Source: Microcoleus sp. FACHB-1515 (GTDB lineage Bacteria; Cyanobacteriota; Cyanobacteriia; Elainellales; Elainellaceae). Taken from it: DNA of 64,000 nucleotides. Both the position numbers and the translations under genes were made by a program. The notes under the pieces are model-generated. The model had not been told where the DNA came from. It searched no databases and saw only the letters and a program-made list of their open reading frames with translations. Below are positions 1 to 64,000 of the stretch, in pieces (positions within the stretch are counted from its first letter, which is position 1; each line of letters starts with the position of its first letter). The stretch covers positions 1-64,000 of the forward strand of contig NZ_JACJPO010000018.1 of the NCBI RefSeq assembly GCF_014696105.1, read 5' to 3'.

Positions 1-143
1 GGATTTGAACTGGGCGCTATGCTGCTTGCGTTTGTTTTGGCTCATAAACCACTCCTAGCATGGGTTGGAAGCGTGTAGCTTATTCACCTGTCCAGTTTTA
101 GGGTTCCACCTCAGTCAAGACATGTATTTCTCATGAAAAGAGT

Positions 144-1262
144 TTGCATTGTACATGCCCTAAATGCGAAAAACCTCTTCCAGTAGTATCTCGTCGACTG
201 TCCTTGAACTATTGTTCCACTTGTGGAGAATATCTCGGCAGTCTGCCTGTTCAAAGTACGCATGTTACAGAACTTTCAAATGATGAATTTAAGTACAATA
301 CTTGGGTTGCTAAGCATGTTGGAGAATGGCTAGCTCATATGCCAACATCAAGGATAAGTCCAGATGCGGGTACACTGGCAGAAAATTTATCTCAACTTGC
401 TAACATCATTACATCTGGAAATATTAGAAAGTTCGCTCGAGAACTTCAGATGACGGACGGAGTCATTGAAAGAGCTTGTTCTGGAAAGAGAAGTCCAAGT
501 CTTAGAAGTTTGTTGGAACTCTGCTATCAGCTAAACATTTCACCATTAAATCTTGTAAGCTCTACTCCTAATATTGTTAATTATGTAGATTATAACTCTC
601 CTTTTTTTCAAAGACAAAAAACAAAAGGAAAAGTCGAAACAATAGCTGATAATTCACATTATCGCAAGAAAAATACAGATCGAAGTGAAGTAGAAGCTTT
701 TCTACAAGCATTACTTGTTGGGAGTTCTCCTCCTCCTTCCTTGAGCAAAATTTCTGAGACATTAGGCATCCACGTGAAGACTCTACGCTATCATGCTCCT
801 GCCTTGTGCAAGCAAATAGTGAACCGACGGCAGGAACTTCGGGCTTCTGGTGTGAAATTAGACGCAGGTTCTTTAATTCGATCAACTAGCAAAGAATTTG
901 TTGAGCTGCTAACTCCCACCGAGCTTCAAGATAGATTACTTTCCTGTCTTGAAGAAGATATACCGAGAACTGTTCGAGAGATTGCAGAAGAATTAGGATA
1001 TTCGATCGACATTCTATATGACTATCATGCAGAATTATGTTACCGCATAACTGAACGTTGGAGAAATTTCCAATCTGAATCTAGAAAAAAGAGCATAGAG
1101 CAGGCTTGCAAAGAAGTTCGTCAGGCAGTACTTCAATTACATTCTCAAGGAGCGTACATTTCTAGCTATGCGGTCAGCAAACTCTTATCTAAGCCAGCAT
1201 ACATGCGGGATGAAGAAGTTTATTCTCTATTTTTGTCCTTAAAGAATGAGTTGGAGAAATAG
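144..1262 (+). CDS. TniQ/TnsD-family protein, N-terminally truncated
   Basis: TniQ and TnsD proteins choose the target site for Tn7-like transposition and hand it to TnsC. The open frame starts at a TTG and runs straight into a zinc-binding segment (Cys at residues 3, 5, 8, 24, 27) that matches the second half of the zinc region of the next gene. The first part of the TniQ domain, about 170 residues, is missing. In the same frame upstream, residues such as VAYSPVQF, a TAG stop at 99-101, then KTCISHEKSL still resemble TniQ, so the gene looks decayed or truncated rather than merely mis-started. The C-terminal part has an XRE-like helix-turn-helix (about residues 91-135), two further HTH-like repeats (about 195-235 and 258-310) and a conserved tail. 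It ends 106 bp before the second TniQ gene. Whether the remaining protein still works is unknown. Confidence 0.7.
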   Translation: MHCTCPKCEKPLPVVSRRLSLNYCSTCGEYLGSLPVQSTHVTELSNDEFKYNTWVAKHVGEWLAHMPTSRISPDAGTLAENLSQLANIITSGNIRKFARELQMTDGVIERACSGKRSPSLRSLLELCYQLNISPLNLVSSTPNIVNYVDYNSPFFQRQKTKGKVETIADNSHYRKKNTDRSEVEAFLQALLVGSSPPPSLSKISETLGIHVKTLRYHAPALCKQIVNRRQELRASGVKLDAGSLIRSTSKEFVELLTPTELQDRLLSCLEEDIPRTVREIAEELGYSIDILYDYHAELCYRITERWRNFQSESRKKSIEQACKEVRQAVLQLHSQGAYISSYAVSKLLSKPAYMRDEEVYSLFLSLKNELEK

Positions 1263-1368
1263 TTCTTTCTCTACATAGAGCGAATCTTTTCTTACAATAA
1301 TCGGTCTGAGAATTCCAAAGTATAAGAAACGAAATTTTACCATCTTAGCATGGCTTTAGTATTATCTA

Positions 1369-2766
1369 ATGAAACCCATGAATACACATCAAGCTAACAT
1401 TCGTGTCGTTGATTTATCTTCTTATCTTCCTCCACGAACTCAACTTAATAACATAGCTCCGATTGGGCAAGAAAGTTTTTTGGTAGAAAGCCTGACTAGT
1501 TATATTGCTCGTTTAGCAAACTCTCATTGTCTGCCTGTTGGTGTACTGATGCAGACAGAGATCGCGCCTATTGTTGATAAAGTTCATGGAGGCGCCAATC
1601 TTCATAAAATCTACAATCATACTTCAGCATTAAATAGCACTGGAGTAATGGCTTTCAATCTAGTCCAAGCTCTAGAAAAACTCAGTGGACAAAAGAACCT
1701 TGATTTGCTGACATTAAGCAGGTGGTCTAACCTGTTACCGCAGAGAAATTTATTGCGGCGTCATCGTGCATGGTGTCCTGCTTGTTATCAGGAGTGGTAT
1801 TCTACTGGACAGGTAGTCTATGAGCGCCTTCTTTGGTTCCTAGAAGTCGTTAAGGTATGTCCATTGCACCGCTGTCTTCTGAGGGAGACGTGCCCTTGCT
1901 GCCGTCAAAAGAATCTTTGTTTAGCTTGGCATGCTCGTCCAGGTTACTGTTCAAAATGTCAGGAGTGGCTTGGGTTAGTGTTCAATAGTTCGTTCGAAGA
2001 GCTTGAAAATTTATCCCAAGATGACTTAGAAACTTTGGTTTGGATTTCTGAATCTGTCGAAGATTTGCTGGCTTATACTTCTTGTCTAGCTGTTCCTTTA
2101 ACTAAGAAAGACATTGCTCAGGCCTTTACGGTGCATATCGATACTGTCTCTAATGGGAACATAGCTGCGTTTGCTCGCCAGCTCCAGCTACCCAGAAATA
2201 CTGTATGGCTCTGGTGTAATGGTAAAAATCTTCCGCAACTAGAAACCCTAGTGCAGATTTGCTATCGCCTTAACCGTTCGCTAGTAGATTTCATAACTCA
2301 GGCACCAGAACAAAACATTTATGTGACTGCGGAAAAAGTACCAGCAGTTTTACAATCTAGGCCAAAAGCTGAGGCTAGAGTAATCAACACAGATTGGCTT
2401 GAAAGAGAGTTAGAAGTTATTTTCCTTAAGCATGACTGTCCACCACAATCAATGGAAGAAGTCGCGAGACAATTAGACATCCATCGAGAAACGATTTTCA
2501 GACTCTTTCCAGAAATATGTCGAGCTATTTCTAGAAAATACGATAGGTTTCAAAAAGTTTGTCATCAACAGGCGATCGAACAGAGTCTCGAAGAAGTCAA
2601 GCAAACTGTTTTAGAACTCTACAATGCTGGCTTATATCCGTCTGAAGGACGTGTAGCTCAGATGATGAGTAGACCAGGCTACTTACGATACAAACAAGTG
2701 CGGGCTGCGATCGCAGAAGCAAAGCTAGCGCTTAGCACTCGGGATCAAGACTTAGGCAGCAAGTAA
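1369..2766 (+). CDS. TniQ/TnsD-family transposition target selector
   Basis: This is a full-length TniQ/TnsD-type protein of 465 residues. The N-terminal TniQ domain begins around residue 32 with the conserved E-S-x-x-S-Y-I-A-R-L-A pattern. A zinc-binding region follows, with Cys136/Cys139, Cys164/His167, Cys175/Cys178 and Cys194/Cys197. The C-terminal half has an XRE-like helix-turn-helix at about 262-308, a second HTH-like repeat at about 358-390 and a tail shared with the upstream gene. In characterised relatives, short TniQ proteins couple to CRISPR effectors, whereas long ones with extra DNA-binding repeats (TnsD) read a fixed attachment site. The long architecture and a tRNA-Ala about 290 bp downstream suggest a TnsD-like homing role here, which is an inference. 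The gene is AT-rich compared with the chromosome around it. Confidence 0.85.
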   Translation: MKPMNTHQANIRVVDLSSYLPPRTQLNNIAPIGQESFLVESLTSYIARLANSHCLPVGVLMQTEIAPIVDKVHGGANLHKIYNHTSALNSTGVMAFNLVQALEKLSGQKNLDLLTLSRWSNLLPQRNLLRRHRAWCPACYQEWYSTGQVVYERLLWFLEVVKVCPLHRCLLRETCPCCRQKNLCLAWHARPGYCSKCQEWLGLVFNSSFEELENLSQDDLETLVWISESVEDLLAYTSCLAVPLTKKDIAQAFTVHIDTVSNGNIAAFARQLQLPRNTVWLWCNGKNLPQLETLVQICYRLNRSLVDFITQAPEQNIYVTAEKVPAVLQSRPKAEARVINTDWLERELEVIFLKHDCPPQSMEEVARQLDIHRETIFRLFPEICRAISRKYDRFQKVCHQQAIEQSLEEVKQTVLELYNAGLYPSEGRVAQMMSRPGYLRYKQVRAAIAEAKLALSTRDQDLGSK

Positions 2767-2850
2767 TTTTGTCACTGCTTGGTTCTACAAGCAATGGCGC
2801 GATCGTAGCATGAGCGGCTTCTGCCAGACAGTTCCGCAACTAGGGGGCTT

Positions 2851-2910
2851 TAAGCTTAGCCTTCCCGTTTTCCTAGCAAGCGGTGTACCACGAGCAATAA
2901 GCTAAGCTTA
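2851..2910. repeat. 10-bp inverted repeat, 40 bp apart
   Basis: The decamer TAAGCTTAGC at 2851-2860 is repeated as its exact reverse complement at 2901-2910. It lies between the second TniQ gene and the repeat cluster of the element end. There is no T-run after it, so it is not a typical terminator. It may be part of the transposon end or an unrelated palindrome. Confidence 0.6.
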
Positions 2911-2951
2911 TAGTACAGCCGAAATCATGGACTGGTACAAAATTCGCTGCG

Positions 2952-3017
2952 ACAAGCATTAAGTGTCAACAGACGGTTACAAGCATTAAGTGTCATTTGC
3001 GGCCACTTAATGCTTGT
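2952..3017. repeat. Cluster of three TnsB-site-like repeats
   Basis: The 17-mer ACAAGCATTAAGTGTCA occurs at 2952-2968 and again at 2979-2995. Its first 14 bases recur in inverse orientation at 3004-3017. Copies two and three form a perfect 14-bp stem with an 11-base loop. Arrays of about 20-bp sites containing a TGTCA or TGACA core and an AT-rich middle are typical TnsB-binding sites at the ends of cyanobacterial Tn7-like and CAST elements. The repeats themselves are seen directly; their role as transposase sites is inferred. Confidence 0.75.
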
Positions 3018-3057
3018 TGTTCCACAAAAACGTGCTATTTCAGGCTCAAGTAAAAAA

Positions 3058-3130
3058 TGGAGATAAGCGGATTCGAACCGCTGACCCCTTCAATGCCATT
3101 GAAGTGCTCTACCAACTGAGCTATATCCCC
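3058..3130 (-). tRNA. tRNA-Ala(GGC)
   Basis: On the minus strand a 73-base cloverleaf can be folded. The acceptor GGGGATA pairs with TATCTCC, the D arm is GCTC/GAGC, the anticodon stem CTTCA/TGAAG carries loop ATGGCAT (anticodon GGC), and the T arm AGCGG/CCGCT carries TTCGAAT. The discriminator base is A and CCA is not encoded. Its 3' end faces the Tn7-like element end, as expected for a tRNA used as a transposon attachment site. Confidence 0.95.
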
Positions 3131-3250
3131 GTAGTCCGTATTCCATAGTGGCTGATGCAGCAGCATTTTGTCAAGCAACATTGCAAGTTTTCTCCGGCGA
3201 TCGAGGAATCGCGCTAGAGTTGCGTATGTTGTGCCGTTGCCGGAACTGTT

Positions 3251-4312
3251 ATGAGCGCCACGCCCGAAGAAAATTCGACCCAAACCGAACTGCTGCGATC
3301 GCTCCGGCGCAAAGAAGGAACCTGGGCAGAATGGGCGAGTGCCTGTGCACAGTTGCAAAAAGCAGGCTATTCGCCGCAGCAGATTTTTGAAGAAACGGGC
3401 TTTGAGCCAATTCAGCAAAATCAAATTGTGGTAGCCGGACAGGTTTACAGTTCAATTTTGAATGTGGGCGTGGCGGATGAAGTGCGATCGCGCTTTGAGC
3501 GGACTGGAAGCGACACGCTGTATGAATTTCGCATTCTCACCGAGACCGATCGCGCTGCGGCTGCCACGCTGGTTGTGCAAAAAGGCGTTGATTCGGAAGG
3601 GGCGAAAGAAGTTGCCAGAGCGCTGAAAGATTTTTCGTGGATGAGCAAGCCGCCCGAAAATTTCACCGCTGATCCGGGCGATGCCGTTGCCTATCACTAC
3701 TGGAAGTTAGCGCGGCAGCAATCGGATTTGCAGGCTCGATCGCGGTTGATTGCGAACGGTCTGCGCTTTGCCAGTTCGCCCGAAGCGCGATCGCAAGTTG
3801 AAAAGCTGCTGACGGATTTTACCGTGACGCGATCGCGTCCTGCCCCGCTCTTGCCGTTCTACCGCTTGGATTCTGAAGACGAAATGCCGCGCGTGCTGCC
3901 TGTCGTGGGCAAGCTGCCGCTCTCACCTGCGGATTTAGAGGCCGTGCCGCTGGTGGAGGAGTCGGGTGCATTTGGCTTTGTCCGGTTTGAGGGCAGCGGT
4001 GCTTGGATTGGAATTCCGGGCTGGCAGGTGGTTTTGGCCGCAGAAGATCCGGTCGCGATTCTGGCTGATCCCGATCGCCTTCCGGCAGAGTCTTCTGGCA
4101 AGCAGGAAGAAGTGCTGGTGATTGTCGATCGCGCTCAGCGTGAGTGGCAGGCGGATAGCTACTTTCTGGTCGATCGAGACAGTCAGCTTGAAATTCAATG
4201 GTTTGAAAATGAACCGATCGAGCCGATCTTAGGCCGCATTTTGATTGTCTTGCGCCCGAAGAAAATTCTCGATGAGAACTTGGCGAAAGACCCCTGGCAG
4301 ATTGATGAGTAG
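3251..4312 (+). CDS. raf1: RuBisCO accumulation factor 1 (Raf1)
   Basis: Raf1 is a dimeric assembly chaperone that brackets RbcL dimers after folding and is displaced by RbcS during form I RuBisCO assembly in the cytosol. The 353-residue length fits cyanobacterial Raf1. The N-terminal helical part (about residues 10-200) contains the recognisable segments KEGTWAEWASACAQLQKAGY and FEETGFEPIQQNQI. The C-terminal beta-domain begins near the LPFYRLDSEDEMPR segment and ends in a hydrophobic strand and short acidic tail. The gene stands alone between tRNA-Ala and an SH3 protein, with no rbc genes nearby. The codon and HIP1 pattern is typical of the host chromosome, in contrast to the preceding 3 kb. 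Confidence 0.93.
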   Translation: MSATPEENSTQTELLRSLRRKEGTWAEWASACAQLQKAGYSPQQIFEETGFEPIQQNQIVVAGQVYSSILNVGVADEVRSRFERTGSDTLYEFRILTETDRAAAATLVVQKGVDSEGAKEVARALKDFSWMSKPPENFTADPGDAVAYHYWKLARQQSDLQARSRLIANGLRFASSPEARSQVEKLLTDFTVTRSRPAPLLPFYRLDSEDEMPRVLPVVGKLPLSPADLEAVPLVEESGAFGFVRFEGSGAWIGIPGWQVVLAAEDPVAILADPDRLPAESSGKQEEVLVIVDRAQREWQADSYFLVDRDSQLEIQWFENEPIEPILGRILIVLRPKKILDENLAKDPWQIDE

Positions 4313-4473
4313 CGAAAAGAGGAGCGTTTGAATGTATTTGACGCTGCAATTCAAGCGGTAGTAGAAACCCGATCGCTCAGGCAGAGTTTTCATCAAATCT
4401 TTGCAGAAATAGCACGGAAGTTTATTAGATGCTTGGCAGATTGAATCTGTAGCACTTTATTTGCAACTGATTC

Positions 4474-5421
4474 ATGAAGCGTGTTCGATCGTTCCTGGGC
4501 TGGTTTTTTGGTGCGTCTTTTTTAATGGGCGCGATCGGTTGTGTTATCAACGGCACTCCATTTAGTGGCCTCGTTTTTCTAATTTGGGCGTTACTGTGTT
4601 TGCCACCTGTTAATCAATTCGCACAGCAGCGAGGTTTTCGCGTTCACCTCCTGATAAAAGTCATTATCTTTTTAGTGAGCATTGTTCTCGTCAACATTAT
4701 TGAACCCAGCGATTTTGATGCTACGCCAGTTGCAGAGGAATCGCCTGTTCCGCTCGAAACACCAACAACGGCCTTCCAAACTCCAACTCCATCGCCTTCT
4801 GCCACGCCAGTACCATCTCCCACACCGACATTAGAAGAATCAGTTACGCCCGTACCCTTAACGGAGGCAGAACAATTCAAGCAGATAGTTTTAACTCACA
4901 CAGATGGATTGTTTGCTATCGATCGAATCCAGAACATGAGCGCAGATGAACTGTACGTCTATCGTGAAACTTTAACTGAAGCTGTTTTGGATGCTATCAA
5001 CGGAGGCATTCCATTAGAAGCGGTTAAACAAACTTTTGCCGATCAGCTTCACATCAAACAGGGAATGGATGAAAAGCTTTCCTACAACATCTCAAATGGC
5101 TTAATTGAAGGCATTTTGGCGTGGGAGCGAGGGGAACGCCCGTCTGGTGCTACCGCCGCAGTTGAAGAACAATTCACCACAACATCAGCAAGTCCGGTTT
5201 CAGGGCAGATTGGTCGCTTGGTCGCAGCTACCCCCAACGCCCGTATCAATCTTCGTGACCAACCGAGTACAAGCACTCCGACTGAACGATATGGGCTGGA
5301 GGGCGATCGCGTCGTATTACAAGAAACGACCACTGGCAGCGACGGCTACACCTGGCACAAAGTACAGTTTCAAGCTTCAGGGGCGATCGGATGGGTTCGT
5401 GCTGATTTTGTTGAATTCTAA
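4474..5421 (+). CDS. Membrane protein with C-terminal SH3 domain
   Basis: The function is unknown. The 315-residue protein starts with two hydrophobic segments (about residues 8-45 and 58-75), so it is probably anchored in the inner membrane. A Pro/Thr/Ser-rich linker (about 85-130) follows. The middle part is helical and resembles host-cell attachment or Ltp-type small domains. The last 65 residues form a bacterial SH3 domain, with the usual RINLRDQPS start and IGWVRADFVEF end. Bacterial SH3 domains generally bind peptidoglycan or other cell-surface ligands, so a periplasmic or cell-wall role is plausible. Its neighbours raf1 and tRNA-Arg give no functional clue. Confidence 0.75.
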   Translation: MKRVRSFLGWFFGASFLMGAIGCVINGTPFSGLVFLIWALLCLPPVNQFAQQRGFRVHLLIKVIIFLVSIVLVNIIEPSDFDATPVAEESPVPLETPTTAFQTPTPSPSATPVPSPTPTLEESVTPVPLTEAEQFKQIVLTHTDGLFAIDRIQNMSADELYVYRETLTEAVLDAINGGIPLEAVKQTFADQLHIKQGMDEKLSYNISNGLIEGILAWERGERPSGATAAVEEQFTTTSASPVSGQIGRLVAATPNARINLRDQPSTSTPTERYGLEGDRVVLQETTTGSDGYTWHKVQFQASGAIGWVRADFVEF

Positions 5422-5522
5422 ACTAGCTGTGCTTCTCCTGCCGCATCAAAGCGAGCCTAACCTTCTTAACTACATGTAAGCAAAAAATGCTTTCAGCGTT
5501 ACGGCTTCTAGGGTTATTCAGA

Positions 5523-5596
5523 CGGGACTGGCGCGATTTGAACGCGCGGCCTACCGCTTAGGAGGCGGTTGCTCTATCCTGCTGAGCTACAATCCC
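5523..5596 (-). tRNA. tRNA-Arg(CCT)
   Basis: A 74-base cloverleaf folds on the minus strand. The acceptor GGGATTG pairs with CAGTCCC, the anticodon stem ACCGC/GCGGT carries loop CTCCTAA (anticodon CCT, reading AGG), and the T arm GCGCG/CGCGC carries TTCAAAT. The discriminator is G and CCA is not encoded. Confidence 0.94.
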
Positions 5597-5655
5597 ATTG
5601 CTACCGTCATGATAGCAAGTGCTTTTTGATGTGCAAATAAAAGATCGCCCTTTTG

Positions 5656-6747
<1,092 letters not shown>

Positions 6748-6765
6748 TCAGTATCCGCCATCGAA

Positions 6766-8550
6766 ATGACTCTCTGCTTGAATGTTCGGTGTCTAATGCC
6801 GCAGAATGCGGACGATGCCAAGTTTTGTGTGTCGTGTGGAGCAAAGCTGCGGCTGGGCGATCGCTACCGCGCCCTGAAGTTGATCGGGCAGGGCGGCTTT
6901 GGGCGGACGTTTTTGGCGATCGATGAGCAAATTCCGTCGCGTCCGACCTGCGTGATCAAGCAGCTATTTCCGCAAAGCCAAAACACTGAAGCGAACAAAA
7001 AAGCCGCCGAACTGTTTGAGCAAGAAGCGCAGCGGCTCGATCAGCTTCAGCACGACCAGATTCCCCGCTTGCTGGCTCATGTGACGCAAGATAAATGCCA
7101 ATATCTGATCCAGACCTACATTGAAGGCGAAACACTGGCGCAAGAACTGGCGCGGAATGGCGCATTTAAGCCCGATCGCATCCGGCAACTGCTCGTCGAT
7201 CTGCTGCCTGTTTTGCAATATCTGCACGATCGCCAAATCATTCACCGCGACATCAAGCCGGACAACATCGTGCGGCGATCGTCGGATGGGCGCTTGGTGC
7301 TGGTGGATTTTGGCGCGTCCAAGCTGACAACCGCCACGAACTTGGCACAAACAGGAACGGCGATCGGCTCTGCCGGATATGCTGCGCCAGAGCAAACGGG
7401 CGGCAAGGCGACGTTTGCCAGCGATCTCTATGGCTTGGGCGTCACCTGCGTTCATCTGCTGACGGATATGCCACCGTTCGAGCTATTTTCGTTTGCGGAA
7501 GGCCGCTGGGTGTGGCGCGATTATTTACCGGACTCGATCGATCGCAGCCTCGCCACCGTTCTCGATCGATTGATCGAACCTGCGATCGCTCAGCGCTACG
7601 CCTCGGCAATGGCCGCCCTGCAAGACTTGGATGTTGCGCCTGTGGTTGCCACTGCGATCCATTCTGGCTGGCAGTGTGTGCAGACGATCGCGGCGCACAG
7701 CAACTCAATTTCCAGTGTGGCAATTAGTCCGGGCGATCGCTGGCTGGTCAGCGGCAGCTTTGACAAGACGATTAAGGTTTGGCATCTGGGCATCGGCGCG
7801 TTGCGGAGTACGCTGACCGGACACACGCAGCCTGTTTCCTCGCTGGCGTTCAGTCCCGATGGCGTCATGCTGGTGAGCGGCAGCGTCGATGATACGATTC
7901 GCGTTTGGTGTTTGCATACGGAAGCGCCAATTTACTGCTTGCACGACGAAGCCGATTCGCTGCTCTCACTGAATGTGGCCGTCAGTCCAGACGGAGTGGC
8001 GATCGCATCCGGCAGCGATGCTCGCATCATCAAGATTCGCTATTTGCAAACTGGAAAGCTGTTGCGATCGTTCAACGTCAACCGCACGATCAACAGCATT
8101 GCCATCAGCCCGAATGGAAAATATCTCGCATCGGGCAGCAGCGACAACACAATCAAACTGTGGGATTTCTACACGGGTACGCCGCTCGGCCTGCTGCAAG
8201 GCCACAAGCGCGATGTCAACAGCGTCACCTTCAGCCCGGATAGTCGCCTGCTGGCATCCGGCAGCAACGATAATACGATGAAAGTGTGGGATCTGCACAG
8301 CCGCAAGGTTCGCACGTTCAGCGGCCATCTCGATTCGGTGAAAGCGATCGCCTTTAGCCCCAACCAGCAGTTTCTCGCCAGCGCCAGCAGCGACGCGACC
8401 GTGCGAATTTGGAACGTGGCAACGGGCGAACTGCTGCAAACTTTGGTCGGCCACAGCAAAGCCGTGAATGCGATCGCGTTTGCCCATCACGGACGCACAC
8501 TGGTAAGCGGCAGCAGCGATCGATCGCTGAAAATCTGGCGGCAAGATTAG
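6766..8550 (+). CDS. Zinc-ribbon Ser/Thr protein kinase with WD40 repeats
   Basis: This 594-residue protein has three parts. A four-Cys zinc ribbon (C4, C9, C21, C24) opens it. A Hanks-type kinase follows, with GQGGFG near residue 40, the catalytic loop HRDIKPDN near 158 and DFG near 180. A C-terminal beta-propeller of about seven WD40 repeats (about 300-594) carries repeated GHSKAVNAIAF-type and SGSSD-type motifs. Such kinases are common in cyanobacteria and are cytosolic; the WD40 part presumably binds partners or senses a ligand. I chose ATG 6766 because it places the zinc ribbon at the N-terminus as in relatives. The frame stays open back to 6610 but there overlaps the tocopherol cyclase gene. 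The substrate is unknown. Confidence 0.92.
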   Translation: MTLCLNVRCLMPQNADDAKFCVSCGAKLRLGDRYRALKLIGQGGFGRTFLAIDEQIPSRPTCVIKQLFPQSQNTEANKKAAELFEQEAQRLDQLQHDQIPRLLAHVTQDKCQYLIQTYIEGETLAQELARNGAFKPDRIRQLLVDLLPVLQYLHDRQIIHRDIKPDNIVRRSSDGRLVLVDFGASKLTTATNLAQTGTAIGSAGYAAPEQTGGKATFASDLYGLGVTCVHLLTDMPPFELFSFAEGRWVWRDYLPDSIDRSLATVLDRLIEPAIAQRYASAMAALQDLDVAPVVATAIHSGWQCVQTIAAHSNSISSVAISPGDRWLVSGSFDKTIKVWHLGIGALRSTLTGHTQPVSSLAFSPDGVMLVSGSVDDTIRVWCLHTEAPIYCLHDEADSLLSLNVAVSPDGVAIASGSDARIIKIRYLQTGKLLRSFNVNRTINSIAISPNGKYLASGSSDNTIKLWDFYTGTPLGLLQGHKRDVNSVTFSPDSRLLASGSNDNTMKVWDLHSRKVRTFSGHLDSVKAIAFSPNQQFLASASSDATVRIWNVATGELLQTLVGHSKAVNAIAFAHHGRTLVSGSSDRSLKIWRQD

Positions 8551-8733
8551 TGCTTCAGCCGCCGCCGACTGTGGTGATTTCGAGGCGATCGTCTGCACTT
8601 TCGTTTATACCTAGAACTAGCGATAATTTGAATCATGGTTTAGAGAAAGCTTTATGCTGCTGAGGGATGAAAGCGCGAAATTCGGCTCGTATGGAAACAA
8701 CGAGGAATTGAGTCAGGAGTCAAGATTCGTGTT

Positions 8734-8976
8734 ATGAAACTCGATCGCATCACTAGCAATCCAAATCGCCTGAATGGACAGCCTTGCATTCGTAATTTTC
8801 GCCTTACTGTTCGTCGGGTGATTGAATTATTGGCCACTTATCCAAACCGAGAAGAATTGCGTCAGGAGTTTCCAGAATTAGAAGACGAAGATATTCGGCA
8901 AGCTTTGATTTTTGCTGCTTCCTATTTGGACGATCGCATCATTGAACTACCCGATTGCTATGAAACTGTTGCTTAA
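8734..8976 (+). CDS. DUF433 antitoxin-like protein
   Basis: This 80-residue protein is a DUF433 member, recognisable by the order ITSNPNRLNGQPCIRN, then VIELLA and ELEDEDIRQAL. DUF433 proteins are small winged-helix-like proteins usually found just upstream of a PIN-like toxin gene, and are taken as the antitoxin half. The downstream gene starts inside this one (overlap 8960-8976), as is usual for toxin-antitoxin pairs. Autoregulation of the operon is likely by family but I did not identify an operator. Confidence 0.85.
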   Translation: MKLDRITSNPNRLNGQPCIRNFRLTVRRVIELLATYPNREELRQEFPELEDEDIRQALIFAASYLDDRIIELPDCYETVA

Positions 8977-9334
8977 TCAGGGATTACCACGCTCTGCAAC
9001 AGCATTATTACGGGATGCAGGTATCGATACGATTCATGTTGGCGAAATTGGACTGTCTGAAGCTGAAGATGCCGAAATTATTCGAAGTGCCAGAAGTGAG
9101 GAGCGTGTTGTTGCGACGCTTGATGCAGATTTCCACACATTACTGGCACTGGAGGAAGCAACTTCTCCCTCAATCATTCGCATTCGGATTGAAAGGTTAC
9201 GTGCCCAAGCATTAACGGATTTACTATTAGCGGTGATCGCTCAGTGCGAGGAGGATCTGGAGCAAGGTTCAGCAATTACAGTTGAGCTAAACCGTATTCG
9301 TATTCGTCGTCTACCGTTGTTGCCTGATCTGTAA
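8960..9334 (+). CDS. PIN-like (DUF5615) putative toxin
   Basis: This 124-residue protein begins MKLLLNQGLP, the altered form of the MKFLLDxxLP opening of DUF5615 proteins, which are PIN-like nucleases. Acidic residues are placed as in PIN-like folds: EAEDAEII near residues 36-43 and TLDADFH near 54-60. The first catalytic position, normally Asp in LLDxxLP, is Asn here, which may weaken metal binding. I chose ATG 8960, 17 bp inside the antitoxin gene, because it gives the family N-terminus; the frame extends upstream but lacks homology there. RNA cleavage is expected from the family and is not shown here. Confidence 0.82.
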   Translation: MKLLLNQGLPRSATALLRDAGIDTIHVGEIGLSEAEDAEIIRSARSEERVVATLDADFHTLLALEEATSPSIIRIRIERLRAQALTDLLLAVIAQCEEDLEQGSAITVELNRIRIRRLPLLPDL

Positions 9335-9342
9335 TTGAATTG

Positions 9343-9555
9343 TTATCCACCCCCGACGATCGTAACAATCTCCAATCGATCGCCCGTTTGCATTTTTGTT
9401 TCTGACCAAAACTGACGGTGCAAAATTTCGCCGTTGTATTCTACTGCGACCAAGCGCGGATTTAAGCCCATCTGCTGCAAAAAATCCGGCAGTGTGGTTT
9501 CGGGTGGGCAAGTGCGAGATTCACCGTTGATTGTGAGGGCGATCGAGCTAGACAT
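9343..9555 (-). CDS. thiS: Thiamine biosynthesis sulfur carrier ThiS
   Basis: ThiS is a ubiquitin-like protein that carries sulfur as a C-terminal thiocarboxylate to thiazole synthase ThiG. The 70-residue length, the beta-grasp pattern and the C-terminal IVTIVGGG, which ends in the essential Gly-Gly, identify it. Its start overlaps the end of thiE by 8 bp (ATGA-type overlap), so the two are translated as a unit. thiG and thiF are not in the window. Confidence 0.93.
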   Translation of the reverse strand: MSSSIALTINGESRTCPPETTLPDFLQQMGLNPRLVAVEYNGEILHRQFWSETKMQTGDRLEIVTIVGGG

Positions 9556-10591
9556 GATTCACCGTTCGCAAAGTTTGAATTCGCGCCAGTTGCGAAACAA
9601 AATACTGCGTGACGAGCGTTGGGTTTTCGGCTTCCATGATGGCGCGAACAATGGCAACGCGATCGACCTGTGCCGCCAAAACATCCGCTAAATTATCGAC
9701 GTTGATACCGCCGATCGCAAACCAGGGCAGTTTGGCATGATCGGCAGCGTAGCGCAAATATTCAAATCCCGCTGCGGCTTTTCCCGGTTTGGTCGGCGTT
9801 TCATAGACGGGACCAACGCCAATGTAGTCTGCGCCTTCTTCGATCGCTCGCTGGAGTTCGTCAGGATTGGTGGTCGATCGCCCAATGATCTTATCGGTTC
9901 CGAGAAGCTGGCGGGCAAACGCGACCGAAACGTCTTGCTGTCCTAAATGCACACCATCGGCATCGACAGCTAGGGCGACATCGACGCGATCGTTGACGAT
10001 AAATAAAGCGTTATACCGCTGGCAAAGCTGCTTGAGCTTTTCGGCACGGGCAAGGCGATCGCTGTCGTTGGCATCCTTGTCGCGATACTGCACAATGTCT
10101 AGTCCGCCCTGCAATGCACCTTCGACCACGCCAAACAGATTGTCGTGAGGACTAGTGACGAGGTAGAGGCGCGATCGCCACAGCTTTTGCTGGCGCTGCT
10201 GGCCGAACAAATTGCTGTCGAGCGTGTAAGTGCGGTAGCGCAGTTGCTTACAGGCTGCGCCCATTTCGGGGTCGATAATTTTGCCGTATTCTTCCAGGAC
10301 GCGCAGCGCTTCTTGGACGCGGGCAAGGTTGACGCGCAGCAGTTGGGCAACGCTGGCGCGATGTTCTTCTTGGGGATGGGAAAGGTCAGTGCCGACATCG
10401 CCCGTTGTGTCGCGGGCGGCGCGGATGTCGTCGGTGTGATATTGGGCGATCGCCTGCCGAAGCTGCTTACACTCCTCAGTCAAGCTAGTGCTGTTGAGGC
10501 CAAATCGACACCATTCTTCGATGATGCGTAAACCTTCGCGGGCGCGATCGAGATTGGCATCGAGGATGCGATAAACCGCAGCATCCGTCAT
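9548..10591 (-). CDS. thiE: Thiamine phosphate synthase with N-terminal ThiD2 domain
   Basis: ThiE joins hydroxymethylpyrimidine pyrophosphate and thiazole phosphate to thiamine monophosphate. The 347-residue protein has the cyanobacterial layout: an N-terminal ThiD2-type helical domain (about residues 1-125, with the LDANLDRAREGLRIIEEWCRF segment) and a C-terminal ThiE TIM barrel. The barrel shows VQYRDKDAND, FIVNDRVDVALAVDADGVHLGQ, GRSTTNPDE and GVGPVYETPTKP. The most upstream ATG is at 10618, but ATG 10591 gives the conserved N-terminus directly. It forms an operon with thiS. I saw no TPP riboswitch motif upstream (10592-10917). Confidence 0.92.
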   Translation of the reverse strand: MTDAAVYRILDANLDRAREGLRIIEEWCRFGLNSTSLTEECKQLRQAIAQYHTDDIRAARDTTGDVGTDLSHPQEEHRASVAQLLRVNLARVQEALRVLEEYGKIIDPEMGAACKQLRYRTYTLDSNLFGQQRQQKLWRSRLYLVTSPHDNLFGVVEGALQGGLDIVQYRDKDANDSDRLARAEKLKQLCQRYNALFIVNDRVDVALAVDADGVHLGQQDVSVAFARQLLGTDKIIGRSTTNPDELQRAIEEGADYIGVGPVYETPTKPGKAAAGFEYLRYAADHAKLPWFAIGGINVDNLADVLAAQVDRVAIVRAIMEAENPTLVTQYFVSQLARIQTLRTVNHV

Positions 10592-10917
10592 TTTAGTTTG
10601 GCGGTGATTGTCGCCCATGCTTTGCTTACCCGTCCATTAATTCCCCATCGTAACAGCCTCGCTGAACGGCTCGATCGCTTTTTTCATTCGCTCACCAAAG
10701 TATTTTCAAAGAAATTTAGGTTAGGGGGTTGCAAAGTTACCAAAATCGGGCAAAATCTAATCTCAATATCAATAGCGTTTGAGTTGATTCACTCCGGTCG
10801 ATCGATTGAATTTGGCAGGGCAACGATCGCTCGTCTTCATAAACTAAATTACCGGATCGATCGCGACGTCCGCAGTAAATGAAAGTTAAACCGTCAGCAA
10901 TGGTGAGGGGAAAAGCA
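10592..10917. other. Divergent intergenic region thiE / beta-helix gene
   Basis: This region separates two divergently transcribed genes and must hold both promoters. The middle (about 10690-10800) is AT-rich. I see no riboswitch, RNA gene or repeat apart from GATCGATC-type palindromes. Confidence 0.5.
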
Positions 10918-12774
10918 ATGCATTCGATTCAGCAAAGTGAGAAGGCGCGATCGCGTTGGTTCTATTCAATTGGTGGTGGAGCGATCGCGCTGCTGATGGC
11001 AAGCGGTGCGGCAATGGCTTCGTCTCCTACGGGCGCGTCGGTTCCACAGCAGGCTTCAACCGTTCCACCCAATGCAATTGCACAAGCAATGACGTTGATT
11101 TTTGTGCATCCAACCTTGGGCAATGACAGCAGCGGAGTGGGCAGTCAAAGCGCTCCGTTTCGCACGATTTCGCAAGCGTTGCGCGTGGCTCAGCCCAATA
11201 CGACAATTTTGCTGGCTGCTGGAACCTACAGCAGCGAAACAGGTGAAACCTTTCCGATCGTGATGCGATCGGGCGTGACGATTCAAGGCGATCCCGGCAC
11301 TCGTGGACAAGGCGTGATTATTCGCGGCGGTGGCGTTTATGGCAGCCGTACTTCGGCGAATCAAAATGTTGCCATTCTGGGCGCAAATCAAGCCGGATTA
11401 GTCGGCGTCACCGTCACCAATTCTAATCCTCGCGGCTACGGATTATGGGTTGAATCGACCAGTCCAACCGTGCAAAACAATACGTTTACAGGCAGCACGC
11501 ACGACGGCATTTCGATCGTTGGAAATGCCGCTGCGATCGTGCAAGGTAACTATTTCACTCGAAACGGCGCGAGCGGCATCAGCATTTTTGGAACGGCTCA
11601 GCCCGATGTGCGCGAAAACATTTTTGAAAATACCGGATATGGCATCAACATTGCTGAATCTGCTCAGCCTCGCTTGCTCAATAATCAGGTGCGGCAAAAT
11701 CGCAGCGGCGTGGTGATTCAAGAACGCGCCCGCCCAATTTTGCGCGGCAACACGATCGAAAACAACCAGCAAGACGGACTGGTGGCGATCGCCCAATCGC
11801 AGCCGGACTTGGGCACCGCTGCCGATCCGGGCAACAACATTTTCCGCAGCAACGGGCGATCGGACGTGAACACCTCTGCTGCTTTCTTGCCCGTGACGGG
11901 CGTGGGCAATCAGGCCACCAACTTCATCAACAACACTCGCGTTCCTGCCGCTGCAACCCAGCCTGCGGCGATCGCGCCGCCCGCTCGTCCGAGTGCGATT
12001 CCGGCTGCGCCGCCTGCTCGTCCTGCTGCAACCAGCGGCAGCGCTTTTGCTGAACTGCCGCAAGTGCAAGCCGCTCAGCCCATTCCAGTTTCGCCGCCCG
12101 CTGCCGCTGCCCCACAATATTCAGCGGTGCGCCCGACCACACCGAACGCCGTTGGCTGGCAAGTGCAGACGCAACCCGCTCCTGTCGCTACTCCTGCGGT
12201 TCCCGTTTCGGTTCCGATCGTTCCGGCAGCAAGTGTGAGTGCACCCAGCCCGATCGCCCCGATTGCGCGATCGTCTCCTGCCCCCACCACACCCGCTCCC
12301 CTGCGCGAAATCACCGTTGAACGTCAAGCTGCTCCTGCTGCTCCGGCTCGTTCACCTGCTGCTCGACCTGCCACACCTGCCGCACCATCCGCTCCGGTTC
12401 AGCAAGCCGCCCGCCCTGCACCCAATGCAAATCTGCTTCCGGTTCCCAGCGCCACAATTCCGATGGGTCATCTTGGCGATTTGCCCACTGTCAACGTTTC
12501 GCGCAATCCGCTCGATCGACCTGCCACTGCTCCGGCTGCGGCCAGTGGCGACCGCGCTTTAGCAATGGGTTTGCGCTATCGGGTCGTGGTCGAGGCCAGT
12601 TCCGATCGCGATCAGGCGGCTTTGCGGTCGATCGTTCCCGGTGCATTTCGCGTGTCGATGAACGGACGCACTGTGATGCAAACCGGGGCATATAGCGATC
12701 GCGCCAATGCCGATGAAGCAGCTCAGCAATTGAGCAATCAGGGATTTCGCGCTTCCGTCCAGGCGATCGAGTAG
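10918..12774 (+). CDS. Secreted beta-helix (DUF1565) protein, SPOR-like C-terminus
   Basis: The product of about 618 residues starts with a signal peptide (hydrophobic stretch SIGGGAIALLMASGAAMAS). A DUF1565-type right-handed parallel beta-helix follows (about residues 50-320), seen in TLGNDSSGVGSQSAPFRTIS, ATTLLAAGTY-like rungs and repeated N-x-F-x-x-N-x-x-G-I-x-I turns. Next comes a long Pro/Ala-rich linker (about 335-545). The last 70 residues, with YRVVVEA, VMQTGAYSDRANADEAAQQL and NQGFRASV, look like a SPOR domain that binds denuded peptidoglycan. The protein is probably exported and tied to the cell wall. ATG 10918 has a GAGGGG Shine-Dalgarno 7 bases upstream; the frame is also open from 10879. 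comB follows after 6 bp, suggesting cotranscription. Confidence 0.82.
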   Translation: MHSIQQSEKARSRWFYSIGGGAIALLMASGAAMASSPTGASVPQQASTVPPNAIAQAMTLIFVHPTLGNDSSGVGSQSAPFRTISQALRVAQPNTTILLAAGTYSSETGETFPIVMRSGVTIQGDPGTRGQGVIIRGGGVYGSRTSANQNVAILGANQAGLVGVTVTNSNPRGYGLWVESTSPTVQNNTFTGSTHDGISIVGNAAAIVQGNYFTRNGASGISIFGTAQPDVRENIFENTGYGINIAESAQPRLLNNQVRQNRSGVVIQERARPILRGNTIENNQQDGLVAIAQSQPDLGTAADPGNNIFRSNGRSDVNTSAAFLPVTGVGNQATNFINNTRVPAAATQPAAIAPPARPSAIPAAPPARPAATSGSAFAELPQVQAAQPIPVSPPAAAAPQYSAVRPTTPNAVGWQVQTQPAPVATPAVPVSVPIVPAASVSAPSPIAPIARSSPAPTTPAPLREITVERQAAPAAPARSPAARPATPAAPSAPVQQAARPAPNANLLPVPSATIPMGHLGDLPTVNVSRNPLDRPATAPAAASGDRALAMGLRYRVVVEASSDRDQAALRSIVPGAFRVSMNGRTVMQTGAYSDRANADEAAQQLSNQGFRASVQAIE

Positions 12775-12780
12775 TGAGTG

Positions 12781-13530
12781 ATGAATTTTGACCAAGCTGA
12801 TTTTGAAGTGCGATTGGAGTGGGGCAAGCAGGGTGTTTTGCAGCTAGCGCCCAATAGCGATGTCGTGATTGTGGTGGATGTTCTTTCGTTTTCGACCTGT
12901 GTGGAGATTGCCAACAGCCGAGGTGCGATCGTCTACCCCTATCAGTGGAAAGATGAATCGGCAACGTTGTTTGCTCAATCAGTTCAAGCAGAACTCGCAG
13001 GCGATCGCGGCGATCAATTTTCTCTTTCTCCCAGTTCATTGCTTTCCATTTCGGCAGGAACGCGCCTCGTGCTGCCTTCTCCTAACGGTGCATCGCTTAG
13101 CTTGGCAACCAATGCGACTTTGATCTTGGCTGGCTGTTTGCGAAATTGTCGGGCGGTGGCGATCGCGGCGATGCAGTATGGGCGAAACATTGCCGTTGTG
13201 CCAGCCGGAGAGCGATGGCCTGACGATAGCCTCCGACCTGCCTTCGAGGATTGGATTGCAGCAGGGGCGATCGTCACCTTTCTCAACGGGTGTTTGTCGC
13301 CGGAAGCGCAAGTCGCCGCGATCGCCTATCAAGGCGTTCAATCCAATCTCGGAAATCTGCTGAAACAGTGTGGCTCTGGGCAAGAACTGATTGCGCGGGG
13401 TTTTGCGTCGGATGTGGAGCTAGCAACGCAATTGGACGTGAGCGATTGCGTTCCGATGTTGGTGGATGGAGCGTATGTGAATCGTGCTGCCTCGATCGAG
13501 CGATCGAGCAATCTGACCGAATTGAGATGA
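12781..13530 (+). CDS. comB: 2-phosphosulfolactate phosphatase family protein (ComB)
   Basis: ComB enzymes remove phosphate from 2-phosphosulfolactate in coenzyme M synthesis. Cyanobacteria carry homologues without making coenzyme M, so the real substrate here is uncertain. The 249-residue protein shows family blocks VVIVVDVLSFSTCVEIA near residue 27, LPSPNGASLS near 97, AGCLRNCRAVA near 117 and VVPAGERWPD near 138, then EDWIAAGAIV. A GTG at 12778 sits directly before the chosen ATG. It lies 6 bp after the beta-helix gene and about 100 bp before the GH31 gene on the same strand. Confidence 0.88.
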   Translation: MNFDQADFEVRLEWGKQGVLQLAPNSDVVIVVDVLSFSTCVEIANSRGAIVYPYQWKDESATLFAQSVQAELAGDRGDQFSLSPSSLLSISAGTRLVLPSPNGASLSLATNATLILAGCLRNCRAVAIAAMQYGRNIAVVPAGERWPDDSLRPAFEDWIAAGAIVTFLNGCLSPEAQVAAIAYQGVQSNLGNLLKQCGSGQELIARGFASDVELATQLDVSDCVPMLVDGAYVNRAASIERSSNLTELR

Positions 13531-13632
13531 GCAATTGGGTTTGATCGATCGCTGTTCCGACTCGTTCGCAGGAGAGATGTTGCACCATTGGACATTCGCT
13601 AGCTTGGCGATCGCTGCATCTTTTCTTGAGCC

Positions 13633-15981
13633 ATGCCTGAATTTACCGGACAGTTGCCGACCGCTGAGCTTCCCTGGTTTGAAGTCGGTGCGATCGACGA
13701 CTTCGATCGACTGGGGAACGAACTGCGCTTCTACAGCAGCGGTTCGCTCTTGCAACTGACCGTTTTGACGGCAAGTTTGGTGCGTGTCCGGTTTTCCCCG
13801 CATGGAAATCTGATGCCGCATCGATCGTGGGGTGTGGCGTTGGCTGACGATCAGTTTGAGGCGATCGAGTTCTCGCTTCAAGAAAGTGAGACGGAATATG
13901 CGATCGAAACCGAAAAAATTCGCGTTGTGATTCAGCGCAATCCGATTCGGCTGTGCTGCTATGACAAAGCCGGACGCCCGTTCGCGCAAGATAGCGAGAT
14001 TGGCATGGGCTGGCGAATGGGTGCGGTTGCGGGCTGGAAGCAGATCGAAGCGCACGAGCATTTTTATGGCTTTGGCGAACGAACAGGACTGCTGGACAAG
14101 CGATCGCGCCGCCTGACCAACTGGACAACTGACTCGCTGGACTTCACTTCGCTGACGGATGCAATGTATCAGGCAATTCCGTTTTTCATTGCGCTGCGAC
14201 CCGAACTGGCCTACGGCATTTTCTTTCACACCACGTTTCGCAGCGTCTTTGACATGGGAGCCGATCGCGCTGGAACTTGGCGAATGGAAACCGCCGCGCC
14301 CGAACTGGACTACTACATCATCTATGGCGATACGCCCGCCGAAATTCTAGAAACCTACACGCACCTGACCGGACGAATGCCCCTGCCGCCGAAGTGGGCG
14401 ATCGGCTATCACCAGTGTCGCTGGAGCTATGAATCCGAGGATGAAGTGCGCGAACTGGCAAGAGAGTTTCGCACCCGCCAAATTCCCTGTGATGTGATTC
14501 ACCTGGATATCGACTACATGCGCGGCTTTCGCGTGTTCACCTGGAGTCCGAAGCGCTTTCCCGATCCGGCCAAACTGATTCAGGAGGTGGCGCAGGATGG
14601 CTTTAAGGTGGTGACGATCGTGGATCCGGGCGTCAAATACGAGCCGGAAGCGGATTACAGCGTGGTCGATGAAGGACTGGCGCAAAACTATTTCGTCCGC
14701 ACCGCTCAAGGCAAACTGTTTCACGGCTATGTGTGGCCGGATCGATCGGTCTTCCCAGACTTTTTGCGGGCTGACGTGCGGCACTGGTGGGGGGACTGCC
14801 AAAAAGCGCTCACCGAAATGGGGGTGGCGGGCATCTGGAACGACATGAACGAGCCTGCCTTGAACGATCGCCCCTTCGGAGATCCGGGTGTCAAAATTCA
14901 CTTTCCGCTCGACGCGCCGCAAGGTCCCTTAGACGAACGCACCACGCACGCCGAAGCGCACAACCTGTATGGTTTGGGTATGGCAAGAGCTGCTTATGAA
15001 GGCTTGCTGAGATTGCGGCCAACCGAGCGATCGTTTGTGCTGACGCGATCGGGTTTTGCCGGAGTGCAGCGCTATTCGTCGGTGTGGATGGGCGACAATC
15101 ATTCGCTGTGGGATTATTTGGAAGGCTCTTTGCCGATGCTGTGCAACATGGGCTTGTCGGGCGTCGGGTTTGTCGGCTGTGATATTGGCGGCTTTGCGGG
15201 GAACGCCACAGCCGAACTGTTTGCCCGCTGGATGCAGGTTGGCCTGTTGTATCCGTTGATGCGGGCGCACTCGATTACCGGATCAGAACGGCATGAACCC
15301 TGGGTGTTTGGCGATCGCGTTGAGCAAATCTGCCGTGAATACATCGAACTGCGCTATCGCCTGCTGCCCTACTACTACAGTTTGTTTTGGCAGGCGGCAA
15401 TGAGGGGCGCACCCATTCTCAGACCGCTGCTGTACGAATTTCCGCACGACCACGCAACCTATCAAATTGACGATCAGGTGATGCTGGGTGGCGGACTGAT
15501 GGCGGCTCCGATGCTGAAGCCGGAACGCGAACATCGCGCCGTTTATCTACCGGAGGGGACGTGGTTTGATTGGTGGACGGGCGATCGCTTTGAAGGCAAA
15601 ACGCACATTCTCGCTGATGCGCCGATCGATCGAATGCCGCTCTATGTCCGAGCCGGAACGATTATTCCGATGCAGCCTGTGATGCAGTTTGTAGACGAGC
15701 GGGCAATCGATGTTCTGACGCTCAAGGTTTGGCCGGGAGTGGGCGAGTTCACGCTATACGAGGATGACGGGCGATCGTTTGAGTATCAATCCGGACAGTT
15801 CGCGACGACGCAAATTCGCGTGCAGATGGAAGGTGAAGACGCGATCGTGGAAGTTGCTGCGAGACAAGGTGGCTGGCAACCTGCGGCGCGGCGAGTCGTG
15901 GTGGAAGTGGTGGGGCGCGGAACGCAGGAATTTGAGGATGATGGCGGCGATCGACGTTTGGTATTTTCAGATACACAATAA
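13633..15981 (+). CDS. Glycoside hydrolase family 31 alpha-glucosidase
   Basis: GH31 enzymes mainly release alpha-glucose or alpha-xylose from the non-reducing ends of oligosaccharides by a retaining mechanism. The 782-residue protein has an N-terminal beta-sandwich (about residues 1-240, with FYGFGERTG), a (beta/alpha)8 barrel, and C-terminal beta domains. The catalytic nucleophile is Asp404 in GIWNDMNEP. The acid/base is probably the Asp of VWMGDNHSLWDY near residue 485. DLDIDYM-like substrate-binding residues appear as HLDIDYMRGFRVF. There is no signal peptide, so it is cytosolic and may act on glycogen-derived maltodextrins. The GH13 enzyme about 12 kb downstream is not linked to it. Confidence 0.94.
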   Translation: MPEFTGQLPTAELPWFEVGAIDDFDRLGNELRFYSSGSLLQLTVLTASLVRVRFSPHGNLMPHRSWGVALADDQFEAIEFSLQESETEYAIETEKIRVVIQRNPIRLCCYDKAGRPFAQDSEIGMGWRMGAVAGWKQIEAHEHFYGFGERTGLLDKRSRRLTNWTTDSLDFTSLTDAMYQAIPFFIALRPELAYGIFFHTTFRSVFDMGADRAGTWRMETAAPELDYYIIYGDTPAEILETYTHLTGRMPLPPKWAIGYHQCRWSYESEDEVRELAREFRTRQIPCDVIHLDIDYMRGFRVFTWSPKRFPDPAKLIQEVAQDGFKVVTIVDPGVKYEPEADYSVVDEGLAQNYFVRTAQGKLFHGYVWPDRSVFPDFLRADVRHWWGDCQKALTEMGVAGIWNDMNEPALNDRPFGDPGVKIHFPLDAPQGPLDERTTHAEAHNLYGLGMARAAYEGLLRLRPTERSFVLTRSGFAGVQRYSSVWMGDNHSLWDYLEGSLPMLCNMGLSGVGFVGCDIGGFAGNATAELFARWMQVGLLYPLMRAHSITGSERHEPWVFGDRVEQICREYIELRYRLLPYYYSLFWQAAMRGAPILRPLLYEFPHDHATYQIDDQVMLGGGLMAAPMLKPEREHRAVYLPEGTWFDWWTGDRFEGKTHILADAPIDRMPLYVRAGTIIPMQPVMQFVDERAIDVLTLKVWPGVGEFTLYEDDGRSFEYQSGQFATTQIRVQMEGEDAIVEVAARQGGWQPAARRVVVEVVGRGTQEFEDDGGDRRLVFSDTQ

Positions 15982-16172
15982 GCTGTGCTTTGGCAGCATT
16001 GAGCTAAAAATGTAAACAAACGGTGTATTAATTAATTCAGACTTGCGGTCGATCGCTCTATCAAAAGTTGGAGATTTTGGGACATCCGCTAAATGGCGCA
16101 AGCAGGTCATTGTCCTCCTTCACTAGGGTGGAGCGACGGCAAAAGGCGGGCGTTTGAAAGGTAGAGTTTGAG

Positions 16173-16469
16173 ATGCAACCAGCAGAAGCAGATTTTCATC
16201 GAGGTTGGCTAATTGAAGTGTTCTCGCACGAACAGGGATTTCAAAGCCGTTGCTCTTCTCCTTGCTGCAAACGCTTGGCCGACGAAACGTTCTATGCCTC
16301 GGTGAGTGAAGCGATCGAAACGGCTCGAATTCAGATCAGCTATCAGATGGCCTGCGCTGAGGTTGCGCTGCTGATACGCAACCTGTATGAAGAGTACAAG
16401 CTATCAATTGACGAGTGGCAAAATATCAGTCGATCGATTGTGGAAATGGCGATCGATCCGTCGCCCTAG
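16173..16469 (+). CDS. Small conserved cyanobacterial protein, function unknown
   Basis: This 98-residue protein is of unknown function. It opens with a beta-like segment GWLIEVFSHEQGFQSRCSSP, including a CSSPCC cluster, continues with a SVSEAIETARIQI helix, and ends with LLIRNLYEEYKLSIDEWQNI. The same order (GW-x-V strand, aromatic SxxEA helix, short tail with I/L-x-x-x-EW/EY) is seen in the 92-residue protein at 52888, so the two may be distant members of one small family. Its 3' end overlaps the convergent permease gene by 4 bp. Confidence 0.65.
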   Translation: MQPAEADFHRGWLIEVFSHEQGFQSRCSSPCCKRLADETFYASVSEAIETARIQISYQMACAEVALLIRNLYEEYKLSIDEWQNISRSIVEMAIDPSP

Positions 16470-17383
16470 CGATTGCGCGGATCAAGGCCATCACGCAAGC
16501 CGTCGCCCAGCAGGTTAAACGCCAGCACAATCAGCGTAATCATCAAACCGGGAAAAATAATCGTCCAGGGAGCCGACAGCGAATAGCCATTGCGAAACGA
16601 GTCCGACAGCATCGTGCCCAACTCCGGCGTCGGTGGCTTGGCGCCTAACCCCAAAAAGCCAAGTCCCGCCGCTTCTAGCGTTGCCGTTCCCAGCGAAAGC
16701 GTCGCCTGAACGACGAGCGGAGCAAGACTGGCAGGCAGAATGTGCTTGAAGATGATGCGATTGGAAGTTGCACCAAACGCTCGTACCGTCTGGACAAAAT
16801 CTTGTTCGCGCAGCGAAAGAACCATACTGCGCGTCAAGCGAATGAAAATCGGAATTTGAACAACACCGACCGCAATCATGACGCTCTGCAAACTGGCTCC
16901 GGCAATGGTGACAACCGCGATCGCCAGCAAAATTGAAGGAAACGCCAGCAAAATATCGGTTGCCCAGCCAATGACGGTATCCACCCAGCCGCGAAAATAT
17001 CCAGCAATCAAGCCAAAAAACGTGCCCACGATCAATCCCAGCCCGACCGAAAGCAAACTGATCACCAGCGAAATTCGCAACCCATACCACACCAGCGTAA
17101 ACACATCACGCCCCAAGCCATCCGCCCCAAACCAATGCTCCAAGCTAGGACCATCCAGCCGCGCCGTATAGTCTCGCGCCGTCGCTGGATCAAACGGTCG
17201 CAAAACCGGAGCCAACAGCGCCAGCAGAATCAGGGCGATCGTCAAAACCAAACCGATGCGGCCAGAAGTCGATCGCAAAAAATGTCGAAACACCTTTTTG
17301 AGCGAATCACGCCGCCCCTCCGCCACATCAGCAGTAGTCAGCGGTTCAGCTTGAAGCGGATTGGGAGAGATAGGTTGAGTCAC
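16466..17383 (-). CDS. Peptide-type ABC transporter permease (DppC/GsiD family)
   Basis: This is an inner-membrane permease subunit of a peptide/opine/nickel-type importer. It has about six membrane spans and a DppC-type N-terminal domain (LKKVFRHFLRSTSGRIGLVL, then HWFGADGLGRDVFTLVWYG). The permease EAA loop is seen as QTVRAFGATSNRIIFKHILP. The start is uncertain. The frame is open to 17539, but that extension is low-complexity and contains hairpins, so I prefer the GTG at 17383, which gives about 305 residues. It lies downstream of the dppB-like gene on the same strand, with 227 bp between. Confidence 0.88.
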   Translation of the reverse strand: MTQPISPNPLQAEPLTTADVAEGRRDSLKKVFRHFLRSTSGRIGLVLTIALILLALLAPVLRPFDPATARDYTARLDGPSLEHWFGADGLGRDVFTLVWYGLRISLVISLLSVGLGLIVGTFFGLIAGYFRGWVDTVIGWATDILLAFPSILLAIAVVTIAGASLQSVMIAVGVVQIPIFIRLTRSMVLSLREQDFVQTVRAFGATSNRIIFKHILPASLAPLVVQATLSLGTATLEAAGLGFLGLGAKPPTPELGTMLSDSFRNGYSLSAPWTIIFPGLMITLIVLAFNLLGDGLRDGLDPRNR

Positions 17384-17488
17384 AGCAGTACAGGAGGCAG
17401 AAGGGGAAACGGCTCGGACGAGGGACGCGGCGGGAAAGCCAATGCGAAGCGCTACGTTGACACCCACAGATACGCCCTTGCGTAGGGT

Positions 17489-17555
17489 GCAGGGAAAGGC
17501 ACTCTCCCTGCTGGGGTTGGAGGTGTGGAGGAGGGGCAACGCCCCTAGCCTCCAC
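17489..17555. repeat. Two stem-loops between the permease genes
   Basis: The arms GCAGGGA (17489-17495) and TCCCTGC (17505-17511) make a 7-bp stem. Then GTGGAGG-a-GGGGC (17525-17537) pairs with GCCCC-ta-g-CCTCCAC (17541-17555), giving a second GC-rich stem with a three-base loop. They lie between the dppB-like and dppC-like genes. They could attenuate transcription, stabilise mRNA ends or be a small dispersed repeat; I cannot tell which. Confidence 0.6.
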
Positions 17556-17610
17556 TGGCTCGGAGATCAAGAGCGATCGCCCAGGTGAAAAGCTTGTCTG
17601 CATCGATCGC

Positions 17611-18621
17611 CTACTTGTACTGAATACGCGGATCAAAAAACGCATAAGACAAATCCACCAGCAAATTCACCAGCACAAACGTCACCGAAACAAACACAAC
17701 ACCACCCTGCACAACCGGATAATCCCGATTCAAAATGCCCTGATAGATCCACGATCCAATCCCCGGCCAAGAAAAAATCGTTTCCGTCAAAATCGCCCCG
17801 CTCAACAACGTGCCAAACTGCAATCCAATAATCGTAATCACAGGCAGGAGCGCATTCTTGAGCGCATGTTTCATAATTACCCAGCGCTCGATCAATCCTT
17901 TGGCACGAGCCGTGCGAATGTAATCTTGCGACAGCACTTCCAGCATGGCGCTGCGCGTGATGCGGGCAATGATCGCCAAGGGAATTGTGCCAAGCGCGAT
18001 TGCCGGAAGCACCAGATGGGACAGCACATTTCCCAATGCCCGAAAATCAAATCGCAAAATCGAATCAAGAATAAAAAATCCGGTAATGGGTCGAAACGCA
18101 TTCCCCACATCTACGCCAATTCGACCCGAAGGCGGCAACCAGCCCAAATACACCGCAAACAGATAGATCAGCAGCAGCCCCAGCCAATACACAGGCATCG
18201 ACACGCCAATCAGCGAAACGCTCATCGCCGCATTATCCACCCACTTGTCCTTCTTGACAGCCGCAACGATTCCCGCTGGAACACCAATGATCACCGCAAA
18301 CAGCATCGACGCCACCGCCAGCTCAAAACTCGCAGGCCAGCGCGTCCGAATTTCCTGCGACACCGGAATGCCGCTGATGATGCTGTTGCCCAAATCAAAC
18401 CGCAGCAAGCCACCCAAAAACTTGAAATATTGAATCGGCAACGGTTCATTTAGCCCCAGCCGTTCGCGCAACGCTTCCACTTGTTCGGGCGTGGCGCGTT
18501 CGCCCACCATCACCAAAGCCGGATCGCCCGGAATGAAATGCAAAAACGCAAAAACCAGCAGCGTGATCCCCAGCAGCACAGGAATTAAACTCAAAAGCCG
18601 TCGAGCCGTGTATCGCAGCAT
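17611..18621 (-). CDS. Peptide-type ABC transporter permease (DppB/GsiC family)
   Basis: This is the first permease subunit of the same importer, about 336 residues with six membrane segments. It has the family start MLRYTARRLLSLIPVLLGIT, the HFIPGDPA motif, and the EAA loop ARAKGLIERWVIMKHALKNA. ATG 18621 was chosen because it gives this start; the frame is open to 18675. It forms a probable operon with the dppC-like gene. The matching binding protein and ATPase lie 3.6-7 kb away, beyond the large glycosyltransferase gene. Confidence 0.92.
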   Translation of the reverse strand: MLRYTARRLLSLIPVLLGITLLVFAFLHFIPGDPALVMVGERATPEQVEALRERLGLNEPLPIQYFKFLGGLLRFDLGNSIISGIPVSQEIRTRWPASFELAVASMLFAVIIGVPAGIVAAVKKDKWVDNAAMSVSLIGVSMPVYWLGLLLIYLFAVYLGWLPPSGRIGVDVGNAFRPITGFFILDSILRFDFRALGNVLSHLVLPAIALGTIPLAIIARITRSAMLEVLSQDYIRTARAKGLIERWVIMKHALKNALLPVITIIGLQFGTLLSGAILTETIFSWPGIGSWIYQGILNRDYPVVQGGVVFVSVTFVLVNLLVDLSYAFFDPRIQYK

Positions 18622-18775
18622 TGAAGGTGAAGGGTGAGGCGGTGAATTGGCGAAAATCGGCGATCGCCCATCCAAAAAGGGGTAGCCTGAAGCGTAACCA
18701 TCGATCGCCTAAGAATGTTTCGTAGGCTATCAAGAAATTACTTTCCTGTCTTATTCCCCAAGTCAGATTCCGCCC

Positions 18776-21700
18776 ATGACCACAGGCTTCCTGACAAAGC
18801 GCATCTTGCTCTACACCGACGAACCCGGAGTCGGCGGCGTTGCCCAATACAACCACGAAATTTTGCTGGGACTGGCACAGCACGGCAACTCGGTACCGAT
18901 CGGCTTTTCTGGCGGCGTCGCGCCAGAACAATATCGCGTCCTATGCGTCCAAAGCCAAGCCGACAATCCGCTGATTCACCAGCAGCAAGCAGCGGGCGTT
19001 GAGCATCACTGGCTGCCGTTTGACACGATGCAAGAATTTGAGCGGACGTTGCAGAATGCAGATGAAGCGATCGCCCACTTCCAGCAGCTTCAACCAGATT
19101 TGATTGTGTTCAGCGATGGCTGTCCTTTCTCAAATTTCGCAGCGAAGCGAGCGGCGATCGCCCTTGGAATTCCTTTTGTTGCGATCGTAGGATTTGTCAC
19201 GCCTGATCTTGCTCAAGACTTTGAATTTTGCCTGCCTTTGCTGGCGGAACAGTATATCAAGGCCAAAGCGATCGTCGCCGTTTCGCAAGAAAATTTACGA
19301 CTGCTGCGCCAGCATTTTCGCCTGTCGCCCAATCAAGGACAAGTAATTTATCACGGACGGCCACCCACCTATTTTTCTCCGAGAGACGAAGCAGAAAATC
19401 AACGGCTGCGCGAAGAATTGGACATCCCGAAAGAGGCGATCGTCTGCTTCACATCTGCGCGACTGGAACCGATCAAAGGCTATCAGTATCAGCTTGGGGC
19501 GATCGATCAGCTACAGCGCTCTGACCTGTATTTTGTTTGGGCAGGTGAGGGAATTTTGGAGGCGGAACTGCAAGAGGCGGCACAGCGCAACGGCAATCGC
19601 ATTCGACTGTTAGGAAAACGCTGGGACATTGCCAACTGGCTGAATATTGCCGATATTTTCGTGCTTCCCTCTGAGGCGGAAGGAATGCCGCTGGCCGTGA
19701 TGGAAGCAATGGCAAAAGGCATTCCGACGATCGCCACCGCAGTCAGCGGCATCCCCGAAGAACTTGGCGACACGGGAAAACTGCTGCCTGATCCCAACCT
19801 TGATCCCCAAGGCACGATCGACCAGCTTGCCCAAACGATCGCAGCTTGGGCAGACGATCGCTCGCTGCGACAGGCGATCGGTCAAGCTTGCAGGCAGCGG
19901 GCGATCGATTTGTTTCAGGCCGATCGAATGGTGCACGAAACGCTGATGGTAATCGATCGTGCCCTCTTGCCCGATGGCGATTATGTCTCACCAGGATTGG
20001 CGATCGTCCGTCCGGATGCTGCCTTTCCCCACAAAATCATTGGCAATCCAGATGCTTCGGAATGGCCGTATTTGCGCCGCACGATTGGGCACAACTGGTA
20101 TGTCGATCGCCGCCAGCAGCAGGTGGGCTTTTTGAACCGCGACGAAGCCCAAATTTTGTACAACAGCGCCCTACAGTTTTGTGGCAAACCTGCGCTGGAA
20201 ATTGGCTGCTGGCTGGGCTGGTCGGCTTGTCATCTTGCCCTAGCTGGCGTGGAGTTGGACGTGATCGATCCGATGCTGGGGCGATCGGATTTCTATGAGA
20301 GCGTCGATGCATCGCTGAAGGCTGCGGGTGTGCGCGATTGCGTCAATCTCGTGGCGGGCTACAGTCCCGAAGCGGTTGAAACCTTGGCCGCAGAAGGTCG
20401 CCAGTGGTCTTTGATTTTCATCGATGGGGATCACGATGCGCCTGCGCCGTTGAACGATGCGATCGCCTGCCTGCCGTTCGCCGCATCGGACGCGATGATT
20501 CTGTTTCACGATCTCGCTTCGCCCGATGTGGCCGCCGGACTCGACTATTTGAAGCAACAAGGCTGGAATACAAGGGTTTATCAAACGATGCAGATCATGG
20601 GTGTGGCGTGGCGCGGAAACGTGGAGCCGATCGATCATCAGCCCGATCCAACTGTGAACTGGCCGCTGCCTGACCATCTGCGGCACTACGAGATCAGCGG
20701 CATAGACGCGATCGACCTTGATCCCCTGTCGCAATTGCTCAGGCAAATCGCCGCCCTGCGACTGCCGCCCGTTTCGCCTGTGCTGCCCAGTTTGACGGAA
20801 CGAGAGCAGTTGCGCGACTGGCTAGAGCAGGGGAAATTGGCGTATCGGCAAGACCGTCGGGAGGATGCGATCGCTGCCTTCCAATCCGCCTTGACGATCA
20901 ATCCCGGATCGCGTCTTGCCCATCAGCACCTCAGCCACTTGTACTGGCAGCAAAATGATTTGCCGCGCAGTCTGCATCACCACGCGATCGCTTTGTCGGG
21001 GAATGCGATCGCAGACGGAATGCAGGGCGAGGAATTTCAAACGCTGCTTGCTGCCGTGCGTTCGTTTACGCTGCTGAGTGTCGATCGCCTGTTTTCCCTC
21101 TACTCGCTGGCAAAGCAAATTTGCCTGGATGATGTTCCCGGTGAAATCGTCGAGTGTGGCACTTGTCGAGGCGGAGCGGCGGCACTTTTGGCTGCTGTTG
21201 TGCAGCGCTACAGTTTGCGTCCGCGTCGCGTTTATGCCTTTGATACGTTTGCGGGAATGCCTGACCCAACCGAGATCGATCGCCATGAAGGAATTCCTGC
21301 CAACGAGACGGGATTTGGAGCCGGAACGCTGAAAGCGCCGATCGCGGAAAATCTCAACCTGATTTGCGAAACGCTGGGCGTTCAAGATCTGGTGATCCCC
21401 GTCGCCGGACTGTTTGCCGAAACGCTGCCTGCGACTCGATCGAGAATCGGCGCGATCGCGCTCCTACACGCAGATGGCGACTGGTACGAATCCACGCTCG
21501 ACATTTTCAACACGCTCTACGATCAAATCGTTGCCGATGGTGTGATTCAGGTGGACGACTACGGCCACTGGGAAGGCTGTCGGCAGGCGATTCATGAATT
21601 TGAGCGCGATCGCTTCACTGAATTTGGGCTGCGATCGATCGACTACACCGGAGTTTGGTTCACCAAGCGCGATGCTGCCCATCCTGACTGCAACTACTGG

Positions 21701-22207
21701 CGGATTTGCTGGCATTGGGCGCAGTCTGCTGTTCGTCAGGGCGATCGATTGGCGGAGTCGGCAATGTCAGCCGTCCTCAAACTGATGCCCAATCTGGTGC
21801 AGGCCGATCGACTGCGCCAACTCATCGATCGACCCGATTTGACGGAATCACTGAGGCTGCGATCGATCAACTGGATCGCCTTTCCCGACTGGAACCAGCC
21901 GGAAGATGAACTGTTTGCGATGCTCAGCGAGTTGCTGCACTCGGTTTTGACGCATCCCGATTCCGCTCAACTGACGCTCTTGATCTCCACCAGCGGCGTC
22001 GATCCCGAAGAAGCTGACCTGATGATCTCCAGCGTGGCGATCGAACTGGTGAGCGAACTGGAGATCGACGACGAGCCGGAGATTACACTGTTTGGCGACC
22101 TCAGCGCGATCGAATGGCGAGTGCTTTTGCCTCAAATTGCCCAACGGGTGAGGTTGCCACAGGAAAATCAAAGCGCGATCGACCAGTCGGGGATCGATCG
22201 CGCTTAG
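18776..22207 (+). CDS. Glycosyltransferase-methyltransferase-TPR-TylF multidomain protein
   Basis: This 1143-residue protein joins several enzymes. Residues about 5-400 are a family-4-type (GT-B) glycosyltransferase, with GGVAQYNHEILLGLA at the start and the donor-binding PSEAEGMPLAVMEAM near 297. Residues about 425-640 are a class I SAM-dependent methyltransferase (LEIGCWLGWSACHLA near 472, FIDGDHD near 548). Residues about 680-750 look like TPR repeats. Residues about 765-985 are a TylF/macrocin O-methyltransferase-like domain (VECGTCRGGAAALLAA near 790, HADGDWYESTLD near 896, DDYGHWEGCRQA near 925). The last 120 residues are a further unassigned domain starting NWIAFPDWNQPE. It probably builds and methylates a surface glycan; this is inferred from the domains. 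It has no signal or membrane segment. It is encoded opposite to, and between, parts of the peptide importer. Confidence 0.88.
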   Translation: MTTGFLTKRILLYTDEPGVGGVAQYNHEILLGLAQHGNSVPIGFSGGVAPEQYRVLCVQSQADNPLIHQQQAAGVEHHWLPFDTMQEFERTLQNADEAIAHFQQLQPDLIVFSDGCPFSNFAAKRAAIALGIPFVAIVGFVTPDLAQDFEFCLPLLAEQYIKAKAIVAVSQENLRLLRQHFRLSPNQGQVIYHGRPPTYFSPRDEAENQRLREELDIPKEAIVCFTSARLEPIKGYQYQLGAIDQLQRSDLYFVWAGEGILEAELQEAAQRNGNRIRLLGKRWDIANWLNIADIFVLPSEAEGMPLAVMEAMAKGIPTIATAVSGIPEELGDTGKLLPDPNLDPQGTIDQLAQTIAAWADDRSLRQAIGQACRQRAIDLFQADRMVHETLMVIDRALLPDGDYVSPGLAIVRPDAAFPHKIIGNPDASEWPYLRRTIGHNWYVDRRQQQVGFLNRDEAQILYNSALQFCGKPALEIGCWLGWSACHLALAGVELDVIDPMLGRSDFYESVDASLKAAGVRDCVNLVAGYSPEAVETLAAEGRQWSLIFIDGDHDAPAPLNDAIACLPFAASDAMILFHDLASPDVAAGLDYLKQQGWNTRVYQTMQIMGVAWRGNVEPIDHQPDPTVNWPLPDHLRHYEISGIDAIDLDPLSQLLRQIAALRLPPVSPVLPSLTEREQLRDWLEQGKLAYRQDRREDAIAAFQSALTINPGSRLAHQHLSHLYWQQNDLPRSLHHHAIALSGNAIADGMQGEEFQTLLAAVRSFTLLSVDRLFSLYSLAKQICLDDVPGEIVECGTCRGGAAALLAAVVQRYSLRPRRVYAFDTFAGMPDPTEIDRHEGIPANETGFGAGTLKAPIAENLNLICETLGVQDLVIPVAGLFAETLPATRSRIGAIALLHADGDWYESTLDIFNTLYDQIVADGVIQVDDYGHWEGCRQAIHEFERDRFTEFGLRSIDYTGVWFTKRDAAHPDCNYWRICWHWAQSAVRQGDRLAESAMSAVLKLMPNLVQADRLRQLIDRPDLTESLRLRSINWIAFPDWNQPEDELFAMLSELLHSVLTHPDSAQLTLLISTSGVDPEEADLMISSVAIELVSELEIDDEPEITLFGDLSAIEWRVLLPQIAQRVRLPQENQSAIDQSGIDRA
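22171..22205 (-). terminator. Inverted repeat between convergent genes
   Basis: AAGCGCGATCGA (22171-22182) and its exact complement TCGATCGCGCTT (22194-22205) form a 12-bp stem with an 11-base loop over the last codons of the glycosyltransferase gene. On the minus strand the stem is followed by TGATTTTCC, so it probably terminates the binding-protein gene that ends at 22225. The stem is built around a HIP1-type core. Confidence 0.55.
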
Positions 22208-22224
22208 CGGTGAGAGTTTGAGAT

Positions 22225-23889
22225 TTACTGCTTCTCGACGCGCTCAAACGATTCGGAACCGAGCGGACTCGGTTCCCAGCCGTTGACGTTGTTGCGCTGA
22301 GCAAGGAGCGGCTGCGAGTGAACGATCGGAATTCGCACTGCTTGTTCGTGCAGCAGCTTGTCTACCTGCTGGTAGATCTGCTGACGCTGGGCAGCATCCG
22401 GGTTCTTGCGGCCATCTTCGAGCAGTTGAATCACCTTTTCGTCTTTCCAGTTGCCCAAGTCTTGCGTTGCACCAGGGCCAAAGTGAGCGTAGTAGAAGTT
22501 GTCGGGATCGCCATAGTCACCCGTCCAGCCCAGCATGAACGATTGGAATCCGGGTTCCTTGTTGCGATCGTCCAGATACGCTGCCCAGTCTTTCGTTTGC
22601 AGGTTGGCGCGAATGCCGATCGCGCTCAGGTCAGCCGCCATTGCTTCCGCGATCGGTTTCGGCGTCGGGAAGTACGGACGCGAGACGGGCATGTACCACA
22701 AATCGAGATCGAAGCCATCGGGATATCCCGCCGAGGCGAGCATTTGCTTGGCGCGATCGGGATTGTATTCATACGGCTGCAAGCTGCTGTCTTTGAAGTT
22801 GTCCAGCGAGGCAGGCAAGAAGCTGGCATCGGTTTGGCCTAAGTCGCCCCAAAAAGCCTTGACGATTTCCGGGCGGTTGATTGCCATTGCGATCGCCTGC
22901 CGCACTTCCGGCTTTGACAGCGGTTCGTAGCTAGGATTCAAAGCAAAATAGCCAACGTTGAACGAAGGGCGCTTCACGGCTTTTAGGTTCGCGTCGCCTT
23001 CGACTTCGGAAAGCTGGTCGGGCGCAAGGTCAGTGGTAAAGTCAATGCTGCCCGATCGCAGTTCTGCGAGTCGAGCGGCGGGGTCGGTGATGAACCGGAA
23101 GACCACTTGATCTTGCAGGGGCGTTCCTTCGTTCCAGTAGTTCGGATTTTTGTCGAGAACGATGCGATCGCCCGTGCGCCATTCTTTGAACACATAGGGT
23201 CCCGTTCCCACTGCGGTCGATCCTGCCGTACCGTAGCTGGCTCCGGCTTTTTGAATGGCGTCGGGGCTGGCGATGCCGAAGTAGCCAGAGGCGATCGCAG
23301 CGGGAAATGCGGCAAACGGTTCTTTGAGCTGAAATTCGATCGTGGTTGGGTCAACCACGTTGATCGCTTGCAGGGTCGATTCGGGCGTTCCCTTAAAGCC
23401 GCCAAACAAATCCGTCCAAATTTCGTAGGTTTTTCCGGCATCGCGGAAGCCCAGCGAACTTTGCGGATCCCACCAGCGTTCGACGTTCACCTTGACGGCT
23501 TCGGCGTTGAAGTCCGTTCCATCGTGAAACTTGACGCCCTCGCGCAGCTTAAAAGTCCAGGTTCGACCGTCTTCAGAAGCCGTGTATTCGCTTGCCAAGG
23601 CCGGAACAATTTCGGTCGTTCCCGGTTTGGTGTCGAGCAGGCGATCGTAAATTTGCTGCTGAACGTAAATTGAGTTACCGTCCGTAATATTTCCTGGCTC
23701 CAAGTTGACGGGTTCACCGCCAGAGCCAAACACTAGTGCTGAGGTTGCAGCAGGACTGCCGCCGCCCGCAGCGGGACTTTCCGCTGTCGGCGTTTGACTG
23801 CCGCCCGTGCAGTTTGTTAAACCGACCGTCAGCACTGCGGCAATCACCAGCAGGGCGGACTGCCATCGTTTCCACCGTATAAACATATT
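22225..23889 (-). CDS. Peptide/glutathione-type ABC substrate-binding lipoprotein
   Basis: This is a family-5 extracytoplasmic solute-binding protein of about 554 residues (DppA/OppA/GsiB group). It begins with a lipoprotein signal peptide and lipobox LTNC (MFIRWKRWQSALLVIAAVLT, then GLTNC), followed by a Gly/Ser/Ala-rich spacer. Family motifs include EPVNLEPGNITDGNSIYVQQ, YTASEDGRTWTFKLREGVKFHDG and KPEVRQAIAMAINRPEIV. ATG 23889 was chosen for the signal peptide; the frame is open to 23922. It diverges from the double-ATPase gene and probably feeds the DppB/DppC-type permeases. Confidence 0.93.
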   Translation of the reverse strand, partial: NMFIRWKRWQSALLVIAAVLTVGLTNCTGGSQTPTAESPAAGGGSPAATSALVFGSGGEPVNLEPGNITDGNSIYVQQQIYDRLLDTKPGTTEIVPALASEYTASEDGRTWTFKLREGVKFHDGTDFNAEAVKVNVERWWDPQSSLGFRDAGKTYEIWTDLFGGFKGTPESTLQAINVVDPTTIEFQLKEPFAAFPAAIASGYFGIASPDAIQKAGASYGTAGSTAVGTGPYVFKEWRTGDRIVLDKNPNYWNEGTPLQDQVVFRFITDPAARLAELRSGSIDFTTDLAPDQLSEVEGDANLKAVKRPSFNVGYFALNPSYEPLSKPEVRQAIAMAINRPEIVKAFWGDLGQTDASFLPASLDNFKDSSLQPYEYNPDRAKQMLASAGYPDGFDLDLWYMPVSRPYFPTPKPIAEAMAADLSAIGIRANLQTKDWAAYLDDRNKEPGFQSFMLGWTGDYGDPDNFYYAHFGPGATQDLGNWKDEKVIQLLEDGRKNPDAAQRQQIYQQVDKLLHEQAVRIPIVHSQPLLAQRNNVNGWEPSPLGSESFERVEKQ

Positions 23890-24123
23890 CGAGCTTCCTT
23901 TGATGGATGCGCTTTGAAACAATCAGATTCAAATCAAACTCTAGACAATCCCAACGGGGAATGAGTGTTGCAAAAAACAAAATCTATCTAAAGATGTATT
24001 AGAAATATGCTCAAGAAATGTTAAGCGTAAAGATTCATGTACGATCGCACACATTTACAGCTTTGGTAACAGTTTCTTGGGGCGATCGCGCTGCATACTA
24101 TAAAGATTATTTCTCCTACTGCG

Positions 24124-25926
24124 ATGAAAACCCCGATTCTTGATATTCGCAATTTGTCGGTTGAGTTTCCCAGTGAGTCCGGATTAGTGCAGGCGGTGCA
24201 AAACGTTTCGTTTAGCCTGCTGCCCGGAGAAACCGTCAGCGTGGTTGGCGAATCGGGGTCAGGAAAATCAGTTACGTCGCTGGCCGCGATGGGACTGCTA
24301 CCAAAATCTGCCAGAGTGAGCGGCGAAATTTGGTATCAAAATCCAGATGGCAGACAGGTTGATTTACTAAAGCTTTCACCAGACGATCGACGCCGATATC
24401 GCGGTGGCAAACTCTCGATGATTTTTCAGGAACCAATGAGTTCTTTGAATCCCGTTTTAACCTGCGGCGATCAGGTGATTGAAGCGATTTTGCTGCATCG
24501 AGAAATGTCGCGCGAACAAGCGGCACAAGAAGCACTTTCGCTGTTTCAAGAAGTGAAATTGCCCACACCCAAAGAAATGCTCGATCGCTATCCCCATCAG
24601 CTTTCGGGCGGCCAAATTCAGCGCGTCATGATCGCAATGGCGCTATCAGGAAATCCTGCCGTTTTGATTGCCGACGAACCGACAACGGCGCTGGACGTAA
24701 CGATTCAAGCGACGATTTTGCAGTTGTTGAAGGAGATTCGCGATCGCCGCGACATGGCGATTTTATTCATCACGCACGACATGGGCGTGGTAGCGGAAAT
24801 TGCCGATCGCGTCGTCGTCATGTTTCGCGGCAAAGCAGTCGAAACCGCCAGAGCCTACGAATTATTTTCTGCGCCCAAACATCCTTACACGAAAGGTTTA
24901 TTAAGCTGTCGTCCGCGTCCCGATCGCACTCTCAAGCGACTACCGACTGTTTCGGATTTCATGCAAATTAATACAAATTCCGCAGGCGAACAGGAAATCA
25001 TCGCTAAGCCGCTTGAAGTTCAAGATGATGCCCGCTGGGAAGAAATTAGCTCGAATGAACGCTATCAGCGCTTCGAGGAATTGACGCACCAACAGCCACT
25101 TTTAGCAGTTCGTAATCTGATCAAAAGTTTTCCTGTCCGAACCGGATTATTTGGCCGCAAAAGCGAATTTCGCGCCGTTGATGATGTCAGCTTCGACATT
25201 TTTCCCGGCGAAACTTTAGGACTCGTGGGCGAATCCGGTTGCGGTAAATCAACGCTCAGCCGCGCTCTGCTCCGCCTGATTGAACCCACATCCGGCCAAA
25301 TCTTTTTTGACGGCAAAGAAGTTTTAGGACTAAATGCTTCGCAACTGCGCCATCTGCGCCGCGAAATGCAAATCGTCTTTCAAAATCCCTACAGTTCAAT
25401 GGATCCGCGCCAAACGATCGGATCTGCCCTGATTGAACCGATGCAGATTCACAACATTGGCGCATCCAATCAGGAACGCCATCGCCGTGCGGTCGGACTG
25501 CTCGATCGCGTTGGTCTGCCTGCCAGTGCGATGAATCGCCGTCCGCACGAATTCTCCGGTGGTCAACGTCAACGCATCAGCATCGCTCGTACTTTAGTAT
25601 TACAGCCACGCTTTATCATTTGCGATGAATCTGTTTCTGCACTCGACGTTTCTGTGCAGGCTCAGGTGTTAAATTTGCTGAAAGATTTGCAGCATGAATT
25701 TGGCCTCACCTACATGTTTATTTCCCATGATTTGAGTGTTGTGAAATTTGTCAGCGATCGCATCATGGTGATGAACAAAGGCAAAATCGAAGAAATCGGC
25801 CAGTCGGATGTGATCTATTCCAATCCAACTCGCGACTACACCAAACAACTCATTCGGGCGATTCCCAAAACGCAGCTTGACGACATTCGCGATCGCCAAG
25901 TGCACCGCCTCTCAGTGGTCGAATAA
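24124..25926 (+). CDS. Double ABC ATPase of peptide/glutathione importer (GsiA-like)
   Basis: This 600-residue protein is two ABC ATPases fused head to tail, like GsiA or a DppD-DppF fusion. Domain one (about residues 1-300) has Walker A GESGSGKS near 40, signature LSGGQ near 160 and the ADEPTTALDV Walker B. Domain two (about 320-590) has GESGCGKST near 370, FSGGQRQR near 480 and CDESVSALDV. A PTKGLL-type oligopeptide C-terminal segment follows domain one (HPYTKGLLSCRPRP). It energises the permeases at 16.5-18.6 kb, which is an inference from the shared family. Its stop codon overlaps the ATG of the gamma-glutamyltransferase gene (taATG). Confidence 0.93.
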   Translation: MKTPILDIRNLSVEFPSESGLVQAVQNVSFSLLPGETVSVVGESGSGKSVTSLAAMGLLPKSARVSGEIWYQNPDGRQVDLLKLSPDDRRRYRGGKLSMIFQEPMSSLNPVLTCGDQVIEAILLHREMSREQAAQEALSLFQEVKLPTPKEMLDRYPHQLSGGQIQRVMIAMALSGNPAVLIADEPTTALDVTIQATILQLLKEIRDRRDMAILFITHDMGVVAEIADRVVVMFRGKAVETARAYELFSAPKHPYTKGLLSCRPRPDRTLKRLPTVSDFMQINTNSAGEQEIIAKPLEVQDDARWEEISSNERYQRFEELTHQQPLLAVRNLIKSFPVRTGLFGRKSEFRAVDDVSFDIFPGETLGLVGESGCGKSTLSRALLRLIEPTSGQIFFDGKEVLGLNASQLRHLRREMQIVFQNPYSSMDPRQTIGSALIEPMQIHNIGASNQERHRRAVGLLDRVGLPASAMNRRPHEFSGGQRQRISIARTLVLQPRFIICDESVSALDVSVQAQVLNLLKDLQHEFGLTYMFISHDLSVVKFVSDRIMVMNKGKIEEIGQSDVIYSNPTRDYTKQLIRAIPKTQLDDIRDRQVHRLSVVE

Positions 25927-27473
25927 TGGGAACGAAGGGAGCGATCGCCGCTGGACACCCCAAAACGGTCGAAGCCGGAGTCGAAATGTTTCGCTTGGGC
26001 GGCAATGTTTTTGATGCAGTTGTTGCTGCCGTCCTTGCTTCTTGCGTGGTTGAACCAACACTCACATCGCTTGGCGGTGGCGGCTTTATGCTCGCTCACA
26101 CCAGCGACAACCAAAACATTCTGTTCGACTTTTTCACCCAAACGCCAAAACACAAAAAAGACCCAAAAGAGCTTGAATTCTATCCGGCCTATGTCAATTT
26201 TGGCTCAGTCACACAAGAGTTTTTTATTGGCTTGGGATCAGTTGGTGTTCCCGGCACATTCGGCGGCTTATATTACGTTCATCAAAGATTAGGGAGACTG
26301 CCGTTTCAGGTCGTATGTGAACCTGCGATCGATTACGCTCGACAATCGATCGAACTGGCTCCTTTCCAAGCACACTGTCTCAAGATTTTAGAACCAATCT
26401 TGATGGCAACAGCGGAATCGCGACAGATTTACGCACCGAATGGAACGCTGTTGAAGGCGGGAGAGGCGATCGCCATGCCCGATATGGCTGACGCTCTAAC
26501 CCTACTTTCTCAAGAAGGCGCACGTGCGTTTTATGAAGGCGAAATTGCCCAGAAAATTGTCAAAGACTGCGCGGAAAACGGCGGCTATCTAACGTTAGAA
26601 GACCTGAAAAACTATCAAGTCATTGAGCGACAACCTTTGATCGCCAGCTATCGCGGTAATACTTTATTAACGAATCCACCTCCGAGTTCTGGTGGCGCGC
26701 TCATCGCCTTTGCATTGGGCTTACTAGAGCAGATCAATCTATCAAAATTTCAGTTTGGTACGCCCGCACATTTGTACACTTTAACGCAGGTGATAGAGTT
26801 AACCAATTTGGCAAGACGTGAAGGCTATGACGCGAATCTTTACCAGCCTGATGTTGTTGAGAAATTTCTTTCAAATGATTTATTGAACCACTATGCGGTT
26901 CAGCTTCGACCATCTTTAGTGAACAAGTTGGGAAGTACAACGCATCTGAGCGCGATCGACTCTGAAGGCAACGCCGCCAGCGTTACCAGTTCCAACGGTG
27001 AAGGCTGTTCTTATGTCGTTCCGGGCACGGGAATCATGCTCAACAATATGCTAGGTGAAGCCGATTTGCATCCACAAGGCTTTCATCAGTGGCAAACGGA
27101 TGTGCGCGTTTCGTCAGCAATGGCTCCGACAATGCTGCTGCGAGATATGCAGCCAGAAATCGTGTTGGGATCGAGCGGTTCCAGTCGCATTCGCAGCGCA
27201 GTTTTGCAGGTCATTTCTAATATTATCGACTTCAAAATGCCCGTCGATGCTGCCGTGAATAGTCCCCGCATTCACTGGGAAAATGGCGAGTTAAACCTGG
27301 AACCCGACTTAACGCGACTGAATTTTGATTTGCCGTTTGCAGGCGAACTGGTACGCTGGAATCAGCTTGATATGTTCTTTGGCGGCGTTCATGCCGTGTA
27401 TGAATCCGAGTCTGGAGAACTGTCGGGTGCGGGCGATCGCCGCCGCAGTGGAGCCGTTGGAGTATATGAGTAA
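25926..27473 (+). CDS. ggt: Gamma-glutamyltransferase
   Basis: GGT hydrolyses glutathione or transfers its gamma-glutamyl group. It is made as a precursor that cleaves itself to expose a catalytic Thr. The 515-residue protein contains GAIAAGHPKTVEAGVEMFRL at the start, SLGGGGFML near 60 and the processing site STTHLSAIDSEGNAAS, where Thr338 is the predicted nucleophile. GSSGSSRI follows near the C-terminus. There is no obvious signal peptide, so it may be cytosolic, unlike E. coli GGT. It overlaps the double ATPase upstream by one base and the DUF1823 gene downstream by one base. This coupling suggests that imported glutathione or gamma-glutamyl peptides are its substrate. Confidence 0.93.
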   Translation: MGTKGAIAAGHPKTVEAGVEMFRLGGNVFDAVVAAVLASCVVEPTLTSLGGGGFMLAHTSDNQNILFDFFTQTPKHKKDPKELEFYPAYVNFGSVTQEFFIGLGSVGVPGTFGGLYYVHQRLGRLPFQVVCEPAIDYARQSIELAPFQAHCLKILEPILMATAESRQIYAPNGTLLKAGEAIAMPDMADALTLLSQEGARAFYEGEIAQKIVKDCAENGGYLTLEDLKNYQVIERQPLIASYRGNTLLTNPPPSSGGALIAFALGLLEQINLSKFQFGTPAHLYTLTQVIELTNLARREGYDANLYQPDVVEKFLSNDLLNHYAVQLRPSLVNKLGSTTHLSAIDSEGNAASVTSSNGEGCSYVVPGTGIMLNNMLGEADLHPQGFHQWQTDVRVSSAMAPTMLLRDMQPEIVLGSSGSSRIRSAVLQVISNIIDFKMPVDAAVNSPRIHWENGELNLEPDLTRLNFDLPFAGELVRWNQLDMFFGGVHAVYESESGELSGAGDRRRSGAVGVYE

Positions 27474-27835
27474 TGGACCTGCCGCCGCTAACAGAAGTGA
27501 CCTATTGGGCAATCTTAAAGGATGAAATCGACGACGACACCGTTAATCGATTGCTCTGGCATTATTTGGGCTATCGCTATGACGAAGCTGCCCAAAAATG
27601 GGATTTGAGCTTGGTGGATTCGGAGTGGCGATCGGATTACCCAGAGCCGCCGAACTTTATCGAAAGTCGTCCGGCGACGGTGAAGTTGACGCGATCGATC
27701 CCCAAAGAAAACAAGCAGCTATTAAAAGAAAAGCTAGGCTTTCAAGGCTACAAAGTTGATGAACTTGTGCCGCGAAAAACGCGACGGGCGACAGCAGTAA
27801 ACTGGCTGCTAAGCTATCAGCAGTTGAATGGTTGA
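27473..27835 (+). CDS. DUF1823 family protein
   Basis: This is a 120-residue protein of the cyanobacterial DUF1823 group, with no known function. It begins LPPLTEVTYWAILKDEIDDD, continues with LLWHYLGYRYDEAAQKWD and ends in a basic stretch PRKTRRATAVNWLLSYQQL. It has no membrane segments. Its ATG shares a base with the stop of ggt (taATG), so it is very likely translated with it. Confidence 0.8.
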   Translation: MDLPPLTEVTYWAILKDEIDDDTVNRLLWHYLGYRYDEAAQKWDLSLVDSEWRSDYPEPPNFIESRPATVKLTRSIPKENKQLLKEKLGFQGYKVDELVPRKTRRATAVNWLLSYQQLNG

Positions 27836-27971
27836 AGGGGATCGATCGCAATTTTCTCTATCTTTAGACAGAAATAATTCGCTTCTGAAAGCGTATTTAT
27901 CTCTACAGAATGATGCTTCGATCGACTGGAACCCCGGAAAATCGAACCATTCCAAAGTTTAGAGAAACATA

Positions 27972-29627
27972 ATGACAAGCTCCATCGAGTTTAATCTATT
28001 TGCTCCCTACAACAAGGCAGCTTCCCTAATTGGATCGTTCTCCGATTGGAAAGATACCCCGATGGAGAAAGGCAAAGACGGATATTTCCGCGTCAAGGTT
28101 GACCTCGAAGATGGCACCTATCAATACAAGTTTCGGGTGCAGTCGAAAAGCTGGTTTTTTGAGCCGGATCAATGGGTTGAAGTTGTCGATCCCTACGCAA
28201 CGGATATTGACAACCCAACACAGAACGGCCTTGCCCACATTAAAGATGGACAGCGAATTGTTGATACCTACGTTTGGCAGCATGATGATAAACCGCTGCC
28301 TGCCGATCGCGAACTTGTGATCTATGAAATGCATGTTGGTGACTTTTCTGGCGGTGAAGATGATCCGCTAGCGCGGGGTCGCTATGAGCATGTGGTTGAA
28401 AAGTTAGATTATCTGGCGGATTTGGGCGTGAATGCGATCGAACTGATGCCCGTGAAGGAGTATCCGGGTGATTACAGTTGGGGCTACAACCCGCGCTATT
28501 TCTTTGCAACCGAATCAAGTTACGGTTCAACCGATCGCCTCAAAAATTTGATTGATGAATGCCATGCTCGCGGCATTCGCGTGATTATGGACGGGATTTT
28601 TAATCACTCGGAAGCTGAAAGTCCACTGACCCAAATCGATCACGACTATTGGTATCACCACTCGCCCCGCGACCCAGATAATAACTGGGGACCAGAATTC
28701 AACTATGAGCTTCATGATGAGAATCTAAACATTAATCCGGCCTGGAATTTCATTGGCGACACGGTGCGATTTTGGATTAATGAGTATCACATTGATGGCA
28801 TTCGCTACGATGCGGCTCGGCAAATTGCCAACTATGATTTCATGCACTGGATTGTGAATGAAGCCAAGAATGCTGCGAGCATGAAGCCGTTCTACAATGT
28901 GGCCGAACATATTCCTGAAACGACCAGCATTACGAATGTTGATGGGCCAATGGATGGCTGCTGGCACGACAGTTTTTATCACTGCATTCTGGAACATATT
29001 TGCGGCGATACGTTTGATTTAGAGCGGCTCAAAGATGCGATCGATGCCAAGCGGCAAGGCTTCATGGGCACAACCAACATCGTCAACTATCTCACCAATC
29101 ACGACCACGATCGCGTGTTAGCAGAACTGGGCGATCGCGGCATTTTGGATGAAGCGGCTTTCAAGCGGATTCGCCTGGGTGTAGCAATTTTGATGACAGC
29201 GATGGGTGTGCCGCTAATTTGGATGGGTGAGGAGTTTGGCGAATACAAACACAAGACGATCGAGCAGTCAAAAATCGATTGGACTCTGCTCAAGAACGAC
29301 CTGAATCAAAATCTGCATGACTACTACAAAGGTCTGATCAATCTGCGTAAATCAAACCACGCGCTCTACACTGAAAATGTTGAATTCTTTCACGAAAATC
29401 CAGACGCCAAGGTGATTGCCTACACGCGCTGGAATGATGAAGGTTCAAGAGTCGTTGTGGTGGCAAACTTCTCCGATCAATATCTAGCAGGCTACACGAT
29501 TCCCAACTTTCCTGCTGATGGCGTATGGCACGAATGGACGGGCAATTATGATGTCGAAGCGCAAGGTAGCAGCTTGATGATCGACCTGCCGGAATACGAA
29601 GCGAAAGTGTTTGTTTGGCAGCAGTAA
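27972..29627 (+). CDS. GH13 alpha-amylase family enzyme with N-terminal CBM48-like domain
   Basis: This 551-residue cytosolic protein begins with an early-set/CBM48-like domain (about residues 1-95, with GSFSDWKD and DGTYQYKFRV), as in glycogen branching and debranching enzymes. A GH13 barrel follows. Catalytic residues are visible: the nucleophile Asp in GIRYDAARQ near 278, the acid/base Glu in YNVAEHIPE near 312 and the transition-state Asp in YLTNHDHDR near 380. The Y-x-M-H-V-G-D-F-S segment near 120 is typical of branching-enzyme-like GH13 members. The exact activity (branching, trehalohydrolase-like or amylase) cannot be decided by eye. The gene has its own upstream gap of 136 bp and stands alone. 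Confidence 0.88.
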   Translation: MTSSIEFNLFAPYNKAASLIGSFSDWKDTPMEKGKDGYFRVKVDLEDGTYQYKFRVQSKSWFFEPDQWVEVVDPYATDIDNPTQNGLAHIKDGQRIVDTYVWQHDDKPLPADRELVIYEMHVGDFSGGEDDPLARGRYEHVVEKLDYLADLGVNAIELMPVKEYPGDYSWGYNPRYFFATESSYGSTDRLKNLIDECHARGIRVIMDGIFNHSEAESPLTQIDHDYWYHHSPRDPDNNWGPEFNYELHDENLNINPAWNFIGDTVRFWINEYHIDGIRYDAARQIANYDFMHWIVNEAKNAASMKPFYNVAEHIPETTSITNVDGPMDGCWHDSFYHCILEHICGDTFDLERLKDAIDAKRQGFMGTTNIVNYLTNHDHDRVLAELGDRGILDEAAFKRIRLGVAILMTAMGVPLIWMGEEFGEYKHKTIEQSKIDWTLLKNDLNQNLHDYYKGLINLRKSNHALYTENVEFFHENPDAKVIAYTRWNDEGSRVVVVANFSDQYLAGYTIPNFPADGVWHEWTGNYDVEAQGSSLMIDLPEYEAKVFVWQQ

Positions 29628-29640
29628 AGTTCCTGAAAAA

Positions 29641-29670
29641 AGCGATCGATCTCCAACCCGATCGATCGCT
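29641..29670 (-). terminator. HIP1-based terminator hairpin
   Basis: AGCGATCGATC (29641-29651) pairs with GATCGATCGCT (29660-29670) over an 8-base loop. On the minus strand the stem is followed directly by a run of Ts (TTTTTCAGG), as expected of an intrinsic terminator for the gene ending at 29717. It may also slow transcription from the GH13 gene on the plus strand. Confidence 0.75.
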
Positions 29671-29716
29671 GCTTTCACACAATTTTCCAAGCTATCGCGA
29701 TACGGTTCCCGGAACG

Positions 29717-30010
29717 CTAGCGCGATCGCGTCATGGCGGTGACTCGTTCGGCATTGGTGAACACATCTTCACCGCGCAGATTGGCGATCGAAGGCTTCAC
29801 TTCAATTTTGATCACGTTGTCGATGTTCACAAAAATGGTTTGTTCGGCCAAATTCAAAATCCACCAGTCTTTTTTGAGGATGTGACGCACTTCCAGTTGC
29901 AGCGTACTATCCGTGCCGTCGCTTTCGATCGGGGTGTTCAAATTAAACGATTCACTTTGGCCGTTCATATAGTGAAACGTGATTTGTGTGGGGACGCCTG
30001 CTTGATACAT
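29717..30010 (-). CDS. Conserved hypothetical protein, function unknown
   Basis: This 97-residue protein is beta-rich (TQITFHYMNGQSESFNL, then STLQLEVRHILKKDWWILNL and TIFVNIDNVIKIEV). It looks like a small compact domain with two hydrophobic strands around a WW pair. It is typical of short conserved cyanobacterial proteins without assigned function. It lies 59 bp downstream of aspA on the same strand and could be cotranscribed. A hairpin terminator follows it. Confidence 0.7.
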   Translation of the reverse strand: MYQAGVPTQITFHYMNGQSESFNLNTPIESDGTDSTLQLEVRHILKKDWWILNLAEQTIFVNIDNVIKIEVKPSIANLRGEDVFTNAERVTAMTRSR

Positions 30011-30069
30011 AAAAGCTCCTGTGAGATGAAATTCACTCCTAATCTACCCGGAATTGACTTGTCAACGAA

Positions 30070-31473
30070 TTAGCGATCGGGCATTTTGCTCATCGTTTCC
30101 AGATCCAGCACGATCGCCAAATCTGCCTCGCTCATTAAGTTTTTTTCCAACACAATTTGCCGCAAAGATTTTCCGGTTTCGAGTGATTCTTTGGCAACGG
30201 CGGCGGCGTTGAGATAGCCAATGTGCGGATTCAGCGCGGTGACGAGGGCGAGCGAACCTTCGGCATAATCGCGGCAGCGATCGACTTTCACCGTGATATC
30301 GCGCAGACAGCGATCGCTCAAGGTGGCGATCGTGTTGCCCAAAATTTCGATGCTGTGAATCAAATCATAGGCAATCAGCGGCATCATCACGTTGAGTTCA
30401 AGCTGTCCGGCTTGGGCAGCAAAGGCGATCGCCGTGTCGTAGCCGATCACCTGAAAGCAGACCATTGAAGTCATTTCGGCAATCACGGGATTGTATTTTC
30501 CGGGCATGATTGACGATCCGGGCTGCACGGGCGGAAGCTGAATTTCTTTGAATCCGGTTTTGGGACCAGAATCGAGCAGGCGTAAGTCATGTGAAATCTT
30601 CACCAAATCCTGCGCCAAATTCCGCAAAGACCCGGAAACCTGCACAAACGGAGCCATGCTTTGCATTGCGGCCATCAGGTGCGGCGCAGGCTGAAGCGGT
30701 TCGCCAATCAGGTCGGATAAAATGGCGGCGACGCGATCGCAATATTGTGGATGCGTGTTCAGCCCTGTCCCTGCTGCACTGCCGCCCAATCCCAAGCGCG
30801 TCAAATCTTTGGCAGCAAACTGGATGCGATCGAGATGGTCGCGCAAAATCTGCGCCCAAGCTCGGAAGGTTTCGCCCATTCGCACGGGAACGGCATCCTG
30901 TAAATGGGTTCTGCCCGATCGCACCACATCTCGAAATTCTGCGCCTTTGGCTTCGAGCAGATCGATCGCGTTCTTCAGCGGCGGATACAGCGAATGCGCC
31001 AAGGCCAGCAGTCCGCCAATCCGAATCGCGGTCGGGATCACGTCGTTGGTGGATTGGCCGTAGTTGACGTGATCGTTGGGATTGATGCGGGCGTAGTTGC
31101 CTTTGTGGTCTCCGATCAGTTCCAAGGCGCGATTTGCCAGCACTTCATTCACGTTCATGTGGTGCGAGGTTCCGGCTCCGGCCTGATAGATATCCACCAC
31201 GAACTGATCGCGCAATTTCCCCTGCAAAATTTCGTCAGCCGCCTGCACGATCGCCTCGCTGATTTCAGTCGGAATGCAGCCGAGTTCACCGTTGGCGATC
31301 GCCGTTGCCTTTTTGATCAAAACGCAGGCATCCACAAACGTCGCCAATGGCCGAATGCCGCTGACCGTGAAGTTTTCGATCGCCCGCAGAGTTTGAATGC
31401 CATAATAGGCATCGGCTGGAATCTGGCGTTCTCCCATCGAATCGCGTTCCGTGCGGCTGGCGCTGGTTTCACC
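30070..31473 (-). CDS. aspA: Aspartate ammonia-lyase
   Basis: AspA deaminates L-aspartate to fumarate and ammonia in the cytosol. The 467-residue protein belongs to the aspartase/fumarase superfamily. Motifs are GAGTSHHMNVNEVLANRA near residue 95, NDHVNYGQSTNDVIPTA near 128, GRTHLQDAVPVRMGETF near 180 and the signature GSSIMPGKYNPVIAEM near 310. The signature reads GKYN where many aspartases have AKVN, a difference often seen between aspartases and fumarases. Class II fumarase therefore remains a minor alternative, though overall motifs favour aspartase. The start at 31473 (MGETSASRTERDSMGERQIP) is preferred to the upstream ATG at 31503. Confidence 0.88.
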   Translation of the reverse strand, partial: GETSASRTERDSMGERQIPADAYYGIQTLRAIENFTVSGIRPLATFVDACVLIKKATAIANGELGCIPTEISEAIVQAADEILQGKLRDQFVVDIYQAGAGTSHHMNVNEVLANRALELIGDHKGNYARINPNDHVNYGQSTNDVIPTAIRIGGLLALAHSLYPPLKNAIDLLEAKGAEFRDVVRSGRTHLQDAVPVRMGETFRAWAQILRDHLDRIQFAAKDLTRLGLGGSAAGTGLNTHPQYCDRVAAILSDLIGEPLQPAPHLMAAMQSMAPFVQVSGSLRNLAQDLVKISHDLRLLDSGPKTGFKEIQLPPVQPGSSIMPGKYNPVIAEMTSMVCFQVIGYDTAIAFAAQAGQLELNVMMPLIAYDLIHSIEILGNTIATLSDRCLRDITVKVDRCRDYAEGSLALVTALNPHIGYLNAAAVAKESLETGKSLRQIVLEKNLMSEADLAIVLDLETMSKMPDR

Positions 31474-31680
31474 CATCTTGTTCCCCTCATTTCCCTTTGC
31501 CACCTTATCTTACGGACGAACCGATCGATTCGGCTTACACTGTTTTTTAAGCTGCAAAGAAGTTCGATCGTCGGTTCGATTAAGCAAAAAATAATCGTTC
31601 ATCATCGATCGACTAGACAGCCGTGAGCGGGCGATCGATGCATGGTTTCCCTTCAACCAACTCTTATTTTGGACTCAGCC

Positions 31681-32505
31681 ATGAGCCAGCAAAACGCTCA
31701 AACCTGGTTTCAACAAGGAAATGCGCTGTACGGAGCCGGACGCTACGAGGGTGCAGTGAATCGATTTGATAAGCTGCTGAGTTTGCAGCCGGACAATTAT
31801 GAAGTGTGGAGTCATCGCGGCTATTCGCTGATCGCTTTGAAAGCGTATGACGAAGCGATCGCCAGCTTTGAGCAAGCCATCCGCGCTCACAAGCGGTATG
31901 CGATCGCGTGGCATGGCAAAGGCATTGCGCTCGCCAAACAAAGCCGCTATGAAGAGGCGCTGTCGAGCTTTGCACAGGCGGTCAAGTATGACCCTGGTGA
32001 TTACAAAGCTTGGTACAACCAGGGCAACGCCCAGTCTGCCCTGTATCGCCATAAAGAAGCGATCGCCAGCTTCGATCGCACCGTGGAACTCAAGCCGGAC
32101 AACTACCGCGCTTGGTACAATCGGGCACTTGCCCTCGCTGCCCTGCGGCGCTATGAAGAGGCACTCACCAGCCTGGATACGGCAGTCGCAATCAAGCCAA
32201 GCTGTGATTACGCCTGGAACTATCGTGGCATTGTACTCAGCAAGCTCGATCGCTTGGAAGAATCGATCGCCAGTTTCGATCGTGCCTTGGGCTACCGCGA
32301 AGACAATCCGGGAGCTTGGTATGGCAAAGCCTGCGCTTATGCCGTGCATGGCGATGTGGAAAATGCGCTGAAAAATCTGCATCAGGCGATCGTTCTCAGT
32401 CCAAATCTCTATCGCGTCATGGCGCAAACCGATACGAGCTTTGACGAGATTCGCGACACCGACCAGTTTCGATTGCTGCTACGAGGACGGCAAGGCGTGT
32501 TCTAA
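31681..32505 (+). CDS. TPR-repeat protein
   Basis: This 274-residue protein is made almost entirely of about seven TPR units. Each has the pattern W/A-x-x-x-G-x-A/S-L...Y-x-E-A-I-A-S-F-D-x-A-V/I, for example YEEALSSFAQAVKYDPGDY and HKEAIASFDRTVELKPDNY. TPRs mediate protein-protein contacts, and no enzyme domain or signal peptide is present. ATG 31681 (MSQQNAQTWFQQGNALY) gives the clean repeat start; the frame is open from 31642. The JmjC-like gene follows after 45 bp on the same strand. Confidence 0.88.
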   Translation: MSQQNAQTWFQQGNALYGAGRYEGAVNRFDKLLSLQPDNYEVWSHRGYSLIALKAYDEAIASFEQAIRAHKRYAIAWHGKGIALAKQSRYEEALSSFAQAVKYDPGDYKAWYNQGNAQSALYRHKEAIASFDRTVELKPDNYRAWYNRALALAALRRYEEALTSLDTAVAIKPSCDYAWNYRGIVLSKLDRLEESIASFDRALGYREDNPGAWYGKACAYAVHGDVENALKNLHQAIVLSPNLYRVMAQTDTSFDEIRDTDQFRLLLRGRQGVF

Positions 32506-32550
32506 AGCCTTGCTAGAATCAATTTTTTGAAACTGCATTTTGGAGGAGCT

Positions 32551-33456
32551 GTGTCGTTTGATCTCAAATTGAATCCGGCTGGCGTGGCTGGAATCGATCG
32601 CGTTTCCGCAAGTTCGCTGACGGCTGATCGATTTTTTGAAGCGTATCAGCGTCCCGGAATTCCCGTCATCATCACCGGACTGCTTGATGAACCCGACTGG
32701 GATCTAGATTTCTTGACCGACCAGCTTGGCGAGCAAACTTTCTCGGTGCGCTGCTACGGACGCGATCGCTACAGCCAAGACAAACGCCAATGGACAGACA
32801 TCGGCAGCGGCACCAAGCCACGTCAAATGACCTTTACCGAATATGCACAGACGCTCCGCAGCGGCGAAGCAGCAGAAAAAGATATGTATCTGGCAAAATG
32901 TCCGCTGAAAACGACCGCCTTGGGCAAGCGCACCAGCTTTCGAGCCTTGCGCGATCGCTTGGGCTTGCGCTTTGCCGCGACGAATCTGAATTTGTGGGTC
33001 GGTCCCGGTGGGCATGTGGAAGCGCTGCACTATGACCCAACTGATGGAACGCTGATGCAGCTTTTTGGCGAAAAGAAACTGCTGCTGTTTCCGCCCGACC
33101 AAATTGCCAATCTCTACCCGTTTCCGATCGCCGTCCATTTGCGACATGGAACCAAGCTGCGATCGTGGTTTAGCCAAACCTATCCCAATAAGCCGGATTT
33201 TGAATCGTTTCCGAACCTTAAAATCGCCTTGGCTCATGCTCAAGAGGTGGTGCTCAAGGCGGGCGACCTGATTTTTCTACCGGTTGGCTGGTGGCACGAG
33301 GTTACGTCGCTGGGCGACGGCATGACCTGCTCAGTCAATCAGTTTTGGCATGTGTATCCTTGGGGTCGAGCACTGCGATCGGGCAACAAGTGGCGGGCGC
33401 ACCTCGGCGGAGTGCTGGCCGTGCCGCAGCAGGTCAAGTCGCAGCTAGGGTTCTAG
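32551..33456 (+). CDS. Cupin-like JmjC-domain protein
   Basis: This 301-residue protein resembles the cupin-8/JmjC family of Fe(II)/2-oxoglutarate hydroxylases (FIH-1-like). The opening RPGIPVIITGLLDEPDW matches the usual start of this family. The iron-binding HxD pair is in ALHYDPTDG near residue 164, and the second His is in PVGWWHEVTSL near 250. A Lys in LFGEKKLLLFPP may bind 2-oxoglutarate. The GTG start at 32551 follows a strong GGAGG four bases upstream; an in-frame TTG at 32527 lacks one. Substrates of bacterial members are mostly unknown. Its end overlaps the convergent lipoprotein gene by 12 bp. Confidence 0.85.
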   Translation: MSFDLKLNPAGVAGIDRVSASSLTADRFFEAYQRPGIPVIITGLLDEPDWDLDFLTDQLGEQTFSVRCYGRDRYSQDKRQWTDIGSGTKPRQMTFTEYAQTLRSGEAAEKDMYLAKCPLKTTALGKRTSFRALRDRLGLRFAATNLNLWVGPGGHVEALHYDPTDGTLMQLFGEKKLLLFPPDQIANLYPFPIAVHLRHGTKLRSWFSQTYPNKPDFESFPNLKIALAHAQEVVLKAGDLIFLPVGWWHEVTSLGDGMTCSVNQFWHVYPWGRALRSGNKWRAHLGGVLAVPQQVKSQLGF

Positions 33457-33804
33457 GCGAATCGAGCGACCCGTGCGATCGCTGCGTACCACAAAGCGCT
33501 GATTGCGGGCGCTCAGTTCAACTTGAAATCCCGGCGTGATCGCCTGAGCGCACATTTCGGTGGGCTGCGCTAAGCCCAAACAGGAATCCGGCCAGTTCAC
33601 CGCCTCCACGCGATCGACGCGCAACTCTGCGCTTGGAATTTGCGTTTGCTCGCTGAGGTAGGTGGTGATCGAATCGATCGGGGCGGCAGGAATTTCCACT
33701 GGCGTTGTTGACTCGACGGAGGGAGAAGTGAGGGAAGGAGCAGGGCCACAGGCGATCGTCACCATGCTCAGCAAAACGACTAGCCAGCGTTTCCAGTGTT
33801 TCAT
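33445..33804 (-). CDS. Small putative lipoprotein
   Basis: This 119-residue protein has a short basic N-terminus, a hydrophobic stretch and a lipobox ending TIAC, so it should be an exported lipoprotein. The mature part has a conserved cyanobacterial segment with two Cys (AVNWPDSCLGLAQPTEMCAQ) that could form a disulfide, then a beta-strand region ending RSIRLEP. Function is unknown. Its ATG overlaps the stop of the PBP2 gene (ATGA), so it is translationally coupled to it and may act at the cell wall. Confidence 0.75.
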   Translation of the reverse strand: MKHWKRWLVVLLSMVTIACGPAPSLTSPSVESTTPVEIPAAPIDSITTYLSEQTQIPSAELRVDRVEAVNWPDSCLGLAQPTEMCAQAITPGFQVELSARNQRFVVRSDRTGRSIRLEP

Positions 33805-35597
33805 GGCCGCTGGGGGGCAGAAGGCCGACCGAAGTAGGTTTTGTAGACTTCGTGGGCGATCGGCACGGCGGCAACGGCTCCGTATCCGCCATTTTCAACG
33901 ACGACGGCGATCGCAATTTCCGGATTTTCGTAGGGGCCGTAGCCGACATACATCGAGTTCGATTTGCCCGTGACTTCGGCGGTTCCGGTTTTGCCTGCGG
34001 TCAGCGGAATGCTGCCGTCGTTGAGGCTGCGAGCCGTACCTGAGCGAACCACATCACGCAGACCTGCCTGAATCGTTTCGATGATGTCAGCGCGAATTCC
34101 CGTTGGCTTAGGAGCCGTTTCGGGCGTGTTGGTTTCTGACATCAGCAGGTGAGGCACAACGCGCTTGCCACCGTTGGCGATCGTCGCGGTCATCACGGCC
34201 AATTCCAGCGGCGTCGCCTGCACCAAGCCTTGCCCGATCGACATGCTGACCGTATCGCCCGTGTACCAAGGTTCGCCAAACAGTTCTTCTTTTTCTTCGG
34301 GAACCGGAATGTAGCTGTGGGTCGCGCCTTCTAAGCCCATGTCGCTAGATGTGCCGAGGCCGAGCGCCTGTCCCCACTTGGCAATTTCTTCGGGACCTGT
34401 GGTCATGCCGACGCGGTAGAAAAACGTGTTGCTGCTGACGGTGAGCGCTTTTTGAAACCCGATCGCTCCGTAGCCCGAACTGCCGTGTTCACAGAAATTC
34501 GTGCCGCCAACGTTGATGCAGGCTGCTGTGCCGACGCGAGAACTGGGTGAATAGTCGCCGGACTGCATCGCCGCCGCAGACGTGACAATTTTGAACGTGC
34601 TGCCGGGCGGATAGCCTTGCAGAGCGCGATTGAGCAGCGGACCGGTGGGGTCTTGAAGCCGCTGCCATTCAGCTTCGGTGATCCGGCGCGTAAACAGGTT
34701 GGGATCAAAGCTCGGACCGCTTGCCATCGCCAGCACTTCACCTGTTTTCACATTCAAGACGACAACGGCTCCGCGTCGCTGCCCCAGTGCCCGCTCTGCG
34801 GTCTGCTGCAAGTCCAGATCCAGCGTCATCCGCAGCGATTCACCGCTGATGGCGGGCTGTGTTCCCAGCCAGCGGAGTTCTTGGCCTCTAGCGTTGACTT
34901 CAACGCGGCGATTGCCCCAGGTCCCCAGCAGCGATCGATTCGCCAAGCGCTCGATCCCCATCTGCCCGACGATGATGCCGTTGGGATAGTGCGGATTTTC
35001 CTGGATGTCGTCCGCTGTCGCTTCGCCAATGTAGCCGAGCACATGCGCTCCCAGACTGCCGTTGGGATAGTAGCGGCTCGACTCGGCCATCACTTCTACG
35101 CCTGCAAACTGCTCGGACTGCTCGGCCAGGGCAACAAAGGCGGTCGGGCTGAGCTGCTGGCTGATTCGCACGGGCAGGGGCGAGCCGTATCCAGCCTTTT
35201 CCAGCTTGGCAATGATTTCAGCAGCAGGCACGTTCAGCAGCGGGCTGAGCTTTTCCGCTGTGGTTTGCCACTGGGCGCGATTTTGCTGGCGCGGCCAAAG
35301 GTAGACCGATCGCGTCAGGCGATTGGCCGCCAAGCGTTTGCCGTCGCGATCGGTAATTTCGCCGCGATCGGACGGAATCGGCAGCAGGCGGACGCGGTTG
35401 GCTTCGGCCAACTGGCGATTTTCCACACCATGCACGATCTGCAACTGCACCAGTCGGTAGGCAAAGCTGCCCATCGCTAGCGTCACCAGCAGCATCAGAA
35501 AAATTGAGCGGCCTAACAGCGCGTTGCGCTGCGATCGATGCACCAGCGAGGCGCTGTCGTTGCGTTTTCTGGTAAAAGAAGAAAGTCCGCTAGCCAT
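33801..35597 (-). CDS. mrdA: Penicillin-binding protein 2
   Basis: PBP2 is the transpeptidase that cross-links peptidoglycan during side-wall elongation, with RodA as partner. The 598-residue protein has an N-terminal membrane anchor (about residues 28-48), a dimerisation domain (YRLVQLQIVHGVENRQLAEANRVR) and a transpeptidase domain. The catalytic triad of motifs is present: STFK (Ser near 333), SSN (near 387) and KTG in AGKTGTAEV (near 535). The Q-GYPPGSTFKI context is typical of PBP2. It is followed by an overlapping lipoprotein gene. rodA is not visible in the window. Confidence 0.94.
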   Translation of the reverse strand: MASGLSSFTRKRNDSASLVHRSQRNALLGRSIFLMLLVTLAMGSFAYRLVQLQIVHGVENRQLAEANRVRLLPIPSDRGEITDRDGKRLAANRLTRSVYLWPRQQNRAQWQTTAEKLSPLLNVPAAEIIAKLEKAGYGSPLPVRISQQLSPTAFVALAEQSEQFAGVEVMAESSRYYPNGSLGAHVLGYIGEATADDIQENPHYPNGIIVGQMGIERLANRSLLGTWGNRRVEVNARGQELRWLGTQPAISGESLRMTLDLDLQQTAERALGQRRGAVVVLNVKTGEVLAMASGPSFDPNLFTRRITEAEWQRLQDPTGPLLNRALQGYPPGSTFKIVTSAAAMQSGDYSPSSRVGTAACINVGGTNFCEHGSSGYGAIGFQKALTVSSNTFFYRVGMTTGPEEIAKWGQALGLGTSSDMGLEGATHSYIPVPEEKEELFGEPWYTGDTVSMSIGQGLVQATPLELAVMTATIANGGKRVVPHLLMSETNTPETAPKPTGIRADIIETIQAGLRDVVRSGTARSLNDGSIPLTAGKTGTAEVTGKSNSMYVGYGPYENPEIAIAVVVENGGYGAVAAVPIAHEVYKTYFGRPSAPQRP

Positions 35598-36038
35598 AGC
35601 GCTTCATACGAAAGGGGTGATTCGGCAGTCGCGTGTCACTTGAAACCATCTCGCCAATCGAGACGGCCATGCATCCAGTCTGGATAATTCTATCGAGAAG
35701 CGATTGATCTGCACTAGAGCATTCTGACAAAATCACGACTTCTTGATAGGAATTTCACCGCCACCTGCTGATCTTAATCTGGACGATTTAGAATCTGCTC
35801 CTTCACTTAATCACAGCCACTCGATCGCCTTGCGGTATCACCCATCACAAAGTAGAACTTTCATTTGATTCGCCGCCGATCGATTAGAAATTCAAAACCA
35901 ATTTGCCTAAACTTAAAAATAAATTGTCCTGTTTGTGTTTGAACGCGATCGATCGCACGCTCGCCGCTGACGTTTGCGGTTGCTGTCGCTTAGAGTAGTT
36001 TTGGTCAATTGATACACCCACAATCAATAGGGGATTTC
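35598..36038. other. Intergenic region without recognisable genes
   Basis: This 441-bp divergent gap lies between the PBP2 and STAS genes. I see no tRNA, small ORF with family likeness, repeat array or terminator. The last 130 bp are AT-rich before a HIP1-type palindrome near 35948, a likely place for the STAS promoter. Confidence 0.5.
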
Positions 36039-36374
36039 ATGTCGCAATCAACAGAGGCCACCGTGCAGTTTGCAGTCGTTCAGCCCAGCGGAGTGTTCGA
36101 TGGATCGCAAGCAGGCAGCTTTCGCCAAGCGATCGAAGACCGCCTTGTGACGGATAAAGTAATTTTGCTTGACCTGAAAGAAGTCAACTTCATGGACAGT
36201 TCTGGACTCGGTGCGATCGTCGCTGCGCTCAAAACGGTGCGGGCATCTGGCGGTCAACTGTACTTATGTTCGCTCAATCAGCAGGTGAAAATGCTGTTTG
36301 AACTGACCAGCGTCGATCAGGTGTTTGAACTGTTTCCCGATCGTGCGGCGTTTGTTGCAGCGATCGGAGCTTGA
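36039..36374 (+). CDS. STAS-domain anti-sigma factor antagonist
   Basis: This 111-residue single STAS domain is of the SpoIIAA/RsbV type. In partner switching, the unphosphorylated protein binds an anti-sigma kinase and frees its partner. The phospho-acceptor region KEVNFMDSSGLGAIVAAL is intact, with Ser54/Ser55. The start at ATG 36039 follows an AGGGG Shine-Dalgarno; the frame is open from 36009. Its last 58 bp overlap the convergent phosphatase gene, and the cognate kinase gene lies just beyond. Confidence 0.92.
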   Translation: MSQSTEATVQFAVVQPSGVFDGSQAGSFRQAIEDRLVTDKVILLDLKEVNFMDSSGLGAIVAALKTVRASGGQLYLCSLNQQVKMLFELTSVDQVFELFPDRAAFVAAIGA

Positions 36375-37501
36375 TGTGCCGAAATCGGATCGAACACGAT
36401 GTGCAAGATCGAGAGATCGTCTGCAAAGGTGTCAACCTGATTGAGCCGCTGAATCTGCCGCAGTAAATCGTCGAGATCTGCTGTCTCTGGCTGCTGGGTC
36501 AGCAGATCGACGAAAGGTTCTAAGCCCCAGCCTGTGCTGGTTGTGACTTCATACACGCCATCGCTGAAGATATACAGCGAACTGTTGGGCGGCACAGTGC
36601 AGCGATCGCTGGAAAATTGAGCGTCTGGGATCATGCCGATCGGTAAGGCGGGCGTCCGCAACTGCACTGCCGATCGCGCCGAGCGATTCACCAAAATTGC
36701 AGGCGGATGTCCGGCACTGGCATAGGTGAGCTGACGCTGAACGCGATTGTAGACGCCATACCAGATTGTGAAGTATTTATCGTTTTGGCAGTGCATCGGA
36801 AAAGTTTCGTTCAGCGCTCGCAGCACGTCATGCGGCTGATAAAAATTCACGTCTGGCAGACCTTGCGATCGCAGCAAATTCAGCACCGTCACTGAAAGCA
36901 GAGCAGCTCCCAGTCCGTGCCCTGACACATCCAGCAGGTAAACCGCTAGATAGTCCGGGTCAAGCCAAAAGTAGTCAAAGCAGTCGCCGCCCAAGCGCTG
37001 AGACGGCAAGAATCGAGTATCGATCGCAACGCCATCGCGCAAGGGATTGGGCAGCAGCGATCGCACGTAGATTGCAGCTTCGGCAAATTCAGCTTCGAGC
37101 AGTTGCTTTTGGCGATCGAGGTCTTGCGTTAGCTGGTGCAGCCGCAGTCCCGATCGAACTCTGGCTTGCAGTTCGCTAATTTCGATCGGACGAGCGAGAA
37201 AATCGTCTGCGCCCGTGTCCAAGCCTTCAATTCGGTCTTCGACCGAGCCACGCGCCGTCAGCATAATGAAGAACGTGGTTGCCAAGCTGGGATCGGCTTT
37301 CACCTGTCGGCAAACTTCCAGGCCGCTCATTCCCGGCATCACCCAGTCGCACACGATCAAGGCGGGCTTGCAGCGACGCGCTTGCTCCAGTCCAGCTTGG
37401 CCGCTGTCTGCGATCGACACTTCATACCCTTGGCTGGCAAGGGCGCGTTCCAGCACCATGCGGGCAATTGGGTCATCATCAATTACAAGAATATGTGGCA
37501 T
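36317..37501 (-). CDS. Response regulator with PP2C (SpoIIE/RsbU) phosphatase output
   Basis: Residues 1-120 are a receiver domain (acidic D8-D10, phospho-Asp52 in VCDWVMPG). Residues about 130-175 look like a short coiled linker, and about 175-375 are a PP2C-type phosphatase (GGDCFDYFWLD, DVSGHGLGAAL, ASAGHPPAIL, SDGVYEVT, DDLSILHIVF). Such proteins dephosphorylate STAS antagonists. The receiver has Arg104 (FLARPIE) where nearly all receivers have the Lys of a K-P motif. This is conservative but unusual, and may alter phosphorylation signalling. The gene sits between the STAS and HATPase genes, so those are the likely substrate and partner. Confidence 0.92.
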   Translation of the reverse strand: MPHILVIDDDPIARMVLERALASQGYEVSIADSGQAGLEQARRCKPALIVCDWVMPGMSGLEVCRQVKADPSLATTFFIMLTARGSVEDRIEGLDTGADDFLARPIEISELQARVRSGLRLHQLTQDLDRQKQLLEAEFAEAAIYVRSLLPNPLRDGVAIDTRFLPSQRLGGDCFDYFWLDPDYLAVYLLDVSGHGLGAALLSVTVLNLLRSQGLPDVNFYQPHDVLRALNETFPMHCQNDKYFTIWYGVYNRVQRQLTYASAGHPPAILVNRSARSAVQLRTPALPIGMIPDAQFSSDRCTVPPNSSLYIFSDGVYEVTTSTGWGLEPFVDLLTQQPETADLDDLLRQIQRLNQVDTFADDLSILHIVFDPISAHQAPIAATNAARSGNSSNT

Positions 37502-37599
37502 GTGCGGAAGAAACGCGATCGATCACATCGGTACAATACTAAGTGAGAAATTCAGGCTGCGGTAAGGTGTCAGACGTTGTGAAATCGTAAAAAGGACTT

Positions 37600-38049
37600 G
37601 TGTTCTTGAAATCTTTGCAAACGGCTCGGCTGCAAATCACCTCTAACCTTGACGAGCTGTCGATCGTGCTTTCCTGGTTCGACCAGTTCTATGATCGCTC
37701 AATTCCGCAGGCAACCTGGTTTCAGTGCCAATTAGCACTTGCAGAAGGCTTCACCAACGCCGCTCGCCATGCTCACAAGTCGCTGCCGCCCACAACCCCG
37801 ATCGAAATTCAGGCGGTGCGATTTGTCGATGCGATCGAACTGCAAATTTGGGATCGCGGAACTGAATTTGATTTGCAGCAAGCTCTCGCTCAACTGCCGC
37901 CCCAGGTGCCCGCAAACGCCGAAGGGGGGCGCGGACTGTTGCTGATGCAGCGCTTGTCCGACGGGCTATACTACAGCCACATTGACGATCGCAACTGCCT
38001 CAAATTGATCAAGCGCTTCACGCCGATCGAGCGATCGAGCGGTCTCTAG
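37600..38049 (+). CDS. Anti-sigma regulatory HATPase (RsbW/SpoIIAB-like)
   Basis: This 149-residue HATPase domain has the N box LAEGFTNAARHAHK near residue 47, a DRGTEFD G1-like motif near 86 and the G2 motif GGRGLLLMQRLSD near 108. Such proteins phosphorylate STAS antagonists and hold a sigma factor or another target. The start is a GTG at 37600. It is divergent from the phosphatase gene (98 bp gap). Together with the STAS protein it completes a partner-switching set; the final target is unknown and no sigma factor gene is nearby. Confidence 0.88.
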   Translation: MFLKSLQTARLQITSNLDELSIVLSWFDQFYDRSIPQATWFQCQLALAEGFTNAARHAHKSLPPTTPIEIQAVRFVDAIELQIWDRGTEFDLQQALAQLPPQVPANAEGGRGLLLMQRLSDGLYYSHIDDRNCLKLIKRFTPIERSSGL

Positions 38050-38846
38050 GGATTTGGCAGATTGACCGGACTGTTGCCGATCGGCTGCCCTGGTCTCACC
38101 TGCGGCTCCGACCCAGGTTCAAGCGGAAAAACAGGTGCAGCAGGCGCAACGCTAGACACAGGCGGTCTTGCTGCTCCAGTCCCTCCGGGTAGCGATGCGG
38201 GCAGACCGCTTGGACTGGGTGCCAGGGTGGGCGGCAAAATGTAGCCTGTGGTTCCCGGTGGCGGCGAAGTGGCAAATGGACTGGACTGGACTGTCGATCG
38301 CGGCGCAACAACAGGCGCATTTCGCGTTTGAGCTTGATTCGCGATCGCGCTACGCAGCGGGTCAGCAGGCAGCGTGGCCGGACTTGCAGGTGTGATGTCC
38401 AAATTTGGCAAGCTGGATGGAAAGCGATCGATCAGGCTGCTCGGCGCGGCTCCGGCTCGATTGGGCGACGGCAAGACAGGCGGACTGACCAAACCGAGAT
38501 TAGGCTGAGATGCAGGCGTGGAATTGGGTGAAGCGATCGCTCCGGTGCGAACTAACGAACTGTCTGGAGTGGGAGATGGCTCGCTACCAACGGTCTGCGA
38601 AGCACTCGAAGGCTGTCCCAAGGTGGCTAGCGGCGCAGCGGGCGGCAAGGCAGGCGTGGATGCAGGCGTAGACGCCGGAGTGCTGATTGGTGCAGGAGGA
38701 GTGGCAGGCTGCCGCCGCCAGTAGTTCATCAGCGCCCCGCCCGAAACCAGCAAAACTGCGATCGTCCCCAACGCTTGCGGACGGTTGAGCAGGCGCAGTC
38801 GGGCTTTGAGGTAGCGCCAGCCTTGAGGCTGCTTGAGCGACGACAT
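38046..38846 (-). CDS. Pro/Ser/Ala-rich membrane-anchored protein
   Basis: This 266-residue protein has one membrane segment near residues 27-42 (ALGTIAVLLVSGGALM). A long low-complexity tail rich in Pro, Ser, Thr and Ala fills the rest, with repeats such as TPASTPASTPA. No catalytic domain is seen. The tail is probably periplasmic and extended. Its 3' end overlaps the HATPase gene by 4 bp in convergent orientation, and the LptF/G-like gene lies just upstream on the same strand. Confidence 0.65.
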   Translation of the reverse strand: MSSLKQPQGWRYLKARLRLLNRPQALGTIAVLLVSGGALMNYWRRQPATPPAPISTPASTPASTPALPPAAPLATLGQPSSASQTVGSEPSPTPDSSLVRTGAIASPNSTPASQPNLGLVSPPVLPSPNRAGAAPSSLIDRFPSSLPNLDITPASPATLPADPLRSAIANQAQTRNAPVVAPRSTVQSSPFATSPPPGTTGYILPPTLAPSPSGLPASLPGGTGAARPPVSSVAPAAPVFPLEPGSEPQVRPGQPIGNSPVNLPNP

Positions 38847-38882
38847 CAGTAGTTTTGGAGATAAAGCTGGGTTGATCTTAGC

Positions 38883-40040
38883 TCAGCGCGAAAACCGCAT
38901 CAGCAGTAGAATTCCAGCTAGAACGCCGCAGATGTTTGGCAGCCATGCGCCCAAGAACGGAGAAATCGTTCCGGTTTCTGCGATCGCCATAGTCACCGCC
39001 GACATCAGGTAGTAGCCGAAAATCATCACGACGCTGACCGCAAAACTGGTGGCGCGATTGGCTCGCTGTGGCCTTGTGCCCAACACGCCTCCCACCAAGC
39101 CAAACGTCAAGCAGGCAAACGGCAAAGCCATTTTGTTTTGCATCCGCACGCTGAGGCGGCGCACCTTGGCATCGTCGCCGCTTTGGGCAACGAGTTCTCG
39201 ATAGCGAGCGGTTTCCACAATGTTCATTTCGTCGGTGTTGCGGTCTTCACTGGCAAAATCAAGCGGCGTGCGCGGCAAGGGCAACTGCTGCTGATCGAAC
39301 TTGAGAATGTTGCGAAAGGAGCCGTCGCTGGAAACGACATAGATTGTGCCGTCCACAAAGTCCCAAGTGCTGTCGGGTTCGTTCCACTGGGCAGCTTGGG
39401 CGCTGACAATTTGACTTAATCCTTCTCGCGAAAAGTCGAGGATCGTTAAGCCTTTCATCGTGCGACCGTCAAATTCTTTGGCGTAGAACAATCGCGAGAG
39501 TTCGCGCTCTTTGTCTTCGCCCTCGCCCACCGTTTGAAATTCCTGGTAGAAAATGTTTTTCTCGCGGAAGGTAGGTTTTTCTTCGCCGATCGCCCGTTCA
39601 TACAGCAGCGTGGCGCGATAGTTTGCCGCAGGCACGATGAACTCGTTAAACGCGAACGTGACTCCTGTGACCACAAGGCTCAAAAACACCGCAGGCAGAA
39701 TTAAACGCGCCACGCTGATGCCGCAGCCTTTAAGCGCAACCAGTTCGCTGTCGCTTGACAAGCGGCTGTAGGTCATCAAAGCCGCAAGCAGCATCGACAT
39801 CGGAAAGGCATAGGCGACAAACTGCGGCAGGCGCAGCAGCAAGATTTGGGCGGCAAGTGGAAAGGTTAGCTCCGCTTCGGTGAGGCGGCGAATCAATTCA
39901 AACAGCGCTCCGACCGAAACGCCCAGCGATGAGAAAACGCCGACGCCAAACAAAAATGGCAGCAGCAGCTCGCGCAAAATATAGCCGTCCATGATCGAGA
40001 CTGGCAGCCAAGACGATCGCGAGGAAACACCCATCATCAC
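38883..40040 (-). CDS. LptF/LptG family permease
   Basis: LptF and LptG form the inner-membrane part of the LPS export machine with the ATPase LptB. The 385-residue protein has the family layout: two or three N-terminal membrane helices (MDGYILRELLLPFLFGVGVF), a large periplasmic beta-domain (about residues 130-290, including SRLFYAKEFDGRTMKGLTIL), and C-terminal membrane helices (MALPFACLTFGLVGGVLG). Cyanobacteria often have a single such permease. The Pro-rich membrane gene 36 bp downstream may be cotranscribed with it. Confidence 0.9.
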   Translation of the reverse strand: MMMGVSSRSSWLPVSIMDGYILRELLLPFLFGVGVFSSLGVSVGALFELIRRLTEAELTFPLAAQILLLRLPQFVAYAFPMSMLLAALMTYSRLSSDSELVALKGCGISVARLILPAVFLSLVVTGVTFAFNEFIVPAANYRATLLYERAIGEEKPTFREKNIFYQEFQTVGEGEDKERELSRLFYAKEFDGRTMKGLTILDFSREGLSQIVSAQAAQWNEPDSTWDFVDGTIYVVSSDGSFRNILKFDQQQLPLPRTPLDFASEDRNTDEMNIVETARYRELVAQSGDDAKVRRLSVRMQNKMALPFACLTFGLVGGVLGTRPQRANRATSFAVSVVMIFGYYLMSAVTMAIAETGTISPFLGAWLPNICGVLAGILLLMRFSR

Positions 40041-40180
40041 TTTTTATCCCAAATCACAGCTTCTATGCCAAATCACAGCCAACCTACACCACCGTTCACC
40101 CAGGGTCGCCTTACAAATTTAAGCTAGCGTGTGCCGGAGCGTCACTATGGCGATTTTCCTGTTCAGCATTTGCGCTGAGG

Positions 40181-41389
40181 TTACTTGCTGATGCTGCCCC
40201 GATCGCCCACGCCCAACTCTTCACTTCTAACGCGCATCGGCGAATTCACGCTTAGGCGCGGCAATCGATGCTTAAAGCTGCACAAAATTTCCCAGGAAAT
40301 CGTGCCCAGCTTGTTTGCCCAATCGTCAGCCGTAATGCGCGATCGGCCATCTTGTCCAATCAGCGTTACGACTTCACCCTCTTGCAGATTCGGCACAGCG
40401 CTGACATCGAGCATCAATTGATCCATCGTGATCGCGCCGACCTGTGGAACCCGCACACCGCGTATCAAGACTTCCATCTGATTCGATAAGTTGCGCGGAA
40501 CACCGTCGGCATAGCCGATCGCCACTGTTGCCAGCGTCATCTCGCGATCGGCCACGAACTTGTGTCCATAGCTGACGCCCGTTCCGGCTGAAATTGATTT
40601 CACCTGTGTGACTCGTGCCTTGATCTGCATGACAGGCTGAAGATCGATCGCTTGCAGATGCGGAGCCGGATGCAAACCGTAAACGGCCAGTCCGGTACGG
40701 ACGAGATCGTAGTGGAGGCGGCGATCGCTCAAGGTTGCGGCAGAATTTGCCAGATGCAAGCGAGGCGGCGTAATGCCCGCCTGACGCAGAGCGGCGATCG
40801 CCCGCTCGTATCGCTGCTGCTGCCGTCGCATGATGGCCGGATCGGGATCATCTGCGGTCGCGAGGTGCGAATAGACGCTTGCTAGCTGCAAATTGGGCGA
40901 TCGACTTGCCATCTGAGCAAAGGCGACTGCATCCTGCCAAGGCGCACCCAGACGCGACATTCCCGTATCAAGCTTGAGATGAACCGGAATTGGCTGCGTC
41001 AGCGTTTCCGCAAAAATCAACACCTGTTTCGGCGTGCAGATCGTTGGCTGAAGCTTCCAGCGAGCGATCGCCTTCACCTGATCCGGCGTGTTGGTTGCGC
41101 CCAGCAGCAAAATTGGCGCGTCAATTCCGGCTTCGCGCAGTTCAATTCCTTCCGGGATCGTGGCAACACCCAGCCAGCTTGCCCCGTGCCGAAGGACGGT
41201 ACGAGCGATCGTTACGGCTCCGTGTCCGTAAGCGTCCGCTTTCACAACGGCCATCAGTTCGGTTTTGAGGGCAAGCAGCGATCGAATCTGCCGAACATTG
41301 TGCGCCACCGCCTGCAAATCAATTTCCACCCAGGCGCGATCGCGCCGCATCGCCTTGACGCTCGAACTCGATTCCCAACTTAACATCAC
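40181..41389 (-). CDS. alr: Alanine racemase
   Basis: Alr converts L- to D-alanine for peptidoglycan, using PLP. The 402-residue protein has the N-terminal PLP barrel, with the PLP lysine in AVVKADAYGHG near residue 50. HLKLDTGMSRLG follows near 138 and the active-site Tyr is in GTGVSYGHKF near 275. The C-terminal beta domain has AIGYADGVPRNLSN and QVGAITMDQLMLDV. It is transcribed alone, divergent from the HNH nuclease gene (130 bp gap). Confidence 0.95.
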   Translation of the reverse strand: MMLSWESSSSVKAMRRDRAWVEIDLQAVAHNVRQIRSLLALKTELMAVVKADAYGHGAVTIARTVLRHGASWLGVATIPEGIELREAGIDAPILLLGATNTPDQVKAIARWKLQPTICTPKQVLIFAETLTQPIPVHLKLDTGMSRLGAPWQDAVAFAQMASRSPNLQLASVYSHLATADDPDPAIMRRQQQRYERAIAALRQAGITPPRLHLANSAATLSDRRLHYDLVRTGLAVYGLHPAPHLQAIDLQPVMQIKARVTQVKSISAGTGVSYGHKFVADREMTLATVAIGYADGVPRNLSNQMEVLIRGVRVPQVGAITMDQLMLDVSAVPNLQEGEVVTLIGQDGRSRITADDWANKLGTISWEILCSFKHRLPRLSVNSPMRVRSEELGVGDRGSISK

Positions 41390-41519
41390 ACATCACTCCA
41401 CACGCTCCACACCAAGCCGTAAGGCTTGCTTCTTAATATAGTGATGAGCGGTGATCTGGCAACCCCCGAAAGCCAATTTCCTGTGCTAGCATGGGCGAAA
41501 CCCCTTCTCTCTACCACGC

Positions 41520-42017
41520 ATGGGTAAGGTTCTGGTGCTAAACGCCTCCTATGAACCGCTCAATATTACGAGCTGGCGGCGTGCGGTTGTCCTGTTAATT
41601 AAGGGAAAGGCAGAGCAGGTTGAACACAACGGCAAAATTGTGTACTCCGAACTGCCTCTGCCCACTGTGATTCGGCTGCGCCACTATGTCCGAGTGCCCT
41701 ACAAAGAAATTCCCCTGACTCGTCGCAACATTCTTCACCGAGACAGCCACTCCTGCCAATATTGTGGCTATGCAGGCGATGAACTGACGCTAGACCACGT
41801 GATTCCGCGATCGAGAGGCGGCGAAGATTCCTGGGAAAATATGGTGACGGCCTGCGTCCGCTGCAACGTCAAAAAAGGCAGCCGCACCCCCAAAGAAGCC
41901 AATATGCTGCTGAGGCATCCACCCCACAAGCCCTACAGCGGCCTTTACTTTGAAGTCACCAAACATATCAAGAGCGGTCTGCATCAAGAATGGCAGAAGT
42001 ACGTGATCGGCAGCTAG
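41520..42017 (+). CDS. HNH endonuclease
   Basis: This 165-residue protein of the cyanobacterial HNH group starts VLVLNASYEPLNITSWRRAV and has a C-terminal HNH domain. The zinc ligands CQYCG and CVRC frame the catalytic LDHVIPRSRGGEDSWENMV. Members of this group are widespread single-copy genes of unknown biological role, unlike homing or restriction nucleases. There is no intron, intein or restriction gene nearby. Confidence 0.92.
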   Translation: MGKVLVLNASYEPLNITSWRRAVVLLIKGKAEQVEHNGKIVYSELPLPTVIRLRHYVRVPYKEIPLTRRNILHRDSHSCQYCGYAGDELTLDHVIPRSRGGEDSWENMVTACVRCNVKKGSRTPKEANMLLRHPPHKPYSGLYFEVTKHIKSGLHQEWQKYVIGS

Positions 42018-42233
42018 ATTTGGTTGCCGTTTCTCGATCGCTTCGATCGTTTCACTCGATTCGCATTCGGTTCTCCCCATTGGTAGAAATCGGGGATGTC
42101 CCCATGCGGGTCGTGAAGATTTTTGCGAAGATCATAAGTGTTCCTTTTGTTTTGATTTTCAAAAGCCGATGCCGAGCGGTATCGCTGCAAAGAAATCAAC
42201 CGTTTTCGCATCTGGCTTTACCAACCTGCTTTT

Positions 42234-43478
42234 ATGCAATCTAATTCGCTCAAATCGTTTGATAGCTTGTCGATCGTGACTGAGAAAAACGGCGATAGCA
42301 CAGACAGTTTCATCGAAGATTTACCTGCCAAACCGGACTGGGGCTTGCTGAGCGTTTCTGGACGCCGCATCACCGAACAAAAAGTTGCTGCCCTGCATCA
42401 AGTGCTAGAGCGACATCGGGGCGATCGCCAGCTTGTTTTGCTACAAGATTTTCCTGATCCTGATGCGCTTTCCTGCGCCTGGACATACAAGCTAATCGCT
42501 GAGCAGTATGACATCCGCTGCGAAATTGTCTACGCCGGAATGCTGAGCCACCAGGAAAATATCGCCCTCGTTAAGCTGACCGGACTGCCCGTGCAGCGCT
42601 GGACGCCGCAAATGCTGCGCGAAAAAATTGCGCTCTACCAAAGCTGTGCGTTTGTGGATAACCAGGGCACAACCACGCAACTGCTCGACGTGGTGCAGCA
42701 GGCAAACCTGCCGATCGTCCTCATGGTCGATCACCACAGCCCGCAATGCGATCTGCATCCAGAATTCACCGACATTCGCCCGCAGGTTCGCGCCACTGCC
42801 ACGATTTTCACCCAATATCTGCAAGCGGGACTGCTGCGCTTTGACACGAGCAACAGCGAACATCTCAAGTGCGCCACTGCCTTGATGCACGGGTTGCGAT
42901 CGGACACAAACCGCTTGATGCAGGCGCAAGAAGAAGATTTCCTCGCCGCTGCGTATCTGAGCCGCTTCAACGACGCGCAACTGCTCAATGCGGTTTTGCA
43001 GGCATCGCGATCGAAGCGGGTCATGGACGTGATCGAGCGATCGCTCCGCAACCGAATTTTACGCAACAACTTTTCGATCGCCGGAGTGGGCTATTTGCGC
43101 TATGACGATCGCGATGCGATTCCCCAAGCTGCCGATTTTCTCGTTACTGAGGAAAATGTGCATACCGCTGTGGTTTACGGCATCGTTCACGACGAAGACG
43201 AAGATCTTGAAGTCGTGGTCGGGTCGCTGCGGACGAGCAAGATTACGCTTGACCCGGACGAATTCATCAAAGAAGCGTTTGGGCAGGACGCACAGGGACG
43301 CTTTTTCGGTGGCGGGCGATCGATGGCTGGCGGCTTCGAGATTCCGATGGGCTTTTTGTCCGGCTTCAACGAAAGCGCCGACTACACGCGCATTAAGTGG
43401 GAAGTCTTCGATTTTCAAATTAAACAAAAGCTGCTGCGCCTAGTCAATCCGGAAGACGGCTTGATGCACACCGCTTAA
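42234..43478 (+). CDS. DHH-family phosphoesterase (NrnA-like)
   Basis: DHH/DHHA1 phosphoesterases of the NrnA type degrade nanoRNAs and pAp; others act on cyclic dinucleotides. The 414-residue protein shows the N-terminal DFPDPDALSCAW metal site near residue 73 and DHH in MVDHHSPQCDL near 165. HGLRSDTNRL follows near 220 and the DHHA1 glycine motif is FFGGGRSMAGGFEIP near 365. The usual DxDG is DPDA and the usual GGGH is GGGR here, as in other cyanobacterial members. Substrate is undetermined. Its end overlaps cbiO by 4 bp in convergent orientation. Confidence 0.9.
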   Translation: MQSNSLKSFDSLSIVTEKNGDSTDSFIEDLPAKPDWGLLSVSGRRITEQKVAALHQVLERHRGDRQLVLLQDFPDPDALSCAWTYKLIAEQYDIRCEIVYAGMLSHQENIALVKLTGLPVQRWTPQMLREKIALYQSCAFVDNQGTTTQLLDVVQQANLPIVLMVDHHSPQCDLHPEFTDIRPQVRATATIFTQYLQAGLLRFDTSNSEHLKCATALMHGLRSDTNRLMQAQEEDFLAAAYLSRFNDAQLLNAVLQASRSKRVMDVIERSLRNRILRNNFSIAGVGYLRYDDRDAIPQAADFLVTEENVHTAVVYGIVHDEDEDLEVVVGSLRTSKITLDPDEFIKEAFGQDAQGRFFGGGRSMAGGFEIPMGFLSGFNESADYTRIKWEVFDFQIKQKLLRLVNPEDGLMHTA

Positions 43479-44269
43479 CCGCCGTCTCGCCTGGCGGCGA
43501 TCGCTCGCGGCTGATGCTCCAGCAAACAGTACGGACGCGAATAGCACAGCGGCATTTCGAGGGCGTGCTGGTCGAGAAAGTCAGGATTACTCAAAACCTG
43601 CTCGGTGATGCCATCAAACACGATTTGACCGTGACTGAGGACGATCGTGCGCGGACACAGTTCGAGGGCAAGATCGAGATCGTGGGTGGCAATCAGTTGG
43701 GTGATTGGAAGGCGGTGTAAAAGCTGGATCAGTTGGCGGCGCGATCGCGGATCAAGCTGGGCGGACGGTTCATCGAGTACCAAAACCTGCGGCTGCATTG
43801 CCAAAACGCCTGCCATTGCCACGCGCTTTTTTTCACCACCCGATAAATTGTTGGCGTTGCGCGACCCGTAGAGTTCTGGCTCAAGGCCAACCGCTTCCAT
43901 TGCATGGTGCGATCGATGCCGCAGTGCTTCGCCGCGCAGACCTTGATTCATCGGACCAAAAGTGACATCTTCCCAGACGGTGGGCATGAAAAGCTGATCG
44001 TCGGGATTTTGAAACACCAAGCCGACGAAGTTGCGAACGGCTTTGAGGTGGCGCGGCTCAACGGACAAATCCCCGACGACGACTTCACCGCTTTGAGGCA
44101 GCAAAATTCCGTTGAAGTGCATCAGCAGCGTGGACTTACCGGAGCCGTTTGCGCCCACGAGGGCAACGCGATCGCCTGCTCGAATGTCGAGGTAAATCGA
44201 TTGCAGCGCGGTTGTGCCGTCGGGATAGCTGTAGCTGAGGTTTTTGATCGAGATCGGATTGTGGTGCAT
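43475..44269 (-). CDS. cbiO: Cobalt/nickel ECF transporter ATPase CbiO
   Basis: This is the ATPase of a group I ECF importer. The 264-residue protein has Walker A GANGSGKST near residue 39, the Q-loop FQNPDDQLF near 85, the signature LSGGEKKR near 143 and Walker B VLVLDEPSAQLDP near 163. The FQNPDDQLF segment is typical of CbiO and EcfA proteins. It is the last gene of a cbiM-PDGLE-cbiQ-cbiO cluster and directly abuts cbiQ. Confidence 0.94.
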   Translation of the reverse strand: MHHNPISIKNLSYSYPDGTTALQSIYLDIRAGDRVALVGANGSGKSTLLMHFNGILLPQSGEVVVGDLSVEPRHLKAVRNFVGLVFQNPDDQLFMPTVWEDVTFGPMNQGLRGEALRHRSHHAMEAVGLEPELYGSRNANNLSGGEKKRVAMAGVLAMQPQVLVLDEPSAQLDPRSRRQLIQLLHRLPITQLIATHDLDLALELCPRTIVLSHGQIVFDGITEQVLSNPDFLDQHALEMPLCYSRPYCLLEHQPRAIAARRDGG

Positions 44270-45046
44270 CTATGGGAACAGGTAAGCGGCTTGTCCGGCA
44301 AGGACGAGGCAAATCATGGCAGCTAGGGCAAACCAGTCGGCTCGCTGGGGACGCGGCAGATCGTGGACGGGCGGCAGGCCAGTATAGCCGCGAGCCAGCA
44401 TTGCCTGATAGACGCGATCGCCCCGCTCATAAGTGCGAATGAACAGCGAGCCGAACATGTTGCCCACCACCAAGCGTCGCCAGCGATCGCTGCCCGTCAG
44501 ATTGCGTGAAGCGGCGGCTCGCTGCATCGAGGTAAACTCTTCGCTCAACACGCCAATGTAGCGATACATTGAGGCCATGATCGCCACGAGTAAGGGCGGC
44601 ATCTTCAGCGCTGTCATGCCGTGCAGCAAAGCGGGAATCGAAGTCGTGAGGACGAGCAAATTCAGCATCAGCAGCGACAGCAGAGCTTTCCAGCTAACGC
44701 TGCCCAAGACGGTCAGACCTTCTGTGGTGATTTGCAGCCAGCCCCACTGGAAGAGAATTGTGCCGCCCGATCGAAACAGCGTTCCGATCAGCACAACCCC
44801 CACAAACGTCGATTCAAGGGCAACGCGCCGCAGCAAAACCGGAAACGTAATCCGGCTGATCGACAGCAAAATCGCCAGTCCGATGCTGTAGATCAGCCAA
44901 GTCCACCAGCGGCCATTTGGCGTCAGGGCGGCGGCAAACACGAACAGCAGGGCGCAGGCGATGCGAATTTGCGGCGTCAGGCGATGCCAGGGCGAGGAGC
45001 GATCGCTGTCGATATCCAGTTGAAACGCGCCAACGTGCAGCAGCAT
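44270..45046 (-). CDS. cbiQ: Cobalt/nickel ECF transporter membrane subunit CbiQ
   Basis: CbiQ is the transmembrane coupling protein (EcfT type) between CbiM and CbiO. The 258-residue protein has several membrane helices and the coupling motifs as SMQRAAASRNLTG and QAMLARGYTG, the cyanobacterial form of the A-R-G motifs. It begins LLHVGAFQLDIDSDRSSPWH, as CbiQ proteins do. It ends one base before cbiO starts and begins 5 bp after the PDGLE gene. Confidence 0.93.
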   Translation of the reverse strand: MLLHVGAFQLDIDSDRSSPWHRLTPQIRIACALLFVFAAALTPNGRWWTWLIYSIGLAILLSISRITFPVLLRRVALESTFVGVVLIGTLFRSGGTILFQWGWLQITTEGLTVLGSVSWKALLSLLMLNLLVLTTSIPALLHGMTALKMPPLLVAIMASMYRYIGVLSEEFTSMQRAAASRNLTGSDRWRRLVVGNMFGSLFIRTYERGDRVYQAMLARGYTGLPPVHDLPRPQRADWFALAAMICLVLAGQAAYLFP

Positions 45047-45051
45047 TCGTG

Positions 45052-45399
45052 CTACTCGTCAAAATCGTCAACGGCGCGATCGGGCGTTGTGCCCTTGATG
45101 AGCAGCTTTCCGGCTCCCCAGGCGATCGCAAATGTTGCCAGCGTTCCCACCAAACCTGCCAACGGCGTAGCAACTTGTTCGGGCACGCCGCGCACCGCAT
45201 ACTCTTCAAAAATCGAGTAGAACGGCAAACGATGGGCGGCGGGTTCTTCAGCGGCGCGATCGTCAAATTCGAGATCGCCCGCGACGCGATCGAGTCCGTC
45301 CGGGTTGCTGCTGGCAAACGGAGAGAGAAAAATGCCGATGAACAAAGCAATGCCAAGGCCAATTGCAAAGAAAGCTTGGTTGCGCGATCGAGAAGTCAT
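45052..45399 (-). CDS. PDGLE-domain (CbiN-like) subunit
   Basis: This 115-residue protein has two membrane segments (about residues 9-28 and 80-98). Between them is a PDGLE domain, seen as SNPDGLDRVAGDLEF, followed by FEEYAVRGVPEQVATPLAGL. PDGLE proteins replace CbiN as the small periplasmic-loop subunit in nickel and cobalt ECF importers. It lies 42 bp after cbiM and 5 bp before cbiQ. Confidence 0.88.
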   Translation of the reverse strand: MTSRSRNQAFFAIGLGIALFIGIFLSPFASSNPDGLDRVAGDLEFDDRAAEEPAAHRLPFYSIFEEYAVRGVPEQVATPLAGLVGTLATFAIAWGAGKLLIKGTTPDRAVDDFDE

Positions 45400-45441
45400 A
45401 GCCAGTAGTTTGAATAAAACGAAGGTCAGAGGTCAAAACAG

Positions 45442-46173
45442 TTAGCGCGATGCATAGAGCGAAGCAGCCTTGCGACGAGGCGGATCAAACAGCAGATCCG
45501 GGCGCGTCCGCCACACATAGCTCACGGCCAGCAGGGTAATAATTGCTTCGCCAATGCCGATCAGCGCGTGCCAAAACGCCATTGCCGAGAGCGCAACGGG
45601 CAAGGCGATCGTGCCAGAAAGCGCAAGCTGAAATGCACAGACGATCGCAGCGATGAAGACGCTCGACCAAGCAGCGACCGCAACGCCTGCTGCCATGCCG
45701 CGCCACGAGTTGAACCCGATCGCACTGCGAACGGCTTTGTAGAGGTAGTAGCCGCCAAACGTGCCGATCAAGCCCATGTCCACGATGTTTGCACCCAGCA
45801 CGGTCAAGCCGCCGTCTTGAAACAGCGTGGCCTGCACGATAAATACAACGGTCATCACCAGCGAGCCTGCCCAAGGGCCAAGCAGCACTCCGGCCAGCGT
45901 GCCACCGAGCAAATGGCCGGATGTGCCGCCGGGAATCGGAAAATTAATCATCTGGGCAGCAAAAATAAAAGCGGCGCAAACGCCCATCAGCGGCACGGCA
46001 CGCTCTTGATATTCCGACTGGACACGCTTGAGCGAAAGGGCGATCAAGGCGATCGCGATCACCCAGCAGATCAAGCTCACAGGCAAGCTCAAATATCCGT
46101 CTGGAATGTGTAGCGCCAGATGCGGCTGAAGTAAAAAGCTATCCGAAATGGTTGAAGCAGTCATTTTAAGCAT
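45442..46173 (-). CDS. cbiM: Cobalt/nickel ECF transporter substrate subunit CbiM
   Basis: CbiM binds and translocates Co2+ or Ni2+. The family marker HIPDGYLSLPVSL is present, but about 23-30 residues inside the frame instead of at residue 2. Other motifs are NFPIPGGTSGHLLGG, LFQDGGLTVLGANIVDMG and HALIGIGEAIIT, with about six to seven membrane helices. The known metal site uses the N-terminal Met-His, so this form would need N-terminal cleavage after ALA-like residues (LQPHLAL) or a different binding mode. Starts at 46173 and 46164 are both possible. No cobalamin riboswitch is seen upstream, so metal choice (Co or Ni) is open. Confidence 0.9.
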   Translation of the reverse strand: MLKMTASTISDSFLLQPHLALHIPDGYLSLPVSLICWVIAIALIALSLKRVQSEYQERAVPLMGVCAAFIFAAQMINFPIPGGTSGHLLGGTLAGVLLGPWAGSLVMTVVFIVQATLFQDGGLTVLGANIVDMGLIGTFGGYYLYKAVRSAIGFNSWRGMAAGVAVAAWSSVFIAAIVCAFQLALSGTIALPVALSAMAFWHALIGIGEAIITLLAVSYVWRTRPDLLFDPPRRKAASLYASR

Positions 46174-46434
46174 GGTTTTTGACGAACGAGCGAAGCACAA
46201 CGCTTACGCCTTAGTACACTGATTTCACTTTGACAATTCAATGCTGGTAGGGGGGATTTTGGCCGAAATTTAATGCGAATTAAAGGAATTTGCGGTTTTG
46301 AATCGAGCGATTGCCCTGAAATTGCGATCGACAAGCTGTAAGGTCTGGCAGCACATCGATGGGCAACCGATTCCATTGCGACTGGCAGTTGTTGATAGAA
46401 TCAACCATTGACCTCACACACAAAGCTCGAAGTT

Positions 46435-47571
46435 ATGAATCTAGCGACGATCGCTGCAAAGCGCGGCGCATTGCAGGCCGCGAGTTTGTTGCTCATGGGG
46501 GGTGCGATCGCCCTGCCGCTGCCCGCTGCCGCGCTGCCCGTCTTGATGGCGCAGGCACAGCCGAACAATCCGCGCTTGAACGAACTGCTTAGGCAGGGGC
46601 GTGAACAGGTGGATGCAGGCAATGTGACAGGCGCGATCGCCCTTTACGAAGAAGCCGCGACGCTTGCGCCCAACAACGCCCGCATTTTTTCCGGCATTGG
46701 CTTTTTGCAAGCTCGGCAGGGCAATCATCGCGCTGCCGTCACCGCCTTTGAGCGAGCCGTGCAGCTTGACGCCAACAACGCCGCTTTCTACTATGCCTTG
46801 GGCTTTAGCCGTGCCAACCTCGACGACAATGCGGGAGCCGCCCAAGCCTATCGTCGCGCAACGGAACTTGACAGCAACAACGTTCAAGCGTTTCTTGGCC
46901 TCGGTGTTGTGCTGTCGCGTCAAGGTGATTTTGAGGGAGCCGTCCGTGCCTACCAGCAAGTTGCCACTCGTCAGCCCAACAACGCGCAGATTCAAGAAGC
47001 GATCGGAACTGCCTACCTCCAGCAACAGCGCTATCCCCAAGCCGTCACTGCCCTTCAGCAAGCCGCAAGACTAGCGCCGCGCGATGGTGACGTACAGCTT
47101 AATTTGGCGATCGCGCTGCTCAATTCCGGCAATCAAACTGAGGGACTTGCGGCAATGGAGCGAGCCGCCGCCCTCGAACCGCGCAACGGCCAGATTTACC
47201 TGAAAATGGGCGATATCTTTCGGGCACAGGGCAACGCCGAGCGCGCCCTCGCTGCCTACCAGCGAGCCGTTGGCCTCCAGCCGAATTTGATCGAGGCGCA
47301 TCAAGCAATGGGTGAACTGCTGCTAGAGCGCGAAGATTATTTGCGGGCGATCGTTACCTACCGCGAAGTTGTTGAACTTGCACCGCAAGATGCCGACGCG
47401 CATTTTCAGCTTGGCGTTGCCTTGCAAGGCCGCAATCGCGATGAAGAAGCGGTTGCCGCCTACCAAGCAGCGCGAGACCTCTATGAGCAGCAAGGCAACA
47501 CGGCTGGCGTGGAACGCACGAGAGAAGCGCTGCGCGAACTTAGCCCAAACCGTTCGCGTCCGGGAGATTAA
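46435..47571 (+). CDS. Exported TPR-repeat protein
   Basis: This 378-residue protein starts with a signal peptide (SLLLMGGAIALPLPAAALPV, probable cleavage near AAA-LP or AQA-QP) and then has about eight to nine TPR units. Examples are NVTGAIALYEEAATLAPNN, NHRAAVTAFERAVQLDANN and NAERALAAYQRAVGLQPN. It is probably periplasmic or tied to the outer membrane and acts as a scaffold. ATG 46435 gives the signal peptide directly; the frame is open from 46408. Confidence 0.87.
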   Translation: MNLATIAAKRGALQAASLLLMGGAIALPLPAAALPVLMAQAQPNNPRLNELLRQGREQVDAGNVTGAIALYEEAATLAPNNARIFSGIGFLQARQGNHRAAVTAFERAVQLDANNAAFYYALGFSRANLDDNAGAAQAYRRATELDSNNVQAFLGLGVVLSRQGDFEGAVRAYQQVATRQPNNAQIQEAIGTAYLQQQRYPQAVTALQQAARLAPRDGDVQLNLAIALLNSGNQTEGLAAMERAAALEPRNGQIYLKMGDIFRAQGNAERALAAYQRAVGLQPNLIEAHQAMGELLLEREDYLRAIVTYREVVELAPQDADAHFQLGVALQGRNRDEEAVAAYQAARDLYEQQGNTAGVERTREALRELSPNRSRPGD

Positions 47572-47720
47572 TTTAACGTTTGCGATCGCTCATCCGGGAA
47601 CCGATGCGGCTATGGTGTTTTCTCAGGGAAACATGAGTGTGTTTTGGTGTTCAAGATTCGCAATCAGCCGCCCATCTTCGACGCCCGACACCCGACACCC
47701 ATCACTGAGGGATTCAGGCT

Positions 47721-49688
47721 ATGGCAAAGCAACAGAAACAGCGCCACTACAGCGATTGGCCGTTTCGCTGGGATCACAAAAGGCCAGAAACGATTCAAAA
47801 CGATCGCCGCTGGCTCGAATCGATCGTCCGCAATGCCGCACCATTTTCCGACTGGTGGACGAAAGCGCGGATTGTTCAGCTTGCTTATCCGCTGCCGCCA
47901 AACACCAGACCGCAAACGCTTTATGAGCTTCCTGTTTATGGCGGCATCACTTCCGAAGCGGAAATTGCGCTTGCCCTGCGGGGATGCTGCGATCTGCTAG
48001 ACGAATATCCAGAGTTTGCCCGTCAGGTCGATGAAAACTATGTGATCGAAACGCTCAACGCCTGGAAAACCAAGCAGTTTTCGCTGGCGATCGGACGCAA
48101 TTTCGATTTGTATGCACACCGTCAGTTTCCCAATGTGTTTCTGGCGGTCAGCACGGCTCCGGTTTCGCTGAATGTCGATCGCATCCTGCCGCCGATTGAC
48201 CAGTTTCGCCCCTTGTTCAACATCGATGAACTCGCGGCCATTCTGCGCGATCGCGACATTCAGCGCGTCACGCTGCGGACGCACGGCTATTCCAATCCGG
48301 CCAAAAGCTTCTACGCCAATTTCGATCGCGAAGCAACCGCGCTGAACCAGCACGACTCGGCCACCCACGATCGCACGCTGCAACCGGATCACTGCTACAT
48401 TGGCTATCACTGGCCGAGCGAAAAGCCGATCGTCAGTCCGGGTTTGTGGGCGGACTATCGCAATGTCGGCATTTTGCTGAAATTTTTGTTTGTCCTCAGC
48501 GGCTTGGCAGGCATTGTCGGCACGCTGCTCTACGTCTTTTTGCGGCTGATCGGCTTGCCGCTGCTCAATTGGATTGGCAAAATTCCCGCCGTCGAAAGCT
48601 ACTTCAGCGCCACCAATTTTTGGGAAACAGCGGCTTTGGCCGTGCGCGGCTACTGGCTGATTCCCACTGTCTTCATGCTGTGGGTGCTGGCGTTTTTGAT
48701 GCTGCGAATTGTCGTTTACCAGCGCGATCGCTATCGTGCCATTCACTATGGCGCACCGGATCTAGCCGAATTTTTCTGGCGGCTCGATCGCAGTTTTCGC
48801 AACTATGCCAGCCAGCGCAAAGAACCGATCTCTGGTGAAGTTGTTCGGCCACGTGAACTGGTGACGGTGAATTTGGTGGGGCACAGCATGGGCGCGCTGG
48901 TGCTGGTGAACGTGCTGCGAATTTTGTCCGATCGCTTTGGCAAAGACGACATCGGCTCACTCAAACCGGATACGGAACTTGCGCCCGGTCGCGATCCGGT
49001 GGAGAAGATGGGGCGCTATTTGCTGCTCGACAAGCTGATTTTGGCTTCGCCCGATATTCCGCTGGAATTTTTGCGCGAAGGGCGAAACAACTATGTGCGA
49101 TCGGCAATGCGCCGCTGTCGCCGGATCTACTTAATGTCGAGCGATCGCGACATCGTTTTGCGCTACCTGTCCACAGTGGGCAACTGGTTCGGCGAACCGA
49201 GTATGCAAATGGCCGGATTGCGACTGGGCAACGTTTACCTGAAGCGCCTAAAAAATGCTGACCTGCCGTTCCGTCCCTACATCCGCATCATGCTTCACTC
49301 TGAGCGGGCAGTGCGGCCTACTTCGTCTTACGAACTGTTCTTAAAATTCAACTACCTCGACTGTTCGCGCATGGGCGGCGGCAAAGCCAGCGGCGGCGTG
49401 AACGTCGTCCCACTGCCGATGAATCACATCACTGCTCTGCCGATCGACTTGATCAACACGCTGTTCTATCTGCTCGGTCTGAGCAAGCTCGATGTTCACG
49501 GCGGCTATTTTCAAACGCAAACGCGATCGTTCCAGATCTTCAAGTTTCTGCTGACGGCCAACACCCTCAAAGATGAAGAAATTCGCGCCGAAATCGATCG
49601 CATCAAAGGTCAGCAAATTCGCTTTTTGCCCAGCCAGCGGTGGGAAATGCCTGCGGTGTCTCAGCCTGTAGACGGCGGCGAAGGATAG
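47721..49688 (+). CDS. Membrane alpha/beta hydrolase of unknown function
   Basis: This 655-residue protein has two or three membrane helices in its middle (about residues 250-285 and 305-340) and a following alpha/beta-hydrolase region. The nucleophile elbow reads VNLVGHSMGALVLVNVL (GxSxG, Ser near residue 392). N-terminal to the helices is a conserved soluble domain with a TLRTHGYSNPAKSFYANFD segment that itself resembles the first strand of a hydrolase (oxyanion H-G). The membrane helices thus appear inserted into the hydrolase fold. The catalytic acid and His cannot be assigned surely; HITALP and ASPDIP are candidates. It resembles DUF900-type hydrolases. No linked genes hint at a substrate. 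Confidence 0.7.
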   Translation: MAKQQKQRHYSDWPFRWDHKRPETIQNDRRWLESIVRNAAPFSDWWTKARIVQLAYPLPPNTRPQTLYELPVYGGITSEAEIALALRGCCDLLDEYPEFARQVDENYVIETLNAWKTKQFSLAIGRNFDLYAHRQFPNVFLAVSTAPVSLNVDRILPPIDQFRPLFNIDELAAILRDRDIQRVTLRTHGYSNPAKSFYANFDREATALNQHDSATHDRTLQPDHCYIGYHWPSEKPIVSPGLWADYRNVGILLKFLFVLSGLAGIVGTLLYVFLRLIGLPLLNWIGKIPAVESYFSATNFWETAALAVRGYWLIPTVFMLWVLAFLMLRIVVYQRDRYRAIHYGAPDLAEFFWRLDRSFRNYASQRKEPISGEVVRPRELVTVNLVGHSMGALVLVNVLRILSDRFGKDDIGSLKPDTELAPGRDPVEKMGRYLLLDKLILASPDIPLEFLREGRNNYVRSAMRRCRRIYLMSSDRDIVLRYLSTVGNWFGEPSMQMAGLRLGNVYLKRLKNADLPFRPYIRIMLHSERAVRPTSSYELFLKFNYLDCSRMGGGKASGGVNVVPLPMNHITALPIDLINTLFYLLGLSKLDVHGGYFQTQTRSFQIFKFLLTANTLKDEEIRAEIDRIKGQQIRFLPSQRWEMPAVSQPVDGGEG

Positions 49689-50116
49689 CCAACGAGCGAT
49701 CGCTCCAGTCCAGGCCGCCTAAGAGAAGGCTTTGACATTCGATGGGCAATGGTTCGATGGGCAATGGATGGAAATGATTTGAGCGTTGATCCGGGCGATC
49801 GACGCTCAAATTTTTTGGAGCCTGTGGCAAACAAATCTTTATCTTGAATTTACAAGCGCTCTGAACCCGTAAAAGTTCCGTGAAATTGCGGAAAACGTCT
49901 ATTAAATCTTCACGGTTTAAGACAAACTCTACAAGGGATTATTGACCCGCCTGCTCTGCGATCGAATTTGTCCATTGCAGAGGGCATGTACTGATCCCAC
50001 AAGCAACCAACTCGATCGCCGCTCAAACGAGTCTTTTGAGAAACTTTTGTCTGCTTGAGCGCAGCCAAGCTAGCGCCAACGCCGACTTTCTATCCTTATC
50101 CCCTGTGTAACCCGAT
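49689..50116. other. Intergenic region with terminator and tandem 15-mer
   Basis: The first half holds a tandem 15-mer TTCGATGGGCAATGG (49738-49752 and 49753-49767) and an intrinsic terminator at 49778-49816. The second half (49817-50116) shows no gene or RNA that I recognise and probably carries the promoter of the lectin/RTX gene. Confidence 0.6.
49778..49816 (+). terminator. Intrinsic terminator of the hydrolase gene
   Basis: TTTGAGCGT (49778-49786) pairs with ACGCTCAAA (49802-49810), with a 15-base loop and a following run of six Ts (49811-49816). It is 90 bp after the stop codon of the alpha/beta hydrolase gene. Confidence 0.8.
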
Positions 50117-51379
50117 ATGGCGACAAACAATATTCTCACCCTGACGAACGACGAATTTTCTCAATCATCGCTAGTGCTTTTCACCAAGCCAGTTCCTTCA
50201 AATCAAGGCTTGTCCATCAATTTTGATTTCTACGCCTATGGCGGAAGTGGCGGCGACGGCATCAGCTTTATTTTGCTCGATGGGTCGCAGTCGCCCGTTC
50301 AGCCCGGTGGCTTTGGTGGCTCTTTGGGCTATGCTCAACGAGCCACTGAAGGAGATGCCGCACCTGGAATTGCAGGGGGCTATCTTGGCATTGGTTTTGA
50401 TGAATTTGGGTTCTTTTCGGCAGAGGCAGAAGGGCGCGTTGGCGGCATGGGTGGGCAGGCCGATTCGATCGCCGTGCGCGGCAGTGCTGCCACCAACTAC
50501 GCTTTCCTGACCGGAACCGGATCGCTACAGCCGTTTGGCATCAGCCTTGACAACATTGCGCCAAACGCCAATCGCAACAACTCGCGGCGACGGGCACAGG
50601 TAGACCTGACTCCGACTGGCCTGCTTTCGGTGCGAGTCGATTTCAACGGCGACAACGACTTTGACGACCCCAGAGAACTGGCGATCGATTCGTTCAACGT
50701 GGTCAATGTCAACGGTGCGCTGCCAAGCCGCTTCAAGTTTGGCTTTGCCGCTTCAACAGGTGCAAGCACCAACGTTCACGAAATCGGCAACTTTCAGGTA
50801 AGAACAGCAGCAGGCACGCCGATCGCGGGCGAGTTTCGCGACAGCCTACAAGTAGGCGGCGACAGCGACGATCAGCTTGTTGGTGACAATCAAGACGATG
50901 TGTTGACAGGCGGCGACGGCAGAGACACTAGCACAGGCAACGGAGGAGCCGATCGCTTCTTGTTCTCTGGCACAACCAAAGCCGCCGCCTTGCGTACCTC
51001 CACCTTTCGATCGCTCGATCAAATCACGGACTTTACCTTTTCCGAGGGCGATCGCTTTCAGCTTGACTTTGACAATAATCTCAGCACGCGAAATCTGCCG
51101 CGCCGCCTGTACAACGCCGGAGAACGGAGGGGCAACCTGCGTAGAGCCGCTCAGTCTGCTTATGCAGATTTGCTGCCGAACCGCAGAGGCAATCAGTCGC
51201 TCAAGCCGAATGAAGCCGTCTTCTTCCGAAATGGCAGCCGCACCTACCTATCTGTGAATGATGACAAGGCAGGCTTTTCGCCCCGAAACGATCTGCTCGT
51301 CGACGTCACGGGCATTCAGTTTTTCGGCAGAGATGCTCAGCGCGTCGGTACGCTGTCACGCACACGTTATTTTGCATAG
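50117..51379 (+). CDS. L-type-lectin-like protein with RTX calcium-binding repeats
   Basis: This 420-residue protein has no Sec signal peptide. Residues about 5-235 look like a legume/L-type lectin domain, with GGSGGDGISFILLDGS, GGYLGIGFDEFGFF and a final strand KFGFAASTGASTNVHEIGNF. Residues about 250-285 carry two or three RTX nonapeptides (GGDSDDQLVGDNQDDVLTGG). The remainder (FRSLDQITDFTFSEGDRFQL, then NEAVFFRNGSRTYLSVNDD) resembles the C-terminal part of serralysin-type and cyanobacterial RTX proteins, which directs type I secretion. It is probably an exported carbohydrate-binding surface protein. No type I secretion genes are adjacent. Confidence 0.8.
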   Translation: MATNNILTLTNDEFSQSSLVLFTKPVPSNQGLSINFDFYAYGGSGGDGISFILLDGSQSPVQPGGFGGSLGYAQRATEGDAAPGIAGGYLGIGFDEFGFFSAEAEGRVGGMGGQADSIAVRGSAATNYAFLTGTGSLQPFGISLDNIAPNANRNNSRRRAQVDLTPTGLLSVRVDFNGDNDFDDPRELAIDSFNVVNVNGALPSRFKFGFAASTGASTNVHEIGNFQVRTAAGTPIAGEFRDSLQVGGDSDDQLVGDNQDDVLTGGDGRDTSTGNGGADRFLFSGTTKAAALRTSTFRSLDQITDFTFSEGDRFQLDFDNNLSTRNLPRRLYNAGERRGNLRRAAQSAYADLLPNRRGNQSLKPNEAVFFRNGSRTYLSVNDDKAGFSPRNDLLVDVTGIQFFGRDAQRVGTLSRTRYFA

Positions 51380-51408
51380 GACGAGTCTTCCGGGAAGATC
51401 TCGGTGAC

Positions 51409-51446
51409 GGCGGACTGAGGGTTGAATCAAGCAACCTCAGTCCGCC
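51409..51446 (+). terminator. Strong hairpin after the lectin/RTX gene
   Basis: GGCGGACTGAGG (51409-51420) pairs perfectly with CCTCAGTCCGCC (51435-51446) over a 14-base loop, 30 bp after the stop codon. The T-run is weak (GCGCTTTATTC), so it may act as a terminator or as a 3'-end stabiliser. Confidence 0.65.
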
Positions 51447-51637
51447 GCGCTTTATTCATCACAAAACATCAAAAAGGAACGAGCGATCGACTCCATTCAA
51501 AAGTGCGATCGCCATTTTTCTATTAACAAGGAAATTGCGGCTTGCAAAGCTACCTGCGATACATCACGATCGCGGTGGCGCGGTTAAGCTTAAACGTTTA
51601 TGGGTTGTAGTAGATTGACCCAAGCCAGCAAGCTCCT

Positions 51638-52678
51638 ATGACTGTTTTTCGTTCGGCCTCTGTCCAAAAAGCATCAACCTTGGCGGAGCACTACTATACG
51701 TCGCCAGAAATTTTTGAGCAAGAAACTCAGCGCATCTTTCACAATCACTGGATCTGCGTCGGTCGTGGCGAGCAGATTGTTGATGTAGGAGATTATTTTC
51801 TCGCTCAAATTGGCGCAGAAAATCTCATTATTTTGCGCGATGCTCAAGGATGTGCTCGCGCCTTCTTCAATGTCTGTCGTCATCGCCGCACGCGCCTGTG
51901 CCAATCGCCGCACGGCCAGCTTGGTGAAATGATTTGCTGTACTCATCACGGCTGGCGATATAGCCTGGAAGGACAACTGCGATCGGCGCGTCGTGAAAGC
52001 GTTCCGGCAGAAGAAAGTGCGCTGTTTGCTTGTGCGCTGTATGAATGGGAAGGATTTCTTTGGGTGAATCTTGCACCCAATCCAGTGCCGTTCACGCAAA
52101 CGGTTTCGCCACTGCTTAGTCAGTTCGCGCCTTGGCGACTTGCCAGTTTGCGCGTGGTCGAGCAAATTACCGATGAGGTGCAGGCCAACTGGAAGCTGAT
52201 TTTTCAAGCCTACTGCGATCGCTATCTCTACACGCCGACCGCCAATCGATCGCCCAGCTTGAGTGCAGGCGCATTTCTGGGCGCATCGCAAGCGATCGAT
52301 CGCGATGTGCTGCCGCTGCCCGGACTGCGCGGCGAACAAGGCAATCGCGCCTACTACTACTCTTTATTTCCCACAATGCTGCTGAGTTTATATCCCAGCC
52401 ATGCGATCGCCCTGCGGCTATATCCCCAAGCGGCTGATCGCACGCGCATTGTCTGCGAGTGGCTGAGCGATCGATCGGCCATGAGCGCGGTGGCGATGGA
52501 AACCTGGAAGCGAAATCATCGTCAAGCTTGGTTTGGCTGTGAACAAATGCAGCGTCGGCACACCGCCCGATCGATGCACGCCAACGGTTTGACTGCTTTC
52601 GATCGCGAATATCTGCGGGTGCTGGGCGCTTCAGCTTTCGGTTTGCCGCAAAACTACGCTTGGCAGCAGGGACACTGA
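51638..52678 (+). CDS. Rieske 2Fe-2S protein with altered oxygenase iron site
   Basis: This 346-residue protein has the layout of the alpha subunit of aromatic-ring-hydroxylating oxygenases. The Rieske cluster ligands are complete: Cys80-x-His82 and Cys101-x-x-His104 in CTHHGW. In the catalytic domain the conserved N-W-K (184-186) is present. But the segment that should read E-N-Y-x-E-C-Y-H-x4-H reads QAYCDRYLYTPTA: the two iron-binding His positions are Leu197 and Ala202. The protein can probably carry an electron through its Rieske centre but not bind the mononuclear iron in the usual way. The start (ATG 51638) fits relatives. No reductase gene is adjacent. Confidence 0.85.
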   Translation: MTVFRSASVQKASTLAEHYYTSPEIFEQETQRIFHNHWICVGRGEQIVDVGDYFLAQIGAENLIILRDAQGCARAFFNVCRHRRTRLCQSPHGQLGEMICCTHHGWRYSLEGQLRSARRESVPAEESALFACALYEWEGFLWVNLAPNPVPFTQTVSPLLSQFAPWRLASLRVVEQITDEVQANWKLIFQAYCDRYLYTPTANRSPSLSAGAFLGASQAIDRDVLPLPGLRGEQGNRAYYYSLFPTMLLSLYPSHAIALRLYPQAADRTRIVCEWLSDRSAMSAVAMETWKRNHRQAWFGCEQMQRRHTARSMHANGLTAFDREYLRVLGASAFGLPQNYAWQQGH

Positions 52679-52887
52679 AAAAATCGGCACAAGGTGGCAC
52701 AAGCGATCGCTTGATCTCTCGCACACTGAATTCAGCGTTTAACTGTCTTTTTGCCCTGTCGCTTTTAGCGGCGGGCATTTTATTTTGAGGCTGGTGAGTT
52801 TGAAGCGATCGCCCGTGTAAATTCGACAATCCACAAATCTTAATCTTTCTTCAAGGTAGAATACTGAAGAAAGTCTTAAGAAATTCG

Positions 52888-53166
52888 ATGCAGACGGATT
52901 ATTACGGGATTTCGATCGCTTCGACTCAGTTCGCTTCTGGCTGGCGCTGGCAGGTCGCCCTGCCGATCGGCTCTAGCTTCACGTCCGACGAAAGCTTTCC
53001 GACCGCAGAGCAAGCGCTGTATGAAGGCCATCATTGGCTGCGTGTCAAATCTGCCTTCAGCGCATTGAACCGCAGCCTGTCGGAAATTTGCGCGAGCGGC
53101 AGAATCAACCAGCAAGAATACGGCGCGTTGATGCAGTCGTTCTTGCTGTTGACCAAACACGAATAG
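52888..53166 (+). CDS. Small conserved cyanobacterial protein, function unknown
   Basis: This 92-residue protein of unknown function opens with YYGISIASTQFASGWRWQVA, continues with SFPTAEQALYEGHHWL and ends RINQQEYGALMQSFLLL. The plan (GW-x-V strand, S/T-x-x-E/Q-A helix, short tail with EY or EW) is like that of the small protein at 16173. It is convergent with mfd (20 bp gap). Confidence 0.65.
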   Translation: MQTDYYGISIASTQFASGWRWQVALPIGSSFTSDESFPTAEQALYEGHHWLRVKSAFSALNRSLSEICASGRINQQEYGALMQSFLLLTKHE

Positions 53167-53186
53167 CCGCTGTTGGATCGATCGCC

Positions 53187-56100
53187 TCACACGAGCGCCA
53201 GTTCTGGCAGTGCGCCTTGCATTTTGCCCAGCCAATCGATCAGGTTTTCAAGCTGCTGATCGGCTCCCAGCACGCCCAAGCCGCGAACGGTGATGCGCCC
53301 CGGAGCATACACAAAGCGCGAATGCAAATGCGTCGGCAAATTTGCTTTGAGCAGATTCCACGCAGGTTCTTCCATCGGCGTTTCCAGGAGAATGTGCTGA
53401 TTGCCTTCCGGCTTGATGCGCGAGAAGCCGACCTTTTTGGCGATCTGCTTGAGTTCCACGACGCGAATGAGTTGCAAGGCGGCAACCGGAATTGTGCCGT
53501 AGCGATCGCTCCAGTCAGCGGCAATCTGCGTCAACTCCTGCTTAGTCTGAGCCGAGGCAACAGCGCGATAGGCGTCCATTTTCTGATCCAAGTCGGGAAT
53601 GTAGTCGGCGGGAATGAAGGCCGTCAGGTTGAGATCGATTTGCGTATCGTCCACTTTGGGAATTTCCTGGCCGCGAATTTCCTTAATTGCGTCTTCGAGC
53701 ATTTCCATGTAGAGGTCAAAGCCGATCGCGTCCATCTGACCGGACTGCTCCGCACCGAGCAAATTGCCCACGCCGCGAATCTCCATATCCCGCACGGCAA
53801 GCTGATAGCCCGACCCAAGCTGCGTAAATTCTTGAATCGCCCGCAATCGCTGCCGCGCCGTGTCGGATAGCTGACTTTGTTTTGGATAAAACAGCCAGGC
53901 GTGGGCTTGAATTCCGGCGCGTCCAACTCGTCCGCGAAGCTGATAAAGCTGCGACAGGCCGAACTTCTGCGCGTCTTCGATCAAGATGGTGTTGACGCGG
54001 GGAATGTCGAGACCCGATTCGATGATCGTCGTGCAAACAAGAACATCGGCTTCGCTGTTGCTGAAGCTGAGCATCGTGGATTCCAATTCGCCTTCGGGCA
54101 TTTGGCCGTGTGCGATCGCCAACCGCACACCGGGAATCATTTCGCGAATCTTGGCGGCGGTTTCTTCAATGCCTTCGACGCGAGGAACCACGTAGAAAAC
54201 TTGTCCGCCGCGATCGAGTTCCTGCCGAATCGCCGTTCGCACCATGTCCGGGTCATACGCGGCCAGATGCGTTTTAATCGGACGGCGGGAAGGCGGCGGC
54301 GTCGTAATCAAGCTCATTTCGCGCACACCGGACAAGGCCATGTACAGCGTCCGGGGAATCGGCGTGGCGCTCAAGGTTAATACGTCTACCTGCGTTCGGA
54401 GCGATTTGATTTTCTCCTTTTGATTCACGCCAAATCGCTGCTCTTCATCCACAACCAGCAAGCCCAAATCCTTGAACTGAACGCCTTTGCCTAAAAGCTG
54501 ATGCGTTCCCACCACGACATCGAGTTCGCCTGTTGCCAAACGCTGCTGAATGTTTTTGCGCTCATCGGCGCTACGGAATCGATTGAGCAGGCCAATCTGA
54601 ATCGGATAGGGCGCGAAGCGTTCTTTGAGCGTGTGATAGTGCTGCTGCGTCAGAATCGTCGTCGGGGCAAGCAGGGCGACTTGCTTTCCGGCTGTGACAG
54701 CTTTGAAAATGGCACGAATCGCGACTTCCGTTTTGCCAAAGCCCACGTCGCCGCAGACCAAGCGATCCATCGGGCGCGAATTTTCCATATCGCGCTTCAC
54801 GTCCTGCGTGGCTTTTAGCTGATCGGTTGTGGGCTGATAGGGGAAAGAATCTTCGAGTTCTTCTTGCCAGGGCGTGTCGGCAGGAAAGGCGAAGCCCTGC
54901 TGCTGCGATCGCTGCGCGTAAAGCTGAAGCAAATCGACCGCAACTTTCTTAACTGCTTTGCGAACTTTGGTCTTGGTTTTCTCCCAAGCCTTGCTCGACA
55001 TCTTGTTGAGCTGCGGCACCTGATCGCCCGCACCCCGAAAGCGCGACAGCGAACTAAGCTGATCGGCAGCGACTCGCAGCAATCCGTCTGCGTACTGCAA
55101 AACCAGATATTCCCGCGTTTCCCGGTTGATCGTTAGACTTTCCAGCTTGAGAAATCGCCCGACACCGTGATTTTTGTGAACCACATAATCTCCGGGCTGA
55201 AGCTTGTTCGGATCGACCTGCTTGGACGTGGCGCGGCGGCGTTTGCGGACATAGTTGGGCGTGGCGAGCGAATGCTGACCGAAGAATTCGCGATCGGTCA
55301 CGACAACCAAGCGGAAGGTCGGCAAAATGAAGCCTTCCAGTTCCGCCAGTCCTGAATACTTGACCGCAACCGGAACGCGCTGAGATTGCAGCTTTTCGAT
55401 CGCCAAAAAGTCACGCGGATTCGGCACAAACTGCGCGGGACAATCATGCTCTTGTAAGAGAGCGACCGATCGCGAAGGCTGCGCGGAAACCAGCCAAACC
55501 GAGAAACCGCGATCGCGCTCTTGCCTCAGCAAATCTGCCAGCTTTCCGAACTGATGCGGCGTGACGGGAACCGGACGGCTCGACAAATTCGTTGCGGCAC
55601 TGCTATTTTCTTCCGCCAGTTCCGACAGGTAGAGGCGATCGAACGACTCGATCGCCTGCATCGACTCCTCGAAACTGCGGTGTGTCCGGGGCAGCCGCTC
55701 TCCGGTTTCGCGCCACACTTCATCAGCAGACTCGACCCAGCGATCGCTATGTGCCTGACACTGCTCTGGCTCGTCAATGGCAACGATCGTATTTGACGGC
55801 AAGTAATCCAGCAGAGAGGCGGGTTGTGTGAACGCCAGTCCGAGGAATCGCCGCAAACCTTCGGGCGTTTGGCCTTCTCCCAATCGTTCGAGTTCTTCCG
55901 CCGACAGATAGGGCGACAGCACATCCGCAGCGCGATCGCTTTCTGACTGATCGGCCAGCTCGGATCGATCGGCCAAGCCCTTGAGAATCAGCGGACTGAA
56001 GTTCGTCGCCGTCAGCACGATTTGCGGCGTACTGTCCAGCGATCGCTGCGTGGCCGGATCGAATTCGCGAATTTTGTCGAGTTCATCGCCAAACAGTTCC

Positions 56101-56693
56101 AGGCGCACAGGCAACTCAGACGCGACCGGAAACACATCGACAATATCGCCGCGCCGACTCCACTGGCCTTCCATTTCAACGAGCGGGACGCGATCGTATC
56201 CCAAGCGGGCAAGCTGCTGACTGAGAGCTTCCAAGTCCAACTCCATGCCCTGCTTCAGCGTGACGCAGTACGATCGCAGAATTTCGATCGGCGGCAGGTG
56301 CGGCTGAAGGGCGCGTTCTGTGGTGACGATCGCGATCGGGGGCTGGCTGGCATCCGTGCCGACCAAATCGGCCAACACCTGCAACTGTCCCCAGGTCATT
56401 TCGGCTTCCGGGTCGAACGGGTCGTAAGGCGATGCTTCCGAGGTGGGGTAGAAGTGCATCGTCTGCCAGCCCATCGCGTCCATCTGCGCTGCCCAACGTC
56501 CGGCTTCTTCCAAGGTAGCCGCGACAACCAGCAAGCTGCGCTGCTGGGATTGCGCGATCGCGCTGGCAACGAGGCCTTTGGGAATGCGAGCAATGCCGTT
56601 GAGCGTCAGCGCGTGTTGCTGCTTGAGTTTGGCGACAAGTTCCCCGGTGAGGGGCGATCGACCTAATGCACGAGTAACAGAAGAAAAAGCCAT
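53187..56693 (-). CDS. mfd: Transcription-repair coupling factor Mfd
   Basis: Mfd removes RNA polymerase stalled at DNA lesions and recruits UvrA. The 1168-residue protein has all parts: the UvrB-like N-terminal modules ([15 protein letters not shown] near 80), the RNA-polymerase-interacting CarD-like domain ([14 protein letters not shown] near 500), and an SF2 translocase. The translocase has Walker [10 protein letters not shown] near 646 and the DEEQ box DEEQRFG near 748. The second helicase domain has the typical [11 protein letters not shown], and the C-terminal TRCF domain runs about 1020-1130. Length matches the family. It is transcribed alone. Confidence 0.97.
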
Positions 56694-56903
56694 AGGAAAT
56701 CCGCGCTGACAGGGAAGCTATCTTGATTCTAGAAAACTTGCTTGAATAAGCTAAATTCCCGGCAATCTATCACATTTCGCAGACAGCAGAAATCAACGCG
56801 GCGGCAGAATTACGCAACGGGTGTCGAGATACGGTTCTGCCGCTGGGGTGTCCAGTTAACGCTGCCCAAGCGAGTGCCACTTCGCACAACTCCATCAGCA
56901 GCG

Positions 56904-56958
56904 TGTAGCACTCCAGAGCGGACACGCTCAAGCGTCGCTGCAAGTCTGGAGTGCCACA
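56904..56958. repeat. Long imperfect palindrome
   Basis: GCACTCCAGA (56908-56917) is complementary to TCTGGAGTGC (56945-56954). The outer TGT (56904-56906) can pair with ACA (56956-56958) and an inner ACGC-TCAA-GCGT hairpin sits in the middle. This would fold into one branched or long hairpin of about 55 bases. It is reminiscent of REP-type or IS-end hairpins, but I find no transposase here. Confidence 0.6.
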
Positions 56959-56979
56959 GCATTACCCACGATGGTTCAT

Positions 56980-57030
56980 CAAGACTGCCAGAACGGTGTG
57001 ATTTTCAGTCTTGATCGCTGTACAGTCTTG
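56980..57030. repeat. Inverted and direct 8-mer CAGTCTTG
   Basis: CAAGACTG at 56980-56987 is followed by its complement CAGTCTTG at 57006-57013 and again at 57023-57030. One inverted copy can thus pair with either of two direct copies. Function is unknown. Confidence 0.5.
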
Positions 57031-57117
57031 TGGTTGCTATTGCACCACGCTGAACATGATTTTTTACAGTGCTGTAGGAAAATCGTGATAGCGACTTTCT
57101 TCTGTGTCCATTCAGCT

Positions 57118-57804
57118 TTAGCCGTTCGGTAGCGGCAACAAAGCTTCGACCAGTTGAGATGCAAAAAAGGCGAATCCAATTCCAAAAATCACGAAGCCTG
57201 CTGAACGAAACTTCTCCGCCTGCTGCTCCAGCTTTTGTCGTGAAAGGATTGCTTTGGCAATGACAAAGGCAATCAGCGACACAACAATCTGAATTACGGT
57301 GAAGCCTGCCAAATAAGCAAGCAGCGGCATCATTTTTGCACCAAAAATCGCTTCGCCATAAGCATAACCGTGAAGCAAACCTGCGATCGCTGCCAGCCCA
57401 ATCAACAGCTTGACCTTGCAGCGATCGAGCTTCACCAGCAGCAAACCAAACAGCAAAATTGACCCCGTGACTAACAGTTCAATGCCTGGAATGCTAGCGC
57501 CTGCAAGATGAAGACTGGTGCCGAGCATTGCTGTCAGCAAAAAGGAAATGGGAATAAAAATTCCTTGGGAATGAATTGCCGCTAGCAATCCGATCGAGAC
57601 GACGATCGCAAAATGATCGAGTCCGATGATTGGGTGCGCTAAACCCGACAAAAATCCTTCAAAGAAGTTGGATGGCGTTTTCCCATCCAATGCATGATGA
57701 GCAAATGCAGGCGTTGCGGCAAGTAAAAAGCAGCTTGTCAAGCTCAACAAGGCTGCGGTTTTTTGCCAAGCTTTGCGAATGCGAAACTTGTTTAAAAAAT
57801 TCAT
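57118..57804 (-). CDS. hupE: HupE/UreJ family metal transporter, probably cobalt
   Basis: HupE/UreJ proteins are small membrane transporters for nickel or cobalt. The product of about 228 residues has a signal peptide ending TPAFAHH, the family motif HPIIGLDHFAIVVSIGLLAA near residue 50, and about six membrane helices with the second motif GLLHGYAYGEAIFGA near 138. ATG 57804 was chosen because it starts the signal peptide and follows a GAGG Shine-Dalgarno; the frame is open to 57945 but runs through the riboswitch. A cobalamin riboswitch directly upstream indicates repression by B12, so cobalt is the likely substrate. Confidence 0.92.
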   Translation of the reverse strand: MNFLNKFRIRKAWQKTAALLSLTSCFLLAATPAFAHHALDGKTPSNFFEGFLSGLAHPIIGLDHFAIVVSIGLLAAIHSQGIFIPISFLLTAMLGTSLHLAGASIPGIELLVTGSILLFGLLLVKLDRCKVKLLIGLAAIAGLLHGYAYGEAIFGAKMMPLLAYLAGFTVIQIVVSLIAFVIAKAILSRQKLEQQAEKFRSAGFVIFGIGFAFFASQLVEALLPLPNG

Positions 57805-57805
57805 C

Positions 57806-57822
57806 TTCTGTACCTCGCAGAA
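57806..57822 (-). promoter_or_regulatory. Hairpin holding the hupE ribosome binding site
   Basis: On the minus strand TTCTG (57822-57818) pairs with CAGAA (57810-57806) around the 7-base loop CGAGGTA, which contains the hupE Shine-Dalgarno GAGG. It lies one base upstream of the ATG. It fits an expression platform that controls translation, although the SD is in the loop, so the ligand-dependent switch is inferred. Confidence 0.5.
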
Positions 57823-57830
57823 ATGTAGAA

Positions 57831-57972
57831 GTTTGAAGAATCGGCGGGCATCCTGACTTTGAGATCTGACGATCGCATTACAGTTGCGGGACAGCGTTGG
57901 ACTTGCACCAAACTTTCCCCATTGCTTCTGATGGCTGTTCCCCATCAGAACCGATCGCTGAAGCCTTCAAAC
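57831..57972 (-). promoter_or_regulatory. Cobalamin riboswitch
   Basis: Reading the minus strand, the core has GGTGCAAGTCC, then the B12-box-like stretch GCTGTCCCGCAACTGTAA, then AAGTCAGGATGCCCGCC, in the order and spacing of the cobalamin riboswitch family. The outer P1 stem is perfect: GTTTGAAG (57972-57965) pairs with CTTCAAAC (57838-57831). The hairpin CTGATGGGGAACAGCCATCAG lies on the 5' side as P3/P4-type stems do. It sits 27 bases upstream of the hupE start and should switch off hupE when cobalamin is plentiful. Confidence 0.93.
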
Positions 57973-58079
57973 TATATCAGGCCAGCGGCACGAAAAGATA
58001 AACGATTCAAATTTGGCAAAGGAATTGGGTTGAGTTGCAACGTCGCTTCATGTCGAAAAAAGCAATGACAAAATAAGAA

Positions 58080-59303
58080 ATGAAACTACCGAAATTCCTT
58101 ATGACGATCGCGCCTTTAAGCTGGACAGAACTGGAAGCCCTCACGGACTGGCAAATCGATCGCATTAACGGTGCGACCAATGCACAAGCCCGTCTACGCC
58201 TGTTTGGTCAGTCAGAGTCAGATGTGCGGGTGACGCTGTATCGCGACAATCATGCCTGGTGTCCCTACTGTCAAAAAGTTTGGCTGTGGCTAGAGGAAAA
58301 GCAAATTCCTTACCGCATCGAAAAAGTCACGATGTTCTGCTATGGGCAGAAAGAAGACTGGTACAAGCGCAAAGTGCGATCGGGAATGCTGCCTGCGATC
58401 GAACTGGACGGACGCATCATCACCGAAAGCGACGACATTTTGATCGCGCTCGAAACCGTCTACGGCAGCTTGGGCTGGGGCATGAACGACCCGGAAGTGT
58501 TGCCGCTGCGGTGGCTGGAGCGATTGCTGTTTCGGGCATGGTGCGCTTGGCTGTGTCAGCGATCGAACGATCGTGAAGAACGTCGCAACCGCGAGCAGTT
58601 TATTAACGTCGTTGCCAAAGTCGAAGACGCACTTGAGCGCACGGATAGCCCTTATTTCCTTGACGATTTCAGCATCGTGGATGTCATCTTCACGCCCTAT
58701 GTCGAACGGATGAACGCCAGCCTGTACTACTACAAAGGCTATTCTTTGCGCGAAGAAAATCCGCACTTCAAAGCCTGGTTTGCCGCAATGGAAAGCCGTT
58801 CCACCTATCGCGGGACACAAAGCGACTTCCACACGCACGTCCACGATTTGCCGCCGCAAATGGGCGGGTGCTGGGCAAACAGCGATCCGCAAACGGCGAG
58901 CAATCAGGCGAAAGTCGATCGCGGCTCGTGGGACGAACTGCCGGATGTCGCCTATGCGGAACCCGAAACCTCGCGAGCAGAAGCACTCCAGCGCGTCATC
59001 ACGCATCGCAACAATATTATTCGCGTCAATCCGGCGGATGACGACCTGTTCGATCGCGCCCTCCGCTGCGCCTTGACTGCGATGATGACCGGGGAAGCTT
59101 GCGAACCGCCTGCCGGATCGGATATTGCCCTGCGCTATCTGCGCGATCGCATCAACGTTCCTCGCGATATGTCGATCTATGCGGCCAGACGACTGCGAAC
59201 CGCACTGGAGCAGACGGCAGCTTTGGTGGGCGATCGCCAAAGTCCACCCTTGCCCGTTCAGCATCGCCGCGACCAAGATCCAGCAAATTTTGCGCGGCGA
59301 TAG
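58080..59303 (+). CDS. Glutathione S-transferase family protein
   Basis: This 407-residue cytosolic protein has a thioredoxin-like GST N-domain (about residues 55-140) with the redox motif CPYC in [16 protein letters not shown]. The Ile-Asp-Gly-type binding segment is seen as [21 protein letters not shown] helical C-domain follows (about 150-260, with [19 protein letters not shown]). The long extra C-terminal part (about 270-407) is helical and unassigned. The CPYC site is like glutaredoxin/omega-type GSTs, so thiol transfer is more likely than conjugation. It is divergent from hupE and followed by the aldehyde dehydrogenase gene. Confidence 0.85.
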
Positions 59304-59449
59304 GGCGATCGATCCGTAACTTTCTTAACCCACAAAATTCGGCTTCCCTGGCATTGTGGACAATAGGGAGACGATCGCCAAAGTCACGAAAGGGCGATCG
59401 CGTGCCGTTAACATCCGTTGAAATGGTAAGCACTTAACCGAGAGGATTT

Positions 59450-60925
59450 ATGGAAGCGAAGTTCACGCACTATCCAATGGTGATCGGCGACGAGCTAATT
59501 ACGACGGGCAGCGAAGACTTAATCGACCCTGCAACGGGAGAAGTATTTGCAACGGTGGCAATGGGCACGACAGCAGATGTCGATCGCGCCGTTGCCGTTG
59601 CCAAGCAAGCGCAAGTGGCTTGGGGGGCACTGTCGTATGGTGAACGCAGTGCCGCGCTGATGAAGTTCGCCGATGCGATCGAGGCCAAGTCTGAGCAGCT
59701 TGCTCAACTGGAAAGCCAAAACGCCGGAAAGCCGCTGAAGCTTTCGACCAATAGCGATATTCCGTTTGCGATCGACAACCTGCGCTATTTTGCCGCCAGC
59801 GTCCGCCGCCAAGAAGGAGCCGCCGCCGGAAGCTACATTCCCGGATATACGAGTATGTTGCGGCGGGAACCCGTTGGCGTGGTGGGCGCGATTACGCCCT
59901 GGAACTATCCGTTCATGATGGCAATTTGGAAGCTGGCTCCTGCTTTGGCGGCAGGAAATGCGGTTGTGATCAAGCCCGCCCCCAATACGCCCGTGACGAC
60001 GATCGAACTGGCAAAAATCGCGATCGAATCCGGCTTTCCACCGGGACTGATCAACGTCGTGACCGGAGGCGCAGAAGTCGGAGAAGCCATCTGTACGCAT
60101 CCCGACATCCGCATGGTCAGCTTCACAGGCAGTACGCGAACCGGAAAGCGCGTCGCAGAACTGGCAAGCCCGATGGTGAAGCGGGTCACGCTGGAACTGG
60201 GTGGCAAAGCGCCGTTCTTGGTGTTTGCAGATGCCGACATCGAAGCGGCGGCCAATGGTGCGGTCGTCGCCTGCTATGCAAACAGCGGCCAAGACTGCAC
60301 GGCGGCGACGCGAATTTATGTGCAAAACGAAGTGTTTGACCAGTTTCTCGATCGCTTCATCGCCTTGTCCAAGCAGGTGCGCGTCGGCAACCCGTTCGAT
60401 GAGGGAACGGACATCGGCCCCTTAGTGAGCAAAATGCAGCAAACCAAAGTTCACAGCATGGTCGAAGAAGCCAAACAGCAAGGCGTCAAAGTGGCGCTGG
60501 GCGGCGAAAAGCCGGAAAGTCCTGGCTGCTTCTATCCACCGACGATTCTGGTTGATCCGCCGCAGGATGCCAACTGCGTTCAAGAAGAAATTTTTGGGCC
60601 TGTAGCGATCGTCAAGCATTTCTCGGACGAAGCCGAAGCAATCCACCTCGCCAACGACATCGCGTATGGGCTGGCCGGAAGCTGCTGGACAACAAACGTG
60701 CAGCGATCGATGCGGATGGCCGCAGCGATGGAGTGCGGCACAGTTTGGATTAACGATCATTTGCCGATCGCCAGCGAAATGCCACACGGCGGCTTTAAGC
60801 AAAGCGGCGTGGGCAAAGATATGTCGCACTATGCGCTCGAAGAATACACGATCGTCAAGCATGTTGTGTTTGACATGACGGGCGATCAGCGCAAAGGCTG
60901 GCACTCCGCGATTTTTGGAGATTAG
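59450..60925 (+). CDS. Aminobutyraldehyde-type aldehyde dehydrogenase
   Basis: NAD(P)-dependent aldehyde dehydrogenases of this group oxidise 4-aminobutyraldehyde or betaine aldehyde, linking polyamine breakdown to GABA. The 491-residue protein has PWNYPFMMAIWKLAPALAAG near residue 150, GSTRTGKRV near 225, the catalytic Glu in LELGGKAP near 252 and the catalytic Cys in NSGQDCTAATR near 285. EIFGPVAIV follows near 385 and the C-terminal GGFKQSGVGKD. The overall likeness is to gamma-aminobutyraldehyde dehydrogenases. A GAGAGG Shine-Dalgarno precedes ATG 59450. A terminator follows about 70 bp after the stop. Confidence 0.9.
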   Translation: MEAKFTHYPMVIGDELITTGSEDLIDPATGEVFATVAMGTTADVDRAVAVAKQAQVAWGALSYGERSAALMKFADAIEAKSEQLAQLESQNAGKPLKLSTNSDIPFAIDNLRYFAASVRRQEGAAAGSYIPGYTSMLRREPVGVVGAITPWNYPFMMAIWKLAPALAAGNAVVIKPAPNTPVTTIELAKIAIESGFPPGLINVVTGGAEVGEAICTHPDIRMVSFTGSTRTGKRVAELASPMVKRVTLELGGKAPFLVFADADIEAAANGAVVACYANSGQDCTAATRIYVQNEVFDQFLDRFIALSKQVRVGNPFDEGTDIGPLVSKMQQTKVHSMVEEAKQQGVKVALGGEKPESPGCFYPPTILVDPPQDANCVQEEIFGPVAIVKHFSDEAEAIHLANDIAYGLAGSCWTTNVQRSMRMAAAMECGTVWINDHLPIASEMPHGGFKQSGVGKDMSHYALEEYTIVKHVVFDMTGDQRKGWHSAIFGD

Positions 60926-60995
60926 CGGCTTGGTTTGCTGACGCGATCGCTTCACAGGCGGCGATCGACTTCAACACTTGAGAAATCATGCTTTG

Positions 60996-61021
60996 AGGGT
61001 CTGCACAAGACCCTTTTTTTT
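60996..61021 (+). terminator. Intrinsic terminator of the aldehyde dehydrogenase gene
   Basis: AGGGTCT (60996-61002) pairs with AGACCCT (61008-61014) around a GCACA loop and is followed by a run of seven Ts. It is a textbook rho-independent terminator 70 bp after the stop codon. Confidence 0.92.
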
Positions 61022-61163
61022 CAACCTAAGAATCGTTACGATCAAGCTAAAAGATCATCGACTAGACTGAAACTATCAGATATTTCGGCTGAGGCGCGAT
61101 CGAGCCGAGACTTCCGCAAAAGCATTAAAACATCCCTGAATATTACTTTTTACGTCTTTTGAT

Positions 61164-62072
61164 ATGATTCAATCACCTGAGCTAGATTTGGATTTTGAAG
61201 CACTGCTTGGTTTTCTTAAGCGCGAGCGGGGCTGCGATTTCACGAACTATAAACGTTCTAGCTTGATGCGACGATTTAATTATCGGATGCAGCAGCTTCA
61301 TATCAATTCCTACCGAGACTATTTATACTATTTGCAGCAGGAATTGGAAGAGTGGAGGCTCCTTCAAGAAGCTGTTTTAATTAACTTCACTAGCTTTTTT
61401 CGCGATCGCAATGCTTGGCAAACCCTGGCGCAAGATGTCATTCCCAAAATTGTGAACAGCAAGCGATCGCGCGAGTCGATTCGGGTTTGGAGCGCAGGCT
61501 GCTCGACCGGACAAGAACTCTACAGCCTGGTCATGACGTTTGCAGAAGTGTTGGGAATCGAAGCGTGTTTAGAGCGCGTTCGCTGGTACGCAACCGATCG
61601 TGATCTGGATGCGCTCCAGCAAGCTCGACAAGCCATTTATGCCGAAGAAGACGTTGCAGAGATTCCTCTAGACTGGCTAGAGAAATACTTTGAAAAAATC
61701 GATCGCGGATATGTTTTTCACTCAGCACTGCGGCGAAGAATTGTATTTGGTCATCATAATTTGACTGAAGATGCGCCGATGTCTAAAATTGATTTGCTGG
61801 TCTGTCGCAATGTTCTGATTTATCTCGATGTTGAAACGCAAGCCGCGATCGCGGTTCGCTTTCATTTTGCGCTTCAGCAAAACGGCTTCTTATTTCTGGG
61901 TCAATCTGAAAAGCTCAACCTCTCAAATCAAACTTTTATTTCTGTTAACTCAAGAGAGCGAATCTATCAAAAAGGCGCAAAGTTAGGACTCGAAGATCAC
62001 TTGCGAATTTTGCGGCAGTCGCATCCGTCTCGAAGCAGCGATCGCCCTCCCTTTCCCAAAGCAACTGCCTGA
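61164..62072 (+). CDS. cheR: CheR-type protein-glutamate methyltransferase
   Basis: CheR methylates glutamates of chemoreceptors with S-adenosylmethionine. The 302-residue protein has the N-terminal CheR helical domain (FEALLGFLKRERGCDFTNYK, RRFNYRMQQL) and a SAM domain. Key segments are NFTSFFRDRNAW near 73, VWSAGCSTGQELYSLVM near 110, WYATDRDLDALQQARQA near 142 and the VCRNVLIYLDVETQ motif near 212. No other chemotaxis gene is nearby. It could be part of a stand-alone signalling pathway, as many CheR proteins in bacteria are. Confidence 0.92.
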   Translation: MIQSPELDLDFEALLGFLKRERGCDFTNYKRSSLMRRFNYRMQQLHINSYRDYLYYLQQELEEWRLLQEAVLINFTSFFRDRNAWQTLAQDVIPKIVNSKRSRESIRVWSAGCSTGQELYSLVMTFAEVLGIEACLERVRWYATDRDLDALQQARQAIYAEEDVAEIPLDWLEKYFEKIDRGYVFHSALRRRIVFGHHNLTEDAPMSKIDLLVCRNVLIYLDVETQAAIAVRFHFALQQNGFLFLGQSEKLNLSNQTFISVNSRERIYQKGAKLGLEDHLRILRQSHPSRSSDRPPFPKATA

Positions 62073-62148
62073 TGCAGACCCATCACTCGCTCCATCGCTG
62101 TCAAAAGGGTTTGCCACAATCAAGGAAGCTCAATTTCTCTGCGAATTC

Positions 62149-63324
62149 ATGCCGCATCGCCCCATCTATCTCGACTGCCACGCCACCACCCCGATCGATC
62201 CGATTGTCCTAGAAGCCATGCTGCCTTACTTCACCACTCAGTTTGGCAATCCAGCCAGCAATTCACATACTTTTGGTTGGGAAGCCGAAAGTGCCGTGAA
62301 GCAGGCGCGATCGGATTTGGCCGAGTCGATCGGCGCAGCGCCCGAAGAAATCGTGTTCACCAGCGGCGCAACCGAGGCAAACAATCTTGCGATCAAGGGC
62401 GTAGCCGAGGCGTATTTCGATCGCGGACGACACATCATCACCGTTGCAACCGAACACAACGCCGTTCTTGACCCCTGCCGCTATCTGGAGTCGATCGGCT
62501 TTGAGGTGTCGATTCTTCCCGTGCAGCCCGACGGCCTGATCGCGCTTGCTGAGCTTGAGCAGGCGTTTCGCCCCGACACGATTCTTGTCTCGGTGATGAT
62601 GGCAAATAACGAAATTGGCGTCTTGCAGCCGATCGCCCAAATTGGCGCACTCTGCCACAGCCGCAACGTGCTGTTTCACACTGATGCAGCGCAGGCGATC
62701 GGCAAAATTCCGATCGACGTGAATGCGATGGCGATCGACCTGATGTCTCTGACCGCGCACAAAATCTACGGGCCAAAAGGAATTGGAGCGTTGTATGTGC
62801 GGCGTCGCAATCCACGAGTTCAGCTTGCACCGCAGCTTCACGGCGGCGGGCATGAGCGCGGAATGCGCTCGGGCACGCTCTACCCGCCGCAAATTGTTGG
62901 CTTTGCGAAAGCGATCGAACTCGGCATCGCCCAGCAGCCCGAAGAATTTCAGCGAATTCGGCAACTGCGCGATCGCCTGTGGACACAGCTCAGCGCGATC
63001 GACGGCATTCTTCTCAATGGACATTCTATCGAACGACTACCGGGAAATCTGAATGTGAGTATTGCAGACGTAGACGGTTCTGCCTTACTGCTCGGTCTTC
63101 AGCCTGTCGTTGCGCTTTCTTCCGGTTCTGCCTGCACTAGCGCGAAAACCGAACCGTCTCATGTGCTGCGAGCGATCGGACGATTGGACGATCTTGCTTA
63201 TGCTTCATTGCGATTTGGCATCGGACGGTTCAACACGGAAGCCGAAATCGATCGCGTGGCGACAGTGGCGATCGAAACAATTACCGCCCTCCGCCACGCT
63301 TCCCAACAAAGCTACAGCAGCTAG
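62149..63324 (+). CDS. Cysteine desulfurase (NifS/IscS family)
   Basis: Cysteine desulfurases remove sulfur from cysteine with PLP and pass it to iron-sulfur and thio-cofactor synthesis. The 391-residue protein starts PIYLDCHATTPIDP and has the ATEANNLAIKG motif near 78. The HTDAAQ PLP-aspartate segment follows near 184, then the PLP lysine in SLTAHKIYGPKG near 207. The catalytic Cys is in SSGSACTSAKTEPSHVL near 330. This is the IscS/NifS class with a short active-site loop (GSACTS). It abuts the convergent thioredoxin gene with no gap. Confidence 0.95.
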   Translation: MPHRPIYLDCHATTPIDPIVLEAMLPYFTTQFGNPASNSHTFGWEAESAVKQARSDLAESIGAAPEEIVFTSGATEANNLAIKGVAEAYFDRGRHIITVATEHNAVLDPCRYLESIGFEVSILPVQPDGLIALAELEQAFRPDTILVSVMMANNEIGVLQPIAQIGALCHSRNVLFHTDAAQAIGKIPIDVNAMAIDLMSLTAHKIYGPKGIGALYVRRRNPRVQLAPQLHGGGHERGMRSGTLYPPQIVGFAKAIELGIAQQPEEFQRIRQLRDRLWTQLSAIDGILLNGHSIERLPGNLNVSIADVDGSALLLGLQPVVALSSGSACTSAKTEPSHVLRAIGRLDDLAYASLRFGIGRFNTEAEIDRVATVAIETITALRHASQQSYSS

Positions 63325-63678
63325 TTATAGCAGCAAATAGCTTTTCTTGAGCTGTTCGAGGGCGACGGCTAGCCCTTGAGCCGCTGTGCGAATCTCGGCG
63401 GGTGTGTGGAACTGATCGAGGCGGTGGAGCAACTGGCCGCGATCGAACAGCAGTACTGTCGGCAAAGTTGAAAGACGATAGGTGCTCGCAAGCTTCAGGT
63501 TGGCGTCGGCATTGATGCTGACGAGCTTAAGCTGACCGTCCCAGTCGCCCTGAAGCTGATTGAGCAGCGGGTACATTAGGCGACAAACGCCACACCAAGG
63601 TGCCCAAAAATTCACCAAAACCGGAGTCGAAGCATTCAAAACTTCTTGCTGAAACGTTTCTTCGCTAACCGCTTCCAC
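63325..63678 (-). CDS. Thioredoxin-family protein
   Basis: This 117-residue protein has the thioredoxin fold in order: VLVNFWAPWCGVCRLMYPLL with active site CGVC (instead of CGPC), KLVSINADAN, and the cis-Pro loop LSTLPTVLLF. The altered active site suggests a changed redox potential compared with classical thioredoxins. It is convergent with the cysteine desulfurase gene, its start and that gene's end lying on opposite sides. Confidence 0.92.
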   Translation of the reverse strand: MEAVSEETFQQEVLNASTPVLVNFWAPWCGVCRLMYPLLNQLQGDWDGQLKLVSINADANLKLASTYRLSTLPTVLLFDRGQLLHRLDQFHTPAEIRTAAQGLAVALEQLKKSYLLL

Positions 63679-63733
63679 GTTGATCCCTCTATGGTTTTCT
63701 TAAATTTTTGCTTTGATCTTGCTTAAAATCATC

Positions 63734-64000
63734 CTACCAGTGGACAAGATTGGCGGCATGAATTAAAGCTGGATGTCCCCACCAAAGTAGGAGGACAAAA
63801 GCGGCTACGCCTAAATAGGCGGGCTTGATGAATTCTTGCCAGACCACTGTTTGTCTTCCCTGCACGATTGCCAAAAACGGCACGATCGAAGTGCGCTCTT
63901 TCACCTTGTCAAACGCTTCGCCATAGCGCCAACTCAGACGGCGATCGCCATGCCAAACGCCAAACAGATGATGCAGCACCAGCCCGATCGAAGTCACCAG
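63734..64000 (-). CDS. NnrU-family membrane protein, C-terminal part
   Basis: Only the C-terminal 88 or so codons are in the window, and the frame is open to the edge at 64000. The HHLFGVWHGDRRLSWRYGEA segment, then RTSIVPFLAIVQGRQTV and a final membrane helix (LGVAAFVLLLWWGHP), look like NnrU-family proteins, which include the zeta-carotene isomerase Z-ISO. Whether it is Z-ISO or another NnrU member cannot be told from this piece. Confidence 0.65.
   Translation of the reverse strand: MVTSIGLVLHHLFGVWHGDRRLSWRYGEAFDKVKERTSIVPFLAIVQGRQTVVWQEFIKPAYLGVAAFVLLLWWGHPALIHAANLVHW

Follow-up and report, generated by a model that had tools for sequence, protein, structure and literature searches.

A group V-type Rieske protein without mononuclear iron ligands: a candidate pseudo-oxygenase of one cyanobacterial genus

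Results

A Rieske oxygenase-type gene and its surroundings

The window, that is, the whole 64,000-nucleotide stretch of DNA that was analysed, contains a gene with the following layout.

51472..51637, + strand: upstream stretch common to the window and its same-genus relative, likely with the gene's own promoter inside (blastn match 51472-53153, 79%)
51638..52678, + strand: candidate Rieske pseudo-oxygenase gene, 346 aa, in an open frame with Pfam Rieske and Ring_hydroxyl_A domains and a CntA-like fold
51746..51994, + strand: Rieske [2Fe-2S] domain, residues 37-119 (PF00355, E 4e-12); the genome search puts the domain at the same place

The PF00355 match was over the Pfam cut-off, and the Ring_hydroxyl_A domain (PF00848) was found at an E value of 2.3e-17. 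The best NCBIfam match, and hence the closest named model, was GbcA (E 2.5e-36) with 125 bits vs a cut-off of 670, and the closest solved structure by sequence was the carnitine monooxygenase CntA. Tyr192 lies at CntA position 203, the clade Va aromatic residue, and is invariant in the orthologue alignment. The 346-aa ORF is an intact-frame alpha subunit of a group V (CntA/GbcA-type) Rieske oxygenase, without the catalytic iron ligands.

DNA conservation with the sister genome (G001), which belongs to the same genus, starts 166 bp upstream of the start codon and runs through most of a 92-aa ORF located downstream. A promoter scan found no sigma-70-like site on the + strand of 51472..51637. The 92-aa ORF (52888-53166, +) is 76% identical and syntenic in the sister, with homologues in 9 of 98 relatives, some of them in genomes that yielded no close orthologue of the Rieske gene. 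Just upstream of the Rieske gene, a 420-aa ORF (50117-51379, +) appears by eye to encode RTX-type calcium-binding repeats behind a lectin-like domain; the conservation with the sister genome stops short of it. An operon partner or an adjoining reductase was considered and rejected, as the neighbours differ in four orthologue loci, and no partner gene was conserved across these four loci.

Retention of the Rieske ligands

The two ligand pairs of the Rieske cluster were located as follows.

51875..51883, + strand: first Rieske ligand pair, C80-x-H82, in CRHRRT; invariant in orthologues
51938..51949, + strand: second Rieske ligand pair, C101-x2-H104, in CTHH (ancestral CPYH); C and H invariant in orthologues

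All four ligands (C80, H82, C101, and H104) are kept in both the window and the sister, in agreement with the earlier note, which had read the Rieske ligands as complete. The surroundings of the cluster have changed, with P and Y of the CPYH motif beside the ligands replaced in both members of the genus, and Gly84 of the conserved CxHRG motif replaced by Arg in the window copy alone.

Loss of the mononuclear iron site

The catalytic domain was compared with seven full-length orthologues of 42-45% identity, and each site was confirmed by a column check or by the orthologue alignment.

52205..52243, + strand: lost His site QAYCDRYLYTPTA, residues 190-202; orthologues have ENYSECYHCPxxHPxL
52217..52219, + strand: Asp194 at the bridging carboxylate; Glu in 7/7 intact orthologues
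52298..52303, + strand: junction D221/R222 of a 10-residue catalytic-domain deletion, common to the sister species
52526..52528, + strand: Ala297 at the Asp ligand of the mononuclear iron, in HRQAW; ancestral NRQDW

At the catalytic motif the ORF reads ...ANWKLIFQAYCDRYLYTPTANRSP..., and H-x4-H is accordingly absent from the protein. The gapped alignment with the seven orthologues, which carry ECYHCPxxHP, indicated that a 4-residue deletion after Y196 covers His1 and that Tyr198 occupies the position of His2. With Ala297 in place of the Asp ligand, the whole 2-His-1-carboxylate triad is gone. The Cys-x-x-Cys pair that stands beside the iron in some group V members is also missing, the first Cys being Arg195 and the second lying inside the 4-residue deletion. 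No clear replacement set of His, Asp, Glu, or Cys common to both species was seen in the alignment. An alternative alignment restoring a His was rejected, because none could be placed in the site against the seven orthologues.

These results bear out the absence of both iron-binding His that the earlier note had read from the sequence, and no alignment with intact His at the site, by which that reading could have failed, was found. Its placement of Leu197 and Ala202 at the His positions rested on an ungapped alignment and has to be corrected; the comparison with the same-genus relative, AYCDRYFHPSTARR against ECYHCPLIHPELAR, gives the gapped alignment better support. Asp194 indeed preserves an acidic residue at the bridge, where the ancestral residue is Glu, and the losses extend further than had been described, to the third ligand Asp, the 10-residue loop, and the Cys pair.

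History of the loss

Orthologues were sought in 98 relatives, together with a sample of 386 genomes of the phylum and the 36 genomes of the family. Among the 98 relatives, a close orthologue (78% identity) was present only in the sister, the one other genome of the genus that was covered, and no further one was found in the phylum sample or the family genomes. The sister has the loss of His1, the loss of the Asp ligand, and the loop deletion in common with the window; in detail, both copies have 4 residues deleted, the first Cys changed to Arg, the bridging Glu to Asp, and the C-terminal Asp to Ala, and a 10-residue stretch gone. His2 seems to be retained in the sister, since its YFHPSTAR aligns with IHPELAR. 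The window reads YLYTPT at this place, with His2 and 7 more residues gone, and its copy has two further deletions relative to the sister.

The seven orthologues at 42-45% identity comprise G048, G067, and G080, which we take to be Gloeobacter; G039, G063, and G076, presumably Thermostichus-like; and G010, a member of the window's own family. All seven keep every ligand, in E-C-[YC]-H-C-P-x-[IV]-H-P and with the C-terminal Asp in NRQDW (NREDW in G010). In another genome of the family (G016, contig C149, about 4640-5900), the orthologue is split over different reading frames, in which ECYHCPTVHP and NRQDW are still carried separately; either the gene is broken or the assembly is faulty there. 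At the His site, H-x4-H or the PaO-type H-x3-H is present in every one of more than 30 further Rieske oxygenase proteins from the loci that were read. No other relative without ligands was found among these homologues; the form without ligands occurs in two genomes only, that of the window and the sister. Plasmid and viral searches gave distant relatives only, below 60% identity on plasmids and at 25% for the one viral locus.

In a maximum likelihood tree, the window and sister proteins formed one clade (100/100) with a long stem (0.86), nested within the orthologue clade (96/99). The ligand loss is therefore derived, because the pair nests inside orthologues that keep every ligand. It is also old and stepwise, because the sister shares the losses of His1 and Asp and may keep His2. 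An alignment with close homologues had been proposed in order to see whether the loss is conserved: it is largely so in the sister (His1, Asp, and the loop), and it is not at His2, which may remain there, nor in the seven intact orthologues. A recent mutation betrayed by His-bearing homologues is not what was found, the loss being old and largely common to the sister. A frameshift or an assembly error in the window was likewise rejected; the same-genus genome has most of the losses too, and both ORFs are open.

Structure prediction

The earlier note had also suggested predicting the structure. An AlphaFold2 model built from a six-row alignment (pLDDT 67, pTM 0.71) had a CntA-like fold, and the region of the lost site had no confident structure, residues 196-238 being below 50. 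The best Foldseek match was CntA 6y9d (E 1.6e-18), and VIA-align gave CntA 6y9c with a Z score of 22.6 over 285 residues and an rmsd of 4.5; stachydrine demethylase (Stc2) came next after the CntA chains among solved folds. The unstructured stretch at 196-238 is weak evidence, because the alignment is shallow.

Selection since the loss

The pairwise dS between the window and sister copies was about 0.67, and dN/dS was 0.18 (0.13-0.25). In the same genome pair, dN/dS was 0.061 for an aldehyde dehydrogenase, 0.074 and 0.079 for two ligand-intact Rieske paralogues, and 0.165 each for the 92-aa ORF and an mfd fragment, and constraint on the pair without ligands is weaker by a factor of two to three than that on the intact Rieske paralogues. 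A codon branch model gave a joint tip omega of 0.20 and rejected neutrality of both tips (2dlnL 95). With equal synonymous lengths for both tips, on which the per-lineage values rest, omega was 0.21 for the window and 0.20 for the sister vs 0.046 for intact orthologues; omega = 1 was rejected for the window (2dlnL 58), also when the catalytic domain was taken by itself (21.7), and neutrality was rejected for each tip and each half of the gene. Without a clock, a neutral window tip (omega 1) was not rejected by the model, because synonymous saturation of the stem leaves the per-branch omega unidentifiable. The ligand-poor pair is under purifying selection, and therefore selection continued after the loss began, more weakly than on an ordinary enzyme. 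In the protein tree, the window tip was 0.20 vs 0.054 for the sister, and constraint on the window copy may be the weaker.

The main rival explanation is a slow decay, in which catalysis was lost first and selection was then relaxed on an ORF that is still unbroken, especially in the window lineage. The stepwise ligand loss fits it, as do the dN/dS of 0.18 vs 0.06-0.08 for the aldehyde dehydrogenase and the two intact Rieske paralogues, the G84R change, extra deletions, and longer protein tip of the window copy, the patchy occurrence of the gene with its broken frame in G016, and the window-branch omega of 1 that stands when the clock is dropped. However, at a pairwise dS of about 0.67 both ORFs are still open and have undergone only in-frame length changes; the models reject neutrality for the pair and, given a shared synonymous rate, for each tip and half; neither species has lost any of the four Rieske ligands; and the 92-aa ORF and mfd fragment of the same pair evolve at a similar dN/dS. 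We regard the decay as unlikely on balance.

As a separate observation, residues 1-160 (51638-52117) showed a dS from the sister of 0.99, about twice that of the second half (0.48), which is perhaps a trace of recombination.

Search for a partner subunit

The protein could alternatively be a Rieske-supplying subunit of a mixed trimer, feeding electrons across the subunit interface to another chain whose mononuclear iron site is intact, like the two-chain chlorophyllide a oxygenase. In alpha3 enzymes, the Rieske cluster indeed serves the iron of the neighbouring subunit (PMC7948474), the Micromonas enzyme consists of two chains (PMC9615114), and NdmC, which has no Rieske cluster, receives electrons from NdmD (PMC10380055). 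However, the protein is the only Ring_hydroxyl_A protein of its genome, with no second PF00848 protein beside it, and the three other Rieske oxygenase-like proteins encoded there are members of different subfamilies, each with both of its own sites intact. Searches of the genome with PaO and VanA_C revealed no intact partner subunit and led only to other subfamilies and to one fragment; the latter, the sole Rieske-less catalytic-domain match over the cut-off, has an in-frame stop. With no conserved neighbour gene either, such a trimer seems improbable. A distant partner may nevertheless exist. The fragment (G000 contig C60:37076-37579) is a VanA_C-type catalytic remnant with DNAHFSIVH, in which a Rieske domain was undetected, and it looks broken.

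A further reading, in which the catalytic domain holds a different metal or a quaternary-ammonium compound and retains some chemistry or ligand-based sensing, is improbable. In its favour, the pi-cation Tyr (CntA Y203) is kept as Tyr192, Cys193 and Asp194 are common to both species, and the domain is still constrained. Against it, the alignment offers no clear His/Asp/Glu/Cys set in both species as a substitute for the triad, part of the loop is missing and the model is unstructured there, and the window protein has lost the Cys pair on which full CntA activity depends (PMC10952381).

Discussion

The sequence evidence makes it slightly better than an even case that the gene encodes a pseudo-oxygenase, namely a folded Rieske electron-transfer or redox protein unable to activate O2. 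A single-copy group V (CntA/GbcA-like) Rieske oxygenase would have lost mononuclear iron binding in the ancestor of this Leptolyngbyaceae genus, through deletion of His1, replacement of the Asp ligand by Ala, and removal of the loop; His2 would have been lost later in the window species, with the fold and the Rieske [2Fe-2S] ligands retained under selection. The product would be a Rieske protein with an assembled cluster, probably trimeric like CntA, to which a cellular donor, for example ferredoxin, would deliver an electron. This electron would not be passed to a catalytic iron, O2 would not be activated, and the protein would act in electron transfer or in a redox response.

In CntA, Glu205 relays the electron between neighbouring subunits, out of the Rieske cluster of one and into the mononuclear iron of the other, and E205 mutants, E205D included, are inactive (PMC7948474); in other Rieske oxygenase groups the bridging carboxylate is Asp (PMC12445004). 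The Cys pair is required for full CntA activity (PMC10952381). Oxygenase activity of the protein is very unlikely, because the iron ligands and the Cys pair are gone and Asp stands at the bridge. A new, non-oxygenase job is probable, because the catalytic-iron residues were lost, the iron-sulfur site was kept, and selection preserved the gene. Compared with a mistake in sequencing or one recent mutation, a repurposed protein is the favoured explanation, because the loss is largely common to the sister and the pair is under purifying selection. The earlier note had proposed repurposing as an electron carrier, a sensor, or a binder of another cofactor. The idea survives in that the iron-site loss is real and the pair is selected; the last role is the least supported of the three, because part of the pocket loop is missing, the model is unstructured there, and the two species have no replacement ligand set in common. 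Counted against the pseudo-oxygenase are the looser selection, G84R, the extra deletions, the longer window tip, the altered CPYH, the neutral window branch that stands unless equal synonymous rates are assumed, and the occurrence in two genomes only. We tentatively suggest that an alpha subunit, its whole iron site lost, may have been exapted to work alone as a Rieske protein for electron transfer or redox sensing, and selected in one cyanobacterial genus.

If this is true, a selectively maintained member without catalytic-iron ligands would provide a natural Rieske-only version of the scaffold, in which electron transfer into the Rieske cluster could be studied apart from the later oxygen chemistry. 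The intact orthologues, the relative seemingly keeping one His, and the ligand-free window protein form a natural series. Automatic naming as a ring-hydroxylating oxygenase would give the wrong activity.

In 2013, Kunugi reportedly described a Micromonas chlorophyllide a oxygenase of which one chain has no iron site. Beyond two-chain enzymes, no Rieske oxygenase without mononuclear iron ligands was described in the openly readable literature searched. The Micromonas enzyme and NdmC of caffeine degraders resemble the present case in that the two metal sites are not on one chain (PMC9615114, PMC10380055). However, both have known completing partners, whereas none was found for the window protein, which belongs to a different subfamily. 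GbcA, the best NCBIfam match, and the stachydrine demethylase Stc2, among the top folds, are group Vb enzymes with the same overall architecture; the window protein differs from them by the same ligand losses and by Tyr instead of Asn at position 203, the residue by which Va and Vb are told apart. CntA (group Va; PDB 6y9c and 6y9d) is the most similar, being the best match in sequence and fold and having the Rieske ligands and an aromatic residue at 203 (Tyr192), whereas the window protein has no His/His/Asp triad, no Cys pair, Asp for Glu205, and a shortened catalytic domain. The metal ligands are highly conserved in all five Rieske oxygenase groups and are an identifying feature of the family (PMC10952381). 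The window protein should therefore not be filed as a working member, because this defining catalytic feature fails. Its sequence points instead to a real, lineage-specific pseudo-oxygenase built on the group V scaffold.

Follow-up and report, generated by a model that had tools for sequence, protein, structure and literature searches.

The window, a 64,000-nt stretch of a Microcoleus sp. FACHB-1515 contig, carries on its reverse strand a gene for a 228-aa protein of the HupE/UreJ family (57118..57804, start codon 57804-57802). The assignment comes from Pfam (PF04955, 132.1 bits, cut-off 23) and from a tree, in which the nearest HupE belongs to a Leptolyngbyaceae genome. The motif HPIIGLDH fits the HPxxGxDH signature that excerpts of PMC7689651 describe for HupE/UreJ. 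A longer open frame begins at 57945 and crosses the riboswitch aptamer described below; its start is not the likely start of hupE. Elsewhere in the window are two tRNA genes (RF00005), at 3058-3130 and 5523-5596 (-).

Upstream of hupE and on the same strand is a cobalamin riboswitch aptamer (57826..57970). It matches the Rfam model RF00174 over its full length (positions 1-189 of 189) at 61.3 bits against a cut-off of 31.5, with an E value of 9.6e-13 in 64 kb, and this covariance check bears out the cobalamin riboswitch proposed in a preliminary description of the locus. The P1 stem is formed by AGUUUGAAG (5' strand, 57965..57973) and CUUCAAACU (3' strand, 57830..57838), which are paired in the minimum-energy fold. 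By sequence it has 9 bp; the 8-bp stem first described is real, but it is contained in those nine. Within the RF00174 match, AGUCAGGA at 57851..57858 is what we take to be the B12 box, a name also used in published papers. The RF00174 alignment places the aptamer loop L5 (UCCCG) at 57887..57891, an assignment joined by covariation with a second loop, L13. In the same alignment, 7 nt stand in for 59 model positions, so the P6 extension is cut down to a short hairpin. Narrowing the search to 57942-57792 also revealed RF01482 (AdoCbl), which belongs to the same Rfam clan as RF00174. It too is matched at full length and above its cut-off (57797..57939, reverse strand, 56.6 bits, cut-off 50), and the match includes the Shine-Dalgarno hairpin; however, it scores below RF00174, the best-scoring of the families here, and the 5' half of P1 falls outside it. 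The AdoCbl-II class (RF01689) was also considered and set aside, at 31.2 bits against a cut-off of 36.5.

The distance from P1 to the ATG is 25 nt, and within it lies a 19-nt hairpin, P13 (UUUCUG(CGAGGUA)CAGAAG, 57805..57823), supported by the RF01482 alignment and a survey of relatives. Its loop L13 (CGAGGUA, 57811..57817) contains the Shine-Dalgarno sequence GAGG (57813..57816), with an 8-nt spacer to the ATG. The small hairpin with GAGG in its loop, as first noticed, is therefore real. It was then regarded as a structural oddity, but the loop aligns with the terminal-hairpin loop consensus of RF01482, CGAGGcA, and since that model ends in this hairpin, the arrangement belongs to an already described RNA family; what had been overlooked is the partner loop, L5. 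In a first count of 134 distinct riboswitches, 124 have a hairpin with a 7-nt CGNNNNA loop 3' of the B12 box; 50 dinucleotide shuffles give 6.2 on average and 16 at most. The Shine-Dalgarno hairpin of the hupE leader is not a chance structure. Among 51 distinct HupE platforms, the first in-frame start, set by rule and unannotated, lies 5-10 nt from loop position 5.

The comparison with other cyanobacteria draws on two sets of loci. RF00174 is present in 58 of 60 genomes of relatives, and the riboswitch survey consists of 124 loci above the RF00174 cut-off, including the four of the Microcoleus genome itself, with 24 weaker matches left out. For HupE, a class-wide search found the protein in 89 of 146 genomes, from which 30 loci were taken, and 80 loci from named genomes were added. 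An L5 pattern demanding GCAAC misses 27 of the 124 survey loci, most of which have GCAGC. The widened pattern is absent from three (L024, L225 and L226). It gave 173 distinct instances, one of which (L5 'GACTG') is a false overlap and was excluded, leaving 172 distinct switches, 159 of them with the hairpin.

L5 and L13 can pair with each other. In the window, UCCCG and CGAGGUA would form G-C and C-G pairs, a bulged A, two further C-G pairs and possibly a U-A pair. Three forms of L5 are found among the 172 switches, and the loop sequence changes with them. Where L5 is UCCCG (124 distinct switches), the loop is CGNGGNA in 108, no hairpin is found by rule in 13, and 3 have another loop. Where L5 is UACCG, the loop is CGAGUUA in all 16. 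Where L5 is UGCCG, it is CGNNGCA in 29 of 32 and another loop in 3; CGAGGCA loops, 14 of which occur with UCCCG, match both CGNGGNA and CGNNGCA as these patterns are written. Of the 159 distinct hairpins, 153 allow the key pair, which involves the L5 base that varies; reshuffling the loops, a procedure that leaves the relatedness among switches in place, gives 95.5 on average and 112 at most. Counting unique hairpin strings only, the pair is possible in 86 of 92 (reshuffled mean 49.6, maximum 63). The exceptions are 6 of 159 hairpins that break the pairing rule and 13 of 172 switches with no hairpin by the rule used. The 108 CGNGGNA loops differ at loop position 3, bulged in the model: 105 have A, 2 have U and one has C. 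Two hupE switches, L056 and L115, have the loop CGCGGUA, in which the bulged A has become C; this alters the Shine-Dalgarno sequence and keeps the complementarity to L5.

The number of independent changes behind this pattern is small. The C-to-A change in L5 occurs once on the HupE tree, in the Pseudanabaena group, and a second case is found in another family, in a switch with a TonB receptor downstream (L152); the independent events are thus few. Both combinations can occur in one genome: G058 has a hupE switch with UACCG/CGAGUUA and another switch with UCCCG/CGAGGUA (L198, L019). The compensating changes in L5 and L13 (C-G, A-U, G-C) are evidence from nature for a cyanobacterial kissing loop.

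From these observations we propose that hupE is very probably controlled by a translational cobalamin riboswitch of the kissing-loop type, in which the Shine-Dalgarno sequence is sequestered through L5-L13. A cobamide would bind in the four-way junction and steady the docking of L13 (CGAGGUA) onto L5 (UCCCG), and docking would place GAGG out of the reach of the ribosome. When there is little B12, the L13 loop would be free and HupE would be made, probably for cobalt import. A close counterpart is env8: passages of PMC10907184 describe a P13 whose loop holds the ribosome site and makes a kissing contact with L5, ligand dependence coming from a bulge of 1-2 nt. By that description, the small P13, the ribosome site in its loop, the pairing with L5 and the bulged nucleotide are all common to env8 and the hupE switch. 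The cobalamin riboswitch, its control of hupE and the translational mode of that control are each supported by the sequence comparisons. The preliminary description had also called the platform a neat case for translational control; the translational part finds that support, but the special design does not, as this is the standard P13/L13 kissing-loop platform.

Local folding suggests a different way of hiding the ribosome site. The aptamer could be right, and pairing of AUUUC with GAGGU in an alternative stem, with no kissing loop, could conceal the Shine-Dalgarno sequence. When the 31-nt platform is folded in isolation with ViennaRNA, the best fold (-5.3 kcal/mol) has a stem that pairs GAGG with UUUC, and P13 reaches -3.0 kcal/mol; the nearest relative, L064, likewise has a similar inner GAGG stem as its best fold (-3.7 kcal/mol), which lends this reading some weight and slightly lowers that of the kissing loop. 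However, of 51 distinct HupE platforms, 43 have P13 as their best local fold and 8 do not, and P13 and the L5-L13 complementarity are kept across the cyanobacteria examined. ViennaRNA also scores no loop-loop contact. We consider the alternative stem improbable. The whole 196-nt leader folds more stably than its shuffles (z = -2.33), and its best fold has P1 and is without P13.

Returning to the kissing-loop reading, the short platform also bears on whether the switch might act by transcription termination or RNA decay, with no hiding of the Shine-Dalgarno sequence. Termination has been postulated for a cobalamin riboswitch of Synechococcus PCC 7002, as stated in the consulted part of the Anabaena paper PMC10878165. 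In the window, though, the 25 nt from P1 to the ATG are occupied by P13, with GAGG in L13, and a search of 57700-58080 found neither promoter-like nor terminator-like sites. Given how little space there is and that no terminator-like site was found, transcription attenuation ranks low, and termination or decay is very unlikely as the mode of action.

The metal carried by HupE can be approached through the rest of the genome. HupE has a single match. A 1210-residue frame encodes MetH, and MetE (PF01717) has no match in the genome; from this combination, B12 is probably needed. The HupE/UreJ family has been split into predicted nickel and cobalt branches, according to the part of PMC2667541 consulted. 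Passages of PMC7689651 and PMC4284471 treat HupE as a cobalt importer in cyanobacteria where a B12 riboswitch controls it, and describe a hupE mutant of Synechocystis that cobalt or methionine can rescue. In line with this published work, the hupE product is probably, as the preliminary description proposed on sound grounds, a B12-repressed cobalt importer, with cobalt as its likely metal in view of the riboswitch, MetH without MetE, and the published relatives. Alternatively, HupE might import mainly nickel for urease, the riboswitch only coordinating import with B12. The genome does have a urease alpha subunit and only the one HupE match. On the other hand, it has no match to a NiFe hydrogenase, one would hardly expect B12 to repress nickel import, and both the probable need for B12 and the partly consulted accounts of cyanobacterial HupE and of the Synechocystis mutant (PMC7689651, PMC4284471) speak for cobalt. 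We regard a mainly nickel role as a poor prospect.

That cyanobacterial HupE lies under a B12 riboswitch is already published, and the window's locus is a further instance. Synechocystis hupE and its like have the same gene family under the same regulator, and the L5 and L13 of a Synechocystis salina switch (L142) are identical to those of the window. The annotation of the locus is routine, with a mechanism improved over the one first proposed. In the open-licence literature, judged by titles and abstract openings, we found no Shine-Dalgarno-in-loop kissing switch before a cyanobacterial hupE, which is weak evidence of absence. Among 105 distinct HupE proteins (111 loci), a switch lies directly upstream in 55 and within 1.6 kb in 7, none was found in 39, and 4 are on cut contigs; the 39 are an upper bound, because two loci (L074 and L098) show the P13 motif with no Rfam match above the cut-off. 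Presence or absence of the riboswitch changes at least 12 times on the HupE tree, a quickly built one in which many forks are weak.

The genome has three other cobalamin switches. One (C34:9115-8974, loop CGAGGUA) precedes a 61-aa frame resembling CbtB (30.6 bits, cut-off 27). A second (C63:195076-194930, L5 UGCCG, loop CGCUGCA) precedes an FAD oxidoreductase. The third, L004, is on the window's own contig (C10:83436-83573, L5 UGCCG, loop CGCGACA) and precedes cbiX (200.1 bits). Pairing in L004 needs an extra bulge, and it is counted among the pairing exceptions. Its Shine-Dalgarno sequence is outside the hairpin, and it matches both RF01482 (57.6 bits) and RF01689 (40.8 bits).

To each of the 172 distinct switches was assigned the first downstream gene recognised within 1.5 kb by tblastn with ten chosen queries. 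The form of L5 follows the kind of gene. All 116 switches of uptake or metal-handling genes have UCCCG or UACCG (HupE 66, DUF1636 18, CbiM 17, CbtB 11, CobW 4), and all 29 of synthesis genes have UGCCG (CbiX 14, FAD oxidoreductase 10, CobG-like 5). The CobG label is one that we presume, Pfam giving only nitrite/sulfite reductase domains. When the loci fetched for HupE are set aside, the split is 59/59 versus 29/29. TonB receptors are mixed, with UCCCG/UACCG versus UGCCG in a ratio of 5 to 2, and 20 of the 172 switches have no recognised gene. The split is explained in part by orthology, as a single switch may have been inherited with each gene family. A search of titles and abstract openings in the open-licence literature found no account of it, again weak evidence of absence.

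The loops divide in the same way. Those of the 116 uptake switches are CGNGGNA in 85 (with GAGG in 82) and CGAGUUA in 15; those of the 29 synthesis switches are CGNNGCA in 27, with neither CGNGGNA nor GAGG in any. In the first count, CGAGG occurred within 140 nt of the B12 box in 2 of 26 UGCCG switches. Some UGCCG switches have a Shine-Dalgarno-like GGAG or GAGG 3' of the hairpin (L004, L206, L197), and others, such as L162, do not. We suggest tentatively that the two kissing-loop codes follow gene function and may block the ribosome directly in one case and indirectly in the other, so that they would act at different B12 thresholds; we hold this as a possibility somewhat short of an even chance. 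The pairing of uptake switches with the Shine-Dalgarno sequence in the loop and synthesis switches with it outside raises the question of one cell using two designs with two B12 thresholds.

The seven TonB-receptor switches (L014, L018, L152, L153, L156, L175 and L186) span all three L5 codes, unlike the other families counted. At the CbtB-like locus of the Microcoleus genome (L002, G000:C34:8974-9115; also L237), a second switch with the Shine-Dalgarno sequence in its loop is followed by a CbtB-like small protein and then by a 378-residue protein with no Pfam match.
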